A stretch of 41,005 bases of DNA from Chitinophaga pinensis. Lineage in GTDB: Bacteria; Bacteroidota; Bacteroidia; Flavobacteriales_D; Crocinitomicaceae. Below, piece by piece: positions 1 to 41,005 of this stretch (its first letter is position 1; each line of letters opens with the position of its first letter). Location of the stretch: positions 1 through 41,005 of the forward strand of contig CAMDNE010000024.1 of assembly GCA_945902745.1 (NCBI GenBank). The letters run 5' to 3'. A model generated the notes under the pieces. It did no database searches. It was not told the origin of the DNA and saw only the letters and a list, made by a program, of their open reading frames with translations. The translations under genes were made by a program, and so were the position numbers.

Positions 1-1755
1 AGACTTTCGATTATTGATTTATCAGATGCCGGAACACAACCCATGCAATTTGAAAATCTTACTATTTGTTTCAATGGAGAGATTTACAATTACCAAGAAA
101 TAAAAGCGGAACTATCTCTGCTGGGACATCAATTCACTGGTGGATCAGACACAGAAATGATTTTACATGCATTTTCTCAATGGGGAGAAAATTGCCTCCA
201 TAAATTTATTGGAATGTTTGCATTTGTTATTTATGATACACTTGCGAACAACGTATTTATTGCGAGAGATAGAGCTGGGGTCAAACCTTTCTTCTATTAT
301 TTCAAAGATGGATTATTTCTTTTTGCTTCAGAATTAAAAGCATTTCATGAACATCCTGGCTTTGTTAAAAAAATTAGTCTTAATGCTGTTGCGGCATTTA
401 TGCAATATGGAAATGTACCAACACCTCATTGCATTTTCGAAAACTGTTTTAAACTCGAGCCAGGTCATTCAATGATTTTTTCTCTTGAAAAGAAAAACCT
501 CGCTAAAAAACAATATTGGAATGTATACGATGCGTATAACAAACCAAAAACTGCACTTTCATTTGAGGAAGCTAAAATAGAAACTGAGAAAATTCTAAGT
601 TCAGCATGTGAATACCGAATGGTTGCCGATGTCCCTGTTGGTGTTTTTCTAAGTGGTGGATATGATAGTGCATGTGTTACTGCATTGCTTCAGAAAAACC
701 GAACAGAAAAATTAAAAACGTTCACAATTGCTGTTCCAGATATTGGATTGAATGAAGCGCCTTACGCAAAAGAAGTTGCAAAACATTTAGGAACGGATCA
801 CACGGAAATTGAATGCACACAAAAAGATGCAACCGATTTAATTGTAAACCTCCCTTACTATTACGATGAACCTTTTGCTGACAGTAGTGCCATTCCAACA
901 ACATTAGTGAGCATGATGGCGCGAAAACACGTTACGGTTGCATTAAGTGCTGATGCAGGTGATGAAGTTTTTGCTGGCTATAATCGGTATGATTATTTAA
1001 TGCGTTATGGCAAAAAGATGGAAGCAATGCCATCGTTTGTGCGTAAATCAATTGCTGGGATAATGGAGAAAATTCCTTCTGAAAAAATTCCAATTCTTAA
1101 AAACAAATACAATTTTCATAACCGCTACGAGAAGTTGAAAGGTATACTTAGAAATCCTTCTTCCCAGCAAATCATGTTGAGTTTAAGCCAACAATACACA
1201 GACGAACAATTAAAAGATGTGCTTTTGAATCGTTCGATTGAGAGTTTAGAAACAAATTATCTTTCAACTGAATTGTTAAAAGAAAATTATTCGCCTTTGG
1301 CCTACATGATGGCAATCGATTATGAAACATATCTCGTGGACGATATTTTACAAAAAGTAGATCGTGCCACCATGACGGCTAGTTTGGAAGGACGAGAACC
1401 GTTTTTAGATCACCGTGTAATTGAATGGGCAGCTACTTTACCAGATGATTTCAAGTACCATAATGGTGATAAAAAATACATTTTAAAAGAGATTGTGCAT
1501 CACTATCTTCCAAAGGAAATGATGGATCGTCCAAAAATGGGGTTTGCAATTCCTATCGCTCATTGGATGCAAAACGATTTAAGAGAATTGGTTGAGGAGC
1601 ATTTACAAGAAAAAGAAATTAAGGAACAAGGGATTTTTCGATCGGAATTTGTTGAGAAATTGAAAACAGATTTTTTTGGTGGGAAAAAAGAATACGATGT
1701 TAAATTGTGGTATTTATTGATGTTCCAAATGTGGTATGGGAAATGGATGAAATGA
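1..1755 (+). CDS. asnB: Asparagine synthetase, glutamine-hydrolysing (5' end cut by window)
   Basis: The frame is open from base 1, and the residues before the first in-window Met (RLSIIDLSDAGTQP) match the start of the AsnB glutaminase domain. The true start, with the catalytic Cys2, therefore lies outside the window. The glutaminase part shows the NGEIYNY motif. The synthetase part shows the ATP-pyrophosphatase loop SGGYDS (bases 652-669) and the downstream EGREPFLDHR segment typical of the family. The enzyme makes asparagine from aspartate, glutamine and ATP. In Bacteroidota such paralogues are common in O-antigen or capsule clusters, where they may amidate sugar or uronic acid groups. The two glycosyltransferases downstream support that setting. 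Family identity is certain; whether it serves asparagine supply or glycan modification is open. Confidence 0.93.
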   Translation, partial: RLSIIDLSDAGTQPMQFENLTICFNGEIYNYQEIKAELSLLGHQFTGGSDTEMILHAFSQWGENCLHKFIGMFAFVIYDTLANNVFIARDRAGVKPFFYYFKDGLFLFASELKAFHEHPGFVKKISLNAVAAFMQYGNVPTPHCIFENCFKLEPGHSMIFSLEKKNLAKKQYWNVYDAYNKPKTALSFEEAKIETEKILSSACEYRMVADVPVGVFLSGGYDSACVTALLQKNRTEKLKTFTIAVPDIGLNEAPYAKEVAKHLGTDHTEIECTQKDATDLIVNLPYYYDEPFADSSAIPTTLVSMMARKHVTVALSADAGDEVFAGYNRYDYLMRYGKKMEAMPSFVRKSIAGIMEKIPSEKIPILKNKYNFHNRYEKLKGILRNPSSQQIMLSLSQQYTDEQLKDVLLNRSIESLETNYLSTELLKENYSPLAYMMAIDYETYLVDDILQKVDRATMTASLEGREPFLDHRVIEWAATLPDDFKYHNGDKKYILKEIVHHYLPKEMMDRPKMGFAIPIAHWMQNDLRELVEEHLQEKEIKEQGIFRSEFVEKLKTDFFGGKKEYDVKLWYLLMFQMWYGKWMK

Positions 1756-1762
1756 GTGAAGA

Positions 1763-1790
1763 GAGTGATGAGTGATGAGTGATGAGCGAT
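1763..1790. repeat. Four tandem 7-bp units GAGTGAT
   Basis: Three perfect GAGTGAT units and one GAGCGAT lie head to tail just after the asnB stop. A further GAGTGAT is at 1882-1888. The array is intergenic, so slippage would not alter a reading frame directly. At 1795-1807 follows TGAGCTTGTCGAA, the complement of TTCGACAAGCTCA, which I recall as the core of a widespread Bacteroidota intergenic repeat. Confidence 0.7.
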
Positions 1791-1847
1791 GCAATGAGCT
1801 TGTCGAATTGTGATGAGATTAGAACGTATAGTTTATAGTTGAATTTT

Positions 1848-1872
1848 CTATGTGGACTATGTGCCTATGTGG
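1848..1872. repeat. Orphan triple repeat of CTATGTG
   Basis: CTATGTG occurs at 1848-1854, 1857-1863 and 1865-1871, followed by GTTAAAA. The plan (short CTRYG words 8-9 bp apart, then GG and an A-rich tail) is the same as in the repeats that flank the two GxxExxY genes downstream. No gene accompanies this copy. Confidence 0.55.
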
Positions 1873-1922
1873 TTAAAATAAGAGTGATGAGCACTGAGTT
1901 TATAATTTATTTTTGAATTGAA

Positions 1923-3146
1923 TTGATAAAAGTTCTATACATATCTTATGATGGCATGACAGATCCTTTAGGTCAGTCGCAAGTATTGCCCTATTTATCT
2001 GGTTTATCCAAGAAAGGGTATTCTTTTCACTTAATCAGTTTTGAAAAGGAAGAACGTTTTGAACAACATCGAGAACATATTCAAGCCATTTGTGATGCTG
2101 CGGGAATTAATTGGCATCCTTTAAGTTATACGAAAAAACCTCCTTTGCTTTCAACAATTTATGATGTGCAAAGAATGAAACGTTTAGCCCATAAACTTCA
2201 TAAAAAACACACATTTAAAATCACACATTGTCGCAGTTATATAGCTGCTTTGGTTGGTTTGGGAATGAAAAAGAAATATGGAACAAAATTCCTGTTTGAC
2301 ATGCGCGGTTTTTGGGCAAACGAACGTGTTGATGGTAAAATTTGGAATTTGAGTAATCCAATCTTTAAAAGGGTTTACGATTATTTCAAAAAGAAAGAAA
2401 TCCAATTTTTTAGAGAAGCAGATTATACAATTTCTTTAACGTATAACGGTAAAAAAGAGATTGAGAGTTGGAAAGAATTTGGTGAACAGACACCAAAAAT
2501 TGAAGTTATTCCTTGCTGCGTAGATTTAGAATTATTCAATCCGGAAAAAATTAGTGAATCTGATCGATCCAATTTACGGGAAACACTGCACATCGATCCT
2601 ACTGATTTCATTTTAGGATATGTTGGTTCAATTGGAACCTGGTATATGTTATCCGAAATGCTTGATTATTTCAAAATATTGAAAGCTACCAGACCCTCCG
2701 CAAAATTTTTATTTGTTACCGGAGAAAACCCATCTACAATAAATAATAAAGCGCAAGAAAAAGAAATAAAATTAGAAGATATCATCATTACTTCCTGCAG
2801 GCATAGCGATGTTCCATTGAATATTAGTCTATTTAATCATTCAATCTTCTTTATTCGACCAACCTATTCAAAGAAGGCTTCTTCTCCAACAAAGCAAGGA
2901 GAAATAATGGCAATGGGAATTCCGTTGATTTGTAATGCTGGAGTTGGGGATACTGATTTAGTTGTCGAAAAATACCATGCTGGACAAGTGCTGAAGGAGT
3001 TAACAGATGCTGCTTACCTTCAATCTTTTAAAAGTGAATTTAATTTTATAAAATCAAAAACAATCGAAGGAGCTCAAGAATTTTATAGTTTGGAGGAAGG
3101 TGTAAGGAGATATTTGAGCGTTTATGAGAAATTAGTTAAAAAATAA
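1923..3146 (+). CDS. Glycosyltransferase, GT-B fold (GT4-like)
   Basis: A 407-residue protein beginning IKVLYISYDGMTDPLGQSQ, a typical N-terminal strand and glycine loop of GT4-type sugar transferases. The C-terminal half carries PTYSKKASSPTKQGEIMAMG followed by IPLICNAGVGD, the donor-nucleotide binding region of the GT-B fold. It probably adds a sugar to a lipid-linked surface glycan in the cytoplasm. The start is TTG: an in-frame stop lies three codons upstream and the conserved N-terminus leaves no room for a later start. A TATTTTTG box at 1908-1915 would put the transcript start almost on the TTG, but in such AT-rich DNA it may be chance. Donor and acceptor cannot be read from sequence. 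Confidence 0.85.
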   Translation: MIKVLYISYDGMTDPLGQSQVLPYLSGLSKKGYSFHLISFEKEERFEQHREHIQAICDAAGINWHPLSYTKKPPLLSTIYDVQRMKRLAHKLHKKHTFKITHCRSYIAALVGLGMKKKYGTKFLFDMRGFWANERVDGKIWNLSNPIFKRVYDYFKKKEIQFFREADYTISLTYNGKKEIESWKEFGEQTPKIEVIPCCVDLELFNPEKISESDRSNLRETLHIDPTDFILGYVGSIGTWYMLSEMLDYFKILKATRPSAKFLFVTGENPSTINNKAQEKEIKLEDIIITSCRHSDVPLNISLFNHSIFFIRPTYSKKASSPTKQGEIMAMGIPLICNAGVGDTDLVVEKYHAGQVLKELTDAAYLQSFKSEFNFIKSKTIEGAQEFYSLEEGVRRYLSVYEKLVKK

Positions 3147-3147
3147 A

Positions 3148-3168
3148 GGCCACAGATGCACAGATTTT
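3148..3168. repeat. Left arm of perfect 21-bp inverted repeat
   Basis: This arm starts one base after the stop codon of the preceding glycosyltransferase (3144-3146). Its reverse complement is found without mismatch at 3627-3647. The core reads CCACAGATGCACAGATTTT. Together the arms enclose only the GxxExxY gene. Confidence 0.93.
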
Positions 3169-3171
3169 AAC

Positions 3172-3195
3172 TATTAAATAGAAAACTATTTAATA
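3172..3195. terminator. AT-rich perfect hairpin after left arm
   Basis: TATTAAATAG and CTATTTAATA form a 10-bp stem with an AAAA loop. It lies 25 bases after the glycosyltransferase stop and 40 bases before the GxxExxY start. It could end the upstream transcript or be a structural part of the cassette. No long T-run follows, so a terminator role is uncertain. Confidence 0.4.
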
Positions 3196-3235
3196 TTATT
3201 ATGTATCTTCAAGAAGCTATCATTTAAAAATTATT

Positions 3236-3613
3236 ATGCTTATTGAATATCTGAATAAAGATCTTACATACGAAATCATTGGGAAATGTTTTGAAGTTCA
3301 TAATAATTTAGGTCCAGGTTTTCTAGAAATTGTATACAAAGATGCTTTGCAATATGAATTTTCGGAATCAAATATTCCTTTTGAAAGAGAAGTTCAGTAT
3401 AATGTAACCTATAAAGATATTGTCCTACCCCATCAGTTTTATGCTGATTTTGTAGTTTTCAATTCAATTATATTAGAAGTTAAAGCAATTTCCACAATAA
3501 CAGATGAATCAATTGCTCAAACAATCAATTATCTCAAAGTTTCAGAAAATAGAATTGGATTAATCGTAAACTTTGGAGAAAAAAGCCTGAAAACAAAACG
3601 ATTAATTTATTAA
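3236..3613 (+). CDS. GxxExxY family protein, PD-(D/E)XK nuclease-like (copy 1)
   Basis: A 125-residue protein with the hallmark motif GFLEIVY (Gly28, Glu31, Tyr34). It then has Asp71 and E81-V-K83, the D...ExK arrangement of the PD-(D/E)XK nuclease superfamily. Conserved Gln95 and Tyr99 lie in the following helix. The family is known as GxxExxY (I recall TIGR04256 / PDDEXK_3), and no function is established to my knowledge. All presumed catalytic residues are present, so it is probably not a decayed copy. It shares the fold and motif order with the gene at 5147-5527, but the proteins are divergent. It sits alone inside a perfect 21-bp inverted repeat, with no partner gene. The start is ATG at 3236. 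Confidence 0.87.
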   Translation: MLIEYLNKDLTYEIIGKCFEVHNNLGPGFLEIVYKDALQYEFSESNIPFEREVQYNVTYKDIVLPHQFYADFVVFNSIILEVKAISTITDESIAQTINYLKVSENRIGLIVNFGEKSLKTKRLIY

Positions 3614-3626
3614 AAAACAGAAAATA

Positions 3627-3647
3627 AAAATCTGTGCATCTGTGGCC
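3627..3647. repeat. Right arm of perfect 21-bp inverted repeat
   Basis: Exact reverse complement of 3148-3168. It contains two CTGTG words at 3632 and 3640, eight bases apart, followed by GGCC and an A-rich tail reading AAAACTAA. It lies 14 bases after the GxxExxY stop. Confidence 0.93.
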
Positions 3648-3771
3648 AAAACTAAATTTCAACTTATACTTCGGTGGGATTTTTTTGTTAAATCGATAAA
3701 TCTTAAAGTTTTAGGTAATAGAAATAAATGCCGTAATAATCAAAAACATAAAATGCTTAACTTCGCTTTCA

Positions 3772-4839
3772 ATGTCTAAAACAATATTCTTTCTAGTTCC
3801 TTATCCAAAAGGTGAAGCGCCGTCTCAACGTTTTCGTTTTGAACAATATATACCCTTTCTAGAAGAAAAAGGATATACCATCGAAATTCATTCTTTTTAC
3901 ACCTATAAAACGTGGCAATCATTATACAACGGAAGTACTTTAACAAAAATGTGGGGAGTTGTTTCTAGTTTCTTCAGACGTTTTAGCTTGTTATTTAAAC
4001 TGCATAAAGCTGATCAGCTTTTCATTCATAGAGAAGTCGCACATGTTGGACCTCCTATTTTTGAATGGATTATTGCGAAAATTCTACGCAAAAAATATAT
4101 TTATGATTTTGATGATGCAATATGGCTTCCTAATTACAGCGAATCAAATGCTCGTTTTCATCGCCTAAAAGCATATTGGAAAGTGAATTATTGCATGAAA
4201 TGGGCATCTAAAATTTCAGCTGGAAATGATTATTTGGCCAATTATGCAAAGAATTATAATTCAAATGTTCAAATTATTCCAACTACTATTGACACCGAGT
4301 TTCATCATTCGATTACTTGCAATCATGAACAAAGTAAAACTGTCATTGGGTGGACTGGCACACACACGACAATGCATTATTTGAATGAATTAATTCCTGT
4401 TTTAAAAGAATTGGAACAAACGTATGATTTTACTTTCTTAGTTATTTCCAATGAGAAACCAACATTTGAATTGCGCTCATTACAGTTCAAAAAATGGCAA
4501 AAAGAAACTGAAATAGTGGATTTGGCAAAAATGAATATTGGTGTGATGCCGTTACAAAAAGATATTTGGTCCGAGGGGAAATGTGGTTTTAAAGGGTTAC
4601 AATATATGGCGCTCGAAATTCCAACTATTATGTCTCCAGTGGGTGTAAATACCGCAATTGTTCAAGATGGGATCAATGGGTTTATTGCGAGCTCACTTGA
4701 GGAATGGAAAGAAAAATTAATACTTCTTCTAACGGACAAAGAATTAAGAAAAAACCTTGGCAAAGCAGGAAGAAAAACGGTTGAGGAACGATATTCAGTT
4801 AAGGCGAATCAAGAAAAATATTTGGAACTTTTTAATTAA
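3772..4839 (+). CDS. Glycosyltransferase family protein (GT4-like)
   Basis: A 355-residue protein beginning KTIFFLVPYPKGEAPSQRFR, typical of a Bacteroidota glycosyltransferase group in polysaccharide clusters. The middle holds IYDFDDAIWLP (acceptor side). The second Rossmann half starts at VIGWTGTHTT and has the donor-binding segment GKCGFKGLQYMALEIPTI with a Glu near the end. A signal peptide or membrane segment is absent, so it is cytoplasmic or peripheral. It is separated from the upstream transferase by the GxxExxY cassette, so the two were probably neighbours before insertion. A near-consensus -7 box TAACTTCG at 3758-3765 would give a nearly leaderless transcript. The sugar specificity is unknown. 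Confidence 0.83.
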   Translation: MSKTIFFLVPYPKGEAPSQRFRFEQYIPFLEEKGYTIEIHSFYTYKTWQSLYNGSTLTKMWGVVSSFFRRFSLLFKLHKADQLFIHREVAHVGPPIFEWIIAKILRKKYIYDFDDAIWLPNYSESNARFHRLKAYWKVNYCMKWASKISAGNDYLANYAKNYNSNVQIIPTTIDTEFHHSITCNHEQSKTVIGWTGTHTTMHYLNELIPVLKELEQTYDFTFLVISNEKPTFELRSLQFKKWQKETEIVDLAKMNIGVMPLQKDIWSEGKCGFKGLQYMALEIPTIMSPVGVNTAIVQDGINGFIASSLEEWKEKLILLLTDKELRKNLGKAGRKTVEERYSVKANQEKYLELFN

Positions 4840-4847
4840 ATTTACTT

Positions 4848-4873
4848 CCCGCGGAAAAGGCAGAAAACCGCAG
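4848..4873. repeat. Left outer arm of imperfect 26-bp inverted repeat
   Basis: This segment, reverse-complemented, matches 5590-5615 at 20 of 26 positions by my alignment. Both carry the CTGCG...GCGGG theme. It begins nine bases after the glycosyltransferase stop. It is the outermost repeat on the left of the second GxxExxY gene. Confidence 0.65.
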
Positions 4874-4883
4874 AAACTAAAAA

Positions 4884-5026
4884 GTCAGTATATTCAATGA
4901 ACATCTGCGTATTCTGCGGGAAAACTAACTACTAAAATTTAATTACAACAGTCAATATATTCAATCAACATCTGCGTATTTCAACGTATTCTGCGGGAAA
5001 ACTAACTGCTAAAATTTAATTACAAC
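4884..5026. repeat. Two tandem 66/76-bp direct repeats with CTGCG core
   Basis: Unit 1 (4884-4949) and unit 2 (4951-5026) both read GTCARTATATTCAATSAAC, then ATCTGCGTATT...CTGCGGGAAAACTAACT and end AAAATTTAATTACAAC. They differ at three single bases and by a 10-bp insertion in the core of unit 2, itself a partial duplication of the core. A weaker related stretch follows at about 5034-5060. These repeats fill most of the 307-base gap at 4840-5146; no gene is seen there. Confidence 0.9.
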
Positions 5027-5146
5027 TTCAAAAGCTCTGTGTATTTCTGAGTTTTCTCTCTGATTAACTTTTTTGAATTTTCACTTGTTTTAACTCTTCT
5101 TTTCATGTAACTTCCGTAAACTAACTAAAATATTCTTCAAATAATT

Positions 5147-5527
5147 ATGACTGAAAATGAAATTTCCTACAAAATTCGTGGGGCAATTTACAATGTGTAT
5201 GCTGCACTTGGGCCAGGCCTATTAGAATCAGCTTATGAGGCAACATTAATCTATGAACTCCAAGAAAAAGGTTTAAATGTAAAAGCTCAAGTTCCTCTTC
5301 CAATAATTTACAATGAGGTAAAACTTGAAGTTGGGTATCGGATAGATTTACTTGTCAATGAAAAAGTTATAATTGAAATTAAATCTGTTGAAAATTTAAA
5401 TCCTGTTCATCATAAACAAGTATTAACTTATTTAAAATTATCTGGTATCAAACTCGGAATTCTTGTAAATTTCAACACAGATAACATTTTTGACGGAATG
5501 TTCAGAAAAGTAAATAATCTTAAATGA
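5147..5527 (+). CDS. GxxExxY family protein, PD-(D/E)XK nuclease-like (copy 2)
   Basis: A 126-residue protein with GLLESAY (Gly24, Glu27, Tyr30), Asp67 in YRIDLLV and E77-I-K79 in VIIEIKSVE, then HHKQVLTYLKL with Gln91. This is the full PD-(D/E)XK-type set in the order seen in the first copy. Identity to the first copy is limited, so this is not a recent duplication. Members are small, and a lone nuclease core with no DNA-binding domain is normal for the family. No function is established that I know of. The gene stands alone between glycosyltransferase and rdgB, surrounded on both sides by CTGCG-type repeats. The start is ATG, about 120 bases after the last direct repeat. Confidence 0.88.
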   Translation: MTENEISYKIRGAIYNVYAALGPGLLESAYEATLIYELQEKGLNVKAQVPLPIIYNEVKLEVGYRIDLLVNEKVIIEIKSVENLNPVHHKQVLTYLKLSGIKLGILVNFNTDNIFDGMFRKVNNLK

Positions 5528-5589
5528 TCCAAAATATCTGCGTATTTCCATGGGAAAGTAATGGACAAATGATAATAACAACAAAATCT

Positions 5590-5615
5590 CTGCGCATTTC
5601 AGCGATTTCAGCGGG
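5590..5615. repeat. Right outer arm of imperfect 26-bp inverted repeat
   Basis: Three related words (CTGCGCATTT, CAGCGATTT, CAGCGGG) make up this arm, which pairs with 4848-4873. Another copy of the theme, ATCTGCGTATTTC, is at 5536-5548 just after the GxxExxY stop. Confidence 0.65.
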
Positions 5616-5663
5616 AAAAACTCTTAACTTAAAAGATTAATCTTTCTTATTCAAAATAGTCAA

Positions 5664-5671
5664 TAACTTTG
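5664..5671 (+). promoter_or_regulatory. -7 box TAACTTTG upstream of rdgB
   Basis: A perfect match to the Bacteroidota -7 consensus TAnnTTTG, 17 bases before the rdgB ATG. No TTG is seen at the usual -33 distance. A 14-bp palindrome AAAGATTAATCTTT (5632-5645) lies at about -33. Confidence 0.55.
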
Positions 5672-5688
5672 TCCAAAAAGCTTCTCTC

Positions 5689-6267
5689 ATGAAACTAATT
5701 TTCGCCACACATAATCACAATAAAGCAAAAGAAATCCAATCTCTTGTGCCCGTAGGAATTCAAGTACTAACGTTAGACGATATCGAATGTTTTGATGAAA
5801 TACCAGAGACTTCCTCAACTTTGGAAGGAAATGCCAATCAAAAGATGCAGTTCATTATTGATCATTATAATGTGAATTGTTTTGCAGATGATACAGGCTT
5901 GGAGATTGAAGCGCTAAATGGCGAACCAGGAGTTTATTCTGCACGTTATGCAGGTGAAATGAAAGATCCAAATCAAAATATGGAACTTGCACTTTCCAAA
6001 CTGAATGGAGTTGAAGATCGATCTGCGCGTTTTCGAACCGTAATAGCATTATTTTGGCAAGGGGGAAAATATCAGTTTGAAGGAATTGTAAATGGTAAAA
6101 TAACTCTTTCAAAATCTGGAAAAGATGGTTTCGGCTACGACCCAATTTTTGAACCTGAGAATTGTGGTAAAACCTTCGCTGAAATGAATTTATCAGAAAA
6201 AAATCTAGTAAGTCACCGAGCACGGGCATTTGCCAAAATGATTGAATTTTTAAACCAACAGAAGTAA
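5689..6267 (+). CDS. rdgB: XTP/dITP diphosphatase (RdgB/HAM1 family)
   Basis: A 192-residue cytoplasmic enzyme that hydrolyses non-canonical purine NTPs (ITP, dITP, XTP) to monophosphate and pyrophosphate, keeping them out of DNA and RNA. The N-terminal substrate loop reads IFATHNHNKAKEI (T/SxNxxK motif). FADDTGLEIEALNGEPGVYSARYAG carries the metal-binding acidic residues, and GKDGFGYDPIFEP with a later SHRARAF completes the fingerprint. Length and start fit the family. It is monocistronic here, with its own -7 box, and the next gene has a separate promoter. Confidence 0.96.
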   Translation: MKLIFATHNHNKAKEIQSLVPVGIQVLTLDDIECFDEIPETSSTLEGNANQKMQFIIDHYNVNCFADDTGLEIEALNGEPGVYSARYAGEMKDPNQNMELALSKLNGVEDRSARFRTVIALFWQGGKYQFEGIVNGKITLSKSGKDGFGYDPIFEPENCGKTFAEMNLSEKNLVSHRARAFAKMIEFLNQQK

Positions 6268-6294
6268 GAAAAGTCAACATTTACAACTCAATAA

Positions 6295-8592
<2,298 letters not shown>

Positions 8593-8608
8593 AAATCCTT
8601 ATAAAGTA

Positions 8609-8640
8609 ACATCCCAGAAACAACATGCTTTTTGGGATGT
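8609..8640 (+). terminator. 12-bp hairpin after icd
   Basis: The arms ACATCCCAGAAA and TTTTTGGGATGT pair over 12 positions (one G-U) around an 8-base loop, 17 bases past the icd stop. No long T-run follows on the plus strand. It lies between convergent genes and may serve both. Confidence 0.65.
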
Positions 8641-8698
8641 AATTTATCTCTTGTCTTTAATTACCTAAATTGATTATCTCAATCTGGTTCAATTAACG

Positions 8699-9298
8699 TT
8701 AAAATTTAGATTCAATTTCATCGATAGCTCTAACTCCAAAGCCATCATTTGACCAGCATTTAAGTTGATTACCTGATTGATAAGCAAAGGAAGGATACTT
8801 ATGTTTTGATAAAGCGGATATTGCTTCATTATTCTTTGCCAAACGACTTACTATTTCCCCACCTGTTTGTTTTGAATACCACTCAATGGAAGATGAGTCA
8901 CCATTGCATATAATGTATTCAATTATAATTTTTGGATTTCTCTTTTTTAATCTTTTCATTCGTACTATTGATTCAGCACAAAATGGACAGCCTGGTATGC
9001 TAATAACTATTAATCGATTACTTTTTATTTCATCCAATTCTTTCGTTTTAGCTACCACCTCTGCATTATTTGAAAAATCTCCTTCATAGATAGGAGCATA
9101 TGCAAAATAAGCAAAGAAAAAAGAAGCGGTTAAAAAAGATATTGCTATCCTTTTTAACCATTTTCTTTTAATCTTAATTTTTTTAAATATATAAATTGAA
9201 ATTGTTAACCCTAAAATTATCACCAAAATGTATGGCAATGATTTTGATAAAGTCCAACTAAAACCAATATTCAAGAAACTATTTTCAAAAAAATTCAC
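8699..9298 (-). CDS. Membrane-anchored thioredoxin-fold protein with CPFC motif
   Basis: A 199-residue protein. Two hydrophobic segments (about residues 20-40 and 50-68) are separated by a lysine-rich loop, followed by a thioredoxin-like domain. The active site is C104-P-F-C107 in the context ISIPGCPFCAES, and a likely cis-proline is Pro169 in KYPSFAY. The fold and motif point to a thiol-disulphide oxidoreductase. If the lysine-rich loop is cytoplasmic, both the N-terminus and the catalytic domain face the periplasm. The start is GTG and lies 10 bases after the stop of the upstream Cys-rich lipoprotein, with no ATG available before the active site. Co-transcription with two four-cysteine lipoproteins suggests, but does not show, that these are its substrates. 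The physiological role is unknown. Confidence 0.72.
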   Translation of the reverse strand: MNFFENSFLNIGFSWTLSKSLPYILVIILGLTISIYIFKKIKIKRKWLKRIAISFLTASFFFAYFAYAPIYEGDFSNNAEVVAKTKELDEIKSNRLIVISIPGCPFCAESIVRMKRLKKRNPKIIIEYIICNGDSSSIEWYSKQTGGEIVSRLAKNNEAISALSKHKYPSFAYQSGNQLKCWSNDGFGVRAIDEIESKF

Positions 9299-9308
9299 AG
9301 AAATAGAT

Positions 9309-9506
9309 TTATTTCAATTCACAAGAAACAACTATTCCAAAAAGTGATGCATCATTAAGGTCACAAGACTTTTTTGCATTTGCCTTAGTATCAGTTATCG
9401 TCGTTGTAGAGATAACTGTTCCTCCTGTTGAACACTCACATGTGTGGTCTTTTTTACAAGACATCAAAAAAACTGTGAAACAAGCGATTGCTATTATTTT
9501 TTTCAT
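9309..9506 (-). CDS. Small four-cysteine lipoprotein (copy 1)
   Basis: A 65-residue protein. It has an MKKIIAIA signal peptide and lipobox ending LMSC17, with KK right after the lipidated cysteine as is common in Bacteroidota lipoproteins. The mature part has four more cysteines: Cys23, Cys25, Cys48 and Cys62. The pattern SCKK(D/E)xxCxC...C...C is the same as in the gene at 9578-9766, so the two are tandem paralogues. It is probably an outer-membrane or periplasm-facing lipoprotein stabilised by two disulphides. Function is unknown. It is followed after 10 bases by the thioredoxin-fold gene. A terminator between the two lipoprotein genes suggests separate or read-through transcription. Confidence 0.78.
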   Translation of the reverse strand: MKKIIAIACFTVFLMSCKKDHTCECSTGGTVISTTTITDTKANAKKSCDLNDASLFGIVVSCELK

Positions 9507-9530
9507 ATTCTTATTGTTAAATTATAATTT

Positions 9531-9558
9531 AAAAAAAAAGGAAGTACTTACTTCCTTT
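9531..9558 (-). terminator. Intrinsic terminator after lipoprotein copy 2
   Basis: On the minus strand AAAGGAAGT, a 4-base loop and ACTTCCTTT form a perfect 9-bp stem followed by a run of T (plus-strand A-run 9531-9539). It lies 20 bases past the stop of the 9578-9766 gene. Confidence 0.85.
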
Positions 9559-9577
9559 CTAATTTTTGAAATATCTC

Positions 9578-9766
9578 TTATTGAGGTACACAAACTTTAA
9601 AATTAATTACAGACGTTGCATCAGTACAAGCATCAGTAGCATCTTTACCTTTGTGATTTTCAACAGTTACAGTTCCTGTAGCATCTGTACAATTACAAGC
9701 ATACTCTTTTTTACAAGAAGCTAAAACTAAAACTCCTAATCCTAATACTAAAATACCTTTTTTCAT
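9578..9766 (-). CDS. Small four-cysteine lipoprotein (copy 2)
   Basis: A 62-residue protein starting at the ATG at 9764-9766. An upstream in-frame extension exists but would bury the signal peptide, so I reject it. The signal sequence MKKGILVLGLGVLVLASC18 has a clear lipobox. The mature part has Cys24, Cys26, Cys47 and Cys59, matching the cysteine pattern of the neighbour at 9309-9506, though the sequence between them differs. It is likely an exported lipoprotein with two disulphides. It has its own terminator downstream. A -7 box CAAATATA (minus strand TATATTTG) at 9789-9796 lies 22 bases upstream and overlaps the divergent promoter of the DUF4403 gene. Confidence 0.78.
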   Translation of the reverse strand: MKKGILVLGLGVLVLASCKKEYACNCTDATGTVTVENHKGKDATDACTDATSVINFKVCVPQ

Positions 9767-9778
9767 AATAATGTTTTT

Positions 9779-9796
9779 TAAATTTGCCCAAATATA
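9779..9796. promoter_or_regulatory. Facing -7 boxes of divergent promoters
   Basis: TAAATTTG (9779-9786) reads towards the plus-strand DUF4403 gene. TATATTTG on the minus strand (9789-9796) reads towards the lipoprotein. The boxes are only two bases apart, so the two promoters could not be occupied together. Neither has a clear TTG at -33. Confidence 0.45.
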
Positions 9797-9832
9797 AAAA
9801 TTAATTCCAACTAAAAATAGAATAATCACAAA

Positions 9833-11236
9833 ATGAATATTAAAACACTTTCATTCAATATATTTACATTTTCACTCTTAATTATTGTTCTACTTTCTTG
9901 TAAAACAATTGAACCTATAATTCCCGAAACCATTGTTGAAGAGATTCCTGAATTAACACAAAAAGAATCAACAACTTATCTACCCATAAGAATCAATTTA
10001 GCACCCTATTTAGCTGAAGCTGAAAAATCATTGCCGAAAAGTTTTATTGGTAAGGAAGATAATTGTGACGGTGTTAGTTATTCTTATAAATTCAATCGAA
10101 ACCCAATTAAATTCGAAGGAAAAGGAGATTATTTGTATTATGAAGTAGATGGGAAATACGCTTTAAATCTTAATTATTGTCCAAATTGCACTACTTTATT
10201 TGACAGCAAAGGCACATGTGTCATTCCTAGAGTTTATGCAAGTTGTGGGGTTGGAGAACCTATGAGAAAAGTCATGGTGGCCTATGCTACAAAGTTTAAA
10301 ATTACACCAGATTTCAAATTTAAAACAACTACCAATTTACATAAATTCGAAACTATCGATGCGTGTGAAATAACAGTTTTTAATTACGATGCTACCGGAA
10401 AATTGAGAAAAGAAGTCGTTGGTGTTTTGAAAGACTTAGAAAATGATATTGATAAAGAAATGGCGTCAATTGATATTCGAACAGAAATAGAAGAAGTATG
10501 GGATATGCTATCAGAACCAACTTCATTAGGTAAATACGGCTTTTTAAGTATTCGTCCAAAAAGTATCTCATTAAGTGATATTAAATTTGAAAATAAACAA
10601 GCTTCAATAGAATTAAATTTAACAATTCAACCAGTTGTAACAACTTACCCCCCAGAACTTAAATTGAATAAACTTCCGCTCCTATCTGAACATAAAAAAG
10701 CAAATGGATTTGATATCAATTTAGATATTATTGCTAGTTATGATTCTTTGAGTTCAATTTTAACGAGTGAAATTGCTGGAAAGAAAATAATGATCAAAAA
10801 AAATGAAGTAATTTTTAAAACTGTCGATATCCAAAGTGCTCTGAATAATCAATTGAATTTAAAAGTGGGTTTCGAAGGAAAACGAAAAGGGACATTATAT
10901 CTTGTTGGAACACCCGTATTCGATTCCATTCAACAAATTATTTCTTTTCCAGATTTAGTTTTTGATCTAAAAACAAAAAATGCACTTCTTAAGTCGGCAA
11001 AGTGGCTTTTTAATTCAAAAATTACTGACTTAATGAGAACCTCTGCGACATTTGATTTAAAACCTCATTTAATTGAAATGAAAAAAATGATTCAAAAAGA
11101 AATGAACAGAGAAATTTCAAAAGGTGTTAAATTAACTGGGGAAATTGATTCAATTGAATTAAATGCTATTTACCCAAATCACCGAAATTTAATTCTGCGT
11201 GTCAATTCAAAAGGTGAAATTAAATTATCAATGTAA
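9833..11236 (+). CDS. DUF4403-like lipoprotein
   Basis: A 467-residue protein with an N-terminal signal peptide and lipobox LLSC23, so it is predicted to be lipidated and exported. The mature protein is rich in beta-strand and has two similar halves, each with a segment like PIRINLAPYLAEAEKSLPKSF or SGATFDLKPHLIEMKKM-type. Two-half architecture and the YLPIRINLAPYL start resemble the DUF4403 family, whose function is not established. A cysteine-rich patch (LNYCPNCTTLFDSKGTC, then SCGVGEP) lies at about residues 118-146. The stop codon abuts the stop of the convergent haemoglobin gene with no intervening base. The family assignment is from memory of its general pattern. Confidence 0.65.
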   Translation: MNIKTLSFNIFTFSLLIIVLLSCKTIEPIIPETIVEEIPELTQKESTTYLPIRINLAPYLAEAEKSLPKSFIGKEDNCDGVSYSYKFNRNPIKFEGKGDYLYYEVDGKYALNLNYCPNCTTLFDSKGTCVIPRVYASCGVGEPMRKVMVAYATKFKITPDFKFKTTTNLHKFETIDACEITVFNYDATGKLRKEVVGVLKDLENDIDKEMASIDIRTEIEEVWDMLSEPTSLGKYGFLSIRPKSISLSDIKFENKQASIELNLTIQPVVTTYPPELKLNKLPLLSEHKKANGFDINLDIIASYDSLSSILTSEIAGKKIMIKKNEVIFKTVDIQSALNNQLNLKVGFEGKRKGTLYLVGTPVFDSIQQIISFPDLVFDLKTKNALLKSAKWLFNSKITDLMRTSATFDLKPHLIEMKKMIQKEMNREISKGVKLTGEIDSIELNAIYPNHRNLILRVNSKGEIKLSM

Positions 11237-11599
11237 TTATTGATTCACCATGTGCTGCGCGACTGCAGGAAAACAATTGTATAAAGCAATTTTAAGATCA
11301 TCCGTTAAATCCAATGTTTCAATAGCTAATTTCATGCATCGTAACCATTCATTTTTCGCTTCTTCTGAAATGGCATGAGGGAGATGTCTCGCTCTCATTT
11401 TAGGATGACCATATTTTTCAGTATACAATTGCGGTCCGCCCAAAAACTGAGATAAAAACAGGTATTGCTTTTCTTTGATCTCTTCTTTATCATTTTTAAA
11501 TAATGGCGCGATTTTTTCAGAAGAAAATACCAAATCATAAAATTGATCTATTAATTTTTGCAAATTTTCATTTCCAATTCTGACATACAAGGTATCCAT
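11237..11599 (-). CDS. Truncated haemoglobin, group II
   Basis: A 120-residue 2/2 globin that binds haem and probably O2 or NO. From the ATG at 11597-11599, Tyr21 (B10) stands in QFYDLVF and His72 (F8, proximal) in MRARHLP. Trp85 (G8, diagnostic of groups II/III) stands in EEAKNEWLRC, and the GGP and YGHP loops are in place. Spacing from His to Trp (13) matches group II. A GTG one codon upstream is a possible alternative start. It is a single gene, tail-to-tail with the DUF4403 gene. Its role could be NO detoxification or O2 handling; the sequence does not decide. Confidence 0.92.
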   Translation of the reverse strand: MDTLYVRIGNENLQKLIDQFYDLVFSSEKIAPLFKNDKEEIKEKQYLFLSQFLGGPQLYTEKYGHPKMRARHLPHAISEEAKNEWLRCMKLAIETLDLTDDLKIALYNCFPAVAQHMVNQ

Positions 11600-11649
11600 C
11601 ACTTTATCAATTTATTAACGAAATAAAAATTTTTAACAAAAAGAATAAT

Positions 11650-11657
11650 TAAATTTG
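11650..11657 (+). promoter_or_regulatory. -7 box TAAATTTG close to the OmpA-family gene
   Basis: A perfect TAnnTTTG match ending 10 bases before the ATG at 11668. It would give a leader of only a few bases. No TTG is seen at -33. Confidence 0.4.
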
Positions 11658-11667
11658 AGTTGAACAT

Positions 11668-12849
11668 ATGATAAAGGTACACTTAACAATAATTCTTTCA
11701 CTTATTTCACTCTTTCTTTTTTCTCAAACGAAAAAGGCAGGAATTGATCCAATTTCTGATTGTTCAGGTGCAGTAAACATATTTAAATCGGGGAAATATT
11801 CTTTACAGTTTACTGGTGAGTCTGGTTCTGTCGATGAATTAAGCAATTATCCTTCATTAAGTGATATGAATTCCAAAAACGTTATTTGGGTTTCTTATAT
11901 TGCAGATAATGATGGCACATTAAGTTTTAATGCTAATATCAATCAGGGTGATTTACAAATGATTCTTTTTGTTGAAAGCAAAACCAATATTTGTAACGCC
12001 TTAACATTGGGTTCTGCAGAAATTAAACGTATCAATAAATCAAAAGGTCTAAACGCGGTTGGGCTGGATACGAATATTACTAATAATGCACTCTATCCTA
12101 TTGATTTAAATGCAGGTCAAAAGATATTAGTTGCTTTTACAACTACTGAGAAAAGTAAAGCGATAATAAATTTAGATTTCAACTTTAAAGAGAAAAATGG
12201 TTTATTAAAGATTGCAAATAATACTAAAATATACGATAGCAGAACAGATGAATTTTCGCCATTTCTTTCGATTTCAATAAGAGATGCAAAAACTAATGAA
12301 CCTATAATCGCTAATATTACCATAGAAGGATCAAAAGAAATTGCAGCTTTATATAAAGGAAGTGATTTATATTTCAATGTTCTACGGGCGAGTAAAGTTC
12401 TTGTAAAATGTGATGCAGAAGGATATTTCTTTGTCGATCAGGAGGTAAATTTGTTAGCAATTTCAAATCAAGAAATTATTGTGAAAATGAACCGATTATC
12501 AAAAGGTTCTAGTATTCAGATAGAAGAGATTGAGTTTAGGGCAGGTACTAGTGAGTTTTTGCCTGGTTCTGAATCACGACTTAATAGGTTGAAAGATCTA
12601 TTAGCAACAAATGCTGAAATTCATATTGAAATTCAAGGTCATGTTTTTGCTATTGGTGAAAATACATTCGCTTCTCAACAAATGTCTGAAGCAAGGGCCA
12701 AAAGAATTATGAATTATTTAATTGCTAACGGAATCCAAAAGGATAGAATGATAGCTGTTGGTTACGGAAATACAAAACCTATTTATCCAGATGCTAAATT
12801 AGATTCAGAGGAGCAAGCAAATAGAAGAGTTGAAATTGTAATTAAATAA
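11668..12849 (+). CDS. OmpA-family outer-membrane/peptidoglycan-binding protein
   Basis: A 393-residue protein with a signal peptide ending LFLFSQ. The N-terminal region of about 190 residues is beta-rich and resembles proprotein-convertase-P-like or jelly-roll secreted domains (DNDGTLSFNANINQGDLQMI), but I cannot name it. A carboxypeptidase-regulatory-like segment (SISIRDAKTNEPIIANITIEG) follows. The last 115 residues are an OmpA C-terminal domain, with IEIQGHVFAIGE, SEARAKRIMNYLIANGI, RMIAVGYGNTKPIYP and EEQANRRVEIVI. The OmpA domain should bind peptidoglycan. This layout is frequent among Bacteroidota cell-envelope proteins. It is monocistronic and convergent with frr. Confidence 0.85.
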   Translation: MIKVHLTIILSLISLFLFSQTKKAGIDPISDCSGAVNIFKSGKYSLQFTGESGSVDELSNYPSLSDMNSKNVIWVSYIADNDGTLSFNANINQGDLQMILFVESKTNICNALTLGSAEIKRINKSKGLNAVGLDTNITNNALYPIDLNAGQKILVAFTTTEKSKAIINLDFNFKEKNGLLKIANNTKIYDSRTDEFSPFLSISIRDAKTNEPIIANITIEGSKEIAALYKGSDLYFNVLRASKVLVKCDAEGYFFVDQEVNLLAISNQEIIVKMNRLSKGSSIQIEEIEFRAGTSEFLPGSESRLNRLKDLLATNAEIHIEIQGHVFAIGENTFASQQMSEARAKRIMNYLIANGIQKDRMIAVGYGNTKPIYPDAKLDSEEQANRRVEIVIK

Positions 12850-12887
12850 ATCTAAAAGAGCGGTTTTTGATTCTTGTAAATTTCAGC

Positions 12888-12913
12888 AAAAAAAAAGGTC
12901 CTAAATTAGGACC
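12888..12913 (-). terminator. Intrinsic terminator after frr
   Basis: GGTCCTA and TAGGACC (12897-12913) form a 7-bp stem with a 3-base loop. On the minus strand it is followed by nine T (A-run 12888-12896). It ends the pyrH-frr transcript. Confidence 0.88.
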
Positions 12914-12935
12914 AAATTCATTTCTTTTAGAAAAA

Positions 12936-13499
12936 TTATATTGTCATTATTTCTTTTTCTTTTATCTCAACCAAATCATCAATCTTTTTAATAAAGCCAT
13001 TCGTGATTGTTTGAATTTCAGCCTCTGCATCTTTTGTTAAATCTTCGGAAAGCCCGTCATTTTTTAAATCTTTCACCATGTCCATTGAATCTTTACGATT
13101 ATTGCGGATGGCAACTTTTGCATGTTCGGTCTCAGATTTAGCTCTTTTTACTAATTCTCTTCTTCTCTCCTCAGTTAGTGGTGGCACAGAAATTAATAAT
13201 ATTTCTCCATTATTTTGAGGTGCAAAACCTAAATTTGAATTTATAATTCCTTTAGCTATTTCGTTTAACATAGATTTTTCCCAAGGTTGAACGGTAATTG
13301 TTCTAGCATCCATCGTGGTAATATTTGCTACTTGTTGAATAGCTGTCATCGTTCCATAATAATCGACCATAACACCATTTAGCATAGAAGGTGTAGCCTT
13401 TCCGGCTCTAATTTTCATCAATTCAGTTTCAAGATGCTCTATTGACTTCGCATTGGACGATTTGAAGTCATCATATATCATTTGTAAATCCTCAACCAT
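12936..13499 (-). CDS. frr: Ribosome recycling factor
   Basis: A 187-residue protein that, with EF-G, splits post-termination ribosomes. Recognisable blocks are LMKIRAGKATPSML, VANITTMDARTITVQPWEKS, PPLTEERRRELVKRAK and VAIRNNRKDSMD. Length and the three-helix-bundle pattern fit. The ATG at 13497-13499 was chosen; Met7 is a possible later start. It follows pyrH after 34 bases, the usual pyrH-frr pairing, and a strong terminator follows. Confidence 0.97.
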   Translation of the reverse strand: MVEDLQMIYDDFKSSNAKSIEHLETELMKIRAGKATPSMLNGVMVDYYGTMTAIQQVANITTMDARTITVQPWEKSMLNEIAKGIINSNLGFAPQNNGEILLISVPPLTEERRRELVKRAKSETEHAKVAIRNNRKDSMDMVKDLKNDGLSEDLTKDAEAEIQTITNGFIKKIDDLVEIKEKEIMTI

Positions 13500-13533
13500 G
13501 TTCTAAATATTTTTTTTGCTAAAATAATAATTT

Positions 13534-14241
13534 TTAGTTTCGAACTATTGTTCCAACTTGTTCTCCATCAATCAATTTTCTCAAATTACCTGGTGTATCC
13601 ATATCAAAAACAATAATCGGTAAATCATTTTCTTTACACAAAGTGAATGCTGTCATATCCATAACACTTAATCCTTTTGCATAAACGTCATCAAAACTAA
13701 TCATGTCGTATTTTGTTGCAGTAGGGTCTTTTAATGGGTCAGCTGTATAAATTCCATCAACGCGTGTGCCTTTTAGTATTACATCAGCATTTATTTCAAT
13801 TGCTCTAAGTGACGCTGCTGAATCAGTCGTGAAAAATGGATTACCAGTTCCAGCGCCAAAAATAACAACTCGACCTTTTTCTAGGTGTCGCATTGCTCTT
13901 CTTCTTACATATGGTTCTGCAATTTCTTTCATTTCAATAGCCGACTGCAAACGTGTTTTAATTCCAGCAGATTCAAGTGAAGATTGTAACGCCATTGAAT
14001 TTATCATTGTCGCTAACATTCCCATATAATCGCCATGGGTTCTGTCCATTCCTCCCTCTTCAGCTTGCACACCTCTAAAGATATTTCCACCACCAATTAC
14101 AATTGCTATTTCAACTCCTAAATCATGGATTTCTTTTATTTGGCTCGCATATATTGCCAAACGATTGTTATCAATTCCAAATTGTTTATCTCCCATTAGA
14201 GATTCACCGCTTAATTTTAGAAGTATACGATTGTATTTCAT
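13534..14241 (-). CDS. pyrH: UMP kinase
   Basis: A 235-residue kinase phosphorylating UMP to UDP with ATP, the entry to UTP and CTP synthesis. It belongs to the amino-acid-kinase fold and is usually hexameric. The sequence starts [16 protein letters not shown] and has [49 protein letters not shown] and [14 protein letters not shown], all standard. It is separated from tsf by 131 bases holding a terminator and a -7 box, so it heads a pyrH-frr operon here. Confidence 0.98.
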
Positions 14242-14261
14242 GATTTTATTTTTTGGACAAG

Positions 14262-14269
14262 CAAATATA
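14262..14269 (-). promoter_or_regulatory. -7 box for pyrH-frr
   Basis: Plus-strand CAAATATA reads TATATTTG on the minus strand, 20 bases before the pyrH ATG. No CAA (minus TTG) occurs at the proper -33 distance. The terminator just upstream supports a need for a separate promoter. Confidence 0.45.
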
Positions 14270-14321
14270 AGGAAATTGGTCGAGAGGAATTCATAGCAAA
14301 TTCATTCTTAATATTTATTTC

Positions 14322-14353
14322 AAAAAAAAGGCTACCAGTAAACCGATAGCCTT
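14322..14353 (-). terminator. Intrinsic terminator after tsf
   Basis: AAGGCTA and TAGCCTT (14328-14334 and 14347-14353) form the outer stem around a 12-base loop. On the minus strand they are followed by a run of eight T. It starts 19 bases past the tsf stop. Confidence 0.85.
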
Positions 14354-14372
14354 AAATTATATTCAAGTATTC

Positions 14373-15203
14373 TTAGCTTAATGAAAAGCGTTTAAATCCT
14401 GTAACTGTTAATCCTTTTTCTGTAGAACCTAAAAACTGTTCAACAGTAACTTTGTTATCTCTAACAAATTGTTGGCTTAACAAAGTGTTGTCTTGGAAAA
14501 ATTTATTCAAACGACCCAAAGAAATTTTATCAGCCATTTCAGCTGGTTTTCCTTCTTGGATTGCCAATTCTTTTCCGATTTCGATTTCACGTTCGATAGT
14601 ACGAGCATCAACACCATTTTTGTCCAACGCAATTGGATTCATTGCTGCAACTTGCATTGCAACTTGTTTCCCTGCGTCTTCAGCTGCATCAGAACCACTA
14701 TTTAAAGCGACTAAAGTTGCCAATTGATTTCCTGGGTGATTGTAAGCTACTACTTTATCAGCAGACATTGTAGCAAAATTAGATAAATCCAATTTTTCTC
14801 CAACCATACCAATTTGATAAGTAATTTTTTCGTCTACCGACAATTTATCATCAAATGGCAAAGCCTTTAACTCATCTATCGAAGAAGGCATGTTTTTCGA
14901 AGCAATATCAACTAGTGATTGAACGAAACCTCTAAAAGCATCATTTTTTGCAACGAAATCTGTTTCACAATTCAATGTTAAAACAACACCAGTTTTTCCA
15001 TCTTCAGAAGCTTGAGCTATGATAACACCTTCTTTTGCTTCATTTTCACCACGCTTTGCAGCAATTTTTTGTCCCTTTTTACGTAAAAGATCGATTGCAG
15101 CTTCGAAATCTCCATCTGCTTCAACTAATGCGTTTTTACAGTCCATCATTCCTGATCCTGTTTGTTGACGTAATTTATTTACATCTGCAGCTGTAATTGC
15201 CAT
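14373..15203 (-). CDS. tsf: Elongation factor Ts
   Basis: A 276-residue guanine-nucleotide exchange factor for EF-Tu. The N-terminal UBA-like domain reads TAADVNKLRQQTGSGMMDCK. The core subdomain has LNCETDFVAKNDAFR, the TDF-V residues that displace Mg2+ in EF-Tu. The C-terminal part has LLSQQFVRDNKVTVEQFL. It follows rpsB after 21 bases, the normal rpsB-tsf pair, and has its own terminator. Confidence 0.98.
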   Translation of the reverse strand: MAITAADVNKLRQQTGSGMMDCKNALVEADGDFEAAIDLLRKKGQKIAAKRGENEAKEGVIIAQASEDGKTGVVLTLNCETDFVAKNDAFRGFVQSLVDIASKNMPSSIDELKALPFDDKLSVDEKITYQIGMVGEKLDLSNFATMSADKVVAYNHPGNQLATLVALNSGSDAAEDAGKQVAMQVAAMNPIALDKNGVDARTIEREIEIGKELAIQEGKPAEMADKISLGRLNKFFQDNTLLSQQFVRDNKVTVEQFLGSTEKGLTVTGFKRFSLS

Positions 15204-15224
15204 AGAATATTATTTTTTTATGAA

Positions 15225-16106
15225 TTAATCGTTGTTTTCTTCAGCAGAAGCTTCAACACTTGGTGCTTCTTCTGTTACTTCAGTCACAGCTTCTTCAGCT
15301 ACTACTTCAGTTGCAGTTTCTTCAGTTGCTGCTTTAACATTACCAACTCTTTTTCTTGTAGTAGGTTTTGCTTCTGTTGCTTCTTCAGACCCTTCTTGCT
15401 TATCAGTTTCTTTTGTGTTCTTACGATCTTCTAAGCCTTCTTTTATTGCTCCACAAATAGCATCTAAAATCAATGTAATTGATTTTGTAGCATCATCGTT
15501 TGATGGAATAGGGAAATCAACCAATTTAGGGTTTGAATTCGTATCTACCATTGCGAAAGTTGGGATATTCAATCTTTTTGCTTCATTTAAAGAAATATGC
15601 TCTTTCAAGATATCAACAATAAATATTGCAGCTGGCTGACGAGTCATGTCAACGATTGAACCAAAGTTTTTTTCCAATTTGTCACGTTGACGTGTTTTGA
15701 AAAGACGCTCTCTTTTATTCAATGTCTCCCAAGTACCATCCGATTTCATTTTGTCAATTGCTGACATCTTACGAATAGACTTTCGAGTTGTTTGAAAGTT
15801 TGTTAACATACCACCTGACCAACGTTCAGTTACGAAAGGCATATTGATTTCAGCTACTCGTTGAGATACTATCTCTTTCGCTTGTTTTTTTGTTGCTACG
15901 AAAAGAACCTTTTTACCCGATTTTGCAATTTGTTTCATTGCCGCACATGCTTGATCGAGATGTGCTATTGTCTTATTAAGGTCGATAATGTGGATACCTT
16001 TTTTCTCTTCAAAGATATACGGCGCCATTGCCGGGTTCCATTTTCTTTTCAAGTGTCCGAAATGAACACCAGCTTCTAATAATTTTTCAAAACTAACTTT
16101 TGACAT
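15225..16106 (-). CDS. rpsB: 30S ribosomal protein S2 with acidic C-terminal tail
   Basis: A 293-residue S2 protein of the small ribosomal subunit. Typical blocks are LLEAGVHFGHLKRKWNPAM, FVATKKQAK, ERWSGGMLTNFQT and the later FAMVDTNSNPKLVDFPIPSNDDA. The conserved S2 ends near residue 225. About 65 further residues form a low-complexity tail rich in Glu, Ala, Thr and Val that contains a short basic patch (TTRKRV). Extensions of this type occur in other Bacteroidota, and its function is unknown. It lies 111 bases downstream of rpsI, and I saw no consensus promoter in that gap. Confidence 0.97.
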   Translation of the reverse strand: MSKVSFEKLLEAGVHFGHLKRKWNPAMAPYIFEEKKGIHIIDLNKTIAHLDQACAAMKQIAKSGKKVLFVATKKQAKEIVSQRVAEINMPFVTERWSGGMLTNFQTTRKSIRKMSAIDKMKSDGTWETLNKRERLFKTRQRDKLEKNFGSIVDMTRQPAAIFIVDILKEHISLNEAKRLNIPTFAMVDTNSNPKLVDFPIPSNDDATKSITLILDAICGAIKEGLEDRKNTKETDKQEGSEEATEAKPTTRKRVGNVKAATEETATEVVAEEAVTEVTEEAPSVEASAEENND

Positions 16107-16153
16107 TCTTTTTTTTTTAAATTGTTTACATTCCTTTAATAGATCAACATTTA

Positions 16154-16179
16154 GAGGGTCACAACAAGGTTGCGAGGGT
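16154..16179 (-). promoter_or_regulatory. Candidate rpsB leader structure
   Basis: Two GAGGGT words 20 bases apart (16154-16159, 16174-16179) surround a short CAAC-AAG-GTTG hairpin in the 111-base gap between rpsI and rpsB. Downstream of rpsI a 7-bp AT-rich hairpin (CGTTAAA/TTTAACG, 16205-16223) overlaps the rpsI stop. Possible mRNA control signals; weak evidence. Confidence 0.25.
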
Positions 16180-16217
16180 ACACTAATGTTTGGATCCTAA
16201 ACAGCGTTAAATAAATT

Positions 16218-16610
16218 TTAACGTTTAGAGAATTGAAATTTCTTACGTGCTTTCGGTTGACCTGGTTTCTTACGTTCAACCATTCTTGGATCACGTGTCA
16301 TCAATCCTTCTGCTTTCAATAATGTTTTGTTTTCTTCAGCAACTACAACTAAAGCTCTAGAGATTCCTAAACGAATCGCTTCTGCTTGACCGTTGATACC
16401 ACCACCGAATACATTCACTTTCACGTCAAATTGACCTTCTGTACTAGTGACTGCGAACGGTTGTTCGATTTTTGACTGAAGAACAGCAACTGGAAAAACT
16501 TCTTTGTAGTCTTTCTTATTTACGATCAATTTACCCGTACCTTTTGAAAGGTAAACACGAGCAACTGATGTTTTTCTTCTTCCTAATGTGTTAATTATTT
16601 CCATACTCAT
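16218..16610 (-). CDS. rpsI: 30S ribosomal protein S9
   Basis: A 130-residue small-subunit protein whose C-terminal tail reaches the P-site tRNA. It begins [19 protein letters not shown] and has [21 protein letters not shown]. It ends [24 protein letters not shown], the invariant basic tail. The first ATG overlaps the rplM stop as TAATG, which suggests translational coupling. A second ATG two codons later gives 128 residues, the more usual family length, and may be the real start. Confidence 0.97.
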
Positions 16611-17065
16611 TATTTGAATGTATCTAGGTTAAAAACTTCAGGCTTTTGAGCCTCTTGTTTGTGTTCCGTACCCGTATACACTTTCAAGTTTGTAAATAAT
16701 CTTCTTCCAAGCGTGTTCTTAGGTAACATACCTTTAACAGCTTTTTCGATTAAACGCTCAGGATGTTTTCTTAACATATCTTGAGCTGAAGTAAAGCGTT
16801 GTCCACCAGGATATCCAGTGTAACGTACATACTCTTTGTTGACAAGCTTAGCGCCTGAGAAAGAAACTTTCTCTGCGTTGATAACGATAACGTTGTCGCC
16901 GCAGTCAGCATGAGGGGTGAAATTCGTTTTGTGTTTACCACGAATGATTTTCGCCACTTTACTCGCTAAACGACCAACAGTTTGGCCTTCAGCATCCACA
17001 ACAAGCCACTTTTTATTAGCGGTCTCCTTGTTGCCGGAAACGGTTCTGTAACTTAATGTATCCAC
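16610..17065 (-). CDS. rplM: 50S ribosomal protein L13
   Basis: A 151-residue large-subunit protein. Blocks are [48 protein letters not shown] and [21 protein letters not shown] chose the GTG at 17063-17065 because family members start with MDTLSY. A TTG at 17090-17092 in the same frame would add nine residues absent from relatives and sits almost on the predicted transcript start. It is the first gene of the rplM-rpsI unit. Confidence 0.95.
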
Positions 17066-17111
17066 AATTTTACATTTATTAAAATAAGACAATATCCCTA
17101 AATTCGGGGTG

Positions 17112-17142
17112 CAAAGATATAACTTCTAAACTTTATTAACAA
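17112..17142 (-). promoter_or_regulatory. Promoter of rplM-rpsI operon
   Basis: On the minus strand TTG (plus CAA 17140-17142), a 20-base spacer and TATCTTTG (plus CAAAGATA 17112-17119) fit the Bacteroidota consensus TTG-N17-23-TAnnTTTG fully. The transcript would start about 40 bases before the GTG start of rplM. Confidence 0.75.
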
Positions 17143-17217
17143 ACGAATTTTGAAAAAAGAATTTAGAAAAGTTATTTGATAGAAATAGCAGTCAGTCAAT
17201 GGTTGACATATTTGCTC

Positions 17218-17991
17218 TTATTTCTTCTTAAATTCATTGATTGCATTGACTGAAAAGTCACTTAATATAAGCTTTCCGCTGATGCTCGCTCTTTCTGCAA
17301 GAAGTTGGTCCCAATCCTCGGTTCCTTTCCAAAATACTTCTTTTAATAAAGCCATTGCCTCTGGGTTCGATTGCGCTAATTTTTCTGATAATTTTTTAAT
17401 TTCAATATCCATGTCAACGGCATTCTCGAACACATCAACAAATAATCCTTTTTTCTTTGCCCAATCAGCAGATCTCCATTCCGTGGCATTGATCGTCAAT
17501 TCACTCATTGCTGAGAGCCCAATTTTTCTTTCTACTGCTGGACCAACAACGAACGGCCCAATCCCAACTGCTAATTCAGACAATTTAACATCGGCTGTTC
17601 TTGTCGCTAGGCAATAATCTACTGCAGAAGCAAGTCCAACTCCTCCACCAACAGCTTTTCCTTGTACCCGACCTATGATAAATTTAGGAGCTTTTCTGCA
17701 AGCATTAATAACATTAGCGAATCCAGAAAAGAAAATTTTACCTTTTTCGAAATCTTGGATTGAAATAAGTTCATCAAAACTTGCACCAGCGCAAAACACT
17801 TTTTCTCCGTCCGATTTAAGAACAATTACTTTAACTGAATTATCATTTCCTAAATCAGTAATTGTTTGAGCTAATTTTTGAAGAATTTTCCCAGGTAATG
17901 AATTACTCAAAGGATGTCCAAACTCAATTGTAGCTATTCCAGATGAACTGATTGCAAATTCTACAAAGCCTTGATTTATTGCTGATGACAT
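17218..17991 (-). CDS. Enoyl-CoA hydratase/isomerase family protein
   Basis: A 257-residue crotonase-fold protein. The oxyanion-hole segments are CAGASFDEL and GRVQGKAVGGGVGLASAVDY. The catalytic-side segment reads VKLSELAVGIGPFVVGP, with one Glu at the hydratase position. The likely reaction is hydration or isomerisation of an acyl-CoA double bond in fatty-acid or amino-acid breakdown, but crotonase relatives vary widely and the substrate cannot be read. It lies 36 bases downstream of the RRM gene on the same strand, so it may be co-transcribed. The start MSSAINQGFVEF is an ATG. Confidence 0.88.
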   Translation of the reverse strand: MSSAINQGFVEFAISSSGIATIEFGHPLSNSLPGKILQKLAQTITDLGNDNSVKVIVLKSDGEKVFCAGASFDELISIQDFEKGKIFFSGFANVINACRKAPKFIIGRVQGKAVGGGVGLASAVDYCLATRTADVKLSELAVGIGPFVVGPAVERKIGLSAMSELTINATEWRSADWAKKKGLFVDVFENAVDMDIEIKKLSEKLAQSNPEAMALLKEVFWKGTEDWDQLLAERASISGKLILSDFSVNAINEFKKK

Positions 17992-18027
17992 TTATAAATG
18001 TATTTACTAAGAATCGAAAAATGGTTA

Positions 18028-18342
18028 TTATCTTTTATTGAATGGTTTTTTTTCAAATGGCTTTTTTTCAACTTCGGGCTTTTTAGCCGGTCTATTACCC
18101 TTTGGGGAAGCAATCTTTACATCCAATTTACGGCCATTAATGTCCATTCCATTTAATGCGTTTATTGCATTAATTGCATGGTCAGTATCTTCCATTTCGA
18201 TGTATCCGAAACCTTTTGAACGCTTTGTGTCTTTTTCATACACGACATGCGCATAAGTCACAGGTCCAAATGCTGAAAAAGTTGTTTTTAAATCCTCTGA
18301 GGTGATTTCCCAATCAAGATTTGCAATGAATAAATTTACCAT
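18028..18342 (-). CDS. RNA-binding protein with one RRM domain
   Basis: A 104-residue protein. RNP2 is LFIANL at residues 4-9 and RNP1 is KGFGYIEM at about 43-50, so the RRM spans roughly residues 1-80. A basic tail with repeated KKPFEKKPFNKR follows. Small single-RRM proteins are common in Bacteroidota and cyanobacteria and bind single-stranded RNA; the targets here are unknown. A short hairpin (18355-18369) lies just upstream of its ATG. Confidence 0.93.
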   Translation of the reverse strand: MVNLFIANLDWEITSEDLKTTFSAFGPVTYAHVVYEKDTKRSKGFGYIEMEDTDHAINAINALNGMDINGRKLDVKIASPKGNRPAKKPEVEKKPFEKKPFNKR

Positions 18343-18354
18343 TTACCTAAATTT

Positions 18355-18369
18355 GTGAGTAAAACTCAC
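18355..18369 (-). promoter_or_regulatory. Hairpin 13 bases before RRM start
   Basis: GTGAGT and ACTCAC form a 6-bp stem with a 3-base loop in the 36-base gap between the coiled-coil protein stop and the RRM ATG. No T-run follows on the minus strand, so it is probably not a terminator. It could affect translation of the RRM protein; that is inference. Confidence 0.35.
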
Positions 18370-18378
18370 GTTTAACTA

Positions 18379-19341
18379 TTATTTTAAAGTGAAACTGTCC
18401 GTGCCTATCAAGTTACCTTCACAATATATTTTTACTTTATAATTACCTTTTATTGCCTCTTCACCTTTTAAATCATAATAAATTGCAAGGTCAATTCGCT
18501 CGTTTTGATAATCAATTTCTTTTTTATCAGAATAAGCAATATTACCACTATCCGTTTGAACAGTATTACTAGATTTTGTCTGCATCGTTTTACCATCTGG
18601 ATTAATCACTTGCATGTAAACAACTTTCTTACCTGAAGGAGTAATTGGATTTTCAGAAATCGTAAAACTCGATTTTATTTGAACTACTGAACGCGCATGG
18701 TTTGTAACCTCGGTTGTATTGTTCAATTTCATTTTAAGTCCTACTGAACCAAATCCAAATGCTTGCAATTTAGATCCTTTTTTAACTTGTGCACCTTTTT
18801 CTTCAGCATCCAATTTAAACATATCTCTTTCCTCTTTTGTCGTATTTAATGTTGTGGTTGTTTGATCTAAATCTGATGTAAGTTTCAAGTTTAATGTATT
18901 CAATGAATCTATTTGAATCACATAACTTTTCATTATGCCACGCAGCGTTTCGTTCTCTTTTCTCAATTGAAATAACTGAGAAGCTGACATGTTTTTGTTT
19001 TTGTTTATCTGATCGATTAATGATTGAATTTTTTCTTTTTGAACATTCAATGAATCTGCTTTACTCTTGTCTTTTTCAATCAAAGCGTCATACGTTTTCA
19101 ACATATTCTTGAAATCAGTTTTCAAATCGTTTGACATGTTACCAACATAACCAGACATCATTTGATTCATTCCTTCCATGTCAGATTTCAACAATGTTGT
19201 TTCATTCATACAATCATTTAGCTGACTGTTTTTCTTAGACCAAAGATATGCCATCACAGCAAGTCCTAATAATAAAGCAAGTATTATTACAATGAACACC
19301 CCATTGCTTTTCTTTTCTGTTGATGCATTTATTTCTGACAT
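18379..19341 (-). CDS. Single-pass membrane protein with coiled coil, unknown function
   Basis: A 320-residue protein. A short charged N-terminus is followed by one membrane helix (about residues 13-31, GVFIVIILALLLGLAVMAYL). A long heptad-rich region (about residues 35-185) follows, with LRKENETLRG and IDSLNTLNLKLTSDLD typical of coiled coils. The C-terminal domain of about 120 residues is beta-rich (VVYMQVINPDGKTMQTKSSN, then DLAIYYDLKGEEAIKGNYKVKIYCEG). The C-terminal part probably lies in the periplasm. I do not recognise a named family. Its promoter lies in the gap after purS. Confidence 0.7.
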   Translation of the reverse strand: MSEINASTEKKSNGVFIVIILALLLGLAVMAYLWSKKNSQLNDCMNETTLLKSDMEGMNQMMSGYVGNMSNDLKTDFKNMLKTYDALIEKDKSKADSLNVQKEKIQSLIDQINKNKNMSASQLFQLRKENETLRGIMKSYVIQIDSLNTLNLKLTSDLDQTTTTLNTTKEERDMFKLDAEEKGAQVKKGSKLQAFGFGSVGLKMKLNNTTEVTNHARSVVQIKSSFTISENPITPSGKKVVYMQVINPDGKTMQTKSSNTVQTDSGNIAYSDKKEIDYQNERIDLAIYYDLKGEEAIKGNYKVKIYCEGNLIGTDSFTLK

Positions 19342-19360
19342 ATCTCTTTTTTTTGATAAA

Positions 19361-19387
19361 CAAATGTAAATATAGATTTGGTGTCAA
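19361..19387 (-). promoter_or_regulatory. Promoter of the coiled-coil protein gene
   Basis: On the minus strand TTG (plus CAA 19385-19387), 16 bases and TACATTTG (plus CAAATGTA 19361-19368). The spacer is one base shorter than the usual 17-23. It overlaps the large hairpin at 19374-19427. Confidence 0.5.
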
Positions 19388-19427
19388 AAAAATGTAATGT
19401 TGTTTTTTACATTTTTTTACCAAATCT
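19374..19427 (-). terminator. Long nested hairpin after purS
   Basis: The outer arms AGATTTGGT and ACCAAATCT (9 bp) enclose an inner perfect 12-bp stem AAAAAAATGTAA / TTACATTTTTTT with a 9-base loop; only a 3-base bulge interrupts the left side. It starts 39 bases after the purS stop. The T-rich inner arm makes it a plausible terminator, but 21 paired bases is much more than needed. Confidence 0.6.
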
Positions 19428-19465
19428 TCGGAAAAACATTCCTCTAAATCCCCTAAATTATACTA

Positions 19466-19717
19466 TTAAACTGTAGTAACTGTGTATGAAAAACTTTCCA
19501 TAATCTGATTAGAAAGCAATTTTTTACATGCTTCTTCAACTTTACTTTCTGCAATTTCAATTGAAGCAGCATCAACAAACAAACGCACATGACGCCCAAT
19601 TCTAACACCATCTATTTCTGCTAATCCGATATTTTTCATACTGTTTGTTACTGCTTTTCCTTGGGGATCTAAAAGTGCGTCCAATGGCATAACGTCTATT
19701 TCAGCTTTGAATTTCAT
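19466..19717 (-). CDS. purS: Phosphoribosylformylglycinamidine synthase subunit PurS
   Basis: An 83-residue protein reading MKFKAEIDVMPLDALLDPQGKAV, then GVRIGRHVRLFVDA. This is the typical PurS fold of the three-part FGAM synthase (PurS-PurL-PurQ), which converts FGAR to FGAM in purine synthesis. It bridges the small PurL and PurQ subunits. It overlaps the end of pssA by 17 bases in another frame, so the two are surely co-transcribed, although their pathways are unrelated. Confidence 0.93.
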   Translation of the reverse strand: MKFKAEIDVMPLDALLDPQGKAVTNSMKNIGLAEIDGVRIGRHVRLFVDAASIEIAESKVEEACKKLLSNQIMESFSYTVTTV

Positions 19718-20534
19718 TTTTTTCTTTTTTAAAATACTTATTTTCTATAATCGATAAAATCAATTGCAAAAATACAATTAATGGAATTGCCCAAACCAAA
19801 AATACGGCAATTAATATTGCACTTATCAACAAAAAGGAAAATCTAATCTCATTTCCTTTCCATTTAAAGTTCTTAAATTTCAATGAAAACAAAGGTAATT
19901 CTGATACCAATAAAAGACTCATTAAGACGATTAAACCTACTAAGAAATAAGAATTAAAAACGTATCCAAAAATCCCTTCGCTGTATTTCCAAGTATCAAA
20001 TTCTAACCATAAAATCAAAGGGAAAAATGTGAAGAAAATTGTATTTAAAGGAGTCGGAATGCCAATAAAAGAGTCGGTTTGACGCTTATCGAGGTTAAAT
20101 TTAGCTAAACGAAACATCGACATAAAAGGGATAAATAACGCAGTAAATGGTAAGAATTTAATATCCGCGTCCATGTTGTTTGGTACTCCATAAAACACGG
20201 CATTCACCCAATTGTGTAGTTGAAAATTAACATACGAGGGAAAGTCCATATCGAAAAAAGGTCCATCAATATAAATCGTAGCAATGATAACAACCATCAT
20301 CAATATACCTGGAGCCAAACCGAAAGTCACCATATCAGCCAATGAATCTAGTTGTTTTCCAAATTCACCTGTAACATTTAATTTTCGAGCTAAAAATCCG
20401 TCGAAAAAATCAAATAATCCACCTAGAAATAGTGCAAAAGGTGCAATATCTATCCTTCCAGCAAGTGTTAAAATTATTGCCATAACGCCACACATCAAAT
20501 TTGCTGCGGTAAAAAGATTGGGTATATTGAACAT
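19701..20534 (-). CDS. pssA: CDP-diacylglycerol-serine O-phosphatidyltransferase
   Basis: A 277-residue integral membrane enzyme. It starts FNIPNLFTAANLMCGVMAI and carries the CDP-alcohol phosphotransferase motif DG-x2-AR-x8-G-x3-D-x3-D: DGFLAR, then GEFGKQLDSLAD at about residues 45-67. It makes phosphatidylserine, the precursor of phosphatidylethanolamine. About seven hydrophobic segments follow. The length is about that of Bacteroidota PssA, with a C-terminal extension of membrane helices. It overlaps purS downstream. Confidence 0.93.
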   Translation of the reverse strand: MFNIPNLFTAANLMCGVMAIILTLAGRIDIAPFALFLGGLFDFFDGFLARKLNVTGEFGKQLDSLADMVTFGLAPGILMMVVIIATIYIDGPFFDMDFPSYVNFQLHNWVNAVFYGVPNNMDADIKFLPFTALFIPFMSMFRLAKFNLDKRQTDSFIGIPTPLNTIFFTFFPLILWLEFDTWKYSEGIFGYVFNSYFLVGLIVLMSLLLVSELPLFSLKFKNFKWKGNEIRFSFLLISAILIAVFLVWAIPLIVFLQLILSIIENKYFKKEKNEIQS

Positions 20535-20564
20535 TGTATATTATAATATGTTAATTTAACTTTG
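20534..20564 (+). promoter_or_regulatory. Promoter of porV-like/porU-like pair
   Basis: TTG at 20534-20536, a 20-base spacer and TAACTTTG at 20557-20564 match the Bacteroidota promoter consensus. Transcription would begin near 20571. This rules out the upstream in-frame TTG at 20562 as a start and supports the ATG at 20637. Confidence 0.75.
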
Positions 20565-20636
20565 CCTAATAAGCAAATTGAATTAGATTTACATTTAGTA
20601 AAATTTACTTTTTACTACAAAGAACACAATTTTTTA

Positions 20637-21782
20637 ATGAAAGTAATGTTATTAAGGTCTATTTTTCTTATTAAAACTTATAGAACTGTGAATTTTTATT
20701 CGTCTGTCATCTTTTCATTAATTGTTTCTGTCTCCTTCGCACAAGAAGATAAAGTTGCCCCAAAATATTCAAATGAATTCCTAGCAATTGGAATTGGTGC
20801 AGATGCACTTGGGCTTGGTAACGCGGTGACAGCGCAAACTGGCAATGTCAACTCAGGATATTGGAATCCAGCTGGTTTGACAAAAGTCACAAAATGGTTA
20901 GAAGTTGGGATGATGCATTCAGAGTATTTTGCTGGAATTGCCAAATATGATTACCTCGGGTTGGCACATGCAATTGACGAAAAAAGTACTGTTGGTTTCT
21001 CTGCCATTCGTTTTGCCGTTGATGACATTCCTAATACAACTCAATTAATTGACAATTCGGGTAATATCAATTATGACAATATTTCTACATTCACGGCAGC
21101 TGATTATGCCTTTTTATTCTCTTATGCCCGAAAACTAAAAATTGAAGGATTAAGTGTAGGTGGTAATTTTAAAATTATTCACCGTAAAGTAGGTGATTTT
21201 GCAAAATCTTGGGGATTTGGATTAGATGCCGGTGCACAATACCAAATTAAAGATCGCTGGAAATTCGGTTTAATGGCACGAGATATTACTTCAACATTTA
21301 ATGCATGGGTGTTTACCTTAGATCAACAAACGCAAGAAGTATTCCTTGCAACTGGAAACACATTGCCACAAAATGGATTAGAATTAACATTACCAAGAAT
21401 AATTTTAGCGAGTTACGGTAAATTTAATTTAGGCAAAAAAGGAATTTATGCCGCAGGAGAAGTGGATTTAGATATAACAACAGACGGGAGAAGAAATACG
21501 TTAGTTCGAACTGGATTAGTTTCTATGGATCCACATTTTGGGTTAGAATTTGGTTTTAAAAGTTTTGTAGCTATTCGTGCCGGTGTAACAAACATGCAGT
21601 ATGTTAAAAACTTCGATGATACAAAATCATTAAATATCCAACCAAATATTGGGTTAGGTGTTACAATTAAAAATTTTCATTTAGATTATGCCTTTACAGA
21701 TATAGGTGATGCATCCGTTGCACTTTATTCTCACGTCATATCCTTACGGATAAAGCTTGAAAAACCGAAAAACATGAAATAA
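20637..21782 (+). CDS. PorV/PorQ-family outer-membrane protein (PorV2-like)
   Basis: A 381-residue protein if started at the ATG at 20637. A hydrophobic stretch ending SLIVSVSFAQ then forms the signal peptide. The mature part begins with GIGADALGLGNAVTAQTGN and SGYWNPAGL, the signature of the PorV/PorQ/UPF0164 group of beta-barrels. The rest alternates short beta-strands typical of a 14-stranded barrel. PorV shuttles type IX cargo to the PorU sortase at the cell surface. The next gene, 2 bases downstream, is a long PorU-like protease, so this looks like a dedicated PorV2-PorU2 pair. NCBI family names with those labels exist in my memory; I could not check them here. Confidence 0.82.
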   Translation: MKVMLLRSIFLIKTYRTVNFYSSVIFSLIVSVSFAQEDKVAPKYSNEFLAIGIGADALGLGNAVTAQTGNVNSGYWNPAGLTKVTKWLEVGMMHSEYFAGIAKYDYLGLAHAIDEKSTVGFSAIRFAVDDIPNTTQLIDNSGNINYDNISTFTAADYAFLFSYARKLKIEGLSVGGNFKIIHRKVGDFAKSWGFGLDAGAQYQIKDRWKFGLMARDITSTFNAWVFTLDQQTQEVFLATGNTLPQNGLELTLPRIILASYGKFNLGKKGIYAAGEVDLDITTDGRRNTLVRTGLVSMDPHFGLEFGFKSFVAIRAGVTNMQYVKNFDDTKSLNIQPNIGLGVTIKNFHLDYAFTDIGDASVALYSHVISLRIKLEKPKNMK

Positions 21783-21784
21783 AA

Positions 21785-24700
21785 ATGAATTTTAAAACCT
21801 ACATACTACTAATTCTTGCAACATTTAGTGCAAAACTTGTTGAGAGTCAAACATATGGTAACGAGTGGATTAATTATTCTCAAAAATATTATGCTTTCAA
21901 TGTTAATACTTCAGGGATTCACAAAATAGATTATACTGCTTTATCCAATTCTGGAATTCCAGTAGGAACTTTTTCATCACAAAATATTCAATTATTTGGC
22001 AAGGAAAATGAAATTCCATTACACATTGAAGATGGTGGTGACTTAACAATGGATCCGGGAGATTACATCTTATTTTACGCAGAAAAAAATGATGGGTGGT
22101 TAGATTCAACCCTTTATGATACGCCTACGGATATTGGAAATCCAAAATACAGCTTATACAATGATACGATTCAATATTTTTTAACTTGGAATAATTTAAC
22201 AACAAATTTGAGATTTACTGTTGAGTCTGATTTAGATTTTGCATCCTATTCTCCATCCAATTATATCTTATTTGAAAAATTTCAATCCAATTCATCATCT
22301 TATAATGAAGGTGAAAAATCATCTGATGCCTCTAGTTCATTTTTCACTTCTGGCGAAGGATGGGGAAGCACACCAATAAATGGCGTTTCGGGATATGTTT
22401 GGGATTGGAGTGCAACACCTATTGATAACGTTTATCAAGGATTAGATGCTCCAATGGTTCAATACCGTGCTGTAAGTGTCGGTGTTTCAAATGCTTCTTC
22501 AACTGGCTTAGGAAATCATCACACATTGCATACAATTGGTTCCTCCAATTATGTTATTCAAGACTCTATTTTCACCGGTTACAAAGCTATTCACATAACA
22601 AAATCATTTCCTTCGAGTATTCTCCCCGCTTCTGGAGGTTCAAATTTTAAGGTTTCGATAATTGGTGATCAAGGAGCTTTGACAGATTATCAATCGATCA
22701 ATTTTTGGTCTTTTCTATACCCTCGAATTCCAGATTTATCAGGGTCGAATAAAGCAATTTTTAACGCAGAAAATAATTTATTAGAAAGTAAAATACGAAT
22801 TGATCTAACGAACCTTTCAACTACAAATCCATTGGTTTTTGTTTTAGGAGATACACCTCGTAAGGTTTCATTAACAGCGAACGGAGGAAGTTACAGTATT
22901 TTGTTTCCGAATAGCTCTAATGGCATCAGTCAAAAGGTTATTTATCAGGAAAATAGCACCGTTTTTTCTGTAACAAATTTGGAAGCTGTAAACGGCTCTG
23001 GTTTATTTACAAATTTTACTCTTTTGAGTGCAGAAAAGGCTTTGCTGATGATTTATAACCCAGCATTACAAGCTGCATCGGTTGATTACGCATCCTATAG
23101 GATGTCAGCTGCTGGTGGAAATTACAATGTAATCCTAGCGAACGTCAATGAATTGTATCAACAATACGGTGGTGGAATTGAAAAACACATTAATGGAATA
23201 AGAAGGTTTTCACATCATATTTATGATTTAGCAACAGCAGACAAACCAGTTGGTTTATTTTTAATGGGTAAAGGAATTCGCGAAGCAAATGTTGGAGGAA
23301 TTACCTCAACTGGTCCAGGATCAAGAACCAATACAACAAATTTTTCGGCCTCTTTGATTCCATCCTTTGGTCAACCTTCAAGTGATGCGTGTATTACATC
23401 AAATTTGCCTGGAACAACACGCTGGGTACCTTTAATTCCAACGGGAAGAATTGCTGCAAAAACTAATCAAGATTTAAGTGATTATTTGGATAAAATCAAA
23501 CTGTATGATTTAGAACAAGACCCTTTATCTGTCTACAATTCTGCAACTAAAGACTGGCAAAAGCAAATATTGCATTTTGTCGGTGGTACAGACGCAAATC
23601 AGCAAGCCACTTTTCAAAGTTATATGACTTCCATGGAAAGTATTATTGAAAATGAATTTTTTGGTGGAAATGTTTCTACTACAGCGAAATCAGATGACAA
23701 TCCTTTGAATCCTTCTGAATTAAATGATATAATGACGCGCATACAAGAAGGTGTTTCTATGATTACATTCTTTGGTCACGCTGCTGCAACATCTTCAGGA
23801 TTCGAAATAAATGTTGATGATCCATCAAATTGGAACAACCAAGGAAAATATCCTTTGATAATTACAAATTCATGTTACAACGGAAACATTTTTCAAAATG
23901 GCACCTCTAAATCAGAAGAATTTGTAAACATTCCAGATTATGGTGCAATTGCATACATCGGCACAGTTAGCTTAGGATTTGCAAGTACTTTGTTTCAATA
24001 TTCAAGTGAATTATATGGTAATTTCAGTGGTGCAAACTATGGTAAAACATTAGGTAGTCAAATCAAGTCAACCATTGGTAATATTGAACTTATTGGTGCG
24101 AATAATCTAATTATAGAAAGTACATGCACACAAATGGCCTTAAATGGCGATCCGATGTTGAAACTAAATCCGCATCAAAAACCAGAAATTGAATTAACAG
24201 AACAAGGAATTAGTTTTCTTCCTCAAGACCTTGACCTTACCGTTGATAGTATTGAGATGAGAATTGCTTTAAAGAATTTAGGTCAATCAATCATTACAAA
24301 TTTCTCTGTTGATGTTACAAGAAATTTCCCTTCTACATCAATCGATTCTGTTTATACTTTCTTTATTCCTGAGCTTCATTATACAGACACGCTTGTTTTC
24401 AAAATGCCTTTACAAGCGAATATAGGAATAGGAATAAATACGTTTACAATAAAAGCTGATTTACCTACATTTATTGATGAGCAGTATGACGAAATAAATA
24501 ACAACCAAATTGTAAAAACACTATTCATCAATGTAGATGGAATTGTTCCTGTCATTCCTTATGAATTTGCTGTTGTTCCGATTGATAGCGTTACTGTTAA
24601 GGCATCAACAATAAACCCAATTGCTGATTTTAACACCTACCGTTTTGAATTGGACACGATTGATTTTGAAGGAGCCCCAAGTCCATTTCACCGATTTGCA

Positions 24701-26950
24701 TTAGTTTCGGGATATGGAGGCGTAAAGGAAGTAAATCCATCTCAGTGGTTTTTAAGTAGTAACGGAATGCCTACAACGTTGGTCTGTGCAGATAGTGCCG
24801 TTTATTTTTGGAGAGTATCTGTAGTTGACCCAATTCCTGTTTGGAGAGAAAGTTCTTTTCAATATATTACAGGAAGACAAGGTTGGGGACAAGACCATTT
24901 TTATCAGTTTAAGAAGAATGGGTTTGCTGGAATTATTTATGACAGGCCTTCACGGAAACGTTTGTTTGAATCAAATAATAAACAGCTCACCTGCGAAGTA
25001 AAATATTCAACTGCAATTCCAAATATCTATTATAATGCTTATTCAATTGATAGCCAAGAAAAAGAATATGGAATCTGTTCGTATACACCTTCTTTTTATG
25101 TTGCAGTTGTTGATCCAATAACTTTAGAACCTTGGGGAACAAGATATGGCTCATCTAACCCAACTCATAATTTTGGGAATGCTAATGATAATGGCACCTG
25201 TAGACCTAGAGTTGAAAACTTTTTTATTTTCCGTCAAAATGATCCAAGTCAATTATCGAACTTCCAGAACATGATTGCAGCAGTTCCTGATAGTCATTAC
25301 ATTTTGGTATACTCCCCAATGACAACCTTGTATGATCAATGGGACCTTTTAGCTCCATCTTTGTATTCGACATTCCAAAATCTAGGCTCAGACAGCATTG
25401 TCCCGGGACGTCCAAATCTACCTTTTGCATTTTTCTGTAGGAAAGGTGATCCGAATACAGTTGTTGAATTATATGCTCAAATGGCCGGTGAAGACCTTCA
25501 TTTAGAAGGAGATTTAATCGGTTCTGATTATTTGGGACAAGAAAATTCAACTCTTATTGGGCCAGCAGCTGAATGGGGAGCGGCTTATTGGAAACAGGAT
25601 TCCTTGGAGGTTGTAAATAACGATTCAACTGTTTTATACATTCGAGCATTTGATATAACTGGCGCTTTTCAATTTGAAACAAGTCAAGTGTTTTCGCCAA
25701 ATGATTCCATTTTAAATTTAAATTCAATTGTTGATGCAAGTTTATATCCGTTCGTACAATTAGGAGCTTATTATGAAGATACGGTAAGTTTTACACCAGC
25801 ACAAATTGATCGTTGGCATGTGCTTTACACACCGCTTCCTGAAGCCGCAATTGACGGAAGTACATCGTATACTTGGCTGCCTGCTAGCGACACGTTAAAT
25901 GAAGGACAAACAGTTCAATTTGCCGTTGATGTTAAAAACATTTATACGATTCCGATGGATTCATTGTTAATCAGTTATTGGGTTCAAGACAATAATCAAG
26001 TTAAACATCCAATTGCTTATGCACGACAAGATTCGTTGTTGGTGAATGAAGTATTCAGAGATACAATTACATTTTCGACTCAAGGTCTTGCAGGAATCAA
26101 TTCATTATGGATGGAAGTAAATCCTTATGTGAATGGAAGTGTGTATGTGACAGACCAGCCAGAACAGCAACATTTTAATAACTTACTTCAAATTCCATTC
26201 TTTGTGAATGGAGATGTTATAAATCCTATTCTAGATGTCACATTTGACGGTAGACATATTTTAAATGGAGACATCATTTCTCCAGAAAGCCAAATATTGA
26301 TTTCATTAAAAGATGAAAATCCTTATCTCATAATGGATGATATTTCAGATACCACATTATTTGGGATTTATGTAACTGATCCTGACGGAATTCAAACGAG
26401 AATTCCATTTATGGACGCATCTGGAAATACAGTGATGCAATGGATTCCGGCTGAAAGTCAGTCAAAAAGATTTAAAATTTTGTATCCAGCTCTGTTCATG
26501 AAGAATGGTAAATACACCCTTTTTGTTCAAGGTTCTGATGAAAGTGGCAACTTATCAGGAGATTTAGAATACCGTATTACATTTGAAGTAATCCATGAAT
26601 CGATGATTTCTTATATGATGAATTATCCAAATCCATTTAGTACAAGCACTCGGTTTGTTTTCACCTTAACGGGAAGTGAAGTGCCTGATGAGATGATTAT
26701 TCAAATTATGACTGTTTCAGGAAAAGTAGTTCGTGAGATTACAGAAGATCAAATTGGTACAATTCAGATTGGTCGAAATATATCTGAATATGCGTGGGAT
26801 GGAACAGACGAATACGGCGATCCTTTGGCAAATGGTGTATATTTATATACGGTGAAAGCCCAAATCAATGGAGAAGACATCAAACACATGGAAACTGGCG
26901 CAGATTCTCATTTCAAGAAGGAATTTGGTAAGATGTATATTATTCGATAA
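21785..26950 (+). CDS. PorU-like C25 sortase/protease, very long (1721 aa)
   Basis: A secreted, surface-associated protein of 1721 residues with a signal peptide ending VESQ. The N-terminal part (KYYAFNVNTSGIHKIDYTAL, PGDYILFYAEKNDGW) is typical of PorU. The gingipain-type C25 domain has catalytic His665 (FFGHAA) and Cys697 (NSCYNG), close to the PorU catalytic Cys690 of Porphyromonas gingivalis. It is followed by a long chain of beta-sandwich domains and a C-terminal FlgD/sorting-like domain starting NYPNPFSTSTRF and ending GVYLYTVKA. PorU cleaves sorting signals and links cargo to A-LPS. At about 1720 residues it is far longer than canonical PorU (about 1150-1300), so it fits a PorU2-type paralogue. 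It is cotranscribed with the PorV-like gene. Confidence 0.85.
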   Translation: MNFKTYILLILATFSAKLVESQTYGNEWINYSQKYYAFNVNTSGIHKIDYTALSNSGIPVGTFSSQNIQLFGKENEIPLHIEDGGDLTMDPGDYILFYAEKNDGWLDSTLYDTPTDIGNPKYSLYNDTIQYFLTWNNLTTNLRFTVESDLDFASYSPSNYILFEKFQSNSSSYNEGEKSSDASSSFFTSGEGWGSTPINGVSGYVWDWSATPIDNVYQGLDAPMVQYRAVSVGVSNASSTGLGNHHTLHTIGSSNYVIQDSIFTGYKAIHITKSFPSSILPASGGSNFKVSIIGDQGALTDYQSINFWSFLYPRIPDLSGSNKAIFNAENNLLESKIRIDLTNLSTTNPLVFVLGDTPRKVSLTANGGSYSILFPNSSNGISQKVIYQENSTVFSVTNLEAVNGSGLFTNFTLLSAEKALLMIYNPALQAASVDYASYRMSAAGGNYNVILANVNELYQQYGGGIEKHINGIRRFSHHIYDLATADKPVGLFLMGKGIREANVGGITSTGPGSRTNTTNFSASLIPSFGQPSSDACITSNLPGTTRWVPLIPTGRIAAKTNQDLSDYLDKIKLYDLEQDPLSVYNSATKDWQKQILHFVGGTDANQQATFQSYMTSMESIIENEFFGGNVSTTAKSDDNPLNPSELNDIMTRIQEGVSMITFFGHAAATSSGFEINVDDPSNWNNQGKYPLIITNSCYNGNIFQNGTSKSEEFVNIPDYGAIAYIGTVSLGFASTLFQYSSELYGNFSGANYGKTLGSQIKSTIGNIELIGANNLIIESTCTQMALNGDPMLKLNPHQKPEIELTEQGISFLPQDLDLTVDSIEMRIALKNLGQSIITNFSVDVTRNFPSTSIDSVYTFFIPELHYTDTLVFKMPLQANIGIGINTFTIKADLPTFIDEQYDEINNNQIVKTLFINVDGIVPVIPYEFAVVPIDSVTVKASTINPIADFNTYRFELDTIDFEGAPSPFHRFALVSGYGGVKEVNPSQWFLSSNGMPTTLVCADSAVYFWRVSVVDPIPVWRESSFQYITGRQGWGQDHFYQFKKNGFAGIIYDRPSRKRLFESNNKQLTCEVKYSTAIPNIYYNAYSIDSQEKEYGICSYTPSFYVAVVDPITLEPWGTRYGSSNPTHNFGNANDNGTCRPRVENFFIFRQNDPSQLSNFQNMIAAVPDSHYILVYSPMTTLYDQWDLLAPSLYSTFQNLGSDSIVPGRPNLPFAFFCRKGDPNTVVELYAQMAGEDLHLEGDLIGSDYLGQENSTLIGPAAEWGAAYWKQDSLEVVNNDSTVLYIRAFDITGAFQFETSQVFSPNDSILNLNSIVDASLYPFVQLGAYYEDTVSFTPAQIDRWHVLYTPLPEAAIDGSTSYTWLPASDTLNEGQTVQFAVDVKNIYTIPMDSLLISYWVQDNNQVKHPIAYARQDSLLVNEVFRDTITFSTQGLAGINSLWMEVNPYVNGSVYVTDQPEQQHFNNLLQIPFFVNGDVINPILDVTFDGRHILNGDIISPESQILISLKDENPYLIMDDISDTTLFGIYVTDPDGIQTRIPFMDASGNTVMQWIPAESQSKRFKILYPALFMKNGKYTLFVQGSDESGNLSGDLEYRITFEVIHESMISYMMNYPNPFSTSTRFVFTLTGSEVPDEMIIQIMTVSGKVVREITEDQIGTIQIGRNISEYAWDGTDEYGDPLANGVYLYTVKAQINGEDIKHMETGADSHFKKEFGKMYIIR

Positions 26951-28183
26951 CTAAAAAAAGCGGCAACTAAAAATCGCAGTATCGTCAACCAAAGACAAAT
27001 CTCCACGCCATTCATCTAATTTTGAGAATATAAGATTGTTCATGTCTTCCATCTTTAATGGATAATAGCTATGAACCAATTTGACGAGTTTTTCACTTCC
27101 GAAAAATTCTTCTTTTTCATTTTCTAGTTCTACTACACCATCAGTATAAAGTACTATTGTTGTATTTGGTTTAAGTATCTTTTTACCCACATGTATAAAC
27201 GGTAATTCATCTAACATACCCAAACCAATGCAGCCTTCAGAAAGCATTTCGACCTTCTTTCCATTTGTTATAAAAGGATGATTGTGACCCGCATTTACAT
27301 ATTTTAATTCACGTGAAGTAGCATTGTAATGTGCGATAAAAAAAGTGATAAATTTCTCACCTTTAGCACTTCTCATCACTTTTTTATTCAATTCCTCTAA
27401 TAAGAATTCCATTTCAAAACGCTGATAATTGAAAAGTGTTCGTATGGTTGCTTGAAAATTTGCCATCAACATTGCAGCTCCAATTCCTTTTCCAGAAACA
27501 TCAGCAATGCAAATCATGTATTCGTCATCTCCTAAAGGAATAAAATCGTAATAATCCCCTCCTACTTCATGTCGTGGTGTATATTTTGCTGAAATGTCCA
27601 TCTTTCGATTAGAAGGTAAATCTGATGGAAACAATAATTTTTGCATTTCAGAAGCGACTTCAAGCTCCTTTTTGATGCGTTCTTGGATAATGCTCAACCG
27701 AGCCATGCGTTGATTCTCGATTGCAACGACGATAATATTTGTCAAGGTTTGGACAAAACTCATGTTCTCCAAGCTTTCTGAAGGAGAAGTTTGATCTTTA
27801 ATAATGTCGGAAAAAAGTAAATATGCTAATGGTTTATCTTTGTGAAATACTGGAACAATCACATCAAATTCTGTCAATATTTTTGAATGAGAAGATTCAA
27901 TAACGGTGATTTCTTTGAAGCGAAAAAGATCTCGTTGAACATCGATTTCCTTTACTTTTCCTTTTATTCCTATTTTCAGAAGGCAATTCCATTCATCTTG
28001 CCTATTAAAAAGAACGAATCGTTTGAATCCTAATTGTTCTTTTAAAATAAACTCATAAATGCGAATCAATTGATCCATTCCTAAGTTTGCATTTATGGCA
28101 GTCGTAATTTCAAGCAAAGAATTTAATTTGAAATCTTTGAGTTCAATCTGATTTTCTAAATCCTTTACTAGCCTATTAATCAT
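26951..28183 (-). CDS. GAF-SpoIIE (PP2C-type) serine phosphatase, RsbU-like
   Basis: A 410-residue cytoplasmic protein. Residues 15-165 look like a GAF-type sensor. A coiled linker (LSIIQERIKKELEVASEMQK) follows. The C-terminal SpoIIE phosphatase has GGDYYDF, CIADVSGKGIGAAM, NAGHNHP, YTDGVVE and SLVDDTAI, which carry the metal-binding aspartates. Such proteins dephosphorylate anti-sigma-factor antagonists in partner-switching. No sigma or anti-sigma gene is nearby, so the target is unknown. Its stop codon abuts the stop of the convergent PorU-like gene. Confidence 0.9.
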   Translation of the reverse strand: MINRLVKDLENQIELKDFKLNSLLEITTAINANLGMDQLIRIYEFILKEQLGFKRFVLFNRQDEWNCLLKIGIKGKVKEIDVQRDLFRFKEITVIESSHSKILTEFDVIVPVFHKDKPLAYLLFSDIIKDQTSPSESLENMSFVQTLTNIIVVAIENQRMARLSIIQERIKKELEVASEMQKLLFPSDLPSNRKMDISAKYTPRHEVGGDYYDFIPLGDDEYMICIADVSGKGIGAAMLMANFQATIRTLFNYQRFEMEFLLEELNKKVMRSAKGEKFITFFIAHYNATSRELKYVNAGHNHPFITNGKKVEMLSEGCIGLGMLDELPFIHVGKKILKPNTTIVLYTDGVVELENEKEEFFGSEKLVKLVHSYYPLKMEDMNNLIFSKLDEWRGDLSLVDDTAIFSCRFF

Positions 28184-28290
28184 TTTACCAAATTAATTTG
28201 AAATTCGCAGTAAGAAATGTTCTGATATAATGCCGATATAGTTTGAAAAAAGTTCAATGTAATTGGACTTTATTGAAAACATAATCGGTA

Positions 28291-29217
28291 TTATAATTTA
28301 TCCAAAATTTTTGGTAATTGACGAACAGCAGCCATTTCTCTGAATTTCTCTTTTGCCTCCCCACACGGGCTTCCAAAATACGTCTTCCCGCCTTCTAAAT
28401 CTTTACCGACTCCAGATTGAGCATAAACAGTAGCTCCTTCACCAATAGTAATGTCACTTGCACAACCAACTTGTCCCCAAAGAGTCACTCTGTCTTCAAT
28501 TCGAACACAACCTGCAACACCAACATTAGCTGCCATTAAACAATGTTTTCCAACAACTGTATCATGACCGATTTGAACTTGGTTATCAATCTTCGTTCCC
28601 TCTCCAATGGTCGTAATTCCTGAGACTCCAGCATCAATCGTACAAAGTGCTCCTATTTCAACATTTCTGTGTAAGTGAACTCCACCGCATGAATGCATTC
28701 GGTCATATCCTTCAGGTTTCTTTTTGTAATAGAATGCGTAATGCCCAATAACAGAATTTGGACCTACAATTACATTTTCGTCTATTGTACAATCGTCTAA
28801 AATACATGCTCCAGGATGAAGTGTTACATTTTTTCCAATTTTGACACGGTGTCCAATGAATACATTTGGATAAATTATTGCACTTGGATCTATTTCACAA
28901 TCATCGCCAATTGAAGTTGTTTGAGGCTTGAATGGAGCAAAATATTTCGTTAATTTGTTGTAATCATCAAAGGGAGCTTTTGAAATAATTAAACCTTTTC
29001 CTTCAGGACAATCAACTTCCTTGTCAATAAGGATCGTTGTCGCAGCGCTCTTTAAAGCTTTATCATAATATTTAGGATGGTCGACAAAAACCAAATCACC
29101 TTTTGTTACAACGTGAATTTCATTTATCCCAGTTACCTGATGATTCGGGTCTCCAACAAATTCACAGTCTATAATTGCGGCAATTTCTTTTAAGGAATAA
29201 GGCTTGTCTAATTTCAT
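28291..29217 (-). CDS. lpxD: LpxD-family N-acyltransferase (hexapeptide repeats)
   Basis: A 308-residue protein. The N-terminal uridine-binding-type domain (about residues 1-95, GDLVFVDHPKYYDKAL) is followed by a left-handed beta-helix of hexapeptide repeats. NQVQIGHDTVVG contains the presumed catalytic His of LpxD, which transfers a hydroxyacyl chain from ACP to UDP-GlcN in lipid A synthesis. A 24-residue in-frame extension upstream is rejected because family members start near MKLDKPYSLKEIA. It is monocistronic, away from lpxC, fabZ or lpxA. Flavobacteria often carry a second, shorter LpxD paralogue, and this one has features of it (HSCGGVHLHRNVEIG). Whether it is the main lipid A enzyme is unclear. 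Confidence 0.82.
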   Translation of the reverse strand: MKLDKPYSLKEIAAIIDCEFVGDPNHQVTGINEIHVVTKGDLVFVDHPKYYDKALKSAATTILIDKEVDCPEGKGLIISKAPFDDYNKLTKYFAPFKPQTTSIGDDCEIDPSAIIYPNVFIGHRVKIGKNVTLHPGACILDDCTIDENVIVGPNSVIGHYAFYYKKKPEGYDRMHSCGGVHLHRNVEIGALCTIDAGVSGITTIGEGTKIDNQVQIGHDTVVGKHCLMAANVGVAGCVRIEDRVTLWGQVGCASDITIGEGATVYAQSGVGKDLEGGKTYFGSPCGEAKEKFREMAAVRQLPKILDKL

Positions 29218-29487
29218 TATTTCATTTTTTATAAAATTACGCTCAATAGTCCTTGCTTTTAGATGAAAACCACAGACTTTTCCTCTCAAATTTGTTAATA
29301 GGTCCTTTTCAATTAATTAGTTTATTTTATTCAAAATGTTGATTAACTAATAATCTAAAATTGTTTAAAGATTTAATCCTCCGAAAATCAGATTATAGAA
29401 GCATTCGGCTGAATCAAACTCACCTCTCATTTATTAGAATTTTAACGAAAAATGAACTTTTGAGAATTTCTAAAAAAAAACTGTTTT

Positions 29488-29503
29488 GAGGGGCTAGCCC
29501 CTC
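29488..29503. promoter_or_regulatory. 16-bp perfect GC-rich palindrome
   Basis: GAGGGGCTAGCCCCTC is a perfect palindrome in very AT-rich DNA, 22 bases before a -7 box. It covers the position where a -33 element would lie, as an operator would. Neither side has a clean T-run, so terminator use is less likely. It lies in the 486-base gap 29218-29703, which has no gene but several signals listed separately. Confidence 0.5.
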
Positions 29504-29525
29504 TATTAAAACCGATTTAGTACAG

Positions 29526-29533
29526 TATATTTG
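29526..29533 (+). promoter_or_regulatory. -7 box TATATTTG
   Basis: A perfect TAnnTTTG match without a TTG at -33. Transcription would start near 29540 and run through the structured leader towards the secreted-protein gene. Confidence 0.5.
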
Positions 29534-29591
29534 TCTTGTAGTCGTTTGAGAGAATTCAGTGATTTTTAAATTAACTAATCTCTCAAGTAGA

Positions 29592-29613
29592 TAATAATTG
29601 TTAAGGTTTAGGT
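29592..29613. repeat. Left copy of 22-bp inverted repeat
   Basis: The reverse complement of these 22 bases is found without mismatch at 31585-31606. The centre reads AATTGTTAAGGTTTAGGT. The similarity goes on with a one-base gap (TAGGTTTA here, AGGTTAAA there). Both copies stand directly before a terminator hairpin when read in this orientation. Confidence 0.92.
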
Positions 29614-29623
29614 TAGGTTTAGT

Positions 29624-29658
29624 AAAAGGGTGGTCGATTGATTACCCTTTTCTTATTT
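29624..29658 (+). terminator. Intrinsic terminator of the leader RNA
   Basis: A 12-pair stem (two G-U) with a GATT loop, followed by CTTATTT. It lies 46 bases before the ATG of the secreted-protein gene, so full-length expression needs read-through or a further promoter. Confidence 0.7.
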
Positions 29659-29703
29659 GAACCATTTTCAACTAATAGTGTAACAGTTTTCAAACTTCAA
29701 AAT

Positions 29704-30300
29704 ATGAAAACTTCAAAATTACTAACTACAACTTTCATCCTTTTTTACTTAACTAGCTTTGGTCAAACTAAAATGATTTCTCATAAGAGTCACAGCGGAT
29801 CGAAAAATACTTTTTCGCTATCATTAAAAAAAAGTTTATTTAATATCGGAGAATCTAATTTCGGAATGGCTCCAGAAAGATTCGTTCGCAATTCTAATTT
29901 GGACACTGTTAAATTGTTGTCACCACATATTGCTGTAATGATAACAAGCGAAAGTTGTTTGCGAGACGATTATAGTGGCAGACCTAGTTACAAAGAATTA
30001 TGGAGCGCAGGCACTGACACTGTCTATAACCACGATGTATTCAATTCAAAAAATTCCATAGCACAAATAAAATCAAAACTTAAAAACAATTATTTTTTCA
30101 ATAATTCAGTCGACAGTATTGTTTTCATAGGTTTTGATGGAAAATATGCGATTGTGGCTCCAAAAAGTCAATTACCCGTTAACGTTGATAGTACTAAATC
30201 ACTTAACAGAAAAAATAATTCACAAGTCTATAAACGACCTTCACTTTTTATGCTTGTTATCTTGGCTATTCTTACAAAATTTTTCAAAACACCTTTCTGA
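29704..30300 (+). CDS. Secreted protein of unknown function with hydrophobic C-terminus
   Basis: A 198-residue protein started at the ATG at 29704; the longer in-frame reading begins inside the terminator hairpin and is rejected. The signal peptide is MKTSKLLTTTFILFYLTSFGQ. The mature part shows no family I recognise; a YNHDVF..., SIVFIGFDGKYAIVAPKSQL stretch is beta-like. The last 20 residues (SLFMLVILAILTKFFKTPF) could anchor the protein in a membrane. The next gene begins 13 bases after the stop, so the two form an operon. Both lie between the inverted 22-bp copies. Confidence 0.65.
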   Translation: MKTSKLLTTTFILFYLTSFGQTKMISHKSHSGSKNTFSLSLKKSLFNIGESNFGMAPERFVRNSNLDTVKLLSPHIAVMITSESCLRDDYSGRPSYKELWSAGTDTVYNHDVFNSKNSIAQIKSKLKNNYFFNNSVDSIVFIGFDGKYAIVAPKSQLPVNVDSTKSLNRKNNSQVYKRPSLFMLVILAILTKFFKTPF

Positions 30301-30313
30301 TTCCTTCAAATTG

Positions 30314-31510
30314 ATGAAACAATTTTTGAAAATTTTTCTCCTATCATTTATTGGATTAACTATATTATTCATTCCGATGACTTGGAATTTATTTCCTTTT
30401 CATGGTGAAATCACCACGTTCGTTTTTGGTTCAATCTTAAAACAAATTGTCTTTTCAATAAACGCTGAAATCGCTCTCTTTGATTTTTCTTCTGACTCAA
30501 AAGAATTGAATTTTTTACTTTCGTTTTTGGCAATATTATCAATGATATTATCTCCTTTTCTTTTGAGATTCTTCTCTCAAAATCAGCGTGAAAAATTCAA
30601 AACTTACATCGTTTTAATTGCTACTTATTATTTTGCGGTTATCCTAATGAAATATGGGTTTGACAAAGTATTTAAAGCACAATTTTATCTTCCGGAACCC
30701 AACATTCTTTATACACCTTTTGGCAAATTAGACAAAGACATTCTCTTTTGGTCAACTATGGGAACATCTTATTCTTATAATCTGTTTATGGGTTTTGCGG
30801 AAATAATACCTGCAATTTTAATTCTTTTTAATCGAACTAGGCAAATTGGATTATTGATTTCATTGGGCGTATTGATTAATGTATTTGCAATTAACCTTTC
30901 CTTTGATATTTCAGTAAAACTTTTCTCTGGTTTTCTGATATTAATCAATTTATTCTTGCTGATTCCAACATTGAAAGTAGTGTGGAATGTTTTAGTTTTG
31001 AAAAAACAGTCGGGCTTAAATGAATCAACTGGTTTGGCAATTTCAAAGTCAACTAAAATTATGCTTAAATCCCTTTTGATTTTCTTCCTTCTTATGGAAT
31101 CACTTTTTCCTTATTTATTAAAAGGGAATTTCAATGATGATCATGCAAAACGTCCTTTTTTACATGGCGCTTTTGAAGTTCAGGAATTCAATCAAAATGG
31201 ATCTGTTTTAAATGCTAATAACTCTCCGTTAAAAAGGATCTTTATTCACCGCGATGGTTACCTCATCTTTCAAAACCAACAAGATGAAATGACCGATTAT
31301 AAATTGGAAATAAATCAAATTAAAAACACTTTTATTCTAACAGATTATGAGTTGAATAAAACTACTATGAATTATACGTATTCGAAAAAAGATGGTTTAT
31401 TGGTACTTTCATCAACGATAAATGGAATTGAAACTAGTATAAAAACCAAAACAATTAACTGGGAAAAATTGCCTGTCTTACAATATCAATTTCATTGGAC
31501 GGTTGATTGA
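30314..31510 (+). CDS. DoxX-like multi-pass membrane protein
   Basis: A 398-residue protein started at the ATG at 30314, 13 bases after the preceding stop. The longer frame would overlap that gene by over 160 bases and lacks a sensible N-terminus. About eight hydrophobic segments span residues 1-290, including YYFAVILMKYGFDKVFKAQF and SYNLFMGFAEIIPAILILF. This order of helices is that of the DoxX-like group. A C-terminal soluble domain of about 110 residues (FLHGAFEVQEFNQNG to the end) is beta-rich. Function is unknown; DoxX relatives are linked to thiol or sulphur-related redox chemistry. The soluble tail is not part of classical DoxX. Confidence 0.65.
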   Translation: MKQFLKIFLLSFIGLTILFIPMTWNLFPFHGEITTFVFGSILKQIVFSINAEIALFDFSSDSKELNFLLSFLAILSMILSPFLLRFFSQNQREKFKTYIVLIATYYFAVILMKYGFDKVFKAQFYLPEPNILYTPFGKLDKDILFWSTMGTSYSYNLFMGFAEIIPAILILFNRTRQIGLLISLGVLINVFAINLSFDISVKLFSGFLILINLFLLIPTLKVVWNVLVLKKQSGLNESTGLAISKSTKIMLKSLLIFFLLMESLFPYLLKGNFNDDHAKRPFLHGAFEVQEFNQNGSVLNANNSPLKRIFIHRDGYLIFQNQQDEMTDYKLEINQIKNTFILTDYELNKTTMNYTYSKKDGLLVLSSTINGIETSIKTKTINWEKLPVLQYQFHWTVD

Positions 31511-31531
31511 ATTTATCAATTTAAAATATGA

Positions 31532-31574
31532 ATTAAAAAATAAAAAGCTCTGAAAATATTTCACTTTCAGAGCT
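31532..31574 (-). terminator. Intrinsic terminator of the T9SS cargo gene
   Basis: AGCTCTGAAA (31546-31555) and TTTCAGAGCT (31565-31574) form a perfect 10-bp stem with a 9-base loop. On the minus strand it is followed by TTTTATTTTTT. It lies about 55 bases past the cargo-gene stop, with the right 22-bp repeat copy between. Confidence 0.9.
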
Positions 31575-31584
31575 AGTTTAACCT

Positions 31585-31606
31585 ACCTAAACCTTAACAA
31601 TTATTA
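31585..31606. repeat. Right copy of 22-bp inverted repeat
   Basis: Exact reverse complement of 29592-29613. It lies in the 3' untranslated region of the minus-strand cargo gene, directly before its terminator, so in that transcript it has the same sense as the left copy in the leader RNA. Confidence 0.92.
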
Positions 31607-31628
31607 ACCTAACCTATTCTTCAAAATT

Positions 31629-32921
31629 CTAATTTTTGATAATTTTAATCGATTCAAATCCATTAATTATTACAAAATAAATACCTGCTGTTCTATGAGT
31701 CAAATCCAATTGATACGATTCATCTTCCGTTGTGTAATGCTCGAGTTCCTTGCCAGTAATATCCAATACTGAAATACTGTTTTCTTGGTGTTTCGGCATA
31801 CCTCCAATTCCAAATACACCTGCACTCGGATTAGGAAGAATCATTAAATCATCTGTTTTGTATACTCTTTGGATTTCCGAAAAAGTTGTTTTACCATCGT
31901 AATCCACCTGTTTCAAACGATAATATCCAATACCCCGATATGGGTAAAAATCATACGTTTGATAGGACAATAATGAAGTGCTATTGCCTGCACCTTGAAG
32001 ATTTTCTATCGTTTCCCAACTTGTCCCATCATGTGAACGCTCAACACTAAAATAATCATTGTTATGCTCTGAAGCTGTTTGCCAAGTTAAGTCAACTTGA
32101 CGATTATTGAGTCGTGCTTCGAACGAAATCAATTCTATTGGCAGTGGACATGAAACAAGTACATCATTTGTTGTCCCAAGAGTTGGTGACGCGTCTTGAA
32201 ACCAAGTACTGCCGGCATCTGCAGTTCTAGCGAACGTTTTACCCATATCAGATGCCGCATTGATATCAAACAGAATTCTTTCCATACTTGCTTGATTTGT
32301 TTTGGCATCCGTGAAATTTCCTCCACCACATGGAGTCGGTCTAGTCATAGTTGCAACATAAGACCCGTCTGTATTTATCTTTGTCGCCGGATCCCCAGTT
32401 GAGAAAGTCCACCAAACTCCATCAACAAATGCTTTGTTTTGATCATAAAGAATAAGCCACCCATCACCATTTGGAATGTGCCATCTAGGAACACCCGATC
32501 CCCAAAGTTGACCAGTTCCATTAGCTGGTAAATAAGATGATAGATTATATGTCACTGCACCAGCACCCGGACCGCCCAAAGTTATAAAAGCATGCGGACC
32601 GATAGTCGTACCAGCAGGAAATGAAAAAACTCCACCATTTGCTGCGCCATCCATACCACCAATTGACCAACATCCTATATTTACAGCTGTGCAGCCAGAA
32701 TTGTAAATTTCAACCCATTCTTGTCCACATCCAGCTGTTGTGCTATACATGGATTGTTTACATCCATCAGTATTATCGTTTCCACTAATTCCATAAGTAC
32801 TGCCGGGAGCAACCATTATTTCATTAATAACAATTTGAGAGAATGAACTTGAAATAAAACCAAAACCTATAAAAAGATTTAGAATACATTTTTTCAAAAA
32901 ATGGAATTGACTATTTTTCAT
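31629..32921 (-). CDS. T9SS cargo protein with lamin-tail domain
   Basis: A 430-residue secreted protein started at the ATG at 32919-32921. The signal peptide ends ISSSFSQ. A lamin-tail (LTD) domain follows, from IVINEIMVAPG to WVEIYNSG and beyond, in the first 215 residues. A middle beta-domain starts LPIELISFEARLNNRQVDLTW and matches the fibronectin-like segment often seen before sorting signals. A C-terminal type A sorting domain starts near LPNPSAGVFGIGG and ends YFVIINGFESIKIIKN. It is exported by T9SS and fixed to the surface. Its biological role is unknown. Confidence 0.9.
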   Translation of the reverse strand: MKNSQFHFLKKCILNLFIGFGFISSSFSQIVINEIMVAPGSTYGISGNDNTDGCKQSMYSTTAGCGQEWVEIYNSGCTAVNIGCWSIGGMDGAANGGVFSFPAGTTIGPHAFITLGGPGAGAVTYNLSSYLPANGTGQLWGSGVPRWHIPNGDGWLILYDQNKAFVDGVWWTFSTGDPATKINTDGSYVATMTRPTPCGGGNFTDAKTNQASMERILFDINAASDMGKTFARTADAGSTWFQDASPTLGTTNDVLVSCPLPIELISFEARLNNRQVDLTWQTASEHNNDYFSVERSHDGTSWETIENLQGAGNSTSLLSYQTYDFYPYRGIGYYRLKQVDYDGKTTFSEIQRVYKTDDLMILPNPSAGVFGIGGMPKHQENSISVLDITGKELEHYTTEDESYQLDLTHRTAGIYFVIINGFESIKIIKN

Positions 32922-32950
32922 AATTCGCAAGTAGAATAAATTTAGATACT

Positions 32951-32958
32951 CAAATATA
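32951..32958 (-). promoter_or_regulatory. -7 box of the T9SS cargo gene
   Basis: Plus-strand CAAATATA reads TATATTTG on the minus strand, 29 bases before the ATG. No TTG at -33. Confidence 0.45.
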
Positions 32959-33159
32959 TTCCTGACTTAATGAATTTTTAATAAATAGAATATTTTGTTA
33001 TGCTACAACGTCTTACAAAACATTACAGAAAAAACATATTCATTTGAAATACTGCTGCTTATATATTTTCACAATCAGTTAATGACATCAACTATCACTA
33101 TGCAAAAATTTAATAAAAAATTGATTGAGGTTTCAATTAGGATTTAGAAAATAGATGTG

Positions 33160-34395
33160 TTATTTAGTCCAGTCGAAAATTTTCTTGACTAATTGCTCTT
33201 GAATTTGAGTTTTTGACAAATCTTTTGATTCAGACAGTTCGACATTTAAACTAGCAAAGCAATCTTCATGTTTGATAATTGCTTCCCGAATAATGAATTT
33301 TGAATGTAGAAATTTCAAGTTTTCCAAATGAATATTTTCAGCGTCTATTTTCAAATCAAAATTACCACGGTCATTGTTGAATAGGTTCTCTTGAGATATT
33401 CTAATAGCTGATTCTTTGTTCCAAAATTCTACCATACGAAATTTCGTTGTCGATAAGTCGACATGTGATAATTTCACATTGTGCTTTTTCGCAATTGCAA
33501 ATAATATCCAATTAGCAAAAGGCAACAATAGTTTAGAAGTAAAAATAGTATATTCCTGAACACCTATTTTTTCTAATGATTTAATACCAATAGAAATAAA
33601 ATATAGTTTTTTAGTAGCATCATAACCTAAATTTAGACTTTCAATTGATACGTTGGAAAGTTTACTTTTCTCTGATTCGTGACTTGCAATTTCCTTCATT
33701 TCCATACTTACCATTCCAAAATAGGCAACAGAAATAAAATTGAAAAACACCATCCCTATGAGCAACAAAATAAGTGCTGCCATATAAATTGGTTTCAAAA
33801 CACCAGGAAATATAGCAATCATTGGAAGTGTTATTTGTGTAGAAATCAACACTATAAACATGACAAACAAAAACATTTTCAAATATTTGTCTTGCCAAAA
33901 ACGTGAAATAGATTGATAAAGAGCATATGAAATCAAACTAATTGCTGCGGTTGAAATAAAAGAATCAATCGCAATAATTATTTTTTTACCTGTATCACTT
34001 TCAATATTCCTATCTATTAAAGTAAAAACTACTGTAATAACTGCAAAAAATATAAAAACATTGTTTACCCATTGTTCTGGCTTTCGAAAAAAAGTAAACC
34101 GTTCTTTCAATCCTTCAAATACACTTGGGAAATAGGGTAAGGATGCAAGAACAAACAAATTACTAAATGCAGAAAGAATTCTATCATTTATTGCATTTAC
34201 CAAAGATGGCATTGGTGGATCATAATATTTATATATTCCAACAATTGTCCAAGAAAACATTGCCAATGACAGAAACAACATTCCTCTGTTTTCTGAGGAT
34301 TTCAGTTTAATTTGACGCCAAAGTAACAACATTACCATTCCGCCAATGAAGGTAACCCCAATCAAGCATAATAAGTAAAATTGTTTCGTTGACAT
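33160..34395 (-). CDS. Multi-pass membrane protein, unknown
   Basis: A 411-residue protein. Seven hydrophobic segments fill residues 1-225, in the pattern of 7TM sensor modules (MSTKQFYLLCLIGVTFIGG, then FIFFAVITVVFTLI, LYMAALILLLIGMVFF). A cytoplasmic or periplasmic domain of about 180 residues follows (KLSNVSIESLNLGYDATKKL to the end); I recognise no kinase, cyclase or LytTR motif in it. The gene starts 9 bases after the stop of the fused E1 gene on the same strand, so it is probably its operon partner. I do not know the function. Confidence 0.6.
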   Translation of the reverse strand: MSTKQFYLLCLIGVTFIGGMVMLLLWRQIKLKSSENRGMLFLSLAMFSWTIVGIYKYYDPPMPSLVNAINDRILSAFSNLFVLASLPYFPSVFEGLKERFTFFRKPEQWVNNVFIFFAVITVVFTLIDRNIESDTGKKIIIAIDSFISTAAISLISYALYQSISRFWQDKYLKMFLFVMFIVLISTQITLPMIAIFPGVLKPIYMAALILLLIGMVFFNFISVAYFGMVSMEMKEIASHESEKSKLSNVSIESLNLGYDATKKLYFISIGIKSLEKIGVQEYTIFTSKLLLPFANWILFAIAKKHNVKLSHVDLSTTKFRMVEFWNKESAIRISQENLFNNDRGNFDLKIDAENIHLENLKFLHSKFIIREAIIKHEDCFASLNVELSESKDLSKTQIQEQLVKKIFDWTK

Positions 34396-34404
34396 CCTCG
34401 TTTA

Positions 34405-36498
34405 TCAGTAATTTAATAAATCTCCCAGTGCCGTTCTTACTTTTTCTGAATTCGTTAATAATTCAGCCTCCAAAATTGAATTCAAAGGAATTGCTGGCGT
34501 ATCAACTGAACCAACAATTGAAACAGGTGCGTCTAAAAATTTGAAATTATCACGCTGAATCCTTCCAGCCAAACCTAGCGTAAATGATGACTCTGTTGAT
34601 TCTTCGGTAACTAACATCACCTTTCCATGTCTCTGAGAAACAGCATTAATTTTCTCATGGTCAAGAGGATTTAATGTTCTTAAATCAACAATTTCAACTC
34701 TTCCTTCAAACTCTTTTGTCGCCTCCAAGGCCCAATAAACACCTCTTCCGTATGTTATGATCACAGCAGACTCACCCTTCTCGATTGATGCTTGATTCGC
34801 TTCTTGCACAACTCGTGCTTTACCAAAAGGAATAATGTAATCTTCATCTGGCTCAATTGACATCGCTCCTTCCGTCCCTGGTATTTTCGACCAATATAAT
34901 CCTTTATGTTCTAACATAACTACTGGATTCGGATCGTAAAAAGCTGCTTTCATTAAGCCTTTTAAGTCTGCACCAGTTGATGGATAAGCTACCTTGATTC
35001 CACGAATATTTGTCAGAATCGATTCAACACTTGATGAATGATAAGGGCCACCTGATCCGTAAGCGCCAATAGGAACTCGAATTACACAGCTAACCGGCCA
35101 TTTGCCATTTGATAAATAATAAGAACGTGATACTTCGGTAAATAATTGATTCAATCCGGGCCAAATATAATCGGCAAATTGAACTTCTACAAAAGGTTTT
35201 AAACCAACCGCTGACATTCCAACAGTTGAACCAATAATAAATGCTTCTTGGATTGGTGTATTGAAAACGCGGTCATCTCCAAACGTTTGTGCCAATGTTG
35301 CGGCTTCTCTAAAAACTCCACCTAAACGACCTCCAACATCTTGGCCATAAAGCAACGCTTCAGGATGTTTTTCCATTAGTTCTCTTACTGCAAACAAAGC
35401 AGAATCAACCATAACGGTTTTCTTCTTTCCTTTTGGTTCACGCTCTCCCTTTTCCTCAGTTATTGGAGTTGGTGCGAAAATAAAATCTGTAATCGAACTT
35501 GGATCTGGTTCTTCAGCATTTAATGCTTTATCATATTCAGCATCTACAAATTTCTTTGTATCCGCTTCAATGTTTATAATGTCTGATTCATCAACTCCAG
35601 CATTTCTCATGCTATTCTTCAATTGTGGATATGGGTCTCTAGTAGCTGCCTCTTCCAAATCATCACGGTACCATTCTTTACGAACACCAGATGTATGATG
35701 CCCTAAAAGCGGAACTTTTGCATGTATAATAAATGGTCGACGCTCCTCTCTAACGATGGCAAAAACTTCTTGAACAGTTTGAAAAGAAAGTTCAAAATCA
35801 CTTCCATCAATCGTTCTTACTTCAATTCCATTGAACCCTTTGGCATATTGAGTCATGTCTTGTGCACGTGTCTCAGCAGCATTTGCTGAAATATCCCACC
35901 CATTATCTTGAACCAAATAAACGATTGGAAATTGCTTCAAAGCCGCCATTTGTAACGCTTCTGAAACCTCTCCTTCGGTACATGATGCATCACCCAGCGA
36001 ACAAACAACAACCGGATTTTCACCTCCAAAATCTTCCGCCAATCCTTGTTTCTCCTTGTACTGAACTCCCATTGCAATTCCTGTCGTTGGTATGGCTTGC
36101 ATACCTGTTGCAGAAGATTGATGCGGGATTTTAGGCATATTATCACGCTTCAAAGATGGATGACAATAGTATGTTCGTCCACCTGAGAATGGATCTTCTT
36201 TTTTTGCAAAAACTTGCAGCATCAACTCATATGGAGTCATACCTATGCTCAGTAAAATACTATCATCACGGTAATAAGGAGACACCCAATCTTGGGGTTT
36301 TAATTGCATACCAACAGCAATCTGAATTGCTTCATGACCGCGAGAAGTAGCATGAACATATTTAGCAGTAATTTCTTTATTTGCTTCGTATTTTTCAGCC
36401 AATGTTTTAGCAGTGCACATAAAAGTAAATGCCTTTAAAAGCGTTTCTTTAGACACTTCTTCTTTAACCGATTTTGATTTTGAAACTGTTGTTGCCAT
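34405..36498 (-). CDS. 2-oxo acid dehydrogenase E1, fused alpha-beta subunits
   Basis: A 697-residue thiamine-diphosphate enzyme. The alpha half (residues 1 to about 345) has YVHATSRGHEAIQIAVG and the ThDP motif GDASCTEGEVSEALQMAA ending NGWDIS. The beta half (about 360-697) has LYGQDVGGRLGGVFR and VQFADYIWPGLNQL, typical E1-beta. It decarboxylates a 2-oxo acid and passes the acyl group to lipoyl E2. The single-chain form is common in Bacteroidota. Branched-chain 2-oxo acids are the usual guess, but substrate is not readable. No E2 or E3 gene is near. A -7 box lies 26 bases upstream. Confidence 0.9.
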   Translation of the reverse strand: MATTVSKSKSVKEEVSKETLLKAFTFMCTAKTLAEKYEANKEITAKYVHATSRGHEAIQIAVGMQLKPQDWVSPYYRDDSILLSIGMTPYELMLQVFAKKEDPFSGGRTYYCHPSLKRDNMPKIPHQSSATGMQAIPTTGIAMGVQYKEKQGLAEDFGGENPVVVCSLGDASCTEGEVSEALQMAALKQFPIVYLVQDNGWDISANAAETRAQDMTQYAKGFNGIEVRTIDGSDFELSFQTVQEVFAIVREERRPFIIHAKVPLLGHHTSGVRKEWYRDDLEEAATRDPYPQLKNSMRNAGVDESDIINIEADTKKFVDAEYDKALNAEEPDPSSITDFIFAPTPITEEKGEREPKGKKKTVMVDSALFAVRELMEKHPEALLYGQDVGGRLGGVFREAATLAQTFGDDRVFNTPIQEAFIIGSTVGMSAVGLKPFVEVQFADYIWPGLNQLFTEVSRSYYLSNGKWPVSCVIRVPIGAYGSGGPYHSSSVESILTNIRGIKVAYPSTGADLKGLMKAAFYDPNPVVMLEHKGLYWSKIPGTEGAMSIEPDEDYIIPFGKARVVQEANQASIEKGESAVIITYGRGVYWALEATKEFEGRVEIVDLRTLNPLDHEKINAVSQRHGKVMLVTEESTESSFTLGLAGRIQRDNFKFLDAPVSIVGSVDTPAIPLNSILEAELLTNSEKVRTALGDLLNY

Positions 36499-36523
36499 TC
36501 TCCTCTATCCTATTTTATGGATT

Positions 36524-36531
36524 CAAATATA
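36524..36531 (-). promoter_or_regulatory. -7 box of the E1 gene
   Basis: Plus-strand CAAATATA (minus TATATTTG) 26 bases before the E1 ATG. No TTG at -33. Confidence 0.45.
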
Positions 36532-36580
36532 GTAAAAGCCCTCGAAAATGAGTGTGTTTACCTCTAAGAGCATTGAATCA

Positions 36581-37234
36581 TCATGTTAATTCATTCATCA
36601 ATTGATCAAATGCAGCCTTTAATTCTGCCAATTCAATTTCAACTTTTGAAAGGCGTTCCTCCAATTCACTCACATTTTTTCTAGCTGGTTCAACGTGATT
36701 AAAATAATCGTCATCAAATGCTGGAACTTCAGAAAATAAGTGACAATATCTTCCTTCCTTTTGCCCAGGTTTTTTAGGTAATAGTTGTACAAAAGGAATT
36801 TCATAATTTGAAAGATTTTCCAATGTTTGTTGTACTTCTGCCAAATCATCAAATTCAAATAATCTACCTGAATTTGAATTAATTTCTCCCGCTGTAAGTG
36901 GACCTCTTAAAAAGAGCAAACATAAAACTGCTAGTTCCGCTGGATCCAATGGAAAACGAACTGCTAAATTATGACGGTATTTGATCGCTCTACTTCCACC
37001 ACCAATCACATTCCCCGCCATTTGTTTCTTTTTCAAGGAGTCAAGTGCTAAAACAACAATTCCCTCATCATATTCTACAACTGGATGTCTTGCAGATTTC
37101 TGATTGCAAGCTGTAACCAATGAATTTAACGTCATTGGATAATAATCCGGTGTTGTTTTACTTTTTTCGATCAATACACCCAATACACGAATTTCTTCTG
37201 CATTAAGTTGGGGTAAAAGTGCTGACTCTTCCAT
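36581..37234 (-). CDS. YceH-family protein (DUF480)
   Basis: A 217-residue protein. It starts LPQLNAEEIRVLGVLIEKSKT and has PDYYPMTLNSLVTACNQKS and VLCLLFLRGPLTAGEINSNSGRL, all typical of YceH/UPF0502, a tandem winged-helix fold of unknown function. A C-terminal coiled coil (ELEERLSKVEIELAELKAAF) is present as in relatives. I chose the ATG at 37232-37234, 7 bases after the stop of the S9 peptidase. A TTG eight codons earlier would overlap that gene. Confidence 0.9.
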   Translation of the reverse strand: MEESALLPQLNAEEIRVLGVLIEKSKTTPDYYPMTLNSLVTACNQKSARHPVVEYDEGIVVLALDSLKKKQMAGNVIGGGSRAIKYRHNLAVRFPLDPAELAVLCLLFLRGPLTAGEINSNSGRLFEFDDLAEVQQTLENLSNYEIPFVQLLPKKPGQKEGRYCHLFSEVPAFDDDYFNHVEPARKNVSELEERLSKVEIELAELKAAFDQLMNELT

Positions 37235-37241
37235 TGAAAAA

Positions 37242-39377
37242 TTATTTATTTTCCTCAATAATATACGTTAAGACTTTTTCCATCAAGTGAACACGATCTT
37301 TACCTGTTACATTGTGCTTGTGCATCGGATAAGGGAAGAAATCCATTTGAATTCCAAGATCAACAAATTTCTTAATCAAGGCGTAATTATGTTGCATTAC
37401 AACTACATCATCAACCGTTCCGTGAATCAACAATAATTCTCCTTTTAAATTCCCAGCATGTGTCATTAAACTTGCTTTCTCATATCCTTTAGGATTTTGC
37501 TCAGGACGATCCATGTATCTTTCTCCGTACATAATTTCATAATATTTCCAATCAGTTACAGGTCCGCCCGCAACACCAACTTTAAATACATCAGGGTTTC
37601 TAAGCATTAACGAAGTTGTCATGAAACCACCAAATGACCAACCATGCACAGCTAATCTATTTCCATCAACATAAGGCAAAGATTTCAAGTATTCAACACC
37701 TGTCAATTGGTCTTCCATTTCTAAATCGCCTAACTGTCTATGGATTTGTGATTCAAATGCAAAACCTCTTTCTCCAGAACCGCGACCATCAAGCGTATAA
37801 ACCAAATAACCTTGTTCGGCCATCCAATACATCCATAAATTAGCACCGTCTAACCAAGAATTGGTAATCATTTGTGCATGTGGACCACCGTAAACATAAA
37901 CCATAACTGGATATTTCTTAGAAGGATCAAAATTGCTTGGTTTAATCAATCGCGTATATAATTTCGAACCATCTTTTCCAGTTAATGTGCTTATTTCCCC
38001 TGTTCCAATTATAACATCATTCAACTTTTCTTTACTCTCAATTAACTTTTTTGTAGTCTTTCCAGTGGTTGCCCAAATCTGAGCATTATGAGGCACTGTA
38101 TGACTAGAATAAGCATCATAAAAATATTTCCCGTCTGTCGTTACTGAAAACTCATGCGTTCCTTCTGCTTTTGTAATTAATGTTTGTTTTCCGGCCAAAT
38201 CCACAGAATAGACCAATGTATTTGTTGCATTGTCACCTGTTGCTGCAAAATAAATTGTTTTACCACCATTTTTTGCTGTTAGAATCTCTTTTGTCACGAA
38301 CTTATTCGCAGTTAATTGTTTGATTAATTTACCAGTAAAATCATAGTAATAAAGGTTATTAAATCCATCTTTTTCGGAAACCCAAATGAAATTATTTGAC
38401 TTTTCACTTGGAAAAAATGCTGGATGCTCTGGTTCTACCCATTTTTCATTTGTTTCTTCTAGCAATGTTTTTACGAAATTCCCTGTTTTAACTTCGTAAA
38501 CATTTAACCACATGTGGTTCTGATCACGGTTCACTTCAGCAATTACAACATAATTATTATCAGGGGTAAAAGTTAAATTGGTCAAGTAATCATCTTTTTC
38601 ACCTTTTGGATTAATGAAAACTGTTTGTTTCGTAGCTAAATGATATATCCCAACGCGAGGGTTTTCCGATTTTTGACCAGCCATAGGATATTTAATCGGC
38701 ATTAATTCTCCCGGTGTTTCATTGATATTCAATAAAGGGTAATCATGAACATTTGTTTCATCCTTTTGATAAAATGCTAAATGTTGCCCATTTGGCGACC
38801 AAAACAATCCACCAGTAATGCCAAATTCACTTCTCGCAATTGCTTGCCCAGAAACAATATTTTTATCTGCATTATCTGTAACAATCAATTTTAATCCTTC
38901 CAAAGTATGCACATATACATTGTTTCCAATTGTATAAGCAACATTTTCAGAAGCAGAATGAAAAAGCGCATTTTCAGCTGTTTCGTCCAAAGAATGGATT
39001 GTTTTTCCTTTGCTCGTTACAGTATTAAACGAATAAAAATTAACACCATCATTTATAAAGAAGTCAGTTGAATTCTTCCATTCTAAACCAAAGAAACTAG
39101 ACAATTCAGTTCTTCCTAAAGCAGTATTTATTGCTTGAATGGTGAACCACTCTTCATCTTTAGGATTTTTCACCGACGACTTAAACATCGTTTGGTAATT
39201 TTTACTGAAAAATGTATAACAATCAGTGTTTGGAATCCATTGAAACCCATTCATTCTATCAGGTCCGTAAATTCTAAACTGATTCGAAACAGCATCTTTT
39301 AAAGTCAATTCCTTTTTTTGAGCATAAACTACTGTTCCCAGTATAATTGTTCCAATAAACAATACTTGTTTTAACAT
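37242..39377 (-). CDS. S9 family peptidase (dipeptidyl peptidase IV-like)
   Basis: A 711-residue exported serine peptidase. The signal peptide is MLKQVLFIGTIILGTVVYAQ. Residues about 40-450 form the DPPIV N-terminal beta-propeller (GITGGLFWSPNGQHLAFYQK). The alpha/beta-hydrolase domain has the nucleophile in HGWSFGG (Ser581), Asp at about 656 in HGTVDD and His at about 688 in MHKHNV. It is expected to remove dipeptides from the N-termini of periplasmic peptides. It is followed closely by yceH. Confidence 0.93.
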   Translation of the reverse strand: MLKQVLFIGTIILGTVVYAQKKELTLKDAVSNQFRIYGPDRMNGFQWIPNTDCYTFFSKNYQTMFKSSVKNPKDEEWFTIQAINTALGRTELSSFFGLEWKNSTDFFINDGVNFYSFNTVTSKGKTIHSLDETAENALFHSASENVAYTIGNNVYVHTLEGLKLIVTDNADKNIVSGQAIARSEFGITGGLFWSPNGQHLAFYQKDETNVHDYPLLNINETPGELMPIKYPMAGQKSENPRVGIYHLATKQTVFINPKGEKDDYLTNLTFTPDNNYVVIAEVNRDQNHMWLNVYEVKTGNFVKTLLEETNEKWVEPEHPAFFPSEKSNNFIWVSEKDGFNNLYYYDFTGKLIKQLTANKFVTKEILTAKNGGKTIYFAATGDNATNTLVYSVDLAGKQTLITKAEGTHEFSVTTDGKYFYDAYSSHTVPHNAQIWATTGKTTKKLIESKEKLNDVIIGTGEISTLTGKDGSKLYTRLIKPSNFDPSKKYPVMVYVYGGPHAQMITNSWLDGANLWMYWMAEQGYLVYTLDGRGSGERGFAFESQIHRQLGDLEMEDQLTGVEYLKSLPYVDGNRLAVHGWSFGGFMTTSLMLRNPDVFKVGVAGGPVTDWKYYEIMYGERYMDRPEQNPKGYEKASLMTHAGNLKGELLLIHGTVDDVVVMQHNYALIKKFVDLGIQMDFFPYPMHKHNVTGKDRVHLMEKVLTYIIEENK

Positions 39378-39433
39378 ATTCTAATTATTAAATTTTTAAA
39401 CCCACTTAACTAGTCACTAGCAATTTGCAACTA

Positions 39434-40108
39434 TTAATTCCTTCTTATCAATTTACTGAAATAATTTTCCACCGGCCTTCCAGCTTCATAACATTTCAAG
39501 ACTATTTCATCTAAATCTTCTGACAAAACAGTTTCAGCATCAAATTCCGCATAAAAATACCATTGTTTATTAAAAATCAAAGGTTCTTTCTCTGCTGCCT
39601 CTCTTAATTCTTTAGGAATGATTTTATTTTTCTCACCTTTAATTTCGCCAAAAACTTCTTTGAAAACTGGATTCTCATATACTTTTTGAAAGCTTGAGAT
39701 ATCACTTGCTATTCCTTCTCTCACAATAAGTAAGTCGTCTTTCTCAATTTCATAAACTCCTCCATAGACGCGAACATGTTCGGGACCAAATTCAAAATAA
39801 ACACCATTTACCGCTTTACTTTTTTTTCCTTCAGGCGCAACAACAGCAGAAACCATCATTTTATAAGGAATCTTATCTTTTGAAAATCGGATGTCTCGAT
39901 TTATTCTAAAAATACAGTTCTTAGCTTCTAAATCTTTGAATACTTTATCCGATTTTGCGAGTTCATCAATTATGTGTTGAACAAATAATTTAAAAGGTTC
40001 TTTCACAGAATTTTCATAGCGTTTCCTATTCAGATCAAACCAATCTTTGTTGTTGTTAGGTGCTAAGTCAATGAAAAACTGAAGAAAATCAGGTTTAAAA
40101 AATGCCAT
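39434..40108 (-). CDS. DUF2461 family protein
   Basis: A 224-residue cytoplasmic protein. NNNKDWFDLNRKRYE, FRINRDIRFSKDKIPYKMM and GVYFEFGPEHVRVYGGVY are standard DUF2461 (TIGR02453) landmarks. The function of the family is unknown. It is a separate unit with its own promoter, divergent from the acidic-protein gene. Confidence 0.9.
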   Translation of the reverse strand: MAFFKPDFLQFFIDLAPNNNKDWFDLNRKRYENSVKEPFKLFVQHIIDELAKSDKVFKDLEAKNCIFRINRDIRFSKDKIPYKMMVSAVVAPEGKKSKAVNGVYFEFGPEHVRVYGGVYEIEKDDLLIVREGIASDISSFQKVYENPVFKEVFGEIKGEKNKIIPKELREAAEKEPLIFNKQWYFYAEFDAETVLSEDLDEIVLKCYEAGRPVENYFSKLIRRN

Positions 40109-40124
40109 ACTTTTTGAATTTATT

Positions 40125-40154
40125 CAAAACTAATGAATCTCATTGAATTCTCAA
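40125..40154 (-). promoter_or_regulatory. Promoter of the DUF2461 gene
   Basis: On the minus strand TTG (plus CAA 40152-40154), a 19-base spacer and TAGTTTTG (plus CAAAACTA 40125-40132) fit the consensus. It interlocks with the divergent plus-strand promoter. Confidence 0.6.
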
Positions 40155-40176
40155 TTCTCAAGAATCAGTAACTTTA
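40143..40176 (+). promoter_or_regulatory. Probable promoter of the acidic-protein gene
   Basis: TTG at 40143-40145, a 23-base spacer and TAACTTTA at 40169-40176 (one mismatch to TAnnTTTG), 19 bases before the ATG. Confidence 0.4.
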
Positions 40177-40194
40177 CGGAAAAACAATAAAATT

Positions 40195-40674
40195 ATGAAG
40201 CACGTTTCATTAGCAAGTATTGAAAAAGCAATTCAAAAAGTTGACAATCTAGACGACGACGCATTAGAGGAATTATCTGAGCAATTAGCCAAAAAACAAG
40301 AGATATTGTTAGGCTATGTGATGTCTGCTGCAATTGAATATAAGAATGAAAAACTTGAAGGTTTACTCGTTTATTATTACTGTTTAATTTCTGAATGTTT
40401 TGCAATTGAAGGAATTGAATTGAGAAACGTAACCGAAGAAGATATTGATGCTTTTGAGGAGCCTTATTTTGATATGTTGGATACGTATTTCGAAGATGAC
40501 GATGATGAAGTTTTAGAGAATTTTTGTGACCAACCAGAACTTGCTCAATTTATGGCGATGGAAATTTCAACTTCTGATGAGGATGGAACTTCATTAGATG
40601 ATGAAACAGCAACACAATTATTCATTGTGACATTGGCTATGATTTCATTAATGAATCGCGTAATACAAATATAA
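40195..40674 (+). CDS. Acidic protein of unknown function
   Basis: A 159-residue protein, very rich in Asp and Glu (for example YFEDDDDEVLENF), predicted mostly helical, with no signal peptide and a mildly hydrophobic C-terminus (QLFIVTLAMISLMNRVI). I know no named family. A PaaI-like thioesterase gene follows 17 bases downstream, so they are probably co-transcribed. The start is ATG behind a probable promoter. Confidence 0.65.
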   Translation: MKHVSLASIEKAIQKVDNLDDDALEELSEQLAKKQEILLGYVMSAAIEYKNEKLEGLLVYYYCLISECFAIEGIELRNVTEEDIDAFEEPYFDMLDTYFEDDDDEVLENFCDQPELAQFMAMEISTSDEDGTSLDDETATQLFIVTLAMISLMNRVIQI

Positions 40675-40691
40675 TACTACACCATTTTTTC

Positions 40692-41005
40692 ATGAAAAGT
40701 CCTGAAGAGATTACTTCAATGATGCTTAAAAAAGATGCTTTTAGTAGCTGGATGGGTATTGAAATTCTTTCAATAAAAGAAGGCTTTTGCGAATTAACTA
40801 CAACTGTAAAAGAAGACATGTTGAATGGTTTTGCAATCTTACATGGCGGAATTAGTTACTCGTTATCTGATTCCGCTCTTGCTTTCGCTTCTAATTCTTA
40901 TGGAAATAAATGTGTAAGCATAGATACTTCAATTTCACATGTTCGTCCAGCAAAAATTGGCGACATTCTAACAGCAAAATGTACTGAACTTCATCGCGGT
41001 AAAAC
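40692..41005 (+). CDS. paaI: PaaI-like hotdog thioesterase (3' end cut by window)
   Basis: The first 104 residues of a hotdog-fold acyl-CoA thioesterase; the window ends inside the gene. LNGFAILHGGISYSLSDSAL matches the PaaI active-site loop (HGG, then Asp), and SIDTSISHVRPAKIGDILTA matches the later strands. PaaI hydrolyses hydroxyphenylacetyl-CoA in the phenylacetate pathway and salvages CoA. Other phenylacetate genes would lie downstream if this is a paa locus. The upstream acidic gene is not a known paa gene. Confidence 0.85.
   Translation, partial: MKSPEEITSMMLKKDAFSSWMGIEILSIKEGFCELTTTVKEDMLNGFAILHGGISYSLSDSALAFASNSYGNKCVSIDTSISHVRPAKIGDILTAKCTELHRGK

Follow-up and report, generated by a model that had tools for sequence, protein, structure and literature searches.

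GxxExxY nuclease-like genes bordered by cognate tandem word arrays as candidate minimal mobile elements

Two GxxExxY genes and their repeats

The window, meaning the whole stretch of 41,005 nucleotides analyzed, carries two GxxExxY genes, gene 1 at positions 3236–3613 (+ strand, 125 aa) and gene 2 at 5147–5527 (+ strand, 126 aa). Both encode full-length members of the GxxExxY family (TIGR04256 / PF13366 PDDEXK_3, PD-(D/E)XK). Against TIGR04256 (cut-off 35 bits) they score 141.2 bits (E 1.7e-41) and 144.4 bits (E 1.7e-42) respectively, and against PF13366 (cut-off 22 bits), the sole Pfam family matched by the window proteins, 126.4 bits (E 9e-37) and 141.3 bits (E 2.2e-41). An alignment of 57 proteins that includes both shows no variation at G28, E31, Y34, D71, E81 or K83 (gene 1 numbering). 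No transposase domain, DDE or HUH Y1, was found in genes 1 and 2, whose profile matches are to PF13366/TIGR04256 only and whose fold is PD-(D/E)XK.

An AlphaFold model of the gene 1 protein (pLDDT 94.4) gave Cas4 SSO0001 (4ic1; E 6.9e-5, TMq 0.55) as its top solved structure in a fold search, with the homing endonuclease I-Bth0305I low in the list, while a sequence search of solved structures returned three matches at E 0.5–0.7 only. Likeness to Cas4/RecB-like nucleases rests on this nearest fold, on weak sequence similarity between gene 2 and Cas4 models (Cas4b E 0.0053) and on a QxxxY motif seen in the sequence C-terminal to D..ExK. However, Cas4 has four cysteines for an iron-sulphur cluster, whereas the 125-aa gene 1 protein has one and therefore lacks the cluster, and no cas genes were seen adjoining the window genes. 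The protein is predicted to be a small PD-(D/E)XK nuclease whose fold resembles that of Cas4/RecB-like enzymes. Identification as a defence gene was rejected, PADLOC giving only two weak Cas4 matches, both to gene 2, and leaving gene 1 unmatched.

Gene 1 lies within a perfect inverted repeat (inverted repeat I2), the whole forming a 500-bp element at 3148–3647 (+). The left arm GGCCACAGATGCACAGATTTT (3148–3168, −) carries the outward word ATCTGTG twice, followed by GGCC, and pairs with the right arm AAAATCTGTGCATCTGTGGCC (3627–3647, +); the arms are 21 nt long and 100% complementary. Element 2, counted together with its additional array copies, spans 4846–5688 (+; ends approximate) between the glycosyltransferase 2 gene and the Ham1/rdgB gene. 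A left CTGCG array CCCGCGGAAAAGGCAGAAAACCGCAGAAAC (4848–4877, −) was recognized by eye, and two forward copies stand upstream of gene 2 at 4903–4925 (+) and 4971–5001 (+; family D1). Downstream are a degenerate copy ATCTGCGTATTTCCATGGGAAAG (5537–5560, +; family D2) and the right CTGCG/CAGCG array, a further forward copy (5589–5619, +; family D1). The repeats of gene 2 are looser, partly tandem CTGCG copies, and because forward ones flank the gene on both sides they do not form a clean inverted pair. Rfam searches of window positions 2900–6000 (E up to 1) and of 12 further loci (gathering scores) were blank, and a known RNA was rejected.

A first-pass annotation of the window had described two GxxExxY genes with D..ExK residues, each with its own CTGYG repeats. 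This held, yet the phenomenon is larger than noted, since the host genome contains four such genes with four different repeat word families rather than two of each. The claim that each gene is the sole gene inside its own repeat set held in part, as family-1 repeats also occur away from the gene. A common A-rich tail AAAACTAA failed as a general feature, the tail differing with word type. Across loci, the tetranucleotide after the outermost word is most commonly GTTA for C-words and GCAA and GCTA for A-words.

Association of word arrays with the gene and its protein

Within the 3.46-Mb host genome the pattern CTGYGN{2,6}CTGYGG occurs at 33+33 sites, against 1+0 for a reversed control pattern. 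The motif ATNNGYGNATNNGYGG was found within 600 bp of the gene in 74 of 80 gene-1 relatives, with a density of 3.82 sites per kb near them and 0.10 far away. From a wider set of 184 genes, of which flank length allowed 173 to be used near and 161 far, 132/173 GxxExxY genes have tandem 7-bp words no more than 250 bp away, compared with only 2/161 distant control stretches, so the repeats are not equally frequent beside other DNA. Enrichment of 7-mers with no motif assumed recovered the same words (ATTCGTG made up 166 of 67,878 near and 10 of 165,867 far 7-mers). A motif-free score of at least 5 separated less cleanly, being reached by 120/161 near stretches and by 32 and 26 of 161 far ones. On the reversed-pattern, near/far, 7-mer and motif-free controls, a chance origin was rejected.

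The order of the arrays is mixed and not always inverted. Among the 143 word-bearing genes, 81 have outward words on either side at up to 150 bp, inward words are present too in 88, and same-strand order was seen in Fusobacteria, Prevotella and Persicobacter. A score for inverted repeats spanning the gene reached at least 14 at 48 of 79 loci, but pairing the flanks of different loci gave such values at 26 of 79 as well, since these loci have words in common. (L049 was left out of this score, the score of L067 arose from masked N, and L137 was left out of one locus count.) By eye, many of the 41 genes without a.TNNGYG word carry another tandem word, such as AATCCTG, AATTCTG, ATCGGTG, CTATGTTT or AATCAT, and some, for example L155 and L213, show no clear array.

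In several bacterial phyla GxxExxY genes often lie between matching repeats. Words or arrays were seen by eye at both ends of 8/8 genes on eight named plasmid records from five phyla, the Treponema plasmid gene having one word per side only. A gene-2 query retrieved few members of the family from plasmids (8 of 72,556 records) and none from phages (0 of 50,697); PHROGs matches reached only E 0.001–0.01, and identification as a phage gene was rejected. Distribution is patchy, with GxxExxY in 59 of 118 genomes of a phylum-wide draw, and some copies are fragments or carry stops. Where neighbouring genes are co-directional, the gene lies in sense orientation between them in 101 cases against 16.

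Word type follows the protein tree and not the genome, except for the finer letters within the C-word clade. For the tree test, 172 of the 184 genes had a domain of nearly full length; the 133 that carry a.TNNGYG word were used, and the 39 with another word or none were left out. The first letter of the word required 7 changes on the protein tree against 38.6 when shuffled (minimum 33 in 200 shuffles), and the whole word 51 against 78.1 (minimum 71), whereas within the C-word clade alone the finer letters gave no tree signal (18 against 17.6). Pairs from different genomes had the exact word in common in 1249 of 2878 cases at 60% protein identity or more, compared with 107 of 4499 at 30–45%; pairs from the same genome at 30–45% shared it in 1 of 23. 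The words as a property of the host genome are thereby rejected. The earlier suggestion that gene and repeat diverged together held, with the same exception.

Insertions, empty sites and gene-less pairs

Both window sites are empty in the sister species G200. The glycosyltransferase genes flanking element 1 are 625 bp apart in the window and 11 bp apart in G200 (locus L256), and the genes flanking element 2 are 849 bp and 10 bp apart. The glycosyltransferase 2 and rdgB genes also abut in L263–L267, L279 and L282, while gene 2 is present in L255 and a related gene in L259 and L268. A third locus, the junction between a map-like and a methyltransferase gene, was surveyed in 61 congeneric genomes and read in 41. 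It held 20 intact GxxExxY insertions, ten of a CT-word clade and ten of an AT-word clade, each clade carrying its own words, together with 2 remnants, 2 gene-less word units and 7 exact empties with a gap of 0. The gene-less units (CTCTGTG; L338, L339) occupy the same junction as the gene-bearing insertions. Empty-site alleles are therefore present for both window genes, and with exact junctions at this third locus.

No tandem words were found within 150 bp of any of the seven exact map empties or of both L256 window sites; these insertions were therefore not templated by pre-existing words, and invasion of pre-existing repeats by the gene was rejected. As a separate observation bearing on homing, considered below, the rdgB-site empties L266 and L267 do have a two-word match, and another target is possible at the word-free empties. 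By eye no target-site duplication was seen at the map junction, and no excision product was seen. Gene DNA at least 80% identical with unrelated flanks was found in 23 pairs of loci. Among the loci fetched, no near-identical copies with unrelated flanks occurred inside one genome, the only close copies being two in tandem in G092 (L134), and ongoing transposition is therefore not demonstrated. What is shown, besides the association of gene and arrays and the co-divergence of word and protein, is insertion at sites that also exist in an exact empty form, arrays that come in with the insert, two clades with their words at one junction, gene-less pairs and decaying remnants.

As a limit on the first-pass reading, most family-1 repeat copies in the host genome are not beside any GxxExxY gene. 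Gene-less inverted pairs are dispersed through this genome (detailed for this one genome and mainly one word family), with close neighbours in −+ order in 20 of 31 cases against −− in 5, +− in 3 and ++ in 3. One such pair is missing from two sister genomes. The pairs have only their arms in common: of seven interiors compared, one tandem duplicate pair matched, and a single 29-bp match (E 0.001) linked a gene-less interior to element 1. No target-site duplication was seen by eye around nine gene-less pairs and element 1. In genus g1, 6 of 26 genomes contain the ATCTGTG pair motif, and in only two of these six was a gene-1-type gene with that word found. One of the four motif genomes without a detected cognate gene is 69% complete. 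Elsewhere, G014 has a large motif excess yet no family member.

A candidate mobile element and its alternatives

On balance we favour, without certainty, the reading that GxxExxY is the only gene carried by a minimal mobile element, REP/RAYT-like but with an unrelated nuclease, nuclease-driven movement being inferred. Such an element would measure 0.5–0.6 kb where its ends are exact, and its edges would be arrays of a word of about 7 bp repeated every 8–10 bp, often inverted about the gene or with a hairpin unit on each side, the word being cognate to the enclosed protein. The nuclease would recognize its own word arrays, probably once inverted ones have paired into a hairpin of single-stranded DNA or a cruciform, and would cut at these arrays or close by; host replication or repair would then insert the segment, whether excised or copied, surviving insertions being those at gaps between genes. 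DNA between any two cognate inverted arrays could also move in trans, which would give rise to gene-less pairs. Binding and cutting of the word by the nuclease, its causing of movement, the strand path and the part of host repair are possible but inferred, not shown. The resemblance to REP/RAYT proposed in the first-pass annotation is supported, none of the three outcomes that it named as refuting having been borne out; recognition of the repeat by the protein is inferred.

Among the alternatives, homing-like spread would have the nuclease cut an element-free site and array recombination copy the gene in, by conversion among existing word pairs. Small PD-(D/E)XK homing endonucleases exist, I-Bth0305I does appear far down the fold search (E 0.14), and the many gene-less pairs with unrelated interiors could serve as recipient sites. 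The absence of tandem words within 150 bp of the seven map empties and both L256 sites nevertheless makes it unlikely. It is also doubtful that the gene is a passenger, a cargo or regulator of arrays moved in trans by some other transposase. The GxxExxY family is not known to have transposase chemistry, and four of six sister genomes retain gene-less pairs although no cognate gene was detected in them; against this, the words vary with the GxxExxY protein rather than with the genome, and an insert of 0.5–0.6 kb leaves little room for anything else. Domestication as in RAYTs, with a host repair or replication function, repeats as its sites and movement as a rare by-product, is likewise improbable. 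It would fit the divergence of copies within fetched genomes (the G092 tandem pair apart), the rarity on plasmids and absence from phages with the gene-2 query, and the sense orientation between co-directional genes, but not the patchy distribution, the frequent empty sites or the fragments and stop-bearing copies. Finally, that the arrays are merely operators or terminators of the gene, without a part in mobility, is very unlikely: they could form stem-loops at both gene ends and the sense orientation would suit them, yet they come and go with the gene at otherwise intact junctions, and gene-less pairs are dispersed, with gene-less units at the same map junction.

The mobile-element reading has its closest parallel in REPIN/RAYT systems (TnpA-REP, 'REPtron'), where an enzyme gene is likewise flanked by its own repeat family, inverted pairs of repeats are scattered at a distance from the gene, several distinct gene/repeat families occur per genome, and repeat and enzyme co-evolve (PMC3116915, PMC8266576), the last not holding for GxxExxY within the C-word clade alone. 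However, RAYT is an HUH Y1 enzyme and GxxExxY a PD-(D/E)XK protein; REPs are palindromes, whereas the unit here is a 7-bp word in tandem every 8–10 bp; and RAYTs are held incapable of self-mobilization (PMC3116915), while for GxxExxY the gene-bearing unit is itself seen inserted at sites with exact empty counterparts. Like MITEs and their autonomous parent IS, the system comprises short gene-less inverted-repeat units and a gene-bearing unit with the same ends, but its parent lacks a DDE/HUH transposase, no target-site duplication was seen at the sites inspected, and the gene-less interiors compared show no clear derivation from the parent. PD-(D/E)XK homing endonucleases and Rpn (PF12784) are lone small nucleases tied to recombination or mobility, and GxxExxY resembles them as a lone small PD-(D/E)XK nuclease. 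To our knowledge neither has cognate word arrays of the GxxExxY form, and the window proteins match no Pfam family but PF13366.

No description of a GxxExxY repeat-edged element was found in the open-licence literature searched, and within that literature the earlier statement that no link between the family and such repeats had been described held. TIGR04256 is not known to have an assigned role. A bolder reading, which we would neither back nor discount, is of a widespread and so far undescribed class of mobile element whose mobilizing enzyme is a lone Cas4/RecB-like nuclease of 125 aa. This nuclease would recognize a tandem word and re-specify it in the course of evolution, so that nuclease/target pairs could be taken straight from genome sequences, and gene-less copies would form REPIN-like populations moved in trans. 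A mobile-element role, if true, would explain TIGR04256 genes together with many short repeats of the CTCTGTG, CTTTGCG and ATTCGTG types, and would represent a second, independent REP/RAYT-style solution on an unrelated fold. It would also supply a natural collection of small nucleases, possibly sequence-specific, whose presumed targets could be read from the adjoining words. In an exploratory comparison, uncorrected for shared ancestry, residue 11 was Thr in 14 of 17 ATCT and 4 of 6 ATCC proteins and Ser in 43 of 49 ATTC proteins.

GxxExxY genes and the words beside them

Both GxxExxY genes of the window, gene 1 (3236-3613) and gene 2 (5147-5527), encode full-length proteins. Gene 1 lies within a perfect 21-nt inverted repeat; around gene 2 a CTGCG word recurs in several looser copies. 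The window is contig C24 of the host genome (G000, 3.46 Mb), which contains four GxxExxY genes in all, the window pair included. The remaining two, at loci L001 and L003, have flanks with tandem CTTTGYG/CTTAGTG and CTATGTG words. These differ from the window words, and therefore four genes and four word families are present in a single genome. An AlphaFold model from a 57-row alignment (pLDDT 94.4, pTM 0.87) gave Cas4 SSO0001 chains as top solved-structure matches (best E 6.9e-5, TMq 0.55), followed by lambda-exonuclease, AddAB, RecE and Holliday-resolvase types, all with E above 0.001. A sequence search found no relative among solved structures. The domain also lies within an 883-aa open frame, possibly a fusion protein, in three species of one genus (G026:C9:91044-91385, G054:C1:72354-72692 and G038:C22:338277-338615).

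Relatives of gene 1 were obtained by scanning 84,980 species genomes, and the best 80 of 270 loci were used; judging by record titles, these come from Bacteroidota, Chlorobiota/Ignavibacteria, Calditrichota, Acidobacteria and one planctomycete. ATNNGYGNATNNGYGG was found within 600 bp of the gene at 74 of these loci (upstream 71, downstream 70, both 67), with 348 sites in 91 kb near the genes, 27 in 262 kb far from them, and 0 and 0 for the control pattern. The family occurs in 59/118 genomes of a phylum draw, the loci of which brought the set to 184 distinct genes. Without a preset motif, enrichment within 200 bp was strongest for the 7-mers ATTCGTG, TTCGTGG, CTCTGTG, ATCTGTG, TCTGTGG, ATTAGTG, CTTTGCG, CTTTGTG and CTCTGCG, and for others that overlap these or are complementary to them. 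Tandem.TNNGYG words lay within 250 bp of 132/173 genes versus 2/161 control stretches, while a looser motif-free score was met near 120/161 genes and at 32/161 and 26/161 far positions. Many of the 41 genes lacking a.TNNGYG word carry another tandem word by eye, and some carry none. The word period is 8 bp in 294 of 391 steps for A-words (named by first letter) and mostly 8-10 for C-words.

The order of arrays around the genes is mixed. Outward-reading words occur within 150 bp on both sides of 81/143 word-bearing genes; inward words are present besides at 88/143, in part because a hairpin unit stands on either flank. Eight named plasmid records, covering five phyla (Gemmatimonadota, Pseudomonadota, Fusobacteriota, Spirochaetota and Bacteroidota), each show words or arrays at both gene ends on inspection by eye. 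The gene lies between inverted arrays in Sphingomonas, Bacteroides finegoldii, Bernardetia and Treponema (one word per side in the last), a hairpin unit stands on each side in Gemmatirosa, and same-strand, non-inverted arrays (by eye) flank the genes of Fusobacteria (L286), Prevotella (L290) and Persicobacter (L291). The Sphingomonas copy is bordered by fabD and fabG.

Occupied and empty junctions

Neighbor gene families at the insertion sites were assigned by Pfam. Both window sites are empty in sister genome G200 (L256): the two glycosyltransferase genes around element 1, which is gene 1 inside its inverted repeat, are 11 bp apart there versus 625 bp in the window, and the second glycosyltransferase gene lies 10 bp from the Ham1/rdgB gene versus 849 bp. 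The rdgB site is also empty in other sisters (L263-L267, L279, L282), is occupied by gene 2 in L255 and by a related gene in L259 and L268, and in L257 holds a gene-less CTTTGTG/CTTAGTG unit (by eye).

The clearest case of insertion is a junction in genus g8 between an M24 metallopeptidase (map-like) gene and a methyltransferase gene, read in 41 of 61 genomes searched with a two-gene spanning query. Intact GxxExxY insertions are present in 20: ten belong to the CT-word clade (nine measured, 512-569 bp) and ten to the AT-word clade (six measured, 507-587 bp). Gene fragments only were found in two and gene-less CTCTGTG units in two (116 and 90 bp). Seven have zero extra bases, four have 18-26 bp, and one has about 69 bp and no words. 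No tandem words occur within 150 bp of the seven exact empties, and therefore the arrays arrive with the insertion. No target duplication was seen. The use of one exact position by two clades fits selection, since both neighboring genes survive only there. The remaining junctions hold an unrelated hairpin (one) or other inserts (four). The former is a 146-bp insert in L233 (G159), ACCTACAAGGTTTT...AAAACCTTGCAGG, an unrelated palindrome in the same gap. The latter, in L330, L333, L335 (G149, G129, G177) and L337 (G174), have no GxxExxY match and measure ~0.8 kb in three and 1.9 kb in one; no tandem words were found in those of L330, L333 and L335.

In another genus a further GxxExxY gene (L216) lies beside the same kind of gene pair, and in L131 one separates a NuoF-like gene from a NuoG/molybdopterin-oxidoreductase-like gene. 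Among 149 genes with both neighbors called, those between co-directional neighbors are sense in 101 cases and antisense in 16.

Co-divergence of word and protein

Word and protein diverge together, as the first-pass annotation had proposed from two genes. A FastTree was built from 172 proteins, of which 133 carry a word label. On it, the first letter required 7 changes versus a mean of 38.6 in 200 label shuffles (minimum 33), the four-letter word 51 versus 78.1 (minimum 71), and letters 3-4 inside first-letter groups 46 versus 59.8 (minimum 53). C-words alone gave no tree signal (18 changes versus 17.6 shuffled). Between genomes, the exact word is common to 43% (1249/2878) of pairs whose proteins are at least 60% identical, and the first letter to 99%; at 30-45% identity these shares are 2% and 20%. 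For same-genome pairs of 30-45% identity they are 4% (1/23) and 26%.

In genus g1,.TNNGYG words stand at 19/25 further loci. Of six relatives of the C9 gene, five carry CTATGTG/TTATGTG and the sixth (54% identical) carries CTCTGTG. Close relatives of gene 2 (L320, L321) have TTCTGCG and a farther one (L304) CTTTGCG. Gene-1 relatives have ATCTGTG (L322) or ATTCGTG/ATTAGTG/CTTCGTG (L323, L324, L318).

Gene-less repeats, proposed mechanism and spread

The pattern CTGYGN{2,6}CTGYGG occurs 33 times per strand in G000; its reversed form, used as a control, gave 1 and 0. Copies at most 600 bp apart stand in -+ order 20 times and in other orders 5, 3 and 3 times; such pairs could form hairpins. The distance from start to start is 25-129 bp, the one exception being the 482-bp pair around gene 1. 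One gene-less pair is missing from sisters G198 and G200, where the flanks are conserved and the intervening DNA is too diverged for an exact junction. The sole match among seven gene-less interiors was one tandem duplicate pair, and gene-less L020 matched element 1 over 29 bp (E 0.001). Six genomes of the phylum draw exceeded the control pattern by at least 15, five with the family and one (G014) without. Three copies of CTGCGTTTTCTGCGG, of gene-2 word type, are spaced exactly 161 bp at G000:C7:96865-97201, a contig that yielded no GxxExxY gene.

The explanation we favor, with moderate confidence, is that the GxxExxY gene is the sole gene of a minimal mobile element edged by cognate word arrays. 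The nuclease would recognize its own array, probably as a hairpin or cruciform, and would cut there, and host replication or repair would finish the process. What is demonstrated is limited to association, co-divergence and insertion; that the nuclease cuts its words and drives the movement is inferred. Two observations speak against autonomy: the loci fetched include no near-identical dispersed copies within a genome, and four of six sister genomes have repeats but no detected cognate gene. One rival is that another transposase moves the arrays in trans, with GxxExxY as cargo or regulator. Because array order is mixed, we rate this rival slightly higher and the minimal element slightly lower than otherwise.

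The likeness to REP sequences and RAYT suggested from sequence alone held in part: REPIN/RAYT is the nearest known system in working principle, but the GxxExxY element fails its enzyme criterion and is for that reason not classed as a member. In the open-licence literature searched (no subscription papers or preprints), 'GxxExxY' appears in two papers, in passing only, and PF13366 in one; the word sequences led to no bacterial paper on such repeats, and work on dispersed repeats and REPIN/RAYT gave no link to the family.

In 23 locus pairs the gene DNA is 80-95% identical and the flanks are unrelated, some bins being labelled as different phyla; this speaks for horizontal spread, although bin error is possible. 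L104 versus L068, L087, L108, L044 and L081, and L068 versus L077, show genes of 80-82% DNA identity with unrelated flanks under bin labels Calditrichota, Melioribacteraceae, Chlorobiota, Bacteroidetes and planctomycete, through either recent transfer or binning error. The genes of L310 (G192) and L312 (G196) are 94.7% identical with similar upstream DNA, and the downstream flank diverges straight after the stop codon. Inside one genome, no near-identical copies with unrelated flanks were found among the loci fetched, save a tandem pair in L134 (G092:C4). Its two genes, near 68683 and 69423 (~0.74 kb apart), have CTCTGCG words between and around them.
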